Shown here: positions 1 to 41,034 of the stretch, piece after piece | How positions within the stretch are numbered: position 1 is the stretch's first letter | How the letters are laid out: each line of letters starts with the position of its first letter | Source of the DNA: a virus | Virus record (IMG/VR): IMGVR_UViG_3300024305_000001 | Location: 1 to 41,034 of that record | Reading direction: 5' to 3' (one strand) | Length of the DNA stretch: 41,034 nt | Position numbers and translations under genes: made by a program | The notes under the pieces: generated by a model | What the model was told of the DNA's origin: nothing | The model's database searches: none | What the model saw: only the letters and a program-made list of their open reading frames with translations

Positions 1-498
1 ATGTTTTTATCTTATTATCGTTGCAGCTGCAAGCCTTTGATTGATTCAAAAAGTTTCCACAAGGACATCCGTGAGATTAACACTCCAGATAATCCCTTCT
101 ATTATAGTAGTGAAAATAATGTTCCTATTAACAATATATACATTATAAGGAAGAAACTCAATCTTTCTGTTAAAGATTTTGCTAAATTATGTAATTTATC
201 CGAGGGTGCAATCACAAAAGCAGAAATAAAAAGGTCTCCTCGTATTGATACCATAAAAAAAGTAGCTTACGCTACTAATGAAACAATTTCTTTTGTTGGT
301 AATTTCGATGAGTTGCCAGAGAATACTTTTGCTGAAAAACTATATAAAGCTATTAAATACCATGGGCATAGTTATGAAACTTGCGCTAAAGAATTAAGAG
401 TTAGCAGGGATAGTATTGCTAGATATCTTAATGGTGGATTCCCAAGAACAAAAAGAATACAAGAATCTGTCGAAAAATATATATCTATTATAATGTAG
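1..498 (+). CDS. Double helix-turn-helix protein, possibly 5'-truncated
   Basis: This 165-residue protein has two HTH-like segments. The first, about residues 47-95, resembles an XRE-type domain; the second, about 110-155, contains a Cys-x-Lys-Glu-Leu-x-Val-Ser-Arg-type recognition helix. The first 40 residues (Cys8, Cys10, several Pro and Asn) match no domain I know. The ATG is the first base of the window, so no ribosome site can be seen and the real start may lie further upstream. The gene runs opposite to the adjacent lysis genes and has its own terminator just downstream. It could be a phage accessory regulator or the remaining part of a host gene at the left prophage edge; the sequence does not decide. 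DNA binding is likely, and the specific role is unknown. Confidence 0.6.
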   Translation: MFLSYYRCSCKPLIDSKSFHKDIREINTPDNPFYYSSENNVPINNIYIIRKKLNLSVKDFAKLCNLSEGAITKAEIKRSPRIDTIKKVAYATNETISFVGNFDELPENTFAEKLYKAIKYHGHSYETCAKELRVSRDSIARYLNGGFPRTKRIQESVEKYISIIM

Positions 499-506
499 AT
501 AAAATT

Positions 507-559
507 TTACCGTGGATTACCTGTTGCATATGGAACTGGAGGTCCATGGTAATTTTTTT
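507..559 (+). terminator. Intrinsic terminator of the left-end HTH gene
   Basis: Positions 507-516 pair with 543-552 with one G-U wobble, and an inner 4-bp stem ACCT/AGGT extends the hairpin. A run of seven T follows. It begins 9 bases after the stop of the HTH gene. The near-symmetry also resembles half of a serine-integrase attachment site, but the T-run makes terminator the simpler reading. Confidence 0.7.
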
Positions 560-596
560 ATTTATCACTATTAATAATGGTTTTTCTTTGAAATTT

Positions 597-1394
597 TTAT
601 TGTTCATTAATAAACTTCTTCATGAATTCTATATTTGATTCCTTAGTAATATATATACAGTTATAGCTTTTTAAATCTCTGTTGAAATTATCGCTTTGTC
701 TATTATGTGTAATATCGACGGTTACTGGGCATCCGTTTATATACTTTTCTTTATAAAACATTTCTTCATTGTATATACTTTTTCCTTTAATCTCTAATGA
801 GTTTATTTCATATTTTGTTTTTCCTTGGTCTGGTAAAGGAATGAATATTTTTGATTTTCCTTTCATATCTCCTATATTTACCTTTAATTGTTCTATCTTG
901 TTATCTTTAGTAGTAAATGTCAATACATAATCTGAGCTAAGCAAAGGATTATCCGATAAATTTTCAATTACATGAAAAATATATCTTCCATCAATACTTA
1001 TTATATCTTTTACCCTTTGCATATCTCTTGACCCAAACTTATAAATTTTACTTTCTAAATCTGCCAGTTTATTCTCATAATCTGCTGTAGAGTATATAGT
1101 TAACGTCCCTTCATTTTCTGAGTGAGTTAAAAGAACATTAGATCTATAATCCTCTACTTTTATCCATGGCCTCATTTTAGCTATTTGTTCTTGTTCGAAT
1201 GATTCTTTAATCATTGTTTTATTATGCTCCAAGCTTAAAAGGACTCCAAAAAATGTTATAATTCCTCCACCAATTGCACCATAAAAGGAAATCCATGCAT
1301 CGGTTGATACATTAAAATTAGTTATCCTTACAGCAGCATTATGTATAACTAATCCTGAAATTAATCCAATTAAAAATATACCCATTTTTATCAA
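597..1394 (-). CDS. Membrane-anchored cargo protein, unknown function
   Basis: The protein has 265 residues. Two hydrophobic helices lie near the N-terminus (about residues 3-23 and 34-54) and are followed by a roughly 200-residue soluble domain, probably cytoplasmic. I do not recognise the soluble domain. A TTG start fits best: a GGAGGG site lies 8 bases before it, whereas the in-frame ATG three codons later is 17 bases away. The gene sits beyond the late-operon terminator and has its own extended -10 promoter, so it is probably expressed independently of the lytic programme. Proteins of this shape at the lysis end of prophages are often lysogenic-conversion or exclusion genes, but nothing here shows that directly. 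Confidence 0.7.
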   Translation of the reverse strand: MIKMGIFLIGLISGLVIHNAAVRITNFNVSTDAWISFYGAIGGGIITFFGVLLSLEHNKTMIKESFEQEQIAKMRPWIKVEDYRSNVLLTHSENEGTLTIYSTADYENKLADLESKIYKFGSRDMQRVKDIISIDGRYIFHVIENLSDNPLLSSDYVLTFTTKDNKIEQLKVNIGDMKGKSKIFIPLPDQGKTKYEINSLEIKGKSIYNEEMFYKEKYINGCPVTVDITHNRQSDNFNRDLKSYNCIYITKESNIEFMKKFINEQ

Positions 1395-1416
1395 TATATC
1401 TCCCTCCTTTTCCTTT

Positions 1417-1422
1417 ATTATA
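1417..1422 (-). promoter_or_regulatory. Extended -10 promoter of the left cargo gene
   Basis: On the minus strand a TG-A-TATAAT element lies about 25 bases before the TTG start. There is no good -35 hexamer. The element lies downstream of the late-operon terminator, which makes the 597-1394 gene a separate unit. Confidence 0.55.
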
Positions 1423-1458
1423 TCAAAATGTGAATTATATATGATATATTCTCTAAAT

Positions 1459-1486
1459 AAAAAAGCCCTACCAATAAAGGTAGAGC
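1459..1486 (-). terminator. Terminator of the lysis/late operon
   Basis: The minus strand reads an 8-bp stem GCTCTACC/GGTAGGGC (one wobble) with a 6-base loop, followed by six T. It starts 7 bases after the holin stop codon. Confidence 0.85.
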
Positions 1487-1492
1487 ATAATC

Positions 1493-1705
1493 TTAAATTT
1501 CTATATTGTTTTCTTCTCTTTTTCCATCAACATAACCCTCAGCTAATATATAAGCAACTAAAATTGATGCTGCTGATATAACAGATGTTACTTGCTCAAT
1601 TGTAAGTTCGTCTACTTTAAATGCGACTAAAATAGCAGTAACAAATCCTATCAGTGCTACCCAAAACTTTCTAGATGATAACTTTCTTTTCCAGTCTATT
1701 TTCAT
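1493..1705 (-). CDS. Phage holin
   Basis: This 70-residue protein has the small-holin layout. A basic N-terminus (WKRKLSSRKFW) is followed by two hydrophobic helices at about residues 14-30 and 38-56, with a charged C-terminal tail. In such families the protein forms membrane lesions that release or activate the endolysin at the end of infection. It overlaps the endolysin gene by 4 bases, and the late-operon terminator follows directly. The C-terminal AYILAEGYVD pattern is one I associate with holins of Firmicutes phages. Confidence 0.8.
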   Translation of the reverse strand: MKIDWKRKLSSRKFWVALIGFVTAILVAFKVDELTIEQVTSVISAASILVAYILAEGYVDGKREENNIEI

Positions 1706-2307
1706 TTAGTACCCCCACACTTTTCCGCAATATTATTCTGTATAACCCACATTTTCCAGTCCCAAGGATATTCTTTTAAATCAGCAATATGTCTCTCTGG
1801 ACTATTAATAATCTTTAATTTAGCAAGGTTATTTATAGCATCTATCCCATAATCTAGTTCTTTTTGTGATACAGGTTTTCTGGCCATGTCCTCATCCTCC
1901 TCTGGTTTCACATTAGTAAAACTTACACCTTTGATTCTTCGTGCATAAGGAAATATAGTTGTTTTTTCTAAAGTGATGCCGTTTCTACTAGCATTACAAT
2001 GAATCCACTTCCCATCTCCAGCATAGATTCCTATATGATTTATTCCTCTTTCAACTCCTGGATCATGTTTAAATCCTAAATCTCCGATTTTCAAATCCGA
2101 TACTTTTATAGAATTGCTTGCATGCCACTGATACCAAGTTCCATCTGGTATATCAACTCCTGCTATTTTATAGCAGTACCTTACAAAACCTGAACAATCT
2201 AATACCTTCGGAATTGATGGAGGCATTGCCTTAGCTCCAAGCTTATATTTAATGTTTTTACTTTTCAGCATTAATGCTGCTTCAAGAATCTTATTTCTGT
2301 TTATCAT
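1702..2307 (-). CDS. Endolysin, NlpC/P60 cysteine peptidase
   Basis: This 201-residue protein begins with an NlpC/P60 domain (about 1-128). The likely catalytic residues are Cys38 in DCSGF, His91 in NHIGIY and His103 in WIHC. The family cleaves peptide stems of peptidoglycan, usually after D-Glu or at cross-links, so this is the lytic enzyme. Residues 145-200 form a separate small domain with a NSPE...W pattern of the type seen at the end of clostridial phage lysins, probably for wall binding. There is no signal peptide, so release depends on the holin encoded immediately downstream. An AGGAGG site supports the ATG start. Confidence 0.88.
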   Translation of the reverse strand: MINRNKILEAALMLKSKNIKYKLGAKAMPPSIPKVLDCSGFVRYCYKIAGVDIPDGTWYQWHASNSIKVSDLKIGDLGFKHDPGVERGINHIGIYAGDGKWIHCNASRNGITLEKTTIFPYARRIKGVSFTNVKPEEDEDMARKPVSQKELDYGIDAINNLAKLKIINSPERHIADLKEYPWDWKMWVIQNNIAEKCGGTK

Positions 2308-2316
2308 TTCTTCCTC

Positions 2317-2688
2317 CTATACACCATTTCTAAAATCTTCAGCTCCTTCGGTAACATTTTCATTATTTCTAATCTTATTTGCTATAATTCGGCTTCGTAT
2401 TTTGCCTTTAGAGAGGTTTTCAAATCCGCTTTTAGCAATTATAGCCACAAGGACTATTTGTGCCCAATTTGTGAGAATTTCGAGATTGTTTGTAGCTGAA
2501 GAGGTATCTCCAGTTATTATGGCCAAATAAGAAGCAATAAAAAAAGCACCTATCACGATGCCTACGATAACGAAGAGAGTTAGCTTGCTAGCTTCTACAT
2601 ATCTCCTTTCTCTAATTTTAGTTTTTTCTTTTTCTTTTGCCGCTTTTAGTTCTGCTTCAAGTTCAGCAACTGTTTTTCTTGGTGACAT
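2317..2688 (-). CDS. Small coiled-coil membrane protein of the lysis region
   Basis: The protein has 123 residues. An Ala/Lys/Glu-rich coiled coil occupies about residues 5-30. Two hydrophobic segments follow, at about 36-58 and 70-88, then a basic tail. It lies between the XhlA-like gene and the endolysin. Its size, topology and location suggest a second holin or a holin regulator (antiholin), but no family signature is visible. Confidence 0.65.
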   Translation of the reverse strand: MSPRKTVAELEAELKAAKEKEKTKIRERRYVEASKLTLFVIVGIVIGAFFIASYLAIITGDTSSATNNLEILTNWAQIVLVAIIAKSGFENLSKGKIRSRIIANKIRNNENVTEGAEDFRNGV

Positions 2689-2700
2689 CTCGGCCTCCTT

Positions 2701-3072
2701 TTACTTTAATACTAATCCTACAATTAATCCTGCTGAGCCTGTAATTATTGCACCTAAGAATAATTTCCAGTAAGCAATCAGTGCATCTCCTGGAGCTTTT
2801 TCAAGTTTATCTAATCTACCATCATGCTCTTTAAGTATTCCAACCGTTTCTTCTACTTGTTTTGCCATATATTTGATATTACCTGAAATATCAAGAATAG
2901 CTTTAGTTTGTTCATCTTGGAAATCTAACCTGTGATGAGCTGATTTAGTAGATTGTTCAACTGCAACCATTCTTTCATTTATAGTATTTATACTTTTTAC
3001 TATGTCTTTTTGATTATCATGAAATTGCTGAAAGTTTTTTAGTGTCATTTCATGTACTTGGCAAACCTCCAT
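2701..3072 (-). CDS. xhlA: XhlA-like lysis protein
   Basis: This 123-residue protein has a long heptad-patterned coiled coil (about residues 10-90) and one C-terminal transmembrane helix (about 102-122) ending in a single Lys. That is the arrangement of XhlA of PBSX, which works with a holin in membrane disruption. An AGGTG site 6 to 7 bases before the ATG supports the start. It is the first gene of the lysis group, after the terminator at 3090-3111. Confidence 0.7.
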   Translation of the reverse strand: MEVCQVHEMTLKNFQQFHDNQKDIVKSINTINERMVAVEQSTKSAHHRLDFQDEQTKAILDISGNIKYMAKQVEETVGILKEHDGRLDKLEKAPGDALIAYWKLFLGAIITGSAGLIVGLVLK

Positions 3073-3089
3073 ATATTCACCTGCTTTCT

Positions 3090-3111
3090 AAAAAAGAGCC
3101 CTCAGGCTCTT
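3090..3111 (-). terminator. Terminator behind the 100-residue cargo gene
   Basis: On the minus strand AAGAGCC pairs with GGCTCTT around a 4-base loop and the hairpin runs into a T-rich tail. It begins 4 bases after the stop of the gene ending at 3116. It must be leaky or antiterminated if the lysis genes are read from the late promoter. Confidence 0.8.
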
Positions 3112-3115
3112 ATGG

Positions 3116-3418
3116 TTATATTTTTTTTAATTTATCAGAAATTACTTTGTATTCTTCTATAGCTTCTTTTTCAAGAATATCATAATTGTAAATATCATCA
3201 TAAAAAAAGAATCTGTATTTTTTGTATTTATTATAAAAGTTAAGGATATCCATTGCTAAGCTACTATCAACAATAACTTTAAATCCCCACATCCTGATTA
3301 TTAAATCATAAAAATTACTAAATAAAGTTTTTCGTTTAAGCTCTTCAGGAGCTTTGCTTTTCCATAAAAAACTTACTTGATTCTCTAAATCACGAAGTAA
3401 TCTATCAATTTCATTCAT
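3116..3418 (-). CDS. Hypothetical cargo protein between tail fibre and lysis genes
   Basis: The protein has 100 residues and is rich in Tyr, Phe and Lys. It is predicted helical, with no membrane segment and no motif I recognise. It has its own promoter-like element at 3509-3514 and a strong terminator 4 bases past its stop, so it can be transcribed on its own. A GAGGGTGA site precedes the ATG. This layout, and its position interrupting the tail-to-lysis gene order, marks it as a moron-type insertion. Confidence 0.65.
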   Translation of the reverse strand: MNEIDRLLRDLENQVSFLWKSKAPEELKRKTLFSNFYDLIIRMWGFKVIVDSSLAMDILNFYNKYKKYRFFFYDDIYNYDILEKEAIEEYKVISDKLKKI

Positions 3419-3508
3419 TTACTATCACCCTCTAAAATTAATTATCTAATAGAAAAATTGATAAACTATTGCTATAATTATTTCTTCAAATTCACCTCCT
3501 TTTCTTAG

Positions 3509-3514
3509 ATTATA
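3509..3514 (-). promoter_or_regulatory. Promoter-like TATAAT upstream of the 100-residue cargo gene
   Basis: On the minus strand TATAAT sits about 90 bases before the ATG, in an AT-rich tract containing TGATATGATATAAT. A weak TTGGAT lies 19 bases upstream. The roughly 80-base leader contains a second good ribosome site (AAGGAGGTG) with no real reading frame after it. Confidence 0.45.
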
Positions 3515-3556
3515 TCATATCAAAAAATAGAATATCCAATTCACGAACTTAAATTA

Positions 3557-3727
3557 TTATACAATTTGCTTATCTAATAATACCTGGGTCAGCTCATTGT
3601 ACTCATCTTGAGTTACTCTATTATTGAGTAGAAACGCATCAAGTTTGAACTGCATTTCATCTTTCTCAGTTTGAGTTTTATAGTTGGCATTTGTTATTAC
3701 TCTTTTAGCTAAAATATACGTTGGCAT
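3557..3727 (-). CDS. Small tail-region protein of the XkdX type
   Basis: This is a 56-residue reading frame starting at the ATG with its first base at 3727, preceded by an AGGAGG site. The C-terminal half has the pattern KLDAFLLNNRVTQDEYNEL, like the short amphipathic motif of small proteins encoded after phage tail fibres and of SHOCT-like segments. It follows the 87-residue gene by two bases in the late operon. The function is unknown; a role in fibre or baseplate assembly is inferred only from position. Confidence 0.7.
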   Translation of the reverse strand: MPTYILAKRVITNANYKTQTEKDEMQFKLDAFLLNNRVTQDEYNELTQVLLDKQIV

Positions 3728-3729
3728 TT

Positions 3730-3990
3730 TTACATTCCTCCTAATTCAATCATCGTTAACCTAAATTCTACATCTAACATGTATTGCTCTAAATTAAATT
3801 CCTCTACTTTTGGCTCTGGAGGATAAAATCTTTCTTCGCTCCATTTTGTATCAATATATTTTTTGTAAAGTACATCATCATGTTCTTGAATAGCTATCCC
3901 TATATATGGTGATTCTACTTGATTTAAATCATTTAGATAGGTTATTCCTTCACATAGGTTGTTTCCTGAATTTACTAATGCAACTCTCAA
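3730..3990 (-). CDS. Hypothetical protein downstream of the tail fibre
   Basis: The protein has about 86 residues and is acidic. I prefer a TTG start at 3990. The AGGGAG site lies 8 bases before it, whereas the longer frame starting with GTG at 3999 would abut that site. The N-terminus RVALVNSGN followed by a strand-rich segment resembles small proteins encoded behind the tail fibre in PBSX-like phages, such as fibre chaperones. No catalytic motif is visible. Confidence 0.6.
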   Translation of the reverse strand: MRVALVNSGNNLCEGITYLNDLNQVESPYIGIAIQEHDDVLYKKYIDTKWSEERFYPPEPKVEEFNLEQYMLDVEFRLTMIELGGM

Positions 3991-4003
3991 ATTAACCACT
4001 CCC

Positions 4004-4834
4004 TTATTTTTCTGTTAGTACAACACCACGAGCTGTAGCTGCTGTAGTTTGATTTGCTTTTATAACAATACTTTGTTTAAATTCTATGTTTACTAAAACA
4101 CCTTCTCTGTCATAATATAGGCCTCCAAAACCAAATCTAAAATTGCTATCAGTAGTAGCAGGAATGGTAACTCCATCAATTACAAAACTAAATTTTGTAT
4201 AACCAGCATGACTTATAGAAGTAACTCTTCCTGGTCCACCTGAATAGCTAAATAAAGTATAATCAACTGCATTTTGTGGTACCGATACTTGAAATAATCT
4301 TAAATTTGATAGTATTGGCATATAATCACCCTCTCTTGCTAGTCTAGTCCATGCACTCCAAGCATTATTAAAATACCTTCTTATATACATATTATTATCC
4401 GAATTGTATGATGTTGCTATTTGAACTCTATTGCTGTTTATTGCTTTTGTGCTATAAAAAAGTGTTTGAATATGCCAATAATATGCGCTGCTTGGACTAT
4501 TTGCATGATTTGACAAAATATATGATTCTAATGTTGTGTTTGGGTCAGAGTTAGAGCCTATAGCAATGGCATTTACAAAATCTGTAGCATGTTTACCATC
4601 TAGTAAATCAGCATCTAGTCCACTACTAGCTCCGTCTACTGTTTTTATTTTCGTTAGTATAGATTCAGCTGAAACTAGCTGGTCTAAATCTGTTTCAGAA
4701 ACTTTTCCTTCCAATTGCACATCATGATTTTTCAGTGCACCATCAATAATATCAGCATTGGAGTTAAAATCTGCTACATTATAAAAGTCATCTTGGCCAG
4801 GCTTTTTCAAATTATAATTAACCGTGTTTTCCAT
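4004..4834 (-). CDS. Tail fibre / receptor-binding protein
   Basis: This 276-residue protein begins with the NYNLKKPGQDDFYNVADFN motif found at the start of many Firmicutes tail fibres. A linker follows with the DGKHATDF signature typical of fibre shafts. Residues 95-170 carry a WSAW..L motif of the kind seen in fibre repeats, and the C-terminus is rich in strands and Gly. It would attach to the baseplate and contact the host surface. Its start overlaps the stop of the DUF2313 baseplate gene by one base. It is short for a fibre, so the tip may be only one domain. Confidence 0.85.
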   Translation of the reverse strand: MENTVNYNLKKPGQDDFYNVADFNSNADIIDGALKNHDVQLEGKVSETDLDQLVSAESILTKIKTVDGASSGLDADLLDGKHATDFVNAIAIGSNSDPNTTLESYILSNHANSPSSAYYWHIQTLFYSTKAINSNRVQIATSYNSDNNMYIRRYFNNAWSAWTRLAREGDYMPILSNLRLFQVSVPQNAVDYTLFSYSGGPGRVTSISHAGYTKFSFVIDGVTIPATTDSNFRFGFGGLYYDREGVLVNIEFKQSIVIKANQTTAATARGVVLTEK

Positions 4835-5376
4835 TAAGTTAACACCTCATTTCTAATGTGACTGTGCGTAAATGGACTAAGTTGTCCGTGCGTATAATTT
4901 TTAAGTTTTTCGTGTTGATTGTATCTTAGATCTAAGTCGATAACTAAATTGGCCGGCACTATTCTTTTTAATAACTGTTCAACCGCTTCATATTGCCCTT
5001 TAACCACTAGCTCAATTCTAACTTTTAATGTGTATATGTCATTGAAAAGCTCCATAGTAAAACCATTTTGACCGCATAAGGTAATTAGTCTAGCATCTAA
5101 GGACCTAAAGGTATAAGGTAGTTGCTCGTTTAATCTTGCTAAAATTCTAAATTTCCTATCTTCTAGGGTATCTACTGATTTAGGTACTATCTTTAGCATG
5201 GATTCCCATCTTTTTACCCCTACTTCTGTGGCATCATTAACAAAAGTATCATTAAATGCATTAATAATGGCTGTTTCTACATCTACAAACTCTGGTTGTA
5301 TTGCTTCCATAATAGCTTCAAATTCAGCAGCATTTTTAATTACGGGAGGTAAGTAATCTATTAAATTTCTATCCAC
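4834..5376 (-). CDS. xkdU: Baseplate protein, DUF2313 (XkdU/YmfQ-like)
   Basis: This 180-residue protein begins with LIDYLPPVIKNAAEF, the usual start of the YmfQ/XkdU family. It contains the conserved WE..L.I.P pattern (about residues 57-66) and a LDDRKFRILARLN-like helix (about 72-84). The family lies directly after baseplate J and connects baseplate wedges to the fibres. It overlaps baseplate J by 8 bases, consistent with coupled translation. Confidence 0.85.
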   Translation of the reverse strand: MDRNLIDYLPPVIKNAAEFEAIMEAIQPEFVDVETAIINAFNDTFVNDATEVGVKRWESMLKIVPKSVDTLEDRKFRILARLNEQLPYTFRSLDARLITLCGQNGFTMELFNDIYTLKVRIELVVKGQYEAVEQLLKRIVPANLVIDLDLRYNQHEKLKNYTHGQLSPFTHSHIRNEVLT

Positions 5377-6433
5377 TTACACTCCCCCTAACTGGAATTT
5401 TATTTTCTCCAAGTACTAAATTTTGTGCTAAACCATTAATCAAAGTACCTCCTATATCTAAAACTCCTGCAAGATTTAAAAAACGAGTTTCTATTTGGCT
5501 TATCCTTACTATTAGATTACTTTCATTGTCCCATGCTTCTGAGAGCTCTAAAAAATAAGCATCTATAACTTGATTTGCATAAGGCTCTACATCAACCCAG
5601 CTCCACCCATCTTGAAATGTTATAGTTGTAGATATATTAACCGTTTGAGATGTTATTCCCTCTACAGTAACAACATGTCCTATTGGTGCGAAACCAATCC
5701 CTTTACCTTGATTAACTACAGGGTCAACAGCAGTTTGAACCGCTTCAACAAGAGCTTCAGAAGGAATACCATAGGTAGAATCTTGAATGACAAGCTTTAC
5801 AGTTCCTCCGCCATTCCAAACAGGATAAACTTTTACTCCTCCTACACCTTGAAGCTTTAGAGTTTTTTCTTTATAATCTGCAATATTCCCACCATAGGCT
5901 TGTTGCTGTAATGTTTGAAAATACCTTTGTCTAAATACTTCTGTATCCTCTTCATCTTCTCCAGGGATTAGTATTTCTGTAAGTTCAGCACTTGTAAGTC
6001 CAGTTATATACTCTATAGGAACAATACTTCCAAGGTTTGCATGACCTATTGTTCCAGCTGTTTCGCATTCAAGTTTGAATACTCCAGTAGATATTTTCTC
6101 AAACACCTTATAATTTACTTCAGCTAAACTAAATCTAGAGCCAATAGGCACATCAATATTGAATTCGCCTTTTAATATTGCTTTTGTTGCAGGTTCTGGA
6201 ATAATTCCTCTTTCTGCAGCTCTTTTTATCAGATAAGGCCTTGTCGCAGTATCAGCAAAAGTAATACTATAATATTTCTCAAGCTCTATATATAACAGTC
6301 TTAGCTCAATAGCTGTAGGCGAAATACTGTCCCATGTTAACGAGCCCTGCCTTTTATCTTTTTTATCAGATATTCTATCTAGCATCCGATTTAAAAGTAC
6401 TTCTAGAGATATGTCACTGTATTCATCCGCCAA
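5369..6433 (-). CDS. xkdT: Baseplate J-like protein (XkdT)
   Basis: The protein has about 354 residues from a TTG at 6433. This start is favoured because GAGGTG lies 7 bases upstream and the frame then overlaps the previous gene by only 11 bases. Typical baseplate J features are RAAERGIIP near residues 70-80, the GEDEEDTEVFRQRYF segment, then AYGGNIADY and the GGGTVKLVI strand. In myophages this protein forms the wedge around the hub and transmits the contraction signal. Confidence 0.9.
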   Translation of the reverse strand: MADEYSDISLEVLLNRMLDRISDKKDKRQGSLTWDSISPTAIELRLLYIELEKYYSITFADTATRPYLIKRAAERGIIPEPATKAILKGEFNIDVPIGSRFSLAEVNYKVFEKISTGVFKLECETAGTIGHANLGSIVPIEYITGLTSAELTEILIPGEDEEDTEVFRQRYFQTLQQQAYGGNIADYKEKTLKLQGVGGVKVYPVWNGGGTVKLVIQDSTYGIPSEALVEAVQTAVDPVVNQGKGIGFAPIGHVVTVEGITSQTVNISTTITFQDGWSWVDVEPYANQVIDAYFLELSEAWDNESNLIVRISQIETRFLNLAGVLDIGGTLINGLAQNLVLGENKIPVRGSVSG

Positions 6434-6839
6434 TCTGGAACACCTCACTTCCTACAAAATCTCCAAACTTACTGTGAACAGTAAATTCAATCCTCATATC
6501 ACTCTTTTTAGAGTTTTCTTTGTCATAAAAAAAGCCGTCAACAAGTTCAATCCTGTCATCGGCTTCTAAACATTCTTTAATTCTGTAACATAAAATAGGA
6601 TATACAAGTACCTTAGGCTGTCCGAACAAATCCTTAAGTTCAATTCCATAATCAGGTCCATATATTTCATGCTCATAACGCTCAGTATTTAATTGCTTAT
6701 ATATTGCTTGCTTAATGGCTTCAATTCCGTCAATAGTTCCTATTATATTCATGTCATTAACATTCATTCTATGAGTTAAAGAGGGTTGTTCAAACTCTTC
6801 CCAGTCAGCTATAGTAGAATCATCCGTAATGGGTATCAT
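6423..6839 (-). CDS. xkdS: Baseplate wedge protein, DUF2634 (XkdS)
   Basis: This 138-residue protein has the gp25/XkdS fold pattern: an N-terminal acidic segment, the DGIEAIKQAIYKQLNTERYE helix, then YGPDYGIELKDLFG. The family is a lysozyme-like baseplate wedge component found between XkdR and baseplate J, exactly as here. A GGAGG site precedes the ATG, and the stop overlaps the start of the baseplate J gene. Confidence 0.88.
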   Translation of the reverse strand: MIPITDDSTIADWEEFEQPSLTHRMNVNDMNIIGTIDGIEAIKQAIYKQLNTERYEHEIYGPDYGIELKDLFGQPKVLVYPILCYRIKECLEADDRIELVDGFFYDKENSKKSDMRIEFTVHSKFGDFVGSEVFQIGG

Positions 6840-6840
6840 T

Positions 6841-7101
6841 TTATTCCTCCTCTACTTCATACATGAAAAAATATTGCTGGCCACCATAGTCTTTTAGAAA
6901 TAAATACTTTTTCCCTATATCCTCAATAGTAAAATTCATCCCCTTAGGAAAAATTATAAACTTCTTTTTAACATCTAATTTCATATCTATCCTAAAAGTA
7001 ATAGGACTTACACTTATAAGCCTAGCATAGACCCCTTTAAATGGTGCTTTGGCATCCTGAGTATTTCCTGCTATCTTTTGTATTTTCTCACCTATACTCA
7101 T
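6841..7101 (-). CDS. xkdR: DUF2577 baseplate protein (XkdR)
   Basis: This 86-residue protein fits the XkdR family in length and place. The segment YARLISVSPITFRIDMKL matches the family's short strand-rich OB-like core, and the C-terminus is Tyr- and Glu-rich. It begins on the TAATG overlap with the stop of xkdQ. It is thought to help build the baseplate hub or spike; that role is taken from gene order. Confidence 0.75.
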   Translation of the reverse strand: MSIGEKIQKIAGNTQDAKAPFKGVYARLISVSPITFRIDMKLDVKKKFIIFPKGMNFTIEDIGKKYLFLKDYGGQQYFFMYEVEEE

Positions 7102-8102
7102 TATCCACCTCCAAATGTAGGCATCACATCCTTATTGTATAACCTCATGTCCATAGTATGCTTACCATCAGAAAAGATATGAGTAACTTCATCTACTAAT
7201 ACATTTGACTTTAAATTGATGTCTCCTAAATTTGGTAGATAAGCTCCTATAAGAGTTCCTCCTCGAACCCTTAAATCACCCATAGCATTTTTCGCTTCAA
7301 ATCTGCGCTCTTTCCTGTTATATATCTCAAGTAAAGCATTAGATGTGCTTTGCAAATTCCTTCCATTTTGAACCTTTTCAAAATGTCTTAATAATCCCCA
7401 TTTTTTAATGTTCTCGGCATCTTCTGATTTTACTATTTTTCTTTCTTTAGTCTTTTTGTCTTCACTTAGCAAAACTATTTGATTGTAAGTTGCCCCATCT
7501 ATACTAGTTTTATAGCTGTAATCTTCCATAGAATCATATGTCAGTATATAATCTACTCCCATAGACTCGACATTCTTAAGAGTTACAGCATCAAAATCGG
7601 AATATAGGGCGTACATCTTTCCATTTACCGATGTAGACTTAGAAACTATATCGGAGAAGAAATCCCAAACTGATTGGCCATCATTGATATACTTATCAAA
7701 TATATGCTGAGTATCTTCGACTTCTCCTATCTTGAGCTGCATATCTTCAAGTGCAAAACGAATCATATCTGATGCTTTTTTATCCTCAAACACATACCAA
7801 TATTTATTCTTCAGGTACCTAAGCTGGTCATATATGATTACATCTATTACAGGCTTTTTATCTCTAGACTTAGTAAACACAAAGCCATGAAAGAACTTTA
7901 CCCCATCGATAGATAACCTGCAGGCATTTCCTTCTTGAAAGTCTATCTTCCCATCTCTTAGAATCTTACATTCTAATCTTCCAGGCTCACCAAATCTTTT
8001 CCATTTAACCTTTACCTCATCTATGAGTACAGCTTTATGAAGCTTTCCCCTATTAGATATATATAGCTCAACTTTTTGGTTTACATACTTAAGCTCATTC
8101 AA
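7101..8102 (-). CDS. xkdQ: Baseplate hub protein (XkdQ)
   Basis: The protein has 333 residues from a TTG at 8102. An AGGTG site lies 7 bases before this codon. Upstream in-frame ATGs would overlap the LysM gene by about 50 bases without a better ribosome site. The sequence has the gpD/gp27-like hub layout: an N-terminal DEVKVKWKRFGEPGRLEC segment, the IYDQLRYLKNKYWY helix typical of XkdQ, and a C-terminal strand-rich domain ending in GG. It forms the hub through which the tail tube passes. Confidence 0.88.
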   Translation of the reverse strand: MNELKYVNQKVELYISNRGKLHKAVLIDEVKVKWKRFGEPGRLECKILRDGKIDFQEGNACRLSIDGVKFFHGFVFTKSRDKKPVIDVIIYDQLRYLKNKYWYVFEDKKASDMIRFALEDMQLKIGEVEDTQHIFDKYINDGQSVWDFFSDIVSKSTSVNGKMYALYSDFDAVTLKNVESMGVDYILTYDSMEDYSYKTSIDGATYNQIVLLSEDKKTKERKIVKSEDAENIKKWGLLRHFEKVQNGRNLQSTSNALLEIYNRKERRFEAKNAMGDLRVRGGTLIGAYLPNLGDINLKSNVLVDEVTHIFSDGKHTMDMRLYNKDVMPTFGGG

Positions 8103-8748
8103 GGCGAAGCACCTGCCCTTTTGGTACATTATTAGGATCATCAATATTATTTAGCTTAGCTATTTCTCTAAACTTTTCTCCATCTCCAAATATCAATTTA
8201 CACATATTCCAAAGAGGACTGCCTGATGATACTATGGTTTTAGGTACCGCTTTATCAGATTGCCTAACCTTTGTCTTTTCCACATAAGTCTTACCGTTTA
8301 TTTGTTTAGTCTTAACAAGCTCAGGAGCTTCTTCTCTAGACTTAAGAAGTTTAATAGGTACAATCACATCGAATCCGTTCTCAGCATCTTCTTCTATCTC
8401 ATATTCTTCCAAACTCACTAAAATAGGAAAAGATGGAAAAGATATGCTTCCATTATCTAACATCCTCACAATGCTAAATAAAAACGGCTTTTTACTTAAT
8501 TTTAACTGTTCAAAAATCCCAAGAAAATACGAAGGGTCTTTAAATCCACCTTCGTACACAGCTTGTCTGAAATCAGAAGTTCCAGGAAGAAGTACTTCTA
8601 AATTAAACTCAGTTAGTCCAGGAGCTTTTAAAATATTTATTTCTCCGTCACTTGCTAAATCTAGTGTTTCATTTCTATTATTTATTTTAGTTGTAGTCTT
8701 TTTAGGAGCCACAGGTATAAGAGTCTTATCGAAATAAAATCTATACAT
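8095..8748 (-). CDS. xkdP: LysM tail protein (XkdP)
   Basis: The protein has 217 residues from the ATG at 8748, which has AGAGGGGG six bases upstream. The longer frame would run 51 bases into the tape-measure gene. The N-terminal two thirds form the gp53/XkdP domain. The C-terminal 50 residues are a LysM-like fold ([24 protein letters not shown] in pieces), which in phage tails links baseplate parts and may touch peptidoglycan. The gene overlaps the tape-measure stop by 8 bases and the xkdQ start by 8 bases. Confidence 0.88.
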
Positions 8749-10747
8749 CGTATACCCCCTCTGTAGATGTAGATACAAACTCATCAAGTACTGTCTCAAT
8801 CTGACTAATTACTATATTTCCTATACCGTCAAGGTCCATAGCCTGATGAACATCTCCAAACTTTTGACTCACATTTACATTGATACCATCAAAACTAAAT
8901 CTGTTAATAGCTCTAATAGTTGCTAAATCTCTAAGTGCTTTAAGCTCATCTTCTGACTTCTCAAGAGATTTTTTAATTTTTCCAGTATCATCTTTAATAC
9001 CTTTACCTAAGTCCCCATCAAATCCCATAGGAGAATAATCTTCCACATCAGGCATGTCTGGAAAAAATGATAAATTAGAGCCCCAGTCATATCCTTTATC
9101 CCAAAGTTCTCCATAATTAAATCTATCCAAGCCTAAAGAATCTAAAGATAAATCTATAGAGCTAAAATACTCTTTATAATTATTTCCTACAAGATTATCC
9201 GCTTTGGCCATTAATCCGCCTCTTAAATTATTTACGGCACTTTCAAGATTTGACCCAGTAACAAAATCAATAGCTTTTGCAATTTTAGATATCATCCCCA
9301 GAACAGAATTCATCATATCGGCAAATAGCTTAACTACAGCTCCTACTGGATTAACAAAAACATTACCTAAGAAATTACCGAAAGCAATGAATCCCTTTAC
9401 TCCTGCATTAATCACACCATAGATAATCTCTATTATCCCCATGAACAAATTACCAATAAATCCTCCTAAAATAAAAAAAGCTCCAGCGATAATACCAGTA
9501 GCAGAAACAGCTGAACCAGTTAAACTATTATATGCAGCAATCCCAGCGTATAAAACAGAAATCATGAGAATAATACCCGCCACAATCCAAAATATAGGAT
9601 TCGCAAGTAAAGCCCCATTTAAAGCCCACTGTGCCACCGTTAATCCGTGAACTGCAGCAATATCAGCTACAGTTGCTCCTAAATGAGCAGCTATTGCTAT
9701 TGCTTGAGCTGTTTGTATACCTACATTAATTGCACTGATTGCATTAATAGCGGCCATTGCCACAAGGTACATAGTTAGAGCTGTTACAACACCTAATACA
9801 ATAGGCCGAAGAACCGACCAATTTTGAGCTAACAAATTTATGAATTTTAGAAGAGGCATAGAAATATATAGTATCTCATTAATAGTTCCTGTCCAAACTT
9901 GGCCCCAAGTCATTGGCATTTTTTCAAAATTTGCGTTTATTTCTTCAGTTGCCCCAAGTAAAGCATTTTTTACTATACCAGCTGTTATTTCACCTTCACT
10001 TGCCATCTCTCTTATTTTTCCAATATCTACATCCAAATAATCTGCAATTGATTGAATGACATTAGGTGCTGCTTCGAATACTGCATTTAATTCTTCACCA
10101 CGAAGAACTCCTGAGCCTAAAGCTTGAGTAAGCTGAAGAGAAGCCGAAGCCATTTCTTGCTGAGATGCACCAGCAATAACAAACTGTTTATTTAAGTTTT
10201 CTGCAAAAGCTATAGTTTCATCATTATTGTTGAAAATATCTCCTGCTCTTATAGCAAGTTTAGAAACAACATCAGCCGTATCGGTGTATAGCGCTCTTGC
10301 TCTTTGTGCTGACTGAAATATTTTATCTTTAAGTTCAGTAACATTATCTCCTGGCATCATGTTCAATCTTGCTGTTATTTGCACAACTTTATCTGAAGTT
10401 CCCACAACTTTTCCGATTCCTTGCATTCCTGCATATGCACCTACATAACTCATTATTTTTGAGCCTAAATTATTTGCATGTGACTCTCCCTGCCTGATAC
10501 TACTGTTAAATCTATTTTGAGCATTTGCAGCTTGATTTATTTCATTTTCCATTCTTATAAAATTAGCTTCTACTTTTGAAAGCTCATTTTTAGCAGCATT
10601 AATACTTCTAGTATCAATAGCATTACCTGAAACTCTTTGCACATCCTCAAAGCTAGTTATCACTAAACGAAGAGAACTAAGCATACCTTTCATAGCAGGT
10701 GTCATACCATCATGAACCACTATATTGGTTCGAAGTGTCTCACTCAT
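8741..10747 (-). CDS. Tape measure protein
   Basis: This 668-residue protein begins with a coiled-coil region (about 45-90) and then the conserved tape-measure domain at about 100-290. It has the pattern [17 protein letters not shown] followed by [22 protein letters not shown] and [10 protein letters not shown]. Several hydrophobic helices (about 310-450) form the membrane-active core, ending in amphipathic segments. Tape measures set tail length at roughly 0.15 nm per residue, which here gives a tail near 100 nm (inference). It is the first gene after the cargo gene at 10817-11383. Confidence 0.92.
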
Positions 10748-10770
10748 TCTTCACCTCGCTTTTTTACATT

Positions 10771-10799
10771 AAAAAACCACCCTAAAAAGAGTGGTTTTT
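10771..10799 (-). terminator. Terminator behind the secreted cargo gene
   Basis: AAAAACCAC pairs with GTGGTTTTT around a 10-base loop, and on the minus strand six T follow. It lies between the cargo gene and the tape measure, so late transcription must read through it to reach the tape measure. Confidence 0.8.
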
Positions 10800-10816
10800 A
10801 AGATACTGTTTCGCTA

Positions 10817-11383
10817 TTAGTTAAAGTAATTCATATCATATGTTATCTTAACTAATCCGAATGTTTTATTTTTACTATCCATATCAGGAATCCAAAAATC
10901 TTCTATTGTATCAGAAACTGGCCTTATGCGATAACTTGCACTATTATCTGCAATTTTAAAATCGTCACTAAATTCTGTTATCCCAAATAAGTGAAGCATA
11001 TCTAGCTTTTTCTCATAAGTGAAAAAATAGCCCTCATCATTCCAATATTTGTTTGAGTACAGCGTGATTCTAACCACTTTATCATCAGCAATTATAAATT
11101 CATAGTGAATTCCATCCTTATCATATTCATAAGTTGTTACAGAAAATTCTCCACTAGCTGTTTTATTTACCCAATCTTCTTTAGTGCTTGGTTCTCCCAT
11201 TTTTTGAACTAACTCATTTGATGTTATTTTGCCATATTCATTGGCATTAAAAATAGGAGTTACTTCATGATTAGAGATAATATTATTTTCATTTTCACGA
11301 TTTATGGCCATTATAAAACTTGACATAAGCAGTAGTCCCATTAATATAAAACCCCACATTAGACAGCCTCGTTTCTTTTTCAT
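10817..11383 (-). CDS. Membrane-anchored or secreted cargo protein in the tail operon
   Basis: This 188-residue protein has a basic N-terminus (MKKKRGCLMWG) followed by a hydrophobic helix at about residues 9-26. A soluble, probably extracellular domain rich in Tyr, Asp and Asn follows. Residues 50-110 (a GKITSNELVQKMGEPS motif, then strands) recall the SmpA/BamE-like fold of small lipobox or anchored proteins. That is inference, and there is no clear lipobox Cys. It splits the chaperone and tape-measure genes, which are normally adjacent, and has its own extended -10 promoter and terminator. I read it as a moron that changes the surface of the lysogen. Confidence 0.7.
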   Translation of the reverse strand: MKKKRGCLMWGFILMGLLLMSSFIMAINRENENNIISNHEVTPIFNANEYGKITSNELVQKMGEPSTKEDWVNKTASGEFSVTTYEYDKDGIHYEFIIADDKVVRITLYSNKYWNDEGYFFTYEKKLDMLHLFGITEFSDDFKIADNSASYRIRPVSDTIEDFWIPDMDSKNKTFGLVKITYDMNYFN

Positions 11384-11421
11384 AATAACCGCCCCCTTAT
11401 ACTTACAAATATTTTGATTTT

Positions 11422-11427
11422 AGTATA
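11422..11427 (-). promoter_or_regulatory. Extended -10 promoter of the tail-operon cargo gene
   Basis: The minus strand reads TG-G-TATACT about 39 bases before the ATG. No -35 consensus is visible. Downstream on the same strand are a GGGGGCGG ribosome site and the start codon. Confidence 0.5.
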
Positions 11428-11440
11428 CCATAGCAAGCGG

Positions 11441-11593
11441 TTATTTTTTTAACTTCTTTGCTTCTTTTTCTTCGGCTTCAATTTTTTCATTAATTGAAGC
11501 AATAACAAAAGCCTGTTCTTCATCTGACATATTTAAAAATTCAGATGGCTTCCAGTGGAATCTATGGATGACTATATGGGCATAAGTTGCCAT
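11441..11593 (-). CDS. Tail assembly chaperone frameshift extension (gpT-like)
   Basis: The 50 codons from the ATG at 11593 encode a small helical protein. Its N-terminal half contains FHWKPSEFLNMSDEEQAFV and its end is Glu/Lys-rich. The same frame is open back to the slippery site at 11611-11617. A -1 shift there would fuse it to the upstream chaperone, making a product of 194 residues that spans 11441-12024. This mirrors lambda gpG/gpGT, in which the extended chaperone recruits tail tube subunits to the tape measure. An AAAGG site also allows weak independent starts. Confidence 0.8.
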   Translation of the reverse strand: MATYAHIVIHRFHWKPSEFLNMSDEEQAFVIASINEKIEAEEKEAKKLKK

Positions 11594-11617
11594 AGCATCA
11601 TCCTTTATTAGTTTTTT
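11566..11617 (-). promoter_or_regulatory. Programmed -1 ribosomal frameshift site
   Basis: On the minus strand the heptamer A-AAA-AAC sits at 11617-11611, in frame with the chaperone and directly before its TAA stop. A 7-base spacer follows. Next comes a hairpin whose outer stem is GGATGA/TCATCC (11603-11598 with 11571-11566), with an inner stem GGCA/TGCC. Slippery heptamer, short spacer and hairpin are the classic layout for -1 slippage, and the -1 frame is open into the 50-codon extension. Confidence 0.8.
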
Positions 11618-12024
11618 GCTTCATCAACTAATTCATTAAAATCTTTTCCTATCCCAGAAATTTCTTGTATTCCTTCTACTAACTTATCTAGTTCCCCAGC
11701 ATAAAGCATTTTATTAATCAGTGATTCAGCTCCCATTACACCGTAGCTGTCTTGTAGCTCTTTATTGTGTAGGTCAGGTTCTACTACTCCTGAAACTGCT
11801 AATTTACACATATACTTTTGTTGGTCGAACTTTTGAATAGTCTTTCTACCTTTACCCTCTATAGATAAACACTCTGAGCGTAACTTTGAGTGTTCTTCTG
11901 AACCAAGAGGTCTGATTATCCATTTAGCGTTAGATCCATCCGGATTTTTAAATCTATCAGAGATAACTATCTCTTCATTTTCTTTTTGTAATGCATTTTG
12001 TTTCATAAAAGCTTCAAAACTCAT
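11608..12024 (-). CDS. xkdN: Tail assembly chaperone (XkdN / gpG-like)
   Basis: This 138-residue protein lies between tube and tape-measure genes, the standard chaperone position. Features typical of the XkdN group are the N-terminal FMKQNALQ helix, a strand-rich middle with the KWIIRPLGSEEHSKLR segment, and a helical tail (LINKMLYAGELDKLVEGIQE). The frame ends right after a slippery heptamer, so two products are expected: this short form and a frameshifted long form. It does not become part of the virion in related phages. Confidence 0.85.
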   Translation of the reverse strand: MSFEAFMKQNALQKENEEIVISDRFKNPDGSNAKWIIRPLGSEEHSKLRSECLSIEGKGRKTIQKFDQQKYMCKLAVSGVVEPDLHNKELQDSYGVMGAESLINKMLYAGELDKLVEGIQEISGIGKDFNELVDEAKN

Positions 12025-12043
12025 AATATCTGCCTCCTAAAAT

Positions 12044-12055
12044 TAATGTTATACT
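12044..12055 (+). promoter_or_regulatory. Extended -10 promoter of the plus-strand gene in the tail operon
   Basis: TG-T-TATACT on the plus strand ends 25 bases before the likely GTG start at 12081. There is no strong -35. It points against the late operon. Confidence 0.4.
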
Positions 12056-12080
12056 TTCCCTATGAAAGGGGGTGAACACT

Positions 12081-12311
12081 GTGAATAAAATACAAGATTA
12101 TAAAAATGAAATTCTAAGGAATTGCTATGCCAACTATCAGAGAACTGGCATAGCAAAATATGAGTTTATCTTTGAGTATAAAAAAGAAGCAAGAACTGCG
12201 ATTGAAGAATTACACGATGAAGGATTGATTAAATCAACCGATATGGCTATTGGGATGGCCTACCCAATACTTACTGAATATGGAGTAGAGTTTTGCGAAG
12301 AAAATTTTTAA
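12081..12311 (+). CDS. YjcQ-like winged-helix protein on the opposite strand
   Basis: This 76-residue protein starts at GTG 12081, with AAAGGGGGTG just upstream; an earlier GTG at 12072 overlaps that site and is less likely. The order of helices, with EAR.AIEELHDEGLI and a final ITEYG-like strand turn (LTEYGVEF), resembles YjcQ-type winged-helix proteins that often accompany phage genes. It is the only plus-strand gene inside the late operon and converges on the 84-residue gene, with a 41-base 3' overlap. An independent accessory or regulatory role is likely. Confidence 0.7.
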   Translation: MNKIQDYKNEILRNCYANYQRTGIAKYEFIFEYKKEARTAIEELHDEGLIKSTDMAIGMAYPILTEYGVEFCEENF

Positions 12312-12525
12312 TATTATCAAGCAATTCTCTGACTATAAGCCCTATCGAATAATCAATAACTCCTATCTGATTAAAGTGGCAAGGAATAAAACTACCATCT
12401 TGCCACTTTGACACTTCTTTTACTTCAATTTCTAATCCTAATTTTTTATACTGAATATGATAAACTTCTTTATCTATCTTTAACTCCATCAGTCTAAGTG
12501 AATAATCACAATTTGCAATTTTCAA
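12271..12525 (-). CDS. Small protein coupled to the tail tube gene
   Basis: This 84-residue frame starts at TTG 12525, with AGGAGG five bases upstream that overlaps the tube stop codon, so translation is probably coupled to the tube. The sequence is strand-rich at first (EVYHIQYKKLGLEIEVKEVS) and helical at the end. I recognise no family. It is absent from the canonical XkdM-XkdN order and overlaps the opposite-strand gene at its 3' end. Confidence 0.6.
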   Translation of the reverse strand: MKIANCDYSLRLMELKIDKEVYHIQYKKLGLEIEVKEVSKWQDGSFIPCHFNQIGVIDYSIGLIVRELLDNIKNFLRKTLLHIQ

Positions 12526-12534
12526 TTTGACCTC

Positions 12535-13008
12535 CTATTCCATACCATCCATAACAGTAAACTTCTCAGGAAGTTCAAAAGATTCAAATGTAAAATCCAT
12601 ATCCTCTTCAAGAGTCTCGGCATCCACATCAAAAGCAGCAATAGTTACTCCATCTAGATTGCAATCCTTAAGAATAACTGTTTGTCTTCCTAATGAAGAA
12701 GTTGGGTCCTCATTAGTAACTTGGATATCAAAATAGAAGTCTTCACCTGTATCTTGATATCTTTTAACAAGCTCTCTGAATATTGATGTGTTGTAATACA
12801 TAGTCATTGAACCTGTATACTTCATTCCATTAGAGCGATTAGCCTTTGATACTTTTCCAAGTATAGGGATTTCTTTCTTTTGCTTTTCCATCTTCGCATT
12901 AAGCTTCTTGCCTTGCATCAAAAGTATTCTTCTACCCTCAATTGTCACCCAGCAAGTAGCAAGAGAGCCTGTTATGGCATCTCTACCATTCATAAACTTC
13001 TCAGCCAT
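12535..13008 (-). CDS. xkdM: Tail tube protein (XkdM-like)
   Basis: This 157-residue protein matches the DUF2001/XkdM tube family in size and pattern. The start reads FMNGRDAITGSLATCWVTI, with the RILLMQGKKLNA loop after it, followed by YTGSMTMYYNTS and the DLDGV-like C-terminal strands (CNLDGVTIAAFDVDAE). Rings of this protein stack inside the sheath to form the DNA channel. It follows the sheath gene by 13 bases. Confidence 0.92.
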   Translation of the reverse strand: MAEKFMNGRDAITGSLATCWVTIEGRRILLMQGKKLNAKMEKQKKEIPILGKVSKANRSNGMKYTGSMTMYYNTSIFRELVKRYQDTGEDFYFDIQVTNEDPTSSLGRQTVILKDCNLDGVTIAAFDVDAETLEEDMDFTFESFELPEKFTVMDGME

Positions 13009-13021
13009 GTTTTACCCCTTT

Positions 13022-14365
13022 CTATCTGACAACTACTGTCATATATAGTTTTTCCATAGCCATGACAGGCATTACATAATCCATAACAACTACAGCATTC
13101 TTAGCTTCGCCTTTGACTACAGTAACATCCTTGTCACCGTCAAAATCTTCAATAGCTCCTAATTGCTGAAGAGTTTTGTGATGTGTTATTATCTCTCCCC
13201 AAAATCCAACTCTTCCATCTTGGTTATTTTGCACTTTTCCCAGATATCTTTCATTGTATATATTAGCTATATCTATTGCTATCTGGTCTAGCACTCTTAT
13301 TACCTGATTGTATGAGAAGTCCTGATTCTTATAGAGACTAAACTCAGTAAAAGTATTAATATCTTGAAGTACTCTTACCTTATCGCCTTTAACCATATCT
13401 CTATCAGAGTAGAATAAGAATTTACCTTGCTGGATACCTTTTTCATAATCTGATTTCTTATATGCTACATCAACTACATACTCACCATCATATATTGCAT
13501 TAGTTAGAGAACGATTAACAGCTACTCCAGCTTCTTGACCAGTTACCCAGTAAACAAGTTCAGCCCCAGTAGCACCTTCATCTAAAACCTCATTTTCAAC
13601 GGAAATTACTCCTTCGTGATTAGCTGTATTTTTTCTATACACTACCGCTTGAGTTTTTATTCCTTCTTCATCTCTTAGTCTGTCAGCAAAAGCAATATAA
13701 AGAGCTTTTATTAAATCATCCGTACCTGCATAACCTATAGCATTGAATCTATAAGTTTCAATCTTCTCAAGAAAAGTACTATGAGATTCTCCAGATACTA
13801 CACCATTTGTTCCACCAGTAAGAGAAGCTCCTGCGCTTGCTACTGGTGTTCCTGTACCACTAAAAACAATATAATCATTAGCCTTTAGGTCCTCAACTTT
13901 TGCAACTGTTTGAGCTTCGATTTTCTTACCATCAAGCATTGTAATAACATCAAAGCTTCCTGGAACATCTATAGAGCTTTCAACTACAACCTTAAGCTTA
14001 TTACCTATAGTTCCAGAATACTTGGCCGTAGCTGTAAGTGGAGCAACAGTTACAGTTGCTTTAACCCCTCCACCGTTTAGTCTATACAGATATACTGTTT
14101 GAGACCCTTTTAGCATCTCTCTAAGAGGTTTCATACTCTCATCAGTATATTCGACTCCAAACAGCTTAAGGGTATCCTTTTGAAGCTCAGCATTTCCTAT
14201 TTCTATAATTTCATCTTCTACTCCCCAGTCTAATGAAAGACCTATAGCTGCATAACCTCTCTCAGAAAAAAGATTACTTGGCCTAGCAGCAGAAATGAAA
14301 TTGATGTAACTTCCAGGTAATACTTTGTTTTGCATTAACCAAAATCCACCACCTAGTGCACCCAT
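13022..14365 (-). CDS. xkdK: Tail sheath protein (XkdK-like)
   Basis: This 447-residue protein is the contractile sheath. It starts MGALGGGFW, continues KVLPGSYINF (the family's N-terminal PGSYINF signature), and has a protruding domain around residues 95-190. The C-terminal DQIAIDIANIYNERYLGKVQNNQDGR region is typical of XkdK. Its presence shows that the phage is a myovirus. The start overlaps the stop of the 90-residue gene by one base. Confidence 0.93.
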   Translation of the reverse strand: MGALGGGFWLMQNKVLPGSYINFISAARPSNLFSERGYAAIGLSLDWGVEDEIIEIGNAELQKDTLKLFGVEYTDESMKPLREMLKGSQTVYLYRLNGGGVKATVTVAPLTATAKYSGTIGNKLKVVVESSIDVPGSFDVITMLDGKKIEAQTVAKVEDLKANDYIVFSGTGTPVASAGASLTGGTNGVVSGESHSTFLEKIETYRFNAIGYAGTDDLIKALYIAFADRLRDEEGIKTQAVVYRKNTANHEGVISVENEVLDEGATGAELVYWVTGQEAGVAVNRSLTNAIYDGEYVVDVAYKKSDYEKGIQQGKFLFYSDRDMVKGDKVRVLQDINTFTEFSLYKNQDFSYNQVIRVLDQIAIDIANIYNERYLGKVQNNQDGRVGFWGEIITHHKTLQQLGAIEDFDGDKDVTVVKGEAKNAVVVMDYVMPVMAMEKLYMTVVVR

Positions 14366-14637
14366 TATTTCACCTCTTTCTTATTGAAATCACTAACAAT
14401 AGATTCAACTTCATCTACTGTATATAATTCCTCATCACTTAACAAAACTTTTAAAACATCTTTATTGAATGTTAAAGCTTTGCTTCTTAAAATCTGAGCC
14501 TTACTAAACTTCACATCTTTTGGTATCTCACCCTCTGATGCTTTCTTAGGCTCTTGAGTAAACTCTCTTATTTTCTCAAGTTCTTTTCCACCTGCTACAT
14601 CTTCTAATTCAAGCTCTTGTTTTCTGGCCACAATCAT
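14365..14637 (-). CDS. Small structural-operon protein upstream of the sheath
   Basis: This 90-residue protein has a charged, probably disordered N-terminus and a C-terminal helical part with KAQILRSKALTFNKDVLKVLL. That motif is found in small proteins encoded just ahead of the sheath in PBSX-like clostridial phages. It overlaps its neighbours by 1 and 4 bases, indicating tight coupling. The function is not known. Confidence 0.65.
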   Translation of the reverse strand: MIVARKQELELEDVAGGKELEKIREFTQEPKKASEGEIPKDVKFSKAQILRSKALTFNKDVLKVLLSDEELYTVDEVESIVSDFNKKEVK

Positions 14638-15077
14638 TCTCCTTTCAGTTCTTGCACTATCTCTAAGGATTCCATCAAAGTCTCATAGACTTTAGTTCTT
14701 TTGCCTATAAAATCAAAATTAACTAAAAAAACGACTGTCTGGTCGACTATATTAGCTTTCTTCTTAGAAGCTCTTAAAAGACCATCATCCAGCATTACAT
14801 ACACTAAGTTATAGTTTAATCTTTCAATTACATCTTCAAGTTCTTCTGGACTTTCAGTCATATATACAATTTGAAATTTATTGATTTTTTTAGCTCTTTC
14901 ATACATTAGTTCTTCTTGATCAGTACTCACAGAAGAAATAAAAAAAGCAGGCATATTAGCTCCCTGCTCTACACTATGAGGATATATATTCATATCTAGT
15001 CCATGCGTTTCGCTAAAAACATCATAAACCTTATTTATTAGGGCTTGTTTGATAGCCCCAAGAGATGCATCAGCCAC
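14634..15077 (-). CDS. Tail terminator / neck protein (XkdJ position)
   Basis: The protein has 147 residues. I choose the GTG at 15077 because AGGAGG lies six bases upstream; the TTG one codon earlier is only three bases away. It contains NIYPHSVEQGANMPAFFI and later VIERLNYNLVYV, which fits the phage tail terminator family that caps the tail tube and joins it to the head. It lies between the gp10-like gene and the sheath, as expected. Confidence 0.75.
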   Translation of the reverse strand: MADASLGAIKQALINKVYDVFSETHGLDMNIYPHSVEQGANMPAFFISSVSTDQEELMYERAKKINKFQIVYMTESPEELEDVIERLNYNLVYVMLDDGLLRASKKKANIVDQTVVFLVNFDFIGKRTKVYETLMESLEIVQELKGE

Positions 15078-15549
15078 CAAACACCTCCTTAAGTTTATCC
15101 ATAACCATTTTACTTATTAACCTATCCTTTTGTCTTTCAAGCTCATCAATTGATAAAGTCATCATAAACTTGCCATCTACCCATCCTGCATGATTTCTTG
15201 TCCTGTGGCCATATTCAACATAGATAGCATACTCAGTAGGGTTAAATACTTCGTTTTCATAACTAAATCCATTTTTTAAAGTTTCTCCTGCTTTCCAGTT
15301 TCTTCTAAGAGTTCCTCCCATTTTAGGAGTTACATTAAAAGTAACATCCACCCCATCTTTAATAGTAAAAGATACTACTGAAGGATAAATTCCCACAGGA
15401 GTTTTCATCCTTACTTTTCTAATCATCAAAGCAGTAAGCCTATTAGTTATATCCCTGCACAAAGTATCCATGTCAACTTGGCTAAACTTAGTAAGTCTTT
15501 TTTCAAGTCTTTCTAGTTCTTTGAATTCTACCTTTCCCCATCTAGCCAT
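15070..15549 (-). CDS. HK97 gp10-like neck protein (XkdI position)
   Basis: This 159-residue protein has the gp10-like pattern: N-terminal amphipathic helices, the MIRKVRMKTPVG motif (about residues 42-53), GGTLRRNW (about 78-85) and YAIYVEYGHRTRNH (about 107-120). These belong to the neck/tail completion protein family. It overlaps the previous gene by one base and the next by a few bases in the late operon. Confidence 0.85.
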   Translation of the reverse strand: MARWGKVEFKELERLEKRLTKFSQVDMDTLCRDITNRLTALMIRKVRMKTPVGIYPSVVSFTIKDGVDVTFNVTPKMGGTLRRNWKAGETLKNGFSYENEVFNPTEYAIYVEYGHRTRNHAGWVDGKFMMTLSIDELERQKDRLISKMVMDKLKEVFGG

Positions 15550-15935
15550 TATAAATACTCCTTAAATTTTTCTAAGGCATATCTTTTATGTGAAAAATGA
15601 GTATCGGGTTCACTACTTCTAGAAAATTCAATCTCAGTACTATCACGAAAAACTACTATCTTAGAACCAGCTTTAATATAAATATTAGCACTAGTAAAAA
15701 GCTCTACTTGTTTTGAAGAAGAGCTAACTAAATCATCTGGCTTAGCACTAGTTACATTATTCTTATATGAAAGCTTACAAGGTATATCTGATAATACTTT
15801 AACCTCAGTTTTCTTTTTAGTTTTAGTTACTGGATCAAATACATAAACCTGCTCATAAACATCACAGGTATCGGCCCATGATGATTCAAGAATTTGCTTA
15901 TGTTTAGCTAGAGCATTTCTTATTTCATCTACCAT
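15549..15935 (-). CDS. Head closure protein (XkdH-like)
   Basis: This 128-residue protein has the strand-rich head-closure pattern: DTCDVYEQVYVFDPVTKTKKK, then ...DIPCKLSY and a C-terminal YALEKFKEYL helix. In this position (second gene after the capsid block) it would plug the connector after DNA packaging. It overlaps both neighbours. Confidence 0.75.
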   Translation of the reverse strand: MVDEIRNALAKHKQILESSWADTCDVYEQVYVFDPVTKTKKKTEVKVLSDIPCKLSYKNNVTSAKPDDLVSSSSKQVELFTSANIYIKAGSKIVVFRDSTEIEFSRSSEPDTHFSHKRYALEKFKEYL

Positions 15936-16312
15936 GATAACCTCCTAGTAGATGCAACTAAAATATTTACATCTGCTCTCATTGACTTATTAATATCTGA
16001 AATAAAAACCTCTTTACCTGAAAGAGAGACAACAAATTCAGATTTAGTATCTCCTTCTGAAATAGATTTGATTTTTGGAACTACTTCATCGCCTGATGAG
16101 TACATTTCAAAACCGTTTACATCTAAAATGAAAGACTTTGCATATATCATAGCAAGCTGATTTGACACATTTATAGGAAGCTCCAACCTGTTAGTTAGCA
16201 TTAAAATTTTCTCTTGCATATAACCTATTACTCTTCCTAATCTTCCTGCATCTTTTACCTCATCATACTGATATCCGAAATCTTTCAAATATTCGATAGT
16301 TAATTCTTCCAT
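15929..16312 (-). CDS. Head-tail connector protein (gp6-like)
   Basis: This 127-residue protein starts with a short acidic helix, then GRVIGYMQEKILMLTNRLELP, and has helices in the order typical of DNA-packaging connector adaptors. The C-terminal part is more strand-like. The family forms a ring under the portal. It is the first gene after the terminator at 16330-16360. Confidence 0.65.
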   Translation of the reverse strand: MEELTIEYLKDFGYQYDEVKDAGRLGRVIGYMQEKILMLTNRLELPINVSNQLAMIYAKSFILDVNGFEMYSSGDEVVPKIKSISEGDTKSEFVVSLSGKEVFISDINKSMRADVNILVASTRRLSW

Positions 16313-16329
16313 AGATACCTCCTATCTTA

Positions 16330-16360
16330 GATAAAACAAGGGGTGGAGGCTACCCCTTGT
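16330..16360 (-). terminator. Hairpin terminator at the end of the capsid block
   Basis: On the minus strand ACAAGGGGT pairs perfectly with ACCCCTTGT (9 bp, 7-base loop), and TTTTAT follows. The hairpin overlaps the last codons of the 99-residue gene. The T-run is short, so it may reduce rather than block expression of the connector and tail genes. Confidence 0.7.
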
Positions 16361-16649
16361 TCATATAGTATGCATCAAGCAATTCAACCTTTTGGTCATT
16401 AGTGCTATCAGCGGCATACTCAACTTCAAGTGAGGTCAATAAGTCCTCCAGTTCAGCTTTTTTCATACCTTTATAGTTTGGTATTTTTACCTGAGCTTCT
16501 TCTTTTTCTTTTGCAGGTTCTCCAACGCTATACCCTTTGGATTCAAACCAAGCTATCAAATTTTCATCTTCTGTTTCTCCTACACCGTTTACAAAAGTAA
16601 CCGATGCAGATATTCCAGAATAACCAGCATTAGGTGCATAAATCTTCAT
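16350..16649 (-). CDS. HeH/LEM-domain protein of the capsid block
   Basis: This 99-residue protein has two parts. The N-terminus (YAPNAGYSGISASVTFVNGVGET) is strand-like. The C-terminus (about 58-97) carries IPNYKGMKKAELEDLLTS, a HeH/LEM or SAP-like helix-extended-loop-helix motif, usually linked to binding DNA or proteins. Such small proteins often follow the major capsid gene in Firmicutes phages, possibly as a head decoration or connector adaptor. Confidence 0.75.
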   Translation of the reverse strand: MKIYAPNAGYSGISASVTFVNGVGETEDENLIAWFESKGYSVGEPAKEKEEAQVKIPNYKGMKKAELEDLLTSLEVEYAADSTNDQKVELLDAYYMNKG

Positions 16650-16660
16650 ACTAATCCTCC

Positions 16661-17617
16661 TTACTGAACTTTAATTTTTCTTAGTACTCCAGCTGCTTTT
16701 GTTGCTTTAAGTGCCACTGCTGCAACCATTTCAACTTCACCTTTTTTAACAGCTCCTGCAGTCTTGAAATCAGGTAACCATGAGTTTACTGGAGATTGTC
16801 CTGCCATAGATATTCCATGGAATCCATCAAGTGCAAGTCTTGCAGCATAAAGAGATGTTTCTCCGCTTACACCATTAATTCCAACTACAGGAGCGTTAGA
16901 CCCTGCTTTTGCTCCAAGGTCAACTAGAGGTGTAACACCATAGTATTCAACTTGCTGGCCAAACTCATTAGGCTTAATCATATACATTCCTGCTCTTCTA
17001 GCAACTGCTCTTATCTTAGCTATAAGCTTAGTATTTCCCATGATAGCAGATGGCGTACCGTCAAGGCCCATAAGAAATTCATCAAGAACATCAAGAAATA
17101 CTTTGTAATTTAAATCAATCTTTGCAGAGTCAGAAAGGTCTATTGCTGCACTTGGTATTAATTCAGTAGAGCTTCCAGTAAGTGCTTTTTCTAAGCCATC
17201 AAATGCATTAACATCAACTGCTGAATCTCCATTGATTACAGTATCATTAAATAATGCAGATGCAGCCTTTACCTTCTGCTGAATTTGAAGAGTAACTTCA
17301 TCAACTATTCCACCCATATTTGCTATGATTCTATCAATTTCGAAAGAACCTCCAAATACTTTAAGGTCAGTAGTATATCTTTGTCTTGTAACTTCTCCTG
17401 GTACATACTCATTATTTACTGCCCTAAATGCAGCTGTAGGTTGAGTGATAAGTCTAGTATATCCGTAAGTAAGAGTTGCCCCTCCACCTGTAGGAGATAC
17501 GCAATCGTCAAAAGTCAAATTATTAAAAAGAAAACTTGATTTTGCGAACTCATCTATTACTCCCATTTGTAAATCATCTTGAACATTTAACTTTGCCTGT
17601 GCTAGTGTAATTGCCAT
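16661..17617 (-). CDS. Major capsid protein
   Basis: This 318-residue protein follows the scaffold gene. Its N-terminus is ITLAQAKLNVQDDLQMGVI, and the middle contains PGEVTRQRYTTDLKVFGGSF and a DTVINGD motif near residues 124-130, typical of capsid proteins of this clostridial phage group (HK97-like fold by family knowledge). It carries the highest Ala and Gly content of the window, consistent with an abundant structural protein. Confidence 0.9.
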   Translation of the reverse strand: MAITLAQAKLNVQDDLQMGVIDEFAKSSFLFNNLTFDDCVSPTGGGATLTYGYTRLITQPTAAFRAVNNEYVPGEVTRQRYTTDLKVFGGSFEIDRIIANMGGIVDEVTLQIQQKVKAASALFNDTVINGDSAVDVNAFDGLEKALTGSSTELIPSAAIDLSDSAKIDLNYKVFLDVLDEFLMGLDGTPSAIMGNTKLIAKIRAVARRAGMYMIKPNEFGQQVEYYGVTPLVDLGAKAGSNAPVVGINGVSGETSLYAARLALDGFHGISMAGQSPVNSWLPDFKTAGAVKKGEVEMVAAVALKATKAAGVLRKIKVQ

Positions 17618-17640
17618 TTTAAAAAACCACCTTTCAATTT

Positions 17641-18228
17641 TTAATTAGAAGTTATGCGAGCTTTCACTGCATCAGCTAATGAAAGTCCGGTATTGTTATT
17701 TGTATTATCAGTTGCTTGTGCTGGTTTAGTACCATCGATAATTACGGTATCTGATTTAAAAAGCATCTTGCTATCCTCAGCAGATTTCAATAAATCAAGC
17801 TGTTCTTTAAGTCCACTAATACCTTTGTCATCCATAGAAATTTTCCCAGCATCAATTAAAGCCTTAACAGCTTTAAGATTAATAGCTCCTGAAGACATGA
17901 GTTCACTTTCGATAGCATGTTCTTTCATAAGCTCGTTTAATTTTGCTTCTGCTTCTTGCTTCATAGTTTTGTTCTGCTCTTGTAAATCATTAATTTGTTT
18001 CTTAAGCTCTTCGTTATTACCTGCTGAATCTTTAAGCTCTTTAAGTTGTTTGTCTCTTTGAGCTATTTGTTCATCCAAAGAACTAAGTTGACTCTTAAGC
18101 GATGCAATATCCGATTTCAAAGTTTCTGCATCAGCTTTAGCTGCATTAACATCCTTTCCGTTTTCAGCCATAACCTTGCTAATTTGCTCATCAGTTAGAC
18201 CCATTGCTTTTAAATCTTCTGTTTTCAT
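17641..18228 (-). CDS. Scaffold protein, GP20 family
   Basis: This 195-residue protein has the minor structural GP20/scaffold pattern. A short N-terminal KTEDLKAMGLTDEQISKVM segment is followed by a long coiled coil (about 30-105), an AIESELMSSGAINLKAVKALID motif (about 110-131) and a flexible tail. Scaffolds direct capsid assembly and are then removed. The gene lies directly upstream of the capsid gene and behind a long structured leader, after a terminator. Confidence 0.9.
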   Translation of the reverse strand: MKTEDLKAMGLTDEQISKVMAENGKDVNAAKADAETLKSDIASLKSQLSSLDEQIAQRDKQLKELKDSAGNNEELKKQINDLQEQNKTMKQEAEAKLNELMKEHAIESELMSSGAINLKAVKALIDAGKISMDDKGISGLKEQLDLLKSAEDSKMLFKSDTVIIDGTKPAQATDNTNNNTGLSLADAVKARITSN

Positions 18229-18235
18229 ACTAATT

Positions 18236-18428
18236 TACTCCTTTCATACATAGGCTTTTTAGGTCGTCGCCATGACCTTGTATTGCTGATTTTAGGTTCA
18301 GCTAACCAATTATTGACATTAAAATAAGCCGTTTTAAGACATGCTCAGGTCTTTAGCGAAATTCCTTATCGGGTAAGTTTAACGACTTTCCGAGTGGTCG
18401 AGATAATAGATCCCCTCATTTCAGGCAT
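18236..18428 (-). ncRNA. Structured RNA leader of the GP20 scaffold gene (GP20-type candidate)
   Basis: About 190 bases on the minus strand have no good reading frame but many short hairpins. In order they are CGAC/GTCG (loop containing TCGG), CTTA/TAAG (loop CCCGA), AAGAC/GTCTT, and a closing GGCTT/AAGCC stem. The closing stem encloses GGTT/AACC and AGGTC/GACCT hairpins. Two loop pairings are possible: TCGG with CCGA, and the GCTGA loop with TCAGC just downstream. From memory, conserved RNA motifs named GP20-a and GP20-b have been described upstream of GP20 genes; this may be a member or a relative. It starts right after a terminator and ends at the scaffold ribosome site. Confidence 0.6.
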
Positions 18429-18470
18429 GAAAAAACCACCTAGCTTTATCCATATAAAGTAAGTGGTCTT
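18429..18470 (-). terminator. Terminator between putative immunity gene and the RNA leader
   Basis: On the minus strand ACCACTTACTTTAT pairs with ATAAAGCTAGGTGGT with small mismatches around a 4-base loop, followed by six T. It overlaps the last bases of the 65-residue gene. It is one of the strongest hairpins in the window. Confidence 0.85.
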
Positions 18471-18666
18471 ATAAATCATCAATATTATCAAGAATGCTTT
18501 CACACAATCTTATTTCAAACTCATCTTTAATTTCATTTTGACTTATAGAAGTATAATAGTCTCCTACCTTTTCCTCAATTTTAATACATTCTTCGTCTGA
18601 TAAAGTTTTTGAATAATCAAAATCAAGTCCAATTCTCTTTAAAAAATTAATTTGTTCTTCATTCAT
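18469..18666 (-). CDS. Putative immunity protein for the head-protein toxin domain
   Basis: This 65-residue acidic, all-helical protein has the pattern FLKRIGLDFDYSKTLSDEE, then IKIEEKVGDYY, and ends in LCESILDNIDDL. Small acidic proteins of this pattern are encoded right behind toxin-tailed phage or LXG proteins in Firmicutes, as I recall, which suggests immunity. Its ATG follows the stop of the minor head gene by one base, so it would be translated together with it. The direct evidence is position, size and charge only. Confidence 0.6.
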   Translation of the reverse strand: MNEEQINFLKRIGLDFDYSKTLSDEECIKIEEKVGDYYTSISQNEIKDEFEIRLCESILDNIDDL

Positions 18667-18667
18667 A

Positions 18668-19996
18668 TCATTTCCTTCTTTCTAATTTTTCTCTTGTTTT
18701 CTTTCCTGTTTTCCATACTGTTATAACAGTTCCTATATCAGGGTTTATATTCACTGTAGCCTCATTTCCTATAAATCTTTGGCTTTTTCTTCCTATTTCA
18801 TCTATTCTAGGCTCTAAAATTTGTAAAGGCATCAATAAAGCATTTATAATCTCATCTTTAGAAATCCCTCTTTCTTCTGCTCTCTCTAATGCGTGTATTG
18901 AATTTTCATTTATTGATATGCCATTACTTGTAATGATATTATACCCTTTTTTATTGAAACTATCCAATATATGAGTTTTCTTCCACTCATCAAATTTTAT
19001 TTTCCCAGGAACATAATAAGTCTCTCCAGTTTCAAGGTCTCTTGCTGCTCTTTCTTCTAATTCATCGTCAAAACCTTCTACTACTGGAATAGTAGTTGTC
19101 CTGCACCTACAATGAAATGGCGGAGCCGTAATTCCAGCGCTGTACTCTTTCATATTAAACACTTTTCCATCAAGAGATTGGCATATGTCAGATGTCTTCA
19201 TGTCTAGAGTAGCTAGTATTTCATACTTTTCTAATCCCAACTCTTTATATGCCATACCATCACCCTCAGAAGCGAAATATGCGGATTCAGTCATAACTAA
19301 ATTAGATGCATTTGACTTTTTAACATCAAATAGCTTACTTATTCTATTTATTGCCTTGTCAGGAGATTCTCCACGGATGAAAGATTGTTGCAGTGTTATT
19401 TGAAGCTCATTAATTAATCGTTCTTGGTTTTCCCATATCCGCTTACTGAAGTTTTTACCATCTGATGTCCACGGCCTACTTAGTACAGCTTCTATTTCCT
19501 TTTCATTTAGTTTTGAAAATGTTCTATCTGGATTTACTATGCTAGAGACTTCATAAATCACATTATAGTAATGATTTTCAAAGATACTTTTCATTTTGTC
19601 TTTTACATCTATACCTTGCTGAGAATATAGCTTCTCAACGTGATATCTCATTTGAAGATTCATGCTGTTAAGATATGAAATTCGAGTAGCTGCAGATGCA
19701 TTTTCAAGTTGCTTGATTGTTTTTTCGGACAGGATTCCTGAACCTTTTTCAATATACTCTTCAACTGTCCATTTAAATTCTTCTAACTCTTTATTACTTA
19801 AAAGTTTCTTAGCTTCACTTAAACTCATTTCGTTGTTAGAAGCTATTTTTTTTAAAAAGTTGTATATTTCTTTATTCAATTCACTTGCTGCTTTTTTATA
19901 TGCTTCTTCTATATTTTGAGCATATTCATTAGATTCAGAAAATGTTTGTTCATGTAACTGCTCAGATCTTATTATCCAATACTCACTATGATTCAT
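18668..19996 (-). CDS. Minor head protein (SPP1 gp7/Mu F-like) with nuclease-toxin-like C-terminus
   Basis: This 442-residue protein has the Mu F-like domain in its first 340 residues, ending with the PPFHCRCR motif (about 292-299) and the usual GETYYVPGKIKFDEW segment. It joins the portal and enters with or sits near the DNA. Residues 358-442 form an extra domain with HALERAEER (about 368-376), SQRFIG (405-410) and NPDIGTVITVWKT (418-430). This pattern fits BECR-fold (barnase/EndoU/colicin-type) nucleases fused to phage head proteins. A small putative immunity gene follows. Toxicity has to be inferred. Confidence 0.85.
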   Translation of the reverse strand: MNHSEYWIIRSEQLHEQTFSESNEYAQNIEEAYKKAASELNKEIYNFLKKIASNNEMSLSEAKKLLSNKELEEFKWTVEEYIEKGSGILSEKTIKQLENASAATRISYLNSMNLQMRYHVEKLYSQQGIDVKDKMKSIFENHYYNVIYEVSSIVNPDRTFSKLNEKEIEAVLSRPWTSDGKNFSKRIWENQERLINELQITLQQSFIRGESPDKAINRISKLFDVKKSNASNLVMTESAYFASEGDGMAYKELGLEKYEILATLDMKTSDICQSLDGKVFNMKEYSAGITAPPFHCRCRTTTIPVVEGFDDELEERAARDLETGETYYVPGKIKFDEWKKTHILDSFNKKGYNIITSNGISINENSIHALERAEERGISKDEIINALLMPLQILEPRIDEIGRKSQRFIGNEATVNINPDIGTVITVWKTGKKTREKLERRK

Positions 19997-21431
19997 TCTC
20001 TATCACCTTATTCCCTGTAGTTGGAAAACTTGACCCATAGGGATTGGTCTGCTCTTCTCTTTCTTTGTTAACTCTAATTAATTCTTTTTCCACATCGTTT
20101 ACCCAAGGATGGTTGGTTATGATAGTCTCTTTGCTGATTATACCCTCTGAATCCTTGCACATGGTAATAGCTTCAGCCTCAGACATTAAGATATCTCGAT
20201 TAAAAGTAATCTCTACACTACTGTTTGAGAAATCACCTTTTCCAGTCCAGCTAAGATACTTCTTGATAAACCACTGTAGTTCTTCAAGGCTTGATTGAAA
20301 TTCAGCTTCCATTGCGTTGGCATCTAAATCAAGGTCAGAATACATAGACTTAATATTCATCTGGTTTGGAGCACCTGACATTTTATCGTTTTTACTATCA
20401 AGGCCCCTTCCATTTTCAATAATCTTTTCTTTTAGGACCTGCAAAATAGCTTTATAGTTTTCAGCATTAACTTCAACTTGAAGAGTTTTTACATCTCCAT
20501 TTGAACCTTGTCCTTCGCTCCTTACTTTGACTGCTCCATACTGCATTAAGTTAGTTCTAAATTCAGCTAAATCTTCTCCGTCATAATTGACTAAAACAAT
20601 AATAGTATTCCTTATATCTTCGCTCATATCATCTCCAAACTTCGATAATATTTCATTCATTCCATCTTGAAGAGACTTAACTCTAGTCAGAAGTGAAATC
20701 TCATCTGCATTATATCTAAATGGAATAACCGGAAGCTTTTCCCAGTTTAAAAGCTTCCCAGTTGAAGTTCTTAAGTGAGTTACTTTTCCAACGAGGGTTA
20801 ATCTGCCATCTTTTAAATCATAGTATGTTATCCCTTCACTGTCATAAAATTCAACTTTTTGAACTATCTTTTTTTCTGCGCCTTGGTATTCTTCTGCATT
20901 ATAAATTCTAAGAATAGCATCAAGTATAGTGTGGTCTGAATCGGCCCAGTATGGTTTAACTTCTTCAGGCTCAAATCTGATGAACTGAAGCTCACCATTT
21001 AATGGCAGGACATAAAGCCACCCTACCCCACACTGAAAAGTATTAGTTCCGACTCTTCTAAGCTTATTTAAAAACTTATTATTAAAGATTCTCTGCATAT
21101 GATCAATGTATTTCTTATCTTCTCCATCCATAGATGGTTTGAGTGCCAGTAAATAATTAGTCTTTTGGTCAACAAGCTTTGCATACTGATTATCAAGCCA
21201 TTTATGATTAACCACATTCATAAGAGGTACTAAAGTGGAATCCTTACCTATTGCTTTACGGACTTTATCATTTATTGGTTGCTTATATTTATAGTACTCC
21301 TTGCCCTCTATCATCATTTTTCTTTCAGGAGAATTAAGCCAATCTCTTATTTCTCTTTCTAAAAATTGCAAGTCAGATAATGGTCTATTCGCTTTTATCT
21401 GCGCATTTATTAATTCAACATCTGTTATCAT
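19986..21431 (-). CDS. Portal protein (SPP1 gp6-like)
   Basis: This 481-residue protein has the SPP1-type portal signatures. The N-terminal part includes REIRDWLNSPERKMMIEG, then YYKYKQPI, and VVNHKWLDNQYAKLVDQKTNYLL near residues 70-95. A stem and wing follow, with PVIPFRYNADE (about 235-245). Twelve copies form the DNA gateway at one capsid vertex. It overlaps the minor head gene by 11 bases and follows the large terminase gene by 11 bases. Confidence 0.93.
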   Translation of the reverse strand: MITDVELINAQIKANRPLSDLQFLEREIRDWLNSPERKMMIEGKEYYKYKQPINDKVRKAIGKDSTLVPLMNVVNHKWLDNQYAKLVDQKTNYLLALKPSMDGEDKKYIDHMQRIFNNKFLNKLRRVGTNTFQCGVGWLYVLPLNGELQFIRFEPEEVKPYWADSDHTILDAILRIYNAEEYQGAEKKIVQKVEFYDSEGITYYDLKDGRLTLVGKVTHLRTSTGKLLNWEKLPVIPFRYNADEISLLTRVKSLQDGMNEILSKFGDDMSEDIRNTIIVLVNYDGEDLAEFRTNLMQYGAVKVRSEGQGSNGDVKTLQVEVNAENYKAILQVLKEKIIENGRGLDSKNDKMSGAPNQMNIKSMYSDLDLDANAMEAEFQSSLEELQWFIKKYLSWTGKGDFSNSSVEITFNRDILMSEAEAITMCKDSEGIISKETIITNHPWVNDVEKELIRVNKEREEQTNPYGSSFPTTGNKVIENES

Positions 21432-21442
21432 ATTTCACCTCA

Positions 21443-22843
21443 TTAAAAACTAAATGTATCACCTTTTCCTATGCTCTCTGCTATTCCTGTAAGAGCATCT
21501 GGTGCATCATCGTGTTCATTTTTTCCTTCTTTTTGATACTTACTGAGAGCTTCATACACATCGGGCCATTTATCCTTCCAGTTGTAAGGAAAATAAATAT
21601 TATCCATAACCCATGTAGAGTTAGAGAGTATTCTAGCAATTTTATTTTTGCTTTGATGAAACCATTTTATTGAAACTTTATTGCCTGGATACTTCTTTAG
21701 TTCTTTTTTTACTGCTCTTGAAAATCCCCTACCACCATTGTTAGATTCTATTATTGCTGTATTTACACCATTTTCATATAAAATCCTAGCTGTTAAGGGT
21801 TCAGTTATTTCCATTGGCTCTTTAGTGTATATAACATCAAGAAGATATGCCTCTTGCTCAAAAGTTTCTCCAGCAACAAATAAAGCAAAATAATCTTTAC
21901 CCTCATCTGCAGTATCCCCGTAGGCTATAATGCGCCTAAATAAAAGGTTTCCATTTTTATCTTTTGGGAGTTTATCGTATGTCTTAAATTTAGAGTATAA
22001 TCTACCTTTTATATCTATTGGCTCCTGCTGATAATTTGCTGAAGCAATATCAAGTCCCATAGTCTTAGTTTTTCTAAGATACTCTTCTTTGCTTAGTACA
22101 TCATCACATAACATGCTACCATCATCTTGCATAGCTTTCATGGATACATGTCTAACTTTATAACCTAATTTTGGTAGTTCTGATAAAGCTCTGCCTGCTA
22201 AGTCCATTGAATGCCATCTGGTCATAATTATGATTATTTTGCCGCCTCTTTCAAGACGAGATAACATTGTGTTAGTAAACCATTCCCAGTGTTTATTCAA
22301 GACATCTATATTGTTAGCTTCAAGTGCTGATTTAATTAAGTCATCTATTAAAAGCCTATCAGCTCCAAAACCTGTAGCTGTTCCTGTGGGTGATGTGGCT
22401 AAGTAGTTTGCATACCCATCATCTAAACTCCATAAATTTGCTGCTCCATCACCTTGTTTTATTACTGTGCCTGGAAAAATATAAGAATATACTATTTTAT
22501 CTTCTTCTCCCTTTATCTCCTGAATAGAATTTCTTACACCTTTAGAGAACTGAGTAGCAACTGTTTCATTATATGATCCTGTCATTATTTTAAGTTTTTT
22601 ATTTCTGCCCAGACTCCACTCAACATAGTTTTGCGCCGTTCTAGATTTTCCATGTCGTGGAGGCTCATTAATAACCAGCACATCATCTTCTGACTCGTCA
22701 AAATCTTGTAATTCTGAACATAAATCAACTAAATATTCTCTATCTTCTTTATAAAAATCAGGAGATTTTAAGTGGCAATAAAAAAACAGGTCCTGTCTTG
22801 CAAGCGCAAGTTTAGCCTGTTTTACTATCTCTCTATTATCCAT
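21443..22843 (-). CDS. terL: Terminase large subunit
   Basis: This 466-residue packaging motor shows all key elements. The Walker A-like PPRHGKS is at residues 61-67 and Walker B LLIDD at 164-168. A coupling motif TRWHSMD lies at 208-214. The RNase H-like nuclease residues are Asp310 (YGDTADEG), Glu366 (IESNNGG) and Asp445-446 (HDDAPDAL). It cuts concatemeric DNA and drives it through the portal. The frame overlaps the small terminase gene by 8 bases. Confidence 0.95.
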   Translation of the reverse strand: MDNREIVKQAKLALARQDLFFYCHLKSPDFYKEDREYLVDLCSELQDFDESEDDVLVINEPPRHGKSRTAQNYVEWSLGRNKKLKIMTGSYNETVATQFSKGVRNSIQEIKGEEDKIVYSYIFPGTVIKQGDGAANLWSLDDGYANYLATSPTGTATGFGADRLLIDDLIKSALEANNIDVLNKHWEWFTNTMLSRLERGGKIIIIMTRWHSMDLAGRALSELPKLGYKVRHVSMKAMQDDGSMLCDDVLSKEEYLRKTKTMGLDIASANYQQEPIDIKGRLYSKFKTYDKLPKDKNGNLLFRRIIAYGDTADEGKDYFALFVAGETFEQEAYLLDVIYTKEPMEITEPLTARILYENGVNTAIIESNNGGRGFSRAVKKELKKYPGNKVSIKWFHQSKNKIARILSNSTWVMDNIYFPYNWKDKWPDVYEALSKYQKEGKNEHDDAPDALTGIAESIGKGDTFSF

Positions 22844-23315
22844 CTTTAATCAACTTCCTAAGCTCATCTGGTGTAAGTTCATCAAATGGATTAGTCTTTA
22901 TATTCCCACTTAACTCTGTTTCTTTCTTATCTCTCCACTCTTGAGGTTTTCTATTTTTAAGCCAGAATATCTGTGCTGTTGTATCAGGTTGAACTTCCTT
23001 AGTTACTTCTTTCGTTATCTCAAGAACATACTGCCCTGTTTCTTCATCAAATAATCTTTCTTTAGTTCTTTCAGTATATTGATATCCTAAAGCTCTTTTT
23101 AATAAAGCATTTTCAACTTGTATATCGATAACTTCTTTGCCCTTTTTTAAGGACTCAGAAAATGAAGGGTATGACTTTTTCCATACATTCAAAGTCTGTT
23201 CAGTAATTCCTATATTGTGCGCTATCTGCTTTTCTGTAAGTCCATTTCTTGCCCATGCTTCTAGTTTCAGCAAACCTTCACTAGTAAGCCATTCTTGATA
23301 TTTCCCTTTTGCCAA
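22836..23315 (-). CDS. terS: Terminase small subunit
   Basis: This 159-residue protein starts at TTG with AGGTG eight bases upstream. It has a helix-turn-helix at about residues 15-55 (LTEKQIAHNIGITEQTLNVWKKSYP pattern) and an oligomerisation helix (about 60-90). The conserved AQIFWLKNRKPQEWRDK segment lies at about 113-130. It binds the packaging start site and delivers DNA to the large subunit. It is the first gene of the late operon, 29 bases from a terminator-linked TATAAT element. Confidence 0.92.
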   Translation of the reverse strand: MAKGKYQEWLTSEGLLKLEAWARNGLTEKQIAHNIGITEQTLNVWKKSYPSFSESLKKGKEVIDIQVENALLKRALGYQYTERTKERLFDEETGQYVLEITKEVTKEVQPDTTAQIFWLKNRKPQEWRDKKETELSGNIKTNPFDELTPDELRKLIKDG

Positions 23316-23340
23316 TGAAGATTCACCTTCCTTTCTCCGT

Positions 23341-23346
23341 ATTATA
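23341..23346 (-). promoter_or_regulatory. Candidate late promoter upstream of terS
   Basis: A perfect TATAAT on the minus strand lies right behind the terminator T-run and 26 bases before the terS TTG. There is no recognisable -35, which would fit a promoter needing the ArpU-like activator. Inference only. Confidence 0.4.
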
Positions 23347-23369
23347 AAAAAGACACCTACTATGGTGCC
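23345..23369 (-). terminator. Terminator upstream of the late operon
   Basis: On the minus strand GGCACC pairs with GGTGTC (one wobble) around a 6-base loop and six T follow. It closes the 146-residue gene's unit and insulates terS from upstream transcription. Confidence 0.75.
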
Positions 23370-23386
23370 AGAAAATAAACTTTTAC

Positions 23387-23827
23387 TTACATTGTGTTTA
23401 ATTTATATTCTACCAATGCAAGAAGTACATTCATAACAAAATCCGGTGCTTTATTTTGAAGTAATGATTTGATTTTTGACTTACTTTCATCGCTACCCTT
23501 ATCTTTCAATGCAGATAGTATTTGATCTAAGGTTTCTTTTTCTTCTCTTCCTAACCCTTCGAGTCTTTGGAAGTTTTCGCCTAAAGAATGAAGTATATAA
23601 TCTAAATCCTTTGCTATATAATCAAATTTTTCGTTTATATTTTCTGAAGCGTTGGCTATCCTGTTTAAATTCTCATGATTTTCACTTAATTTTCTATTTC
23701 TCTCGTCTATTGCATCTTTAATTTTGGGGTCAATCATAGGTGATGATGATACCTTAGGTAACATTTTATCTATATTCGGATTAAACAAGTCCTTAGGTTC
23801 TAAAATAAATTTCGATTTATTATCCAA
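23387..23827 (-). CDS. Coiled-coil protein of unknown function before terS
   Basis: The protein has 146 residues and starts at TTG with AGGGGG seven bases upstream. After a Pro- and Ser-rich N-terminus, most of the chain (about 40-110) is heptad-patterned coiled coil, and a helical C-terminal end resembles a small oligomerisation domain. No family is recognised. It has an extended -10 promoter and its own terminator, so it is a self-contained gene between the late regulator and the packaging genes. Confidence 0.65.
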   Translation of the reverse strand: MDNKSKFILEPKDLFNPNIDKMLPKVSSSPMIDPKIKDAIDERNRKLSENHENLNRIANASENINEKFDYIAKDLDYILHSLGENFQRLEGLGREEKETLDQILSALKDKGSDESKSKIKSLLQNKAPDFVMNVLLALVEYKLNTM

Positions 23828-23859
23828 ATTAATTCCCCCTCAATATATAATTTAATTAA

Positions 23860-23865
23860 AGTATA
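23860..23865 (-). promoter_or_regulatory. Extended -10 promoter of the coiled-coil gene
   Basis: The minus strand reads TG-A-TATACT about 33 bases before the TTG start. The -35 region is weak. Confidence 0.45.
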
Positions 23866-24011
23866 TCAGATATTCGAGAATCAATATATTTATATTTTGT
23901 GCATTCCGCCCTTTGCATAGGTTAGAATATTATTTATTCACCACTTAATATAATCCAGCAAAATTTTTATTTGAAATTAAATAAATGGGATTCAATCAAT
24001 TTGTATGACAT

Positions 24012-24980
24012 TTATAATATATCTATTTTATAAATGTAGGCACTATTATAGATAACTGGCCGAGTATTTTTTCGTTCGATTCCTTTAGAATTCACATATT
24101 CATAGATAATAACTAATTCTCCTTTATTTATTATTTTACTTCCCCGGATTTCTTTTATATTCTTTTTTTCGAAATCAAATATTTGAATCACATATATACT
24201 TTCCTCTTTTTTCTCCACTAAAAGTGACATTATGATTATAAATAAAACACTTATACTTGTGAGATAATATACAAAAACTAAAAAATTATCCATTGGTTTA
24301 TTCCAATTATAAGCTATTGCAACTATCAATAAAGAGAACATTAATTCTAAAAAAATTATTCTTATCCCACATATAATTTCATTCTTTTCTTGATTTTTTC
24401 GAATATTAAAAAAATATTTTTTCAATTCGCTATTTTTTTTAGAATAAGCATATATACACAAGCTAAAAGCTATTATTAAAATTATAAATACATTATTTAT
24501 AAAAATATTTTTTATGTATTCAATTATTATATATAACTTATTAGTTAATAATAATAGTATTAATATTAATACTATCATCAAAAATGCTGATATAATATTT
24601 AAAAAAATTTTAAGAATTTGTTTTGTAAATTTGGATGTACTATTGAAATAAAACGAATTATTATTTCTGTTTTTGTAATGAGACATAACTGAATCATAAA
24701 TAATAAATAAAAACCAAAAAATTATAAATAAAATATTAGTTCCTTTTATTTCATTGTTTAAACGCTCAAATATAAAAAATGTTAATGTAGTATATATCAC
24801 AAATTGAAATATTCTCAAAAAAATAATATACATCATTTGAGAATGTTTCAATTTTAAATTTATTTCAGGATTTCCCTCTGATTCCAATAATGCGCTATAT
24901 ACAAAATTAGAAAAAAACAATATTAGTAAACTTATTAACGGAAACATCCATGCGGATAAATTATTTGAAAAAATATTCAT
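24012..24980 (-). CDS. Multi-pass membrane protein, cargo
   Basis: This 322-residue protein has about seven to eight hydrophobic segments in its first 260 residues (for example near 10-30, 50-72, 82-100, 125-150, 155-180, 205-225 and 232-255). A roughly 65-residue soluble C-terminal domain follows, rich in strands and ending in IYKIDIL. It is much more AT-rich than the phage genes around it. A promoter with TTATCA and TATAGT spaced by 17 bases precedes it, and AGGAGGG supports the ATG. No family is recognised. Position and composition suggest a lysogeny-expressed accessory gene. Confidence 0.7.
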   Translation of the reverse strand: MNIFSNNLSAWMFPLISLLILFFSNFVYSALLESEGNPEINLKLKHSQMMYIIFLRIFQFVIYTTLTFFIFERLNNEIKGTNILFIIFWFLFIIYDSVMSHYKNRNNNSFYFNSTSKFTKQILKIFLNIISAFLMIVLILILLLLTNKLYIIIEYIKNIFINNVFIILIIAFSLCIYAYSKKNSELKKYFFNIRKNQEKNEIICGIRIIFLELMFSLLIVAIAYNWNKPMDNFLVFVYYLTSISVLFIIIMSLLVEKKEESIYVIQIFDFEKKNIKEIRGSKIINKGELVIIYEYVNSKGIERKNTRPVIYNSAYIYKIDIL

Positions 24981-25003
24981 AATACCCTCCTGCCTTTTAC
25001 TTA

Positions 25004-25032
25004 ACTATATCAAAACTTTAATACTTTGATAA
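25004..25032 (-). promoter_or_regulatory. Promoter of the multi-pass membrane protein gene
   Basis: On the minus strand -35 TTATCA (25032-25027), a 17-base spacer and extended TG-A-TATAGT (25009-25004) are in a good arrangement ahead of the gene starting at 24980. Confidence 0.55.
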
Positions 25033-25035
25033 CTA

Positions 25036-25078
25036 TAAATAAAAAATACCTAAGAATTTAAAATCTCTAAGGTATTTT
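25036..25078 (-). terminator. Terminator behind the ArpU-like gene
   Basis: On the minus strand AAAATACCT with AGA pairs with TCT and AGGTATTTT, with one mismatch, around a roughly 8-base loop, and a T-run follows. It lies about 85 bases beyond the regulator's stop. Confidence 0.7.
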
Positions 25079-25163
25079 CGAGGAACGAAATTATTAAATT
25101 TCTAGATACTAAGAGTATATGCTTTAATATTTAACACGTAAATAACAGTATTTTCACAACTTT

Positions 25164-25685
25164 TTAACACATTGCATCTACCCCAAACAATAACACTCCT
25201 AATTGATTAATCATTTCATTTTTCCATCTCCTTATTGTCATCTCAGAACAATTAAAGTTCTCAGAAAGCTGAACAAAAGTCATTTCTTTTAAGTAAACTC
25301 CCTCTAAAATATAGTATTTGTCTAATTCAAATTTTCCTTTTCTTTTACATCCATTTTTTAATATTTCAAGTGCCACCTCAATGTGTTGAATCATAATGCC
25401 TGTCCTAAGCTTTGATTTTTTTATAGATGAAATAAAAATCTCAGCTTTATCACTACCTTGCATAAAATCCTCAATTTCTAAAGCTGCAGCTTCTATCTCA
25501 ATATCTTCAATATTTGATATAGCATTATTGTAATGCTCCTTGAAAGAATTATAGTTTTTAAGCAGCGTATCAACATTATGATAAATCTGTTTTCTTTGTC
25601 TTTTTAATTCTTGTTTTTGAAATTCTTTTATAGCTTCTTTTGCTGCTCTTTTTGCAACATCATCAATATTTATGTATTCCTTCAT
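25164..25685 (-). CDS. ArpU/RinA-like late transcription regulator
   Basis: The protein has 173 residues from the ATG at 25685, which has GGGAGGG eight bases upstream; a GTG three codons earlier is too close. The N-terminal half is a charged coiled coil. The C-terminal 60 residues have a sigma region-4-like helix-turn-helix (MTFVQLSENFNCSEMTIRRWKNEM in parts), as in ArpU and other phage late-gene regulators. It is the last gene of the early region and just precedes the packaging genes on the same strand, so it probably activates the late operon. Its ribosome site lies in a long hairpin. Confidence 0.8.
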   Translation of the reverse strand: MKEYINIDDVAKRAAKEAIKEFQKQELKRQRKQIYHNVDTLLKNYNSFKEHYNNAISNIEDIEIEAAALEIEDFMQGSDKAEIFISSIKKSKLRTGIMIQHIEVALEILKNGCKRKGKFELDKYYILEGVYLKEMTFVQLSENFNCSEMTIRRWKNEMINQLGVLLFGVDAMC

Positions 25686-25695
25686 GATATCCACC

Positions 25696-25771
25696 CTCCC
25701 GCTTGAAAAACATCACTTATACATGGTATAATCCTCTTGGATGAGAGTTCTCGTGTTGTTTCAAGCGGGAG
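25696..25771 (-). promoter_or_regulatory. Ribosome-site-masking hairpin ahead of the late regulator
   Basis: A perfect 13-base inverted repeat, CTCCCGCTTGAAA, occupies 25696-25708 and 25759-25771, extended inward by AACA/TGTT with one bulge. In the leftward transcript the 3' arm contains most of the GGGAGGG ribosome site of the late regulator. Read-through early mRNA would fold this arm away, while a transcript starting inside the loop would not. Confidence 0.65.
25703..25732 (+). promoter_or_regulatory. Strong rightward promoter inside the inverted repeat
   Basis: On the plus strand TTGAAA (25703-25708), an 18-base spacer, and an extended TGG-TATAAT (-10 at 25727-25732) form one of the best promoters in the window. 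No plus-strand gene follows. Confidence 0.55.
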
Positions 25772-25778
25772 CTTTTTT
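25739..25778 (+). ncRNA. Candidate short antisense RNA over the late-regulator leader
   Basis: A transcript from the promoter at 25703-25732 would start near 25739 and meet AAGC-GGGA-GCTT (GNRA-type tetraloop) followed by six T at 25763-25778. It would be about 40 bases and complementary to the 5' arm of the leader hairpin. The stem is short, so termination is uncertain. Confidence 0.35.
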
Positions 25779-25983
25779 ATTTGTATTCTTTGCCAGTCTT
25801 AATATCTCTGACTTTTATTCTTTCAGTAAGTTCAAAATCAAATTCCTTAAATATTAACTTCATTCCTTTTATTAGATTAGATACTACTTTATCTCTTTGA
25901 GTTGGCTTGTCAGCTCTTCTTATAGCAACTCCTGCTGTATAATCTGAATATCCTTCTGAGTTTTTAAATATGATATTACTCAT
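25777..25983 (-). CDS. Small early-region protein
   Basis: This 68-residue protein is basic, with the pattern YTAGVAIRRADKPTQRDKVVSNLIKGM. It is probably small and helical with a strand-like end. No family is recognised. It starts one base after the next upstream gene stops, and its stop lies at the edge of the inverted repeat. Such proteins precede the late regulator in related phages, but the role is unknown. Confidence 0.6.
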   Translation of the reverse strand: MSNIIFKNSEGYSDYTAGVAIRRADKPTQRDKVVSNLIKGMKLIFKEFDFELTERIKVRDIKTGKEYK

Positions 25984-26382
25984 TTATTTCACCTCATCAA
26001 AAATACTGATTTGAAGTTCGTTAACTGGTACTAAAACATATTTTCCATTTTGATAACGAAGCTCTGATTTTTCGCTATAAGCACCCTCAGATTTATTAGT
26101 CTTTTTGAGAGTTGAGTTAATATTATAGTTAAATATAGGCTGTTTGTAGTAATAAGATGGCATTCCTGTATTTTGGTCTCCATCTTCAGTTTGCTCAATA
26201 ACTTCTATCTTTAATTTCAAAGTTATCTCTGCTCCTTCAAAATTGTTTTCTTCAATCTCTTTAATGCTTCCAGTAATGTGTTTATCAAATATATTAAGCA
26301 TATTATTAAAAATCTCACTTCTCACGTTTATATCTTTAACTTTCCTTTTGTAATCTGAATAACTCGATAGGTTCTGCATCAT
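25984..26382 (-). CDS. Hypothetical early-region protein
   Basis: The protein has 132 residues from the ATG at 26382. GGAGG lies five bases upstream of that codon and inside the longer frame that begins at 26400; an ATG at 26379 is equally possible. The middle has a strand-rich ITLKLKIEVIEQTEDGDQ segment. The end, LQISIFDEVK, resembles the C-terminal tips of clamp-binding or single-strand DNA-binding proteins (a QxxIFD-like motif), though that is weak evidence. It lies between RusA and the small late-side gene. Confidence 0.6.
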   Translation of the reverse strand: MMQNLSSYSDYKRKVKDINVRSEIFNNMLNIFDKHITGSIKEIEENNFEGAEITLKLKIEVIEQTEDGDQNTGMPSYYYKQPIFNYNINSTLKKTNKSEGAYSEKSELRYQNGKYVLVPVNELQISIFDEVK

Positions 26383-26412
26383 TAAATCCTCCTTCAACAT
26401 TTAAAATTAGTT

Positions 26413-26841
26413 TCAAATTTCATACATAGTAATTTCAACTCTTGGAGAGCTGCTATAATACTTTCTTGCTAACACTTCAACTATTTGACTATCATCTTCA
26501 TAAGCTACTCCATTTAATGAATCTGTTATGCTTTTTAAAATATTATCAATATCTGGTCTCTTAGTGGGTCTTAGCTCTTTATTCTCCATTTTTAAAGCTT
26601 TGATTTTTGAAGTTGATTTTGGAATTTTAAAAAATGTATCAATCTGAAAATACAATTCTCCAGATAGAAGTGTCTGACCATTTTTATGAAAGTATAGCTC
26701 CCTTACAAGCATTTCATAGTTCTTTGTTTTTTCCGGAGTATGAGTCCCCCATTTTGTAACTCTGGGTCTTCCTTTCGCAATAGGTTCTCCTGGAATAGTA
26801 AGTTTATAGACCTTGTTAGTATTAGCAATATCTTCTTCCAT
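26413..26841 (-). CDS. rusA: RusA-type Holliday junction resolvase
   Basis: The protein has 142 residues from the ATG at 26841 (GAGGAG seven bases upstream). Family signatures are IPGEPIAKGRPRVTK near the N-terminus, and RPTKRPDIDNILKSITDSLNG with YEDDSQIV. The conserved Asp residues in PDIDN and EDDSQ bind the metal that cleaves junctions. In phages the enzyme resolves recombination and replication forks before packaging. It lies in the early region with RecT. Confidence 0.92.
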   Translation of the reverse strand: MEEDIANTNKVYKLTIPGEPIAKGRPRVTKWGTHTPEKTKNYEMLVRELYFHKNGQTLLSGELYFQIDTFFKIPKSTSKIKALKMENKELRPTKRPDIDNILKSITDSLNGVAYEDDSQIVEVLARKYYSSSPRVEITMYEI

Positions 26842-26882
26842 ATTTATTCTCCTCAATGTTAATTTTTGTTAATCAAATTGCT

Positions 26883-27032
26883 TTACTCTTCGTCTTCAAT
26901 AACATAAAATTCTTTCTTACACTCTTCACATCTGTGCTTTGCCTTTAAAGGCTTATAGGATATATCATTGCTTCCACAAAAAGGGCAATTTTCAACATTA
27001 TCAGCAGTATATCCTTCAACATAAACATTCAT
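26883..27032 (-). CDS. Small zinc-ribbon protein A
   Basis: This 49-residue frame has two CxxC pairs (Cys16/Cys19 and Cys36/Cys39), as in a rubredoxin-like zinc ribbon. Its ATG overlaps the previous stop in a TAATG, and GAGG lies seven bases upstream. Small zinc ribbons of this kind often accompany phage replication genes. The target is unknown. Confidence 0.75.
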   Translation of the reverse strand: MNVYVEGYTADNVENCPFCGSNDISYKPLKAKHRCEECKKEFYVIEDEE

Positions 27033-27220
27033 TATTTTTCCTCGCTTTCCATGCAGTTATGACACATTCCATTTTTTAAATCTTGCTTATACCAGTTTTC
27101 GCCACATATAATACACTTTCCAAAATCTGATTTACATTTATCACATAAAGGGATTTCTTTGCAAATATTCACTTCAAACACTCTACTTTTTGTTTCAGCA
27201 CTACAATTTGAACACTTCAT
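27032..27220 (-). CDS. Small zinc-binding protein B
   Basis: This 62-residue protein has nine Cys, mostly in CxxC pairs (Cys3/6, 26/29, 36/39, 53/56, plus Cys20), enough for two zinc sites. It is directly coupled to zinc-ribbon protein A through a TAATG overlap. The pair probably arose or moves together. The function is unknown; a binding role in replication or transcription is only inferred. Confidence 0.75.
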   Translation of the reverse strand: MKCSNCSAETKSRVFEVNICKEIPLCDKCKSDFGKCIICGENWYKQDLKNGMCHNCMESEEK

Positions 27221-27243
27221 AACTCCCTCGCTTTCTCAACCTA

Positions 27244-27420
27244 TTACGAAACTTTTAAGCTTAGTTCTTTCCACTTCTTAAGCTGTGCAGCTACTTTGTC
27301 TTTTACTGCCTGCTCAGTAGGTCCATATATCATCTTTATATCTGGATAGTTAACATGTGGATTTCTTAGTACAAAATAATATCTATCTTTCTTTGTGGTA
27401 GTATCTTTCTTGATTTCCAT
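27244..27420 (-). CDS. Small early-region protein, possible DNA-binding helper
   Basis: This 58-residue frame starts at the ATG at 27420 with AGGAGG-like GGAGGGTTTGT upstream. It has the pattern RYYFVLRNPHVNYPDIKMIYGPTE followed by a helix rich in Lys, Ala and Gln. It looks like a short strand-helix protein. No family is recognised. It lies between the replication initiator and the zinc proteins, all on the same strand. Confidence 0.6.
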   Translation of the reverse strand: MEIKKDTTTKKDRYYFVLRNPHVNYPDIKMIYGPTEQAVKDKVAAQLKKWKELSLKVS

Positions 27421-27430
27421 ACAAACCCTC

Positions 27431-27553
27431 CTAATTTAATCTATTAATAGCTGATAAATAAGCTCTTCCTGCTTCAATTGCTTTATCTAGCGGTAAATTC
27501 TTCTTAAAATACAGTTTGTCTATATATCTAAGTGCCTTATCTAAATTACTCAT
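27431..27553 (-). CDS. Very small basic helical protein
   Basis: This 40-residue frame starts at the ATG at 27553, overlapping the stop of the replication initiator by four bases, so translation is probably coupled. Residues are mainly helical (ALRYIDKLYFKKN and AIEAGRAYLSAIN). The function is unknown. Confidence 0.5.
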   Translation of the reverse strand: MSNLDKALRYIDKLYFKKNLPLDKAIEAGRAYLSAINRLN

Positions 27554-28368
27554 ATAGAATCCTCACTCCTTGCCTTAACTCTTTTATTCATAAGCATGGT
27601 TTCTAAATCCTCATTGTTTACGGATTTGTATGAACCTTGCAAATTCTGTTTATTCTTTGCTTTAGTCTTATCTGAGTCAAATTTGTTTTTATAATTTCCC
27701 TCAAGAACCTTGATAAAATTATCATGTTCTAAAAACCAGTCAAAACTAATAACCCAGCCTCTATCATTTTGTCCATTCAAAAACAAAGAGTCTTTGACAT
27801 TACCAATAGCTCTTATTATTTCTGATTCTCCATAGTCTTTTAACAAAGTCTTTAGAAGCTTATGCCTATTAGAACCTAGCCTTATTATTTTAATTTGAGT
27901 TAGCCCTAAATTATTCCATGCATCAAGAACCCCTTTTATCGGAGTGCTCCCTATATTATCTTTAGATAATATATTTAGTTTAGTTTTGTTTAGTTTATTT
28001 ATGTCTGCGGTTTGGACTTCGGTATTTACTTCGCTTTTTACTACTGTATTTACTACGCTTTGTACTTCGGTTTGTACTACTATTTTGAAAGTGTTTTTTA
28101 TCTTATATCTATTTGGAGAACCCTTTTTCCCTTTTTGAAATTCGAAAAGTCCAGACACGATTAGCTTATCTCTGCATTCAATGAAGGTTGATTCTCTTTT
28201 CATTTGCATCAACGCCATTAATCGCTGGTTATCTACTGTAACCCATTCGCTCCATCCACATCTATTGAACAGTGCAATCAATTTGTACCATAGCAATTGC
28301 GATGAGACTGGCAAATAGTTAACTTCGAGCCACCTTTCAAATGAGTTGATTAGTTCGATATAATTCAT
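27550..28368 (-). CDS. Phage replication initiator (DnaD-like)
   Basis: This 272-residue protein has a winged-helix-like N-terminus (about 20-90, with WYKLIALFNRCGWSEW and LVSGLFEF-like turns). A repetitive linker covers about 93-125 (VVQTEVQSVV-type units). The C-terminal domain is of the phage replisome-organiser type (about 145-225, LGSNRHKLLKTLLKDYGESEIIRAI pattern). Such proteins bind the origin and load the host helicase. The repetitive linker is encoded by tandem 12-base repeats that look like origin iterons. No separate helicase loader gene is present in the window. Confidence 0.8.
   Translation of the reverse strand: MNYIELINSFERWLEVNYLPVSSQLLWYKLIALFNRCGWSEWVTVDNQRLMALMQMKRESTFIECRDKLIVSGLFEFQKGKKGSPNRYKIKNTFKIVVQTEVQSVVNTVVKSEVNTEVQTADINKLNKTKLNILSKDNIGSTPIKGVLDAWNNLGLTQIKIIRLGSNRHKLLKTLLKDYGESEIIRAIGNVKDSLFLNGQNDRGWVISFDWFLEHDNFIKVLEGNYKNKFDSDKTKAKNKQNLQGSYKSVNNEDLETMLMNKRVKARSEDSI
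28004..28087. repeat. Tandem 12-base repeats, candidate phage replication origin
   Basis: About six to seven adjacent 12-base units of the form ACTTCGGTATTT or ACTACTGTATTT start at 28016, 28028, 28040, 28052, 28064 and 28076, with a degenerate one at 28004. An AT-rich stretch (27960-28000, TTTAGTTTAG type) flanks one side. They lie inside the initiator gene, as in lambda O and several Gram-positive phage rep genes. Confidence 0.6.
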
Positions 28369-28401
28369 GCTGAAACTCCCTTATAATACAGATTTACGAT
28401 T

Positions 28402-29109
28402 TTATGAACTTGCTATAACTAAATTACCTCTAAAAACTTCTCTTATTTCTTTTTCAATGATATTTACATCTGAATTTCCATCACTTAGATGAAGTAGATA
28501 TAGATTCTTTAAACTTTCGGTACCATTTGTTTTAAGAAACTCAATTACATTATCAAGTCCAAAGTGTGACCTTCTAATTCTGTTAGCAAGTTCTGGCAAC
28601 ATGTATCCGCTATGAATATTTCTAGTTAGAACCTCTTCACAGTAATTGCACTCTACTGCTATATGATCAAGTCCAGCAAACTTATATCTGATGTAATATG
28701 TGTCTGTAGCAAATAAGAGTTTCTCTTTAGTCTCTTTTTCATATAAGAGGAACCCTAGTGGCTCATTACAGTCATGCTCTGTTTTAAATGCTAATATATT
28801 GAATCCTGCTATGCTTATCTGCTGCTTATCCATAACTTTTATATATCTATGGCCAGAAACTTTACACCCTTCAAATGTACCTTTAGATGCATATACATCA
28901 ATACCAGCTTTTGCTATATCCTTTATTGATTTAGCGTGGTCCTGATGCTCATGAGTTATTAGACATCCTTTTATATCTGATAGATTAAAATCTAGAGTTT
29001 CTTTAATCTTTTTAAAGGGGATACCTGCTTCTAAAAGCAGGTTCCCTTCACTTCCTTTTACTAAATATGAATTACCTTTACTGCTACTTGCTAATATTTG
29101 AAATTCCAT
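28402..29109 (-). CDS. Metallo-beta-lactamase fold hydrolase
   Basis: This 235-residue protein has the MBL zinc motif HEHQDH at residues 53-58 and later His and Asp residues suitable as ligands (KTEHDC, LLFATDT, then LLHLSDGN). Phages of Firmicutes often carry this protein next to RecT and an SbcC-like ATPase. It may act as a nuclease or phosphodiesterase in DNA metabolism, but the substrate is not visible from the sequence. Confidence 0.88.
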   Translation of the reverse strand: MEFQILASSSKGNSYLVKGSEGNLLLEAGIPFKKIKETLDFNLSDIKGCLITHEHQDHAKSIKDIAKAGIDVYASKGTFEGCKVSGHRYIKVMDKQQISIAGFNILAFKTEHDCNEPLGFLLYEKETKEKLLFATDTYYIRYKFAGLDHIAVECNYCEEVLTRNIHSGYMLPELANRIRRSHFGLDNVIEFLKTNGTESLKNLYLLHLSDGNSDVNIIEKEIREVFRGNLVIASS

Positions 29110-29120
29110 AAGATACTCCT

Positions 29121-30011
29121 TTAGAATTCAGGTTCTATTTGTATTTGCCCAGCTGATTCATTAGATTCTGTATATTCAACATCTACAATAGGCTCTTTAT
29201 TATCAGGTTTATCTTCTTCAAAATCTAACAATTCCCTATTTGCATTACTTGATATCTCTTTTTTCACTGGATCAATATCCTCGTTATCAGTGGTCTTGTT
29301 AAACTCTTCTAGAAGGATATCAGCGTCATCTGAGGTATTAACAAACATCTTACAAGCTCTATTAATTACTGATTTCTTTGCCATTTCTTCACTAAAGTTT
29401 TTATGAGCTCCACTTGAACCTTTAGTAGCTCCCTGATTCCATGCTGCTTGTATTTGAGCTAGTGTCATTATTTCTGTATGAATAGGACCGTTATCACCCA
29501 TAATCATTGCAAATGCACCTAAAATCTTCTTATTATCAATATTCTCAAACTTAGGGTTAAACTTTTTAATCCGAATAGTACCAGTTGCTATATCAAATTC
29601 AGTTTCTATTTCATCACCTTCATATATGCAGTAGGCTTTTACATCAACCACACCTTTGATTCTCTTAGTAACTGCTACTGTTCCCATGTAACTTCTCATT
29701 AGTGTCAGCTGGTCACCGTACACTACGAAATAACATTGATTCTTTGCTGGAGATAATCCTTGAATAACCATGCTTAACATTGCATTAGTTATTGAAGTTT
29801 TAGAACATACTTTAAGAGCTTCCTTTCCATTTCTATCCTTTGTTTCTAAAAGTTTTAAATAAGCACTTCTAACTGCATTTCCTAGGCTGTAATTAGGAGG
29901 TAAGTTAATAGTACTTTCCTCATTAAGAACCTTTAAATTTTCTTGAACCTTTCCAATAAACTCATTTACTGTTTCCTTTTGTTCCACTAAATCTTTTTTT
30001 ACCTCTGCCAT
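29121..30011 (-). CDS. recT: RecT single-strand annealing protein
   Basis: This 296-residue protein shows RecT family features: LPPNYSLGNAVRSAYLKL in the N-terminal region and the SMVIQGLSPAKNQCYFVVYGDQLTLMRSYMG core (about 78-108). The conserved KGSSGAHKNFSEEMAKKSVINRACK helix is at about 197-221. The C-terminal tail is acidic. RecT pairs complementary single strands during phage recombination and repair. It lies between MBL and ATPase genes. Confidence 0.93.
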   Translation of the reverse strand: MAEVKKDLVEQKETVNEFIGKVQENLKVLNEESTINLPPNYSLGNAVRSAYLKLLETKDRNGKEALKVCSKTSITNAMLSMVIQGLSPAKNQCYFVVYGDQLTLMRSYMGTVAVTKRIKGVVDVKAYCIYEGDEIETEFDIATGTIRIKKFNPKFENIDNKKILGAFAMIMGDNGPIHTEIMTLAQIQAAWNQGATKGSSGAHKNFSEEMAKKSVINRACKMFVNTSDDADILLEEFNKTTDNEDIDPVKKEISSNANRELLDFEEDKPDNKEPIVDVEYTESNESAGQIQIEPEF

Positions 30012-30012
30012 T

Positions 30013-31947
30013 TTAAGCTACCTCCCTATTTTCAATAAGTTCAAATTTTAATTTTTCATCCTTGGTTACAACTAAATTAATTACTTGGCTTTTAATATCT
30101 ACAATTTCATTTACTGACTCTCTATTATCAATAAAAATTGGTGCCTGGAACTTGTAGTAATCTGTAAGAGTATTTATAATATCTAGACCTGCATTTATCT
30201 TCATAGCATTATTTAAATCCTCAAAAGGTACTCCGTTTACAGTTGCTATGAAGGTTTCATTTATACCACCATTTACTTGAGTTTCAAATAGCTTGAATTT
30301 TACTAGTCTAAACTTGTTATTTAGCTTTTCTTCCAGTAAATCTGACTTTGTGATTATGAATTGTTCACATAAGAACTCTTTCTTTTCCAGCTCTGCAATC
30401 ATATTTGAGAGTTCTCTTTCTCTTTCTTTAAGCTCAGTTACTCTTTTCTCGTTGTCTTTAGCAATGTCAATCTTAGCAATCTGTTTTGATATTTTATCTA
30501 GCTGATCATTAAGTTCTTTTACTTTTTCTGAGTTATCATTAGCACTTTGAAGCTCAAGGATATCTTTAATTTCTTGCTCTTTAATTTGAATTTTGTTCAG
30601 TATCTCTTGGTATTCCTTATTTGTGGAAACATCAATTACTTTAAGCTGCTCTTCAAGCCTTTTTACAAGGTCAGCTTTTGAAAGCATTTCATTTTTTAGA
30701 GCAGTTACAATTTCTTCTTTATCTTTTAAATCTATTGCATTTAATGCTTCTTCTGCTTTTAGCTTATCTGCCTTTATGTCCTTGCCTAATTGATTTATAG
30801 AGATAAGCTTTTTCTGATTATTAGAATTAAACTCATCTATATGCTTTTGAATTTCTTCTTCAGGAAGTACTTGATGGCATGTAGGACATATATTTGAGCT
30901 TTCATCAAACTTTAGATTTTTAACTTTCTCAAATTCAGCTCTTAAATCGGACAGCTTTTTATCAAATTCTTTTATATCTTCAGTTAGAGTCTTTACTTTT
31001 CTTGCTTCATCTTCTAAAGTGTCTTTATTTTGAAGGTATGCTTTTTTAATAGCAGCTCCTTCTTCCATTGCTGAATCTATTTTTTCTCTTAAATCCTTTG
31101 TGGCATTTTGCTCTAGTTCTACAAGCTGATTTTTATATAGAGATATTGAACCTTTAATGTTTCTGATTCTAAATTCATAATCTTTAGAGCTTGAATCTTT
31201 TAAAGTTCCAATTTCATCTTCTACAGCCTTTTTACTTTCAAGTAATGTATTGATATCTTGAACCTCTTCATCAATGCGTGAGAGTTCGTCTATTCGATAA
31301 GGGATTGATTTAATCTCTTCATTGAGCTTTCTTCTTCTAGCTGACATCTCCGCCTGTATATCCTCTATGGATTTATCTGATAAGAGATCCTTAAGCTCTA
31401 AAAGCTTAGAATTTTTATCAAATATTTCTTCGTGCTGTACTTCTCCACATATTTCAAGTGCTATCTGTCTTCTTTTCTTCCAGTCAACTTTAGTGTTAAA
31501 GTGCAGCGGGTTAGTTATGATTTTAAAAGTATCTTCGTCTATGATTTCAGCTAAGAAATCCTTATATTCTTTGAGCTTTTTAGGTACTTTGTTAATAAAG
31601 TAATCTGTAGTATGGCCAGTAAGCTCTGAATCAGCTTGACCTCTTTTTTTAGTCCATTTTTCTTTATATGTCTTTTGAAGTTCAACATGCTTACCATCAA
31701 GTTCAATAACTGCTATTACTTCGTGCTCCATCATGTGATTTGGTTCTCCAAGGATATCCAGTGGCTTTACATTAAACTGACTAGAGTTTTGGCTATCTTT
31801 ATCGAATAGCAACCACATAAAAGCATCAAATATAGTTGTTTTTCCTGTACCATTTTCTCCGTATACATTTAGGTCTTTTCCATCTATCTCAAGTGACAAA
31901 TCTTTAATGCCCTTGAAATTTCTAAGTTTTAGGTTAATAAGTTTCAT
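30013..31947 (-). CDS. SbcC/Rad50-like AAA ATPase
   Basis: This 644-residue protein has an N-terminal Walker A motif (YGENGTGKTT at about 34-43). Long coiled coils enclose a zinc-hook CPTCHQ (about 353-358). A C-terminal lobe contains PIFIDNRESVN, a Walker B-like segment in which the usual acidic pair of SbcC is altered. It probably processes DNA ends with RecT. No SbcD-type nuclease is encoded nearby; the MBL protein two genes away is one candidate partner. The frame ends 1 base before recT. Confidence 0.88.
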   Translation of the reverse strand: MKLINLKLRNFKGIKDLSLEIDGKDLNVYGENGTGKTTIFDAFMWLLFDKDSQNSSQFNVKPLDILGEPNHMMEHEVIAVIELDGKHVELQKTYKEKWTKKRGQADSELTGHTTDYFINKVPKKLKEYKDFLAEIIDEDTFKIITNPLHFNTKVDWKKRRQIALEICGEVQHEEIFDKNSKLLELKDLLSDKSIEDIQAEMSARRRKLNEEIKSIPYRIDELSRIDEEVQDINTLLESKKAVEDEIGTLKDSSSKDYEFRIRNIKGSISLYKNQLVELEQNATKDLREKIDSAMEEGAAIKKAYLQNKDTLEDEARKVKTLTEDIKEFDKKLSDLRAEFEKVKNLKFDESSNICPTCHQVLPEEEIQKHIDEFNSNNQKKLISINQLGKDIKADKLKAEEALNAIDLKDKEEIVTALKNEMLSKADLVKRLEEQLKVIDVSTNKEYQEILNKIQIKEQEIKDILELQSANDNSEKVKELNDQLDKISKQIAKIDIAKDNEKRVTELKERERELSNMIAELEKKEFLCEQFIITKSDLLEEKLNNKFRLVKFKLFETQVNGGINETFIATVNGVPFEDLNNAMKINAGLDIINTLTDYYKFQAPIFIDNRESVNEIVDIKSQVINLVVTKDEKLKFELIENREVA

Positions 31948-31978
31948 TTTATATTCCTCCTGTATTTATAATTAATGT

Positions 31979-32182
31979 TTAGGCCCAAGTACCGTTTTCA
32001 TAGTAGTGAAACCATTCCCCATTTCTTAGCTTTACACATACTGTATTATTTTCATCTATCCAAACTTTAGTGATTTTCATTCCACTCTTATATTCGTTTC
32101 CTACACAATCAGTGTGTTTCTTATTTACTCTATGCATCAATTTCTTTTGTTCTTCAGTTAGATTCTCAATACCTATTATCAT
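31979..32182 (-). CDS. Small early-region protein
   Basis: This 67-residue protein has the pattern LTEEQKKLMHRVNKKH, then VWIDENNTVCVKLRNGEWFHYY. That suggests a helical start and a small strand-rich end like those of several short phage replication accessory proteins. GGGAGG lies a few bases before the ATG. No function is recognised. It is the first gene of the recombination block, and an opposing promoter and short RNA unit overlap its leader. Confidence 0.6.
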   Translation of the reverse strand: MIIGIENLTEEQKKLMHRVNKKHTDCVGNEYKSGMKITKVWIDENNTVCVKLRNGEWFHYYENGTWA

Positions 32183-32204
32183 TTTGGGCCTCCCGTGGTA
32201 TAAT
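32176..32204 (+). promoter_or_regulatory. Rightward promoter antisense to the recombination-block leader
   Basis: On the plus strand TTATCA (32176-32181), a 17-base spacer and an extended TGG-TATAAT (-10 at 32199-32204) form a good promoter. Its -35 overlaps the start codon of the gene at 32182. Confidence 0.5.
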
Positions 32205-32210
32205 ATTTTT

Positions 32211-32263
32211 AGAGTTTTTTTCTTATGCCCTTTTGTGAGTTGCCGCTCGCGATGGGCTTTTTT
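32211..32263 (+). ncRNA. Candidate short antisense RNA at an early-operon junction
   Basis: From the promoter at 32176-32204, a transcript of about 55 bases would end at a two-part hairpin: GCCC/GGGC outside and GTGAG/CTCGC inside, followed by six T (32227-32263). It is complementary to the 3' end of the XRE gene and to the untranslated gap before the next gene. It has no reading frame of note. Confidence 0.5.
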
Positions 32264-32693
32264 CTTGCAATGAAACGATTAGATTTAGTGTTGATATTAA
32301 TAAATCAAATAATTTTTCTTGTATAACTTTTACAGTAGTAACTTCTTTATCATCTATTACTTCATCTGAAACTACATCTATCAAATGCCTTAGCACATCT
32401 TGGATGTGTCCAAGTGAACTTTGAAATGAAATTGTGCTCCCAGATAACTCTTTAAGGCATAGCTCCTCTAGATTTACACCAGGAGAAATATTTTTAAGAT
32501 GCATTAAAGGCAACCATGATGCATTGTATTTTTCAGTCATAGCCACTACTATTTCATCCGGAACCTTATATTTGTTATTCTCATAATCAGATAATGTCCT
32601 AATACTTACGTGTAGCAGCTCACTTGCATGTTCTTGTGTCAAACCAGCATTATTTCTGGCTACCTGATAGAAATTCAAGAAATCTCTTCGCAT
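32223..32693 (-). CDS. XRE-family regulator of the early operon
   Basis: This 156-residue protein has an XRE helix-turn-helix at about residues 8-60 (AGLTQEHASELLHVSIRTLSDYENNK in parts). A helical C-terminal domain follows and ends in a very basic tail. It may regulate early genes or act as an antirepressor. The start codon lies inside the previous frame (44-base out-of-frame overlap), with AAAGGAG upstream. Its 3' end overlaps a plus-strand terminator-like hairpin. Confidence 0.8.
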   Translation of the reverse strand: MRRDFLNFYQVARNNAGLTQEHASELLHVSIRTLSDYENNKYKVPDEIVVAMTEKYNASWLPLMHLKNISPGVNLEELCLKELSGSTISFQSSLGHIQDVLRHLIDVVSDEVIDDKEVTTVKVIQEKLFDLLISTLNLIVSLQEKSPSRAATHKRA

Positions 32694-32892
32694 TAATATC
32701 TCCTTTCAGTCTTGATATAATTAAAATAAGAACTAAAATCGGTACAATATAAATAAGAAAAAAAATAATCGGAGATAATATCCATATGGATATAAATCTC
32801 AAAAATCCAGCTATTATTATCCCTCCATTTCCAAACATAGCCGATAGAAAGTCAGCTACTCCCATCCAATCTACCCTCTCATAGAAAAACAT
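32650..32892 (-). CDS. Small membrane protein of the early operon
   Basis: This 80-residue protein has two hydrophobic segments (about 22-38 and 40-60). It starts at an ATG with AGGAGG five bases upstream. The C-terminal part lies in the overlap with the XRE gene. It may be a membrane-acting phage accessory protein (for example one affecting host physiology), but no family is recognised. Confidence 0.6.
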   Translation of the reverse strand: MFFYERVDWMGVADFLSAMFGNGGIIIAGFLRFISIWILSPIIFFLIYIVPILVLILIISRLKGDINAKRFLEFLSGSQK

Positions 32893-33072
32893 CTAATCCT
32901 CCTCTCTTTGCTTAATTGGCATTGGTGCATCCCTCAAAATCTCCAATGCCCTTTTTTGCATTTCTCTTTCTTCTGGTCCATCATGGAAGATTTCTCTTAT
33001 AACAAAATCACATCTTCCCCACCTTACTGTTCTTTCTCTTACAGTCTTTGTTTTCGGTATTGAATAATCCAT
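32893..33072 (-). CDS. Small early-operon protein
   Basis: This 59-residue protein is best started at the ATG at 33072, which has AAGGAG seven bases upstream; the longer frames start too close to the ribosome site. It is highly charged, with PKTKTVRERTVRWGRCDFVI and a helical REMQKRALEILRDA segment. No family is recognised. It is the next gene leftward after the Cro-like gene pair, beyond the plus-strand DUF2513 gene. Confidence 0.6.
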   Translation of the reverse strand: MDYSIPKTKTVRERTVRWGRCDFVIREIFHDGPEEREMQKRALEILRDAPMPIKQREED

Positions 33073-33127
33073 GTTCATGCTCCTTTCTTCCAAATATTAA
33101 TTTCTTTTACTTTAAAACTTTAATTGA

Positions 33128-33133
33128 TATAAT
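33128..33133 (+). promoter_or_regulatory. Extended -10 promoter of the DUF2513 gene
   Basis: TG-A-TATAAT on the plus strand lies 22 bases upstream of the ATG at 33155, with AAAAGGAG between. The -35 region is poor. Confidence 0.5.
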
Positions 33134-33154
33134 TAACTCCAAAAGGAGACTATT

Positions 33155-33520
33155 ATGAAAAGAAATTTAGATTTAATTAGGCATATATTATTAACTATTG
33201 AAGAATCTGAAAAACCTAGATTAACAGGAATTGATTTTGAAAATGAAAATTTCGATTCTAAACAAATTTCATATCATATTCAGCTATTAATAGATTCTTC
33301 ATATATAGAAGCTTCTTCGTTCAGTTCTATTGGTCAGGGATTTCCTGATTTTATTGTTCGTAGAATAACCAATCAAGGTCATGATTTTATCGATTCTATT
33401 CGAGATAACAATGTGTTTGTTGAAACTAAGAATAACCTGCTTAAAGTAGGCGGTTCAGCTTCCTTTGAAATTGTAAAAAGTGTAGCCACTAAAGTTCTAG
33501 AACACTATTTAGGTATTTAG
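33155..33520 (+). CDS. DUF2513-like protein
   Basis: This 121-residue protein begins MKRNLDLIRHILLTIEE, a DUF2513-type start, and continues YHIQLLIDSSYIEASSFS and ITNQGHDFIDSIRD. These helix and wing patterns suggest a winged-helix fold. It is transcribed against the early operon from its own promoter, and its 3' end overlaps the next gene by 32 bases on the opposite strand. Such proteins are frequent in prophages; the molecular role is unknown. Confidence 0.8.
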   Translation: MKRNLDLIRHILLTIEESEKPRLTGIDFENENFDSKQISYHIQLLIDSSYIEASSFSSIGQGFPDFIVRRITNQGHDFIDSIRDNNVFVETKNNLLKVGGSASFEIVKSVATKVLEHYLGI

Positions 33521-33680
33521 TTTCTTCATCAATAATTTTGTTAAAGCCTTCATCAAACTCATTATATTTTTCAACTAGTTCAGCATTAGTGGGATAAAAA
33601 ACACTAATTTCATCTGATAATTTTCTATATAATCCCATTAATGCTTCTAATCTTTTTCTACTCATTATTTTTTCTTCCAT
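33489..33680 (-). CDS. Small helical protein coupled to the Cro-like gene
   Basis: This 63-residue protein is mostly helical (RKRLEALMGLYRKLSDEI) with no recognisable family. AAGGAG, at the Cro-like stop, lies six bases before its ATG, so translation is coupled. It ends inside the DUF2513 gene on the opposite strand. It may act with Cro-like control of early genes. Confidence 0.55.
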   Translation of the reverse strand: MEEKIMSRKRLEALMGLYRKLSDEISVFYPTNAELVEKYNEFDEGFNKIIDEETKYLNSVLEL

Positions 33681-33681
33681 G

Positions 33682-33906
33682 CTATGCTCCTTTAGTTTTG
33701 TGTGTCATTTCGTTACTTTTGTTTTCAAAAAAATATGTCCACTCAATTTCTAAAATTCTTGATATTTTTTTAGCTATTAAAACTGAAGGTGTTCTTTCTC
33801 CATTTTCTATCATAGAAATGTATTCTCTAGATATTCCAACTTTCTCAGCTAAAATTTGTTGACTTAACTCTTTTTTCACTCTTTCAACCTTCATTAAATT
33901 TCTCAA
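33682..33906 (-). CDS. Cro-like XRE repressor
   Basis: This 74-residue protein starts at TTG with AAAGGAGG seven bases upstream. The XRE helix-turn-helix fills most of the chain (ELSQQILAEKVGISREYISMIENGERTPS pattern). It is read leftward from the strong promoter of the switch region, opposite to the CI-like gene, so it plays the Cro role. Confidence 0.85.
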   Translation of the reverse strand: MRNLMKVERVKKELSQQILAEKVGISREYISMIENGERTPSVLIAKKISRILEIEWTYFFENKSNEMTHKTKGA

Positions 33907-33923
33907 TTCTTCGCCTCCTTTAA

Positions 33924-33938
33924 GTAACGTTTCGTTAC
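33924..33938. promoter_or_regulatory. Operator O1 (GTAAC-N5-GTTAC)
   Basis: A perfect 5-bp inverted repeat with a 5-base centre sits in the leader of the Cro-like gene, just downstream of the -10 of the leftward promoter. Confidence 0.75.
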
Positions 33939-33942
33939 ATTA

Positions 33943-33971
33943 AATATATAGTAACTTTTCGTTACTGTCAA
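33943..33971 (-). promoter_or_regulatory. Leftward early promoter (Cro side)
   Basis: On the minus strand TTGACA (33971-33966), a 17-base spacer and TATATT (33948-33943) make a near-consensus promoter. The spacer is filled by operator O2, so repressor binding would block polymerase. It drives the Cro-like gene and the early region. Confidence 0.85.
33951..33965. promoter_or_regulatory. Operator O2 inside the leftward promoter spacer
   Basis: A perfect GTAAC-TTTTC-GTTAC palindrome exactly between the -35 and -10 of the leftward promoter. Its centre is 27 bases from that of O1. Confidence 0.8.
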
Positions 33972-33990
33972 TATATTTTTTTCAAATAAA

Positions 33991-34005
33991 GAATCTTTTC
34001 GTTAC
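33991..34005. promoter_or_regulatory. Degenerate operator O3
   Basis: GAATC-TTTTC-GTTAC keeps one perfect half-site and the same spacer as O2, between the two promoters. Probably a weak site. Confidence 0.5.
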
Positions 34006-34011
34006 ATAAGA

Positions 34012-34041
34012 TTGTAACTTTATGTTACTTTGGAATATTAT
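34012..34041 (+). promoter_or_regulatory. Rightward promoter of the repressor gene
   Basis: TTGTAA (34012-34017), an 18-base spacer and TATTAT (34036-34041) precede the CI-like gene. Operator O4 covers the -35, which points to autoregulation. Confidence 0.65.
34014..34028. promoter_or_regulatory. Operator O4
   Basis: A perfect GTAAC-TTTAT-GTTAC palindrome overlapping the -35 of the repressor promoter. Confidence 0.75.
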
Positions 34042-34060
34042 TAATATGAGGTGGTCAATA

Positions 34061-34414
34061 ATGCTAAATAAAATATTAAGAATTTTAAGGGAAGAGTATA
34101 AAAAAACACAGGAAGAAGTTGCTAAAGATTTAAACATATCTAGAGTTAGATACAATCAATACGAGACTGGTAAAAGAAGCCCTGATAACGAAGTATTAAT
34201 TCAATTAGCTAAATACTACAATACTACTACTGATTACCTCTTAGGCAAATCTGAGATAAGAAACCCATACAAAGAGGCTCCCGAAAAAACAGATGAAGAT
34301 ATAGACCTCTGGCTTTCTAAAACAGATGGATATAAAGAGCTTCCGGAAGAAGATAGAGAATTAATATCTAATCTTGCTAAAAACTTGTTAGAGAAGCATA
34401 GAAAAGAAAAATAG
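34061..34414 (+). CDS. CI-like prophage repressor (XRE family)
   Basis: The protein has 117 residues from the ATG at 34061, with GAGGTGG six bases upstream. Upstream in-frame codons have no ribosome site. The N-terminus is an XRE DNA-binding domain (TQEEVAKDLNISRVRYNQYETG pattern), and the C-terminus is a short helical tail with no self-cleavage domain. With the ImmA-like protease encoded next, this is the ICEBs1/phi105-type switch, in which the protease, not RecA-driven autocleavage, inactivates the repressor. The four operators upstream are its likely targets. Confidence 0.85.
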   Translation: MLNKILRILREEYKKTQEEVAKDLNISRVRYNQYETGKRSPDNEVLIQLAKYYNTTTDYLLGKSEIRNPYKEAPEKTDEDIDLWLSKTDGYKELPEEDRELISNLAKNLLEKHRKEK

Positions 34415-34440
34415 CTTAATGTTATTTTTTTAAACATATA

Positions 34441-34458
34441 TTAGGTAAATTTACCTAA
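34441..34458. repeat. Perfect 18-base palindrome before the protease gene
   Basis: TTAGGTAAATTTACCTAA is fully self-complementary and sits between the repressor and ImmA-like genes. Its TTACC part can also pair with GGTAA of the following ribosome site (loop TAAA), so two mutually exclusive hairpins are possible. It may also be a protein-binding site. Confidence 0.55.
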
Positions 34459-34472
34459 AGGTAAGGTGCATT

Positions 34473-34988
34473 ATGGGACAATTAGAAAAATTATATCAAC
34501 TAGTTGAAGAAGAAAATATCAAGCTAGAGATTTTAGCTTCCCTTCCTGATCATATAGATGGAATGTATTTAAAATCTGAATCTAGCTATCCAATAATTGT
34601 GATAAATAAAAAATTAGAAAATGACTCCATGAAATTTAAAATAGTTTTAGCTGAAGAGCTTGGCCATCATTTTACATCCGTTGGTGACTCTAGAGTTATG
34701 TTTAACTCTTATACTAGAAGATTGCAGCTGGATAAATCAGAAATAACAGCTTTAAAATGGGCCACTGAGTTTTTACTTCCTATCGACAGACTAAAGGAAG
34801 CTTTCTTAAAAATGCATAATAGACAGATTGACGGTGTGACTCAGGAACTTGAAGTTCCTCATGAGTTTCTACTGGCTCGACTTAAGTTTCTATCTCATAA
34901 GTTCGATTACATTGACTTAGATGACAAGAAAGCAATATTACTTACTACTTTGCCTAACATATGTACAATAGAAAAGATAGCTGAGTAA
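34473..34988 (+). CDS. ImmA/IrrE-type metallopeptidase
   Basis: This 171-residue protein matches the ImmA/IrrE family. The zinc motif region reads LAEELGHHF, so the first His of HExxH is replaced by Glu61 while Glu62 and His65 remain. Phage members with this change exist as I recall, so activity is not excluded. Later parts, [13 protein letters not shown] and FLLARLKFL, are typical. Its partner is the repressor 58 bases upstream, which it probably cleaves on induction. Confidence 0.85.
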
Positions 34989-35023
34989 TCATCTATATAA
35001 ATATACTACTAGGAGGAAATCAA

Positions 35024-35848
35024 TTGATACTTTTCTTTGAAAAATTTGGTCCAGTTGAACAAGCCCTCATAGGAACTCTATTCACTTGGGGTGTTACAGC
35101 TCTTGGAGCATCACTTGTTTTCTTTTTTAAATCAATAAATAAAACTATTCTTAATGGAATGCTTGGATTTGCAGCTGGGGTTATGATAGCAGCAAGTTTT
35201 TGGTCATTACTTTCTCCTGCAATAGCTATGGCTGAAGAGCTCGGACAAATAGCATTTCTTACCGCTGCAATTGGATTTTTAGGTGGAGGAGCATTTTTAT
35301 ATTTAGTTGATAAATTATTACCCCATCTACATATGGGATTAGAAACTTCACAAGCTGAAGGTGTTAAAACAAATTGGCAAAGAAGTGTATTGTTAGTTTT
35401 AGCAATTACCCTTCACAATATTCCAGAAGGACTTGCTGTTGGAGTTGCATTTGGAGCAGTAGCTGCAGGAACTGGCAGTTCAGCTTCACTAGCTGGAGCT
35501 ATAGCTCTTGCAATTGGTATAGGTTTACAGAACTTTCCTGAAGGAGCTGCTGTTTCAATACCGCTTAGAAGAGAAGGTTTTAGCAGAACAAAATCATTCT
35601 TATATGGTCAAGCATCTGGGATAGTTGAGCCTATTGCAGGTGTAATCGGAGCATTTGCTGTCGTGAAGATGCAGCCTATCTTACCTTATGCGCTAGCATT
35701 TGCAGCTGGAGCGATGATTTATGTTGTTATTGAAGAACTTATTCCAGAAGCTCAACGTGAAGAAGGCGGCTCAAAAACTGATATAGCAACAATAGGCTGT
35801 ATGATTGGATTTACTATCATGATGGTTCTAGATGTTGCTCTTGGTTAG
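35024..35848 (+). CDS. ZIP-family metal transporter, lysogenic cargo
   Basis: This 274-residue protein starts at TTG with AGGAGG eight bases upstream. It has eight hydrophobic helices, with the metal-site motifs HNIPEG (131-136) and NFPEG (170-174) and the later EELIPEA (237-243). A short His-containing loop (His101, His103) lies before helix 4. This is the GufA-like ZIP group, which imports zinc or related divalent ions into the cytoplasm. It follows the ImmA-like gene by 35 bases and is probably co-transcribed with the repressor. It looks like a bacterial gene carried as cargo, with higher GC content than its neighbours. Confidence 0.92.
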
Positions 35849-35868
35849 ATTCTTATTTTAAGTATAGA

Positions 35869-35897
35869 TAGCTATTCTAATAATAGCTAAGTTGGGT
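35869..35897 (+). terminator. Weak terminator behind the ZIP gene
   Basis: TAGCTATT (35869-35876) pairs with AATAGCTA (35882-35889). TTTTT follows only after a 7-base gap, so it may be inefficient. Confidence 0.45.
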
Positions 35898-35931
35898 TTT
35901 TAAAAAAATTAAAAAATATATTAATTAACTT

Positions 35932-36037
35932 TGATATAAGTATATTATCCAGGGGGGGTGGATGCTATATGGAAATTAATAAGTTTACTTGAAAACAGAT
36001 TTAATAAACGTCTCAACGTTTGAATCTGTTTTTGTTT
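35932..36037 (+). ncRNA. Short transcript unit with a G-rich ribosome site and strong terminator
   Basis: An extended -10-like TG-A-TATAAG (35932-35940) is followed by a G-rich stretch (AGGGGGGG). Three overlapping mini-frames come next: GTG at 35958 (21 codons), ATG at 35962 (5 codons) and ATG at 35969 (7 codons). A strong hairpin with AAAACAGATT/AATCTGTTTT and AAACGT/ACGTTT stems (35992-36032) precedes a T-rich tail. A small RNA of about 90 bases or a leader peptide unit is possible. Confidence 0.45.
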
Positions 36038-36077
36038 TTGAAATTATTTCTAATTATAAAACTAAGGGGGAAATATT

Positions 36078-36761
36078 ATGAAAAAAAGAATTTGTTCGAT
36101 AGTCTTATCAATTATTTTATTATCAACTGTACCTGGTTTAGCTCATGGGGGTAAAACTGATTCAAGTGGTGGACATAAAGATAATAAGAATAAAAGTGGC
36201 TTAGGATATTATCATTATCATTGCGGCGGAAATCCTCCTCATTTACATAATAATGGTTCTTGCCCATATTCAGGTGGCTCTTCAAGTTACCAAACTACAA
36301 CTCCACAAAAAACTGTTGTTGCCACTCCGAAAGCAATGATTCCTAATTTTTCAGTGAAAATAAATGGAACAGAAATAAATAATACCAGTTCTGAATATCC
36401 TGTTCTAAATTACAATAATATAACTTATATTCCACTTACATCTGACCTTCTAACTTATCTTGATATATCCTATGACTGGAATAATCCAAACGGGATAATT
36501 GTTAATAGAACTTCTCAAGCAGTAAATAAAGGGGCATTCGTTTCTGCGTTTAATAATGGATACTCAGTTAAAGGTCAGAGTAAATCAATTTCAAAAGTTG
36601 GCAAAGCTATGATAATAAATGGAACAACTGTTGACAGTAGCCAATATCCAATAATAAATTTTGCTGGAGTAAATTATTTACCTTTAACTACGGATGTTCT
36701 TAATAATTTAGGGCTAAAATCTTCTTGGAGTGAATATGAAGGCTTTTCATTATATAATTAA
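36078..36761 (+). CDS. Secreted YHYH-domain protein with copper amine oxidase-like repeats
   Basis: This 227-residue protein has a signal peptide (about 1-22). A His-rich segment follows, containing YYHYHCGG (44-51) and PHLHNNGSC, the YHYH domain found in some secreted proteins. From residue 90 on there are two repeats like the copper amine oxidase N-terminal domain (each with a PLTSD- or PLTTD-type strand), a fold often found in secreted wall-bound proteins. The His- and Cys-rich part could bind metal ions. It follows the ZIP transporter unit on the same strand, possibly a shared metal theme. Confidence 0.8.
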   Translation: MKKRICSIVLSIILLSTVPGLAHGGKTDSSGGHKDNKNKSGLGYYHYHCGGNPPHLHNNGSCPYSGGSSSYQTTTPQKTVVATPKAMIPNFSVKINGTEINNTSSEYPVLNYNNITYIPLTSDLLTYLDISYDWNNPNGIIVNRTSQAVNKGAFVSAFNNGYSVKGQSKSISKVGKAMIINGTTVDSSQYPIINFAGVNYLPLTTDVLNNLGLKSSWSEYEGFSLYN

Positions 36762-36782
36762 GCATAAGTTGGAGGATTAGCA

Positions 36783-37529
36783 ATGATACAACTAAAAGAA
36801 TTTCTAACCTATAATAATTTTCATATTTTTTTATACTTTCTTCTATGTACTTCTGCATATCTCTTTATTATATCAACATGTTTTTACAAAAAAAATAAAA
36901 GAAACTTAAAATCAATAGCAAAAAATAAGATTGATATATATGTATATATTACTTTTTTTATTTCATTCTTATTAGTTTTAATTTTTAGTATATTAAGTCC
37001 AGATTATTTTCTTATACTAGACTTTGTATTTTTAGGTATATTTTTGTTTGTAACTTTGTTTATTTATTTAACTATTAATTATAAAGAAAAATATTATTTT
37101 GAAAAACTCAAACCTCTTATAAAAATGTGCCCTGAATGTAAATCTATTGATAAAGCATTAAATATGTATATAAAAAATACTAGTAATGAGAATAGATATG
37201 ATTCTGCAGCTATAAAGAAATGTCTTTCTCTTTATGATGATTCAAGTATAAAACTTCTATTTGAGGAAATTGTTTCATATAAATCTAACCAAACTTCAAT
37301 AAATTCTTCCATTATTTTTTTATTATTAGGTTTATTTGTAGGTAAATTTTTTGAAAATCCTACTTTGATGTCTAATGACATGGATGGATTAATTATAACT
37401 TTAGCTATATCTCTTATAATTTTTGTTGTTATTTTTTCACTTTTTTTGACTTACTTTATTTTATTTAGTATAGAAAATGAAGATTATTTTTCAATAAAAA
37501 TAAATTTATTAAAAAAGTACTTCTCATAA
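36783..37529 (+). CDS. Membrane protein of unknown function, cargo
   Basis: This 248-residue protein has about five hydrophobic helices (near 12-32, 50-72, 77-98, 178-194 and 206-232) around a soluble middle part with a CPEC motif (about 117-120). It is AT-rich and lies 21 bases after the YHYH gene, so both may form one unit. No family is recognised. It precedes the RexA-like gene by about 140 bases. Confidence 0.65.
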   Translation: MIQLKEFLTYNNFHIFLYFLLCTSAYLFIISTCFYKKNKRNLKSIAKNKIDIYVYITFFISFLLVLIFSILSPDYFLILDFVFLGIFLFVTLFIYLTINYKEKYYFEKLKPLIKMCPECKSIDKALNMYIKNTSNENRYDSAAIKKCLSLYDDSSIKLLFEEIVSYKSNQTSINSSIIFLLLGLFVGKFFENPTLMSNDMDGLIITLAISLIIFVVIFSLFLTYFILFSIENEDYFSIKINLLKKYFS

Positions 37530-37615
37530 ATTAAAATATTCTAGCTATTATTACAAAAAGTTCAGCTAAAGCTATTTAGAAAAAATAATTTATGTAAGAA
37601 AGAATTAATAAAATA

Positions 37616-37642
37616 TTGATATAAAGTAATTCGTTTTATAAT
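37616..37642 (+). promoter_or_regulatory. Promoter-like sequence before the RexAB-like pair
   Basis: TTGATA (37616-37621) and TATAAT (37637-37642) are spaced 15 bases apart, which is short. An AGGAGG-like site and ATG follow at 37671. The pair may be transcribed on its own from here or from an upstream promoter. Confidence 0.45.
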
Positions 37643-37670
37643 TACTACAAAAAATTATTCGGAGGATATT

Positions 37671-38660
37671 ATGCATACTAAAAAAATTTATTTTTATAAC
37701 TTAAATATTATAGAAAAATCATCTAAAAAGAATATGAACCAGAATGCAAAACAAATAATTGATGAAATGATAGACAATAATTTTAAAGATAATAAATATA
37801 CAAATCATGAAATAAATCCAGATAAAGAAATTACTATTAAAACAGGGTCTGTGAAGATTGATAATAATAAAAACACTATCGATATAATAGAAAATAATAA
37901 ACTTATCTTTTTTGCTAGAGTGGGGAAAAATAAAGATATTAGCGATTTAGCGAAGAGAAATAAAGAAACAAATGCTATTACCCCTGTATTGGAAGATACT
38001 AATTCACATATTGAAATCTATACTCATTTTTTTATAGATTATAAAGAAATGATTATGGGATTTGTTTATGGTCAGGGAGCTCCAAAACATGATATTATTT
38101 GTAATTTGTTTAATGAATATTATAAAGACGAATATGAGGTAGAAATTGTTGATATTATGGCTGAAAAAACTGCAAAATATTTGTTAAGAAAAGGATCGGT
38201 AGTGAATAAAACTGAACTCACATACAGCACTCTTTCTGCTAGCCTAATGGAAGATCTTGGGCTTGGCATAAATACAATTTTAGGTGTTGAAGAAAAAAAT
38301 GAATTTGAAATAAAAATAGTTATTAAAAGTAAGAACAAAGAAAAAGTTTTATTAAGAAGCTCAGATAAAATAAAATCTTTGGTAACACAAATTGAAACTC
38401 TTCTAGATAAGAAAAAAAAATTTAAATTAAATAATGCAAAACTTACTGGGAAAACCATAACTGATACTAAACAAGAAGATTTCTACTTTTATTCTAAAGA
38501 ATTTACAAAGAACGTAAGTTTTCCTACTACTACAGTAGAAAATGGAGTAAAAAAGATTTTAAAACCAGATAAAATTACATCGTCTTTAAATAAAACTATT
38601 TTGACTACATATAAAAATAATAAAAAGAATATCCTTTTACTTGCTGGAAAGCAAAAATAG
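37671..38660 (+). CDS. RexA-like soluble protein of a two-gene exclusion module
   Basis: This 329-residue soluble protein is followed by a 4-helix membrane protein. By eye, residues 70-150 (KLIFFARVGK, then FFIDYKEMIMGFVYGQGAP..D) line up with lambda RexA, which has a corresponding strand run including the pattern FLFVEGDTIGFARTVFGP..SD. Residues 155-245 also parallel RexA in order of strands and helices. The similarity is remote and is my alignment, not a search. RexA, with RexB, blocks other phages in lambda lysogens. The gene is on the lysogenic side, as rexAB is in lambda. The C-terminus is Lys-rich. Confidence 0.65.
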   Translation: MHTKKIYFYNLNIIEKSSKKNMNQNAKQIIDEMIDNNFKDNKYTNHEINPDKEITIKTGSVKIDNNKNTIDIIENNKLIFFARVGKNKDISDLAKRNKETNAITPVLEDTNSHIEIYTHFFIDYKEMIMGFVYGQGAPKHDIICNLFNEYYKDEYEVEIVDIMAEKTAKYLLRKGSVVNKTELTYSTLSASLMEDLGLGINTILGVEEKNEFEIKIVIKSKNKEKVLLRSSDKIKSLVTQIETLLDKKKKFKLNNAKLTGKTITDTKQEDFYFYSKEFTKNVSFPTTTVENGVKKILKPDKITSSLNKTILTTYKNNKKNILLLAGKQK

Positions 38661-38706
38661 TCTATAATATTAACTATAATATAGCATTCAGCAAGGAGCA
38701 ATTTTT

Positions 38707-39246
38707 ATGAAAAACAAAAAAAATATAATAGGAGCTGTTGCAGTAGTTTTACTAATTTTTTTAATTAAAACTGGCATATTAAACATATCTTTTTTATATT
38801 TATCAGATAATTACAAAGATACAAATTTTAATATAATAACTATTAATTCTATACTAGTAGGTTTTCTTTTCACTTCCTTTGGAATCTTTACTTCTTTATG
38901 CAATACTAAAACTTACAAATTTTTAGAATCTACTTCTTTTATAAATACTTCTCAAGATTATATGTTAGTAGGAATATATAGTGGTATTATTTCTATTATG
39001 TTAGCATTGATCAACATATTTATAAGTTTTCCAATTATTAATATTATTTTTTTTAAAGAATCCTATGATTTAAAATTTTTTTTATCTTTAGGAGTTCTTT
39101 ATACTACATTTTTATCTATAATATTCTTTATTTTTGCAGTTAGAAATATTCATTTATTAATAATGCATGAAAGAAAGAAAACAAAAATTACTGAAGCAGA
39201 AATGGAAGATATAAAAAATCTTTCTGAGAAAATTAGAAATTCATAA
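38707..39246 (+). CDS. RexB-like four-helix membrane protein
   Basis: This 179-residue protein has four hydrophobic helices (about 7-33, 42-63, 85-108 and 120-144), with a Lys/Glu-rich tail. In lambda RexB the helices 2 and 3 bracket a basic loop. Here the same loop (TKTYKFLESTSF region) carries Lys and Glu, and the topology matches. RexB is an ion channel that depolarises the host when RexA is triggered. The gene follows its partner by 46 bases with GGAG upstream. A 4-helix KwaA-type protein is the alternative reading. Confidence 0.65.
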   Translation: MKNKKNIIGAVAVVLLIFLIKTGILNISFLYLSDNYKDTNFNIITINSILVGFLFTSFGIFTSLCNTKTYKFLESTSFINTSQDYMLVGIYSGIISIMLALINIFISFPIINIIFFKESYDLKFFLSLGVLYTTFLSIIFFIFAVRNIHLLIMHERKKTKITEAEMEDIKNLSEKIRNS

Positions 39247-39334
39247 CTATAATTATTAACAATTTCCTTTAAAAAACATAGATTAACGATTTACTTATTT
39301 AGCAAATAACTTTATATATAATTAATGAGTCCTT

Positions 39335-39353
39335 AAGCCTTCGGGCTTTTTCT
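39335..39353 (+). terminator. Terminator behind the RexAB-like pair
   Basis: AAGCC-TTCG-GGCTT, a 5-bp stem with a UUCG tetraloop, followed by TTT and further T. It separates the RexAB-like pair from the integrase. Confidence 0.9.
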
Positions 39354-39393
39354 TTTAATACACTTCGAACATACGTTTATAAAGGAGATAAAT

Positions 39394-41034
39394 ATGAAAA
39401 CAGCTATATATTGTAGAGTATCCACTGAAGATCAAGCCGAAAGGCAAACTATTCAAAATCAAATACAGTTTGCTGAGAAATATGTAGACTTACATGAGCT
39501 TGATGTATTCACATTCTATAACGAAGATGGTATTACAGGAACTATTCCTCTTTACGAGCGTCCAGAAGGAACGAGGTTGCTTCAAGATGCAAAAGAAAAG
39601 AAGTTTGGAACTCTGCTCATATATAAACTAGACAGGTTAGGAAGAAGCGCTAGAATCATTTTAAACAGCATTCATGAGCTTGAGGCTCTTGGAATAGAAG
39701 TTAAATCTATGACTGAACCTTTTGACACTTCTAATCCTACAGGTAGATTCATGATTACAATGTTAGCCGGAGTTGCTGATTTAGATCGTGAAACAATCCT
39801 TGAAAGAATGTGGCATGGTGCAAATAGAGCTGCAAGAGATGGAAAATGGCTAGGTGGAATTGTACCCTATGGATATTTTGTAAATGAAAATAAAGAATTA
39901 GAAATCAACAATAATTTGCTCGAAGGCTTTTCTATGTCTGAACCTGAGGTAATTAAAATTATTTTTGACAAAATCGGAAATGAAAAATGGTCTACTATAA
40001 AAGTGTGCGATTATTTAAACGCTTTAGGAGTCCCTACAAGCTATGCTAAAGCGAATCGTAAGATAAATAGTAAAGATGGTAAAAGAAAAGTAGCTACGGC
40101 TAATTTGTGGCGCCCAGGACAAGTTTTAAGGATATCAAAGAATACAACTTACAAAGGAATACACACCTATGGCAAAAGAAGTAAAAAAGAAAGAGAACTG
40201 ATTGAAAGAGAAGTTCCTGCCATAGTGGATACTGAGCTTTGGGAAAAAGTTCAGAAGCAGCTTAAAGATAATCAAGTTGAAAGTTTCAAAAACAAGAGCA
40301 GAGACTTTTTATTATCAAGTATCGTTAAATGTGGAGATTGCGGATTAACTTTTATTGGTAGCAACGATAGAAAAACCAACAGAGCTTTTTATAAGTGTAT
40401 TGGAAAGCAGAACTATAAAAATCCTATAGAGAATAAAAAGTGCGAATCTAAAAATATTCCTGCAAATTATTCAGAGAACATGGTTTGGGAAGGCTGCTTG
40501 AATTTTATTAATGAACCAGGCAAAGCTGTAGTTGAAATAGAGAAAAATATTAAATCTAATAAAGAGAAGTTTGTTAATACTGAAGTTGAAATAAATATGC
40601 TAAACTCATCTCTATTAAAAAAAGAAAATGAAAAAGAATCAATACTGGACTTATATAGAAAAAAGTTAATCGATTCAAAAGATGTTGAAATTCAATTATC
40701 AAATATTCAAAGTGAAAAAGCTCAGATAGAAGAAAAGATTAAAGAACTAAATCAAATTAAAGATACTACTAATCAAATGCTAGCTTCCGTTAATTCTGCA
40801 ACTGAATTTTTAAACTCGCTTAAAGAGAAATCAATTGATGCTGACTTTAAAACTAAGCGAGAGATTATTAAATCACTAATAAAAAAAGTAACAGTAATTA
40901 CTAATCATGACTTGCCAAGAAAAACAGCTACTCTTCAAATTGAGTACAATTTTTCTGGCAATAATAATTATAACGTGGAAAAAATCGAGGGTGTTACACA
41001 CACGGACATGGATTCATTGCAGCAATCAAAATAA
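39394..41034 (+). CDS. Large serine integrase
   Basis: This 546-residue protein has the resolvase domain at about 1-150 with the catalytic Ser10 (YCRVS), Arg8, and Asp80/Arg81/Arg84 in YKLDRLGR. A recombinase domain follows, then a zinc ribbon (Cys313, Cys316, Cys335, Cys350) and a coiled-coil region (about 370-460). Large serine integrases join short attP and attB sites without host factors. The gene reads rightward to the last base of the window, so the attachment site is expected just beyond. A strong AAAGGAG ribosome site supports the start. Confidence 0.95.
   Translation: MKTAIYCRVSTEDQAERQTIQNQIQFAEKYVDLHELDVFTFYNEDGITGTIPLYERPEGTRLLQDAKEKKFGTLLIYKLDRLGRSARIILNSIHELEALGIEVKSMTEPFDTSNPTGRFMITMLAGVADLDRETILERMWHGANRAARDGKWLGGIVPYGYFVNENKELEINNNLLEGFSMSEPEVIKIIFDKIGNEKWSTIKVCDYLNALGVPTSYAKANRKINSKDGKRKVATANLWRPGQVLRISKNTTYKGIHTYGKRSKKERELIEREVPAIVDTELWEKVQKQLKDNQVESFKNKSRDFLLSSIVKCGDCGLTFIGSNDRKTNRAFYKCIGKQNYKNPIENKKCESKNIPANYSENMVWEGCLNFINEPGKAVVEIEKNIKSNKEKFVNTEVEINMLNSSLLKKENEKESILDLYRKKLIDSKDVEIQLSNIQSEKAQIEEKIKELNQIKDTTNQMLASVNSATEFLNSLKEKSIDADFKTKREIIKSLIKKVTVITNHDLPRKTATLQIEYNFSGNNNYNVEKIEGVTHTDMDSLQQSK

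Follow-up and report, generated by a model that had tools for sequence, protein, structure and literature searches.

A non-coding stretch lies ahead of the capsid scaffolding gene in the virus record IMGVR_UViG_3300024305_000001, of which positions 1 to 41,034 (41,034 nucleotides, the window) were analysed, and it raises the question of what RNA it encodes and what this RNA does for the gene behind it. A first-pass annotation, made from the letters alone, had placed a structured RNA at 18236-18428. The coordinates and the non-coding nature hold, but the RNA belongs to the minus strand, where it runs from 18400 to 18238. In the 200 bases that precede the scaffold gene on the minus strand (18428-18229), no ORF of at least 60 amino acids covers the leader, and there are stops in every coding-strand frame across the region. 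The annotation had also set the RNA between a terminator and the ribosome site of a GP20 scaffold gene, in agreement with the layout found:

18430..18468, minus strand: terminator-like hairpin with a U6 tract, 5′ border of the leader (GACCACUUACUUUAU...AUAAAGCUAGGUGGUUUUUU; from sequence)
18238..18244, minus strand: Shine-Dalgarno sequence AAAGGAG (from sequence)
17641..18228, minus strand: gene of the capsid assembly scaffolding protein, PF06810, 195 aa (Pfam match, E 3.1e-39)

The terminator-like hairpin was absent from the scan with a terminator tool because its stem has an internal loop. The head module is SPP1-like, with a portal of the SPP1_portal family and a Mu F-like protein. The latter (18668-19996, minus strand) shows a C-terminal DUF4258 match just under the cut-off.

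The region had been described as containing at least six short hairpins. As plain hairpins these are not unusual, as the nested folding energy is the same as that of shuffles (z -0.12 on the plus strand, z +0.56 on the minus strand), and the presence of many hairpins was rejected as evidence by itself. These energies would be expected if the spacer held ordinary hairpins or a chance fold and its match to an Rfam family were functionless. The unusual part of the region is its pseudoknots.

When the window was searched with Rfam models, the element proved to be a member of the GP20-b family with a revised, larger structure:

18251..18307, minus strand: match to Rfam RF03003 GP20-b, 47.6 bits (cut-off 36.2), E 1.4e-7 (cmscan)

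GP20-a, which had been named together with GP20-b, matched neither the window nor any of the related loci scanned, and gave no hit at E <= 1 in 17 loci. The PF06810 gene begins 22 nt downstream of the GP20-b match on the same strand. Both stems of the two-hairpin GP20-b consensus form standard pairs in the window alignment, and both are parts of larger pseudoknots: they correspond to stem 2 (S2) of the unit that we call D and to stem 1 (S1) of unit E. The GP20-b structure line, as given by cmscan, which prints no pseudoknots, is without S1 of D, S2 of E and the helix P3, and it stops before two further units, A and C. The window leader can be read as four tandem H-type pseudoknots, each with an A-rich loop (UAAAA), and in each unit stem 2 is formed by the loop of hairpin 1 and bases past the A-rich loop 3:

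18369..18400, minus strand: pseudoknot unit A (pseudoknot parse, class-level S2 test); CGAC-cac-UCGG-aaa-GUCG-uuaaacuuac-CCGA, with S1 CGAC/GUCG (18400-18397 with 18386-18383), S2 UCGG/CCGA (18393-18390 with 18372-18369) and loop 3 UUAAACUUAC
18325..18353, minus strand: pseudoknot unit C (parse, class-level S2 test); AAGAC-c-UGAGC-au-GUCUU-aaaacg-GCUUA, with S1 AAGAC/GUCUU, S2 UGAGC/GCUUA and loop 3 AAAACG, then UUUUAAU
18285..18307, minus strand: pseudoknot unit D (Rfam match and covariation); GGU-ua-GCUGA-ACC-uaaaa-UCAGC, with S1 GGU/ACC, S2 GCUGA/UCAGC (18302-18298 with 18289-18285, drawn in Rfam GP20-b) and loop 3 UAAAA
18253..18278, minus strand: pseudoknot unit E (covariation and held-out leaders); AGGUC-au-GGC-gac-GACCU-aaaaa-GCC, with S1 AGGUC/GACCU (drawn in Rfam GP20-b), S2 GGC/GCC (18271-18269 with 18255-18253, missing from the GP20-b structure line) and loop 3 AAAAA
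18279..18283, minus strand: 5′ strand of P3, AUACA, enclosing unit E (cross-pairing test)
18246..18250, minus strand: 3′ strand of P3, UGUAU, ending one base ahead of the Shine-Dalgarno sequence (cross-pairing test)

Two long-range pairings seen earlier, TCGG with CCGA and GCTGA with TCAGC, do exist, but not as loop-loop contacts: the first is S2 of unit A, within an intramolecular H-type pseudoknot, and the second is S2 of unit D, already paired in GP20-b. The helix P3 had not been mentioned. The first unit of the Listeria A118 leader (CGACCUGUUCGGAAGUCGUAAAAAGACGG) resembles unit A.

Using a scan grammar of stem 1, stem 2 and A-rich-loop units that was itself learned from these leaders, we obtained a score of 47.0 with 4 units for the window leader, compared to a mean of 2.2 and a maximum of 21.7 for 1000 dinucleotide shuffles of it, none of which had 4 units (0/1000). 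The best of 818 other window tiles (200 nt, both strands) scored 24.4. In 87 non-redundant leaders, the density was 1.59 units per 130 nt; shuffles had 0.17, and the first 130 nt of the genes had 0.07. Because of the origin of the grammar, independent tests were made by covariation and on held-out leaders.

A nucleotide search of phages and plasmids found no homologous leader, and relatives were therefore collected, by way of their scaffold protein, among viral contigs, bacterial genomes and named phages. Across about 87 leaders, pairings that had not been used for fitting covary. As a control, loops and downstream bases were exchanged between phages while hairpin 1 of unit E was kept fixed. 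The best score for stem 2 of unit E was 8.80 with the true partners and 7.14 +/- 0.19 (maximum 7.74) with swapped ones. Cross-pairing gave 10.66 versus 8.67 +/- 0.27 for P3 and 10.42 versus 7.51 +/- 0.38 for S2 of unit D. For the upstream units, an initial S2 test on a mixed set of hairpins did not reach significance (8.91 versus 8.08 +/- 0.43). The class-level test on C-like units was significant (9.92 versus 7.92 +/- 0.39, 0/1000) only after the class had been set as a 7-10 nt loop starting with C, and some units were counted twice. Units A and C consequently rest on less than D and E.

A covariance model was built from three helices only, P3 and stem 1 of each of D and E; in 310 kb it recovered 57 leaders and no other sequence. 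Stem 2 of E, which had no part in the model, was formed at four pairs by every sequence (100%) of the resulting alignment (A4), with pair types such as A-U 12, G-C 9 and C-G 2, or U-A 17 and A-U 6. It showed 18 two-sided changes compared to 4.8 by shuffling, and a covariation of 0.433 compared to 0.108. The pairing was lost in slid registers. Over the whole structure, 87.9% of cells in A4 were paired, with 104 two-sided changes versus 30.9, and S1 of unit D was paired in 98.9%, both sides having changed at 3/4 pairs. In the mixed alignment of the group that includes the window (A5), S1 of D was paired in 91.3% and stem 2 of E in 84.6%, the latter with 13 two-sided changes versus 3.3. A5 is partly misaligned at P3 and S1/S2 (S1 of E 65.7% and P3 38.8% paired), and for these helices we relied on A4 and the cross-pairing tests. 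Leaders found later by the Rfam model only, and thus independent of our own sequences, served as the held-out set. They gave 8.25 versus 6.91 for unit E (1/1000) and 10.43 versus 7.80 for unit D, which is less independent because its stem is contained in the Rfam model. This supports the pseudoknot grammar.

All these comparisons between phages show that H-type pseudoknots, two to four as a rule and four in the window, stand in a row and make up the 5′ leader of the scaffold mRNA. Each combines two short stems, which vary freely, with an A-rich loop 3 (UAAAA). The feature in the window is real. The unpaired positions that are conserved, the UAAAA loop and a UA following stem 2, fit a specific recognition. 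The absence of covariation in relatives had been named as an outcome that would speak against the element; covariation was found.

The same comparisons show the last unit, E, enclosed by P3, whose 3′ strand reaches or enters the Shine-Dalgarno sequence. Among 49 leaders, P3 directly adjoins S1 of E in 31, and in 33 its 3′ strand ends 0-5 nt ahead of the Shine-Dalgarno core. In 15 it overlaps the core, although some of these overlaps may be spurious helices.

When 786 genomes were searched with the Rfam family down to E 1e-3, all 30 GP20-b hits (30/30) lay directly before a scaffold ORF. With our own R1 model, five of six strong hits in 691 genomes stood before a scaffold gene; the other strong hit is a truncated copy, and two weak ones are due to chance. 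One leader (L207) is cut inside unit E and fused to unrelated sequence without a scaffold gene, and is probably a prophage remnant. Judged by its genomic positions, the RNA element is shown to belong to the scaffold gene, and the cis-acting role that had been suspected fits this strict linkage. Together with an Rfam match well over the cut-off and covariation confirmed by cross-pairing controls and held-out leaders, the linkage leaves a chance fold in the spacer, already disfavoured by the covariation, with hardly any probability.

The leader is found in phages of Listeria, Bacillus, Lactobacillus, Streptococcus, Brevibacillus, Clostridia and Treponema (L197 is the leader from a cultured Treponema). 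The leaders of A118, SPP1, LL-H, P7.1 and phig1e gave no GP20-b match even at E <= 1, yet contain the same kind of pseudoknot units. What appears to be new is the architecture of tandem pseudoknots with P3 and additional upstream units, and its occurrence in phages missed by Rfam; part of the structure may already have been proposed. Conservation of the design across phages of many bacteria suggests a control over the amount of scaffold protein made.

As the reading that we tentatively prefer, at somewhat less than an even chance, we propose by analogy that the leader is a translational operator through which the scaffold or coat protein limits its own synthesis. Unassembled scaffold protein, or coat protein from the next gene, would bind the pseudoknots, probably several copies together, and would stabilise the fold of E and P3 against the ribosome site, with less initiation as the result. 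Procapsid assembly would consume the protein, so that the leader opens and synthesis resumes, and the output of scaffold and coat would be matched to assembly. The pairing supported by covariation, the contact of P3 with the Shine-Dalgarno sequence, the exclusive linkage to scaffold genes and the conserved unpaired bases all argue for an operator.

This proposal is taken from gene 32 of T4, where a protein nucleates on an upstream mRNA pseudoknot, and is applied to a structural protein as in phage P22. P22, with its autoregulated scaffolding protein, is alike in having a scaffold gene with presumed feedback of assembly on expression, but it is a different phage with a different scaffold family, and we know of no pseudoknot leader at its scaffold gene. 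In T4, the repression of the gp32 mRNA by its own protein is exerted from a pseudoknot 67 nt ahead of its start codon; a 2010 review describes this pseudoknot as possibly the sole viral one for translational autoregulation (PMC3014915). Gene 32 of T4 and T2 shares two features with our locus (PMC3014915): an H-type pseudoknot that lies in the phage leader, ahead of the ribosome site, and a proposed autogenous control; in the scaffold leader, the H-type pseudoknot that marks the gene 32 type was found by covariation. Gene 32 is a coliphage gene for an ssDNA-binding protein, with a single pseudoknot far from the ribosome site, whereas the scaffold leader has 2-4 tandem pseudoknots, one of them abutting the Shine-Dalgarno sequence, and we infer autoregulation for it.

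The AlphaFold model of the window protein consists mostly of long helices, and structure searches with this coiled coil found no known RNA-binding fold, which counts against the proposal. Scaffold N-termini are also very different between SPP1-type and VMAENGKD-type phages, and the presence of the leader in both speaks against an operator as well. The N-terminus LKxLGLxDExIxKVMAENGKDI (window 17641-18228, minus strand, and relatives) is far more conserved than the remainder of the protein; this is partly a bias of the search seed, and related motifs recur in named phages. We rejected the VMAENGKD N-terminus as an RNA-binding domain, since it was unsupported by structure searches, SPP1-type scaffolds differ and the motif was partly the search seed.

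The 5′ edge of the leader also bears on its function. A terminator-like hairpin precedes 52 of 85 leaders, compared to 23 of 425 shuffled sequences (5%), and the median distance from the end of the U-tract to the first pseudoknot is 11 nt. The leaders of Listeria A118 and LL-H are without an upstream terminator. In streptococcal-type phages, a tRNA-Ala(tgc) gene ends about 2-4 nt before the first pseudoknot (L105:1348-1426, L107:1348-1424, L109:1348-1424), so that the 5′ end of the mRNA would be set there by RNase P/Z processing. tRNA-like acceptor and T-arm motifs (GGGTTCAATTCCC, GGGTTCGACTCCTG) without an ARAGORN call occupy the same place in SPP1 (L061, about 100-145 bases before the scaffold start) and in L189 (about 90-137 bases).

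An operator does not need such a boundary element, which argues against it. The boundary is better accounted for if the tandem pseudoknots guard the 5′ end of the mRNA, blocking a 5′-to-3′ exonuclease (RNase J in these hosts) and prolonging the life of the scaffold and capsid mRNA after the late transcript has been cut or has ended at the upstream element, be it a terminator hairpin, a tRNA or a pseudoknot with a U-tract. We consider this guard, the chief rival of the operator, rather unlikely. Terminator hairpins, tRNA-Ala and tRNA-like motifs at the edge would all fit it, as would a shape that is kept, in tandem copies, while the stems vary freely; the exclusive linkage to one gene and the position of P3 at the Shine-Dalgarno sequence are not required by it, and the missing terminators of A118 and LL-H do not agree with it. 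To our knowledge, no simple H-type pseudoknot stops RNase J.

A precedent exists in vitro, as a flaviviral xrRNA blocks the bacterial RNase J1 (PMC5760640). Like the leader, flaviviral xrRNAs are tandem pseudoknotted RNAs at the 5′ end of a transcript, but they have a ring-shaped three-way-junction fold with a conserved core and lie in the 3′ UTRs of RNA viruses. The xrRNA tested against RNase J1 has this ring fold, and no three-way junction with a ring was present in the leader parse, where the covarying structure consists of simple H-type units. That the leader is the DNA-phage counterpart of an xrRNA, a barrier to RNase J at a processed 5′ end whose last pseudoknot also gates the ribosome, seems unlikely to us. 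The roles of operator and RNase J guard could act together.

U-tracts within the leader raise a further explanation. At least 5 U occur in the 8 nt following 62% of the upstream units, compared to 0% for E and 9% for D. In L152, L160, L165, L140, L199 and the window (18353-18318), a pseudoknot with a U-tract directly behind it takes the place held by a hairpin terminator in other phages, and such units are possible pseudoknotted terminators. Unit C and its like, or the hairpin, could act as a regulated terminator and determine how much transcription reads through into the capsid genes. We regard this transcription control as very unlikely, since D and E, the most conserved units, come after the terminator and without a U-tract, the tract following unit C in the window is weak (UUUUAAU), and no promoter stood out (3 matches versus 2.3 expected by chance).

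Some riboswitches use H-type pseudoknots with an A-rich loop 3, and tandem copies are known in some, so that the leader could sense a small molecule or an ion. The stem sequences are free, however, and apart from UAAAA, UA and a short loop 2 no conserved pocket is seen; a metabolite switch tied solely to a scaffold gene would be odd. We judge a sensor extremely unlikely.

For GP20-b, a small RNA family drawn with two hairpins, the analysis provides a defined architecture in which tandem pseudoknots are combined with a helix next to the ribosome site. The same design is present in phages missed by the Rfam model, such as SPP1 and Listeria A118. If the operator proposal is true, this would be a second, far wider case of a viral pseudoknot for translational autoregulation, in genetically tractable phages. 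The balance of scaffold and coat synthesis in tailed phages becomes directly testable. Other structured RNAs occur upstream of some leaders: skipping-rope RNAs (Rfam RF02924) lie a few hundred bases upstream at L181:884-966 and, in tandem, at L184:745-841 and 891-985, and a RAGATH-21 RNA (RF03097, 85 bits) was found at L189:1092-1160.

Follow-up and report, generated by a model that had tools for sequence, protein, structure and literature searches.

Directly ahead of the late-regulator gene in a viral record of 41,034 bases (the whole stretch analysed, hereafter the window) lies an arrangement that looks like a real switch. We read it as a compact RNA-based switch that controls translation of the late regulator, in which a small antisense RNA would be the activator, and give this reading a probability of roughly 0.6. 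Judged by its layout, the candidate unit is seen again in front of further, diverged late regulators in phages of Firmicute type.

The late regulator and its leader

The window carries tail genes to the left of the element, and replication genes and a repressor/recombinase region to the right (roles taken from translations). The regulator, which we take to be an ArpU-type protein, is a 173-aa phrog_1558/phrog_36 product for which Pfam gave no match, and its gene starts at ATG 25685, with an alternative GTG at 25694. Terminase genes lie downstream, while a 68-aa gene and RusA lie upstream, the stop codon of the 68-aa gene falling a few nt ahead of the arm that pairs with the Shine-Dalgarno (SD) site. 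The features of the locus are:

25164..25685, minus strand: ArpU-like late regulator gene (phrog_1558, 1.1e-47; phrog_36 'transcriptional regulator', 4e-7)
25777..25983, minus strand: 68-aa gene (phrog_6568), directly upstream of the regulator leader
25696..25708, minus strand: SD arm of the sense hairpin, TTTCAAGCGGGAG; the same bases hold the plus-strand -35
25759..25771, minus strand: anti-SD arm of the sense hairpin, target of the predicted antisense RNA
25703..25708, plus strand: -35 TTGAAA of the antisense promoter
25724..25732, plus strand: extended -10 TGGTATAAT of the antisense promoter, with TATAAT at 25727-25732
25740..25778, plus strand: predicted antisense RNA, ~34-39 nt, start at ~25740, T-run 25773-25778 (ends predicted)
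25747..25772, plus strand: intrinsic terminator hairpin GTTCTCGT / GCGGGAGC, loop 10, -13.7 kcal/mol vs -4.7 kcal/mol for the sense complement
25038..25171, minus strand: putative late promoter, then a hairpin with a T-run, read from the letters (hairpin coordinates approximate)

A hairpin over the SD site

A sequence-only reading of this DNA had described a perfect 13-base inverted repeat, and the repeat is there (CTCCCGCTTGAAA / TTTCAAGCGGGAG, 25696-25708 and 25759-25771), with 13 of 13 positions paired around a 50-nt loop. The window holds two 13-bp repeats with loops of at most 100 nt, the second consisting of A/T only; any 13-bp repeat appears in 41 of 200 dinucleotide shuffles, and one with at least seven G/C, of which the window has a single example, in 1 of 200. 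The repeat had been described as hiding the GGGAGGG site; of this, GGGAG is in the stem and the final GG lies outside. That the SD is hidden in read-through mRNA is supported by folding, where it is unpaired at 0.09 and costs 12.8 kcal/mol to open, the highest cost among 40 genes (10817..11383 comes close at 12.6). The 101-nt sense leader folds at -31.7 kcal/mol, lower than 200 of 200 shuffles. Relative to the leader alone, the unpaired value of the SD rises from 0.09 to 0.71 when the stretch covered by the antisense RNA is blocked, and to 0.46 when a ribosome sits where the 68-aa gene ends.

An attenuator or riboswitch of the sense mRNA would end in a sense-strand terminator before the gene, and the window has none ahead of the regulator, the T-run being confined to the antisense side. 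In the second contig described below the frame of a leader peptide (MYK) continues, and the peptide is not conserved. The arm is unlikely to be a repeated operator, as other sites resembling it carry three mismatches and are as numerous as expected by chance, and no other arm copy with fewer than three mismatches exists anywhere in the window.

An opposing promoter and terminator

The rightward promoter proposed inside the repeat holds up as TTGAAA-18-TATAAT on the plus strand, with an extended TG, the left arm ending in the -35. It is the sole TGnTATAAT in the window with a -35 matching at least 5 of 6 positions; such a promoter turns up in 21 of 200 shuffles, and the density of promoter-like sequences in the region is ordinary (17 found vs 16.5 expected). 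Overlooked earlier was an intrinsic terminator on the same strand, GTTCTCGT-10-GCGGGAGC-T6, with its T-run from 25773. A strict search of the 41 kb (8 paired positions, loop 3-11, six T) returns one plus-strand site, at 25773, and one on the minus strand, with a mean of 0.04 over 100 shuffles; a simpler scan does not list the 25773 site because its loop limit is 8. In the window, the G-U pairs of the terminator are present only in the plus-strand RNA. The coincidence of repeat, promoter and terminator thus points to a ~35-nt transcription unit opposite the regulator, and an opposing short RNA able to pair with the 5′ arm, as proposed earlier, is predicted from promoter and terminator on the plus strand. 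We infer that this unit is transcribed.

A second copy of the element

When viral contigs were searched with the arm, promoter and RNA sequences, the sole further copy of the window's version was found in IMG/VR 3300022181_000039 (L003), with one change across 25696-25778. The regulator behind it differs from that of the window (phrog_36, Sigma70_r4), and similarity between the two ends directly after GCGGGAGGG. Some 620 neighbouring bases hold 11 changes, so the element is not measurably slower-changing than its surroundings. Further hits (L002, L004-L009, L153-L154) were chance matches within unrelated sequence. BLAST against phages and plasmids gave only matches of ~20-25 nt with E of 1 or worse, and a DNA search of 71 genomes of the G003 family gave short matches only. 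Relatives of the 68-aa gene mostly have no spacer behind them and yielded no members; in one (L066) a regulator follows the 68-aa gene directly, without insert.

Recurrence at other late regulators

The regulator sample was non-random, being drawn from neighbours of related terminases, phrog_1558 in one order, ArpU-alignment matches, the protein matches of one member and six phage records, with 80 further ArpU-family loci fetched as the best 80 of 290 relatives. In all, 133 regulators were collected and their leaders dereplicated at 75% ungapped identity to 100 (L195, L196, L239 and L240 are among those dropped), and units were scanned for at -130 to +10 from the regulator start codon, which in L036 was placed by hand at 6322 rather than 6268. 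A promoter-then-terminator scan found an antisense unit at the same place in L216, L220 and L228; an earlier scan, over 80 sources, had found one in L036. Across 66 distinct loci, before the criteria were loosened, units stood at -60 to -65 in L216, L220 and L228 and elsewhere in L211 and L224. Criteria loosened after the sequences had been read (spacer 15-19, a bigger extended -10 bonus, shorter stems) added L199 and L215.

By these criteria, an antisense unit is present in 8 of 100 distinct late-regulator leaders (window, L003, L036, L199, L216, L220, L215, L228), all eight having an extended -10, a start at -41 to -65 and a T-run at -76 to -92 relative to the start codon. On their sense strand the 100 leaders have none (0/100), and 516 other gene starts in the same loci, taken as a control, have one antisense and seven sense units; the antisense enrichment is 3e-6 by Fisher's test, or 1.6e-5 with window and L003 merged. 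Promoters at -75 to -35 are likewise on the antisense strand in 18 of 100 leaders vs 3 of 100 on the sense strand, and the terminator hairpin is stabler on the antisense strand in all 12 leaders examined (near-copies included). The remaining 92 of 100 leaders have no antisense unit, which is therefore not required in general, and none was found by the loosened criteria in the phage records FP_Brigit, Emery, phiCDKH02, BCJA1c, EFC-1 and MT835491. A degenerate unit in L225 (~1736), of the L216/L220/L228 clade, has a hairpin without a T-run and could be either in decay or another version.

On a tree of 99 regulators the unit label takes seven changes, of which well-supported branches demand at least four, and shows no clustering (84 of 500 shuffles are as low). 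The antisense unit would thus have arisen several times or move apart from the regulator; the window/L003 pair, with a shared element and different regulators, suggests the latter.

A common design with different letters

Between groups the letters differ and the layout is common: in members, the antisense RNA complements the anti-SD arm, imitates the SD arm and stops short of the SD, and its complement is in each case an arm able to pair with the SD region. Own arm-SD pairs reach a mean of -23.0 kcal/mol, compared with -16.7 kcal/mol for swapped pairs. The own pairing is best in its row for the window, L003, L036 and L216, second for L199, third for L228 and fourth for L220 and L215, although swaps among L199, L216, L220 and L228 are weak controls because their arms are nearly identical. 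Over the 100 leaders, the median pairing z is -3.2 for unit-bearing leaders and 0.06 for the rest (p 4.5e-7), the former ranking 2, 3, 4, 5, 6, 8, 12 and 37. The exception is L215 (rank 37, z -0.68), whose helix register is ambiguous, and rank 1 falls to L125, a leader with no unit that has an antisense promoter starting at -60 and an SD-like arm, without terminator. In L216 the pairing spans both SD and start codon.

Covariance models extended the set. A group B model was built from six leaders (L195, L196, L199, L216, L220, L228); in 18 sources it matched L240 (1.2e-4), the group C loci L215 and L239 (0.005) and the window in register (0.37), with no match in L003, L036 or six others. In 58 genomes its two best matches (E 0.001 and 0.004) both lay ahead of ArpU-like genes, one of them new (L250) and the other (L251) being the L240 locus, and four weaker matches did not; in 325 further genomes it gave two matches, both unrelated. 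A second model (R2), which also took in group C and the window, returned from 355 genomes two group C loci in or adjoining its training set, three unrelated matches and one new locus, L261. This last was found blind (E 4.2e-4) ahead of a late-regulator-like gene and has the common layout, with TGGTATAAT, an antisense-strand terminator GGGC-GAGA-GCCC-T6 and an arm pairing the SD region at -20.1 kcal/mol. Model matches ahead of late regulators are thus L250, L251, L259 and L261; L252-L257, L260, L262 and L263 are not so placed, and neither R1 nor R2 detects L036 or L125. Group B alone shows no two-sided covariation; with group C and the window added, 11 of 15 pairs have two-sided changes (0 of 500 shuffles as high), in an alignment fitted to the structure and model. 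Rfam 15 gave no match at gathering score for the leaders of the window, L003, L036, L195, L196, L215, L216, L220 or L228; the sole Rfam match in L036, a skipping-rope RNA, lies elsewhere (12350-12434).

Proposed mechanism and alternatives

In the mechanism we propose, early read-through mRNA would fold so that the upstream anti-SD arm pairs with the SD and the regulator is kept off. On the other strand, a host-type promoter set over and between the arms would give rise to a ~35-nt antisense RNA, which would stop at a terminator of its own and overlie the anti-SD arm. Because it carries the sequence of the SD arm, this RNA would compete with the SD for the anti-SD arm, and its pairing with the nascent leader would free the SD for translation. 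By conjecture, the RNA would accumulate with phage genome copy number, such that late genes start once templates suffice. The sequence-only reading had hairpin and opposing RNA jointly delaying the late genes, which does not fit the geometry: the antisense RNA, which starts at least 30 nt upstream of the SD, covers nothing but the anti-SD arm, so that its pairing would set the SD free (unpaired value predicted to go from 0.09 to 0.71). A delay could still occur if the antisense RNA must accumulate first. An RNA with SD-arm letters lying over the anti-SD arm cannot block the SD and can only compete, and for this reason activation is favoured over a block, with moderate confidence.

The antisense unit might instead repress: transcription from the opposing strand, or cleavage of the duplex by RNase III, would lower regulator mRNA, and late genes would stay off in the lysogen. 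Most known phage antisense RNAs do repress, sar and paQ among them, and OOP is reported to act in this way on cII. The strong host-type promoter with its extended -10 also suggests constant activity in a lysogen. The geometry makes repression rather unlikely, however, as in the eight members the RNA starts at -41 to -65, upstream of the SD, and runs away from it, copying the SD arm rather than complementing it, and RNase III cutting would take away the anti-SD arm, not the SD. Quite improbable is an arrangement where the sense hairpin alone matters, blocking internal initiation until opened by the ribosome of the 68-aa gene, with the promoter incidental. The nearby 68-aa stop codon and the SD value of 0.46 with that ribosome in place agree with such translational coupling, but it leaves unexplained the units in 8 of 100 leaders vs 1 of 516 starts elsewhere and the strand-specific stability of the terminator. 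That the antisense RNA has another target, or is the by-product of an insulator, its likeness to the SD arm being accidental, accords with the variation of antisense sequences between groups; it is very improbable given that arm-SD pairing is far stronger in unit-bearing leaders and that diverged groups keep the pairing with different letters. Chance, or a small inserted repeat element, which the insert-free L066 would allow, is hardly credible for an arrangement that is rare in shuffles, recurs in other lineages and has no arm copy with fewer than three mismatches elsewhere in the window.

An activating antisense RNA, then, remains our preferred reading. A wider proposal, which is possible and offered tentatively, is that these units represent a new, SD-mimicking class of cis-encoded antisense mini-RNAs, which would have emerged or been exchanged more than once and would switch on late regulators of Firmicute phages as a genome-copy timer, each replicated genome adding antisense RNA and so unlocking translation of the regulator.

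Other elements in the loci

Behind the regulator, an extended -10 followed by an intrinsic terminator within 90 nt occurs in 41 of the 98 late-regulator loci that include 350 nt of downstream sequence, vs 8 of 1315 control pieces; examples are L054 4535-4601 and L056 6772-6837. Such late promoters with an early terminator recall pR′/tR′ of lambda, a late promoter with an early terminator, and raise the question of whether these regulators act on termination. In the window, minus strand 25171-25126 holds four direct repeats starting TGT at exact 11-bp steps (25169, 25158, 25147, 25136), which precede a -10 TATACT at 25119-25114 and are likely, though putative, binding sites of the regulator; as a raw count, three or more TGT spaced 10-12 bp apart are found in 12 of 98 late-regulator loci.

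Several further elements were seen. A perfect 12-bp inverted repeat, CCTAGTGGCGTT, with a 46-nt loop, spans the start codon of an apparent terS in three contigs (L035 703-772, L037 3835-3904, L040 7279-7348) and is a possible start-codon-hiding hairpin. The motif TCCTACTGGAYATCCAGCGGA, common to L132 and L149, is followed by a sense-strand terminator-like hairpin within 130 nt upstream of the late regulator. The window also has a 322-aa membrane-like protein between regulator and terminase genes (24012-24980, minus strand; no Pfam or PHROG match), an Rfam GP20-b cis-regulatory RNA at 18251-18307 (minus strand, 47.6 bits) and, in the lysogeny region, a ZIP-type zinc transporter gene (35024-35848, plus strand; Pfam Zip 1.6e-28), which is possibly cargo.

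Relation to known systems and significance

The sar RNA of P22 is a small antisense RNA opposite the leader of a phage regulatory gene that covers the ribosome site of its target and represses. The predicted RNA is similarly small and encoded opposite the leader of a regulatory gene, but here the SD is imitated rather than covered; it is not complementary to the SD or start codon, starting at -41 to -65 and running upstream, and so is no sar-type repressor. The paQ RNA of lambda is also antisense to a late regulator, Q, lying inside Q, driven by CII and repressing, whereas the promoter here looks constitutive and gives a self-terminated mini-RNA within the leader. A type I toxin-antitoxin pair would have a small hydrophobic toxin as target, in place of this 173-aa protein. 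LlgA of a Listeria phage, likewise a late regulator, is reported to be inhibited post-transcriptionally by unidentified factors (PMC13123087); A118 gp66 has only an 18-nt gap to the preceding gene and no such leader. The nearest working parallel is IsrK of the Gifsy-1 prophage (orf45-anrP-antQ), a short RNA that binds an inactive leader, makes it translatable and aids 30S binding, the end product being a Q-like protein (PMC4825925). That account makes IsrK a short isoform of a same-strand transcript, in contrast to the present ~35-nt RNA, whose promoter and terminator lie on the other strand, within the leader of the regulator itself. Opening of a silent leader by a short RNA, in the manner of IsrK, is what the model predicts here. 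Literature searches, mostly short of full text, returned nothing describing such a unit at a late regulator.

The timing of the early-to-late switch in Gram-positive phages is poorly known, and the element provides a concrete, testable RNA candidate for it. Activation by an opposite-strand RNA, as predicted, is the reverse of the usual role, and, as a genetic switch, a promoter-terminator unit of 35 nt able to unlock a ribosome site would be unusually small.
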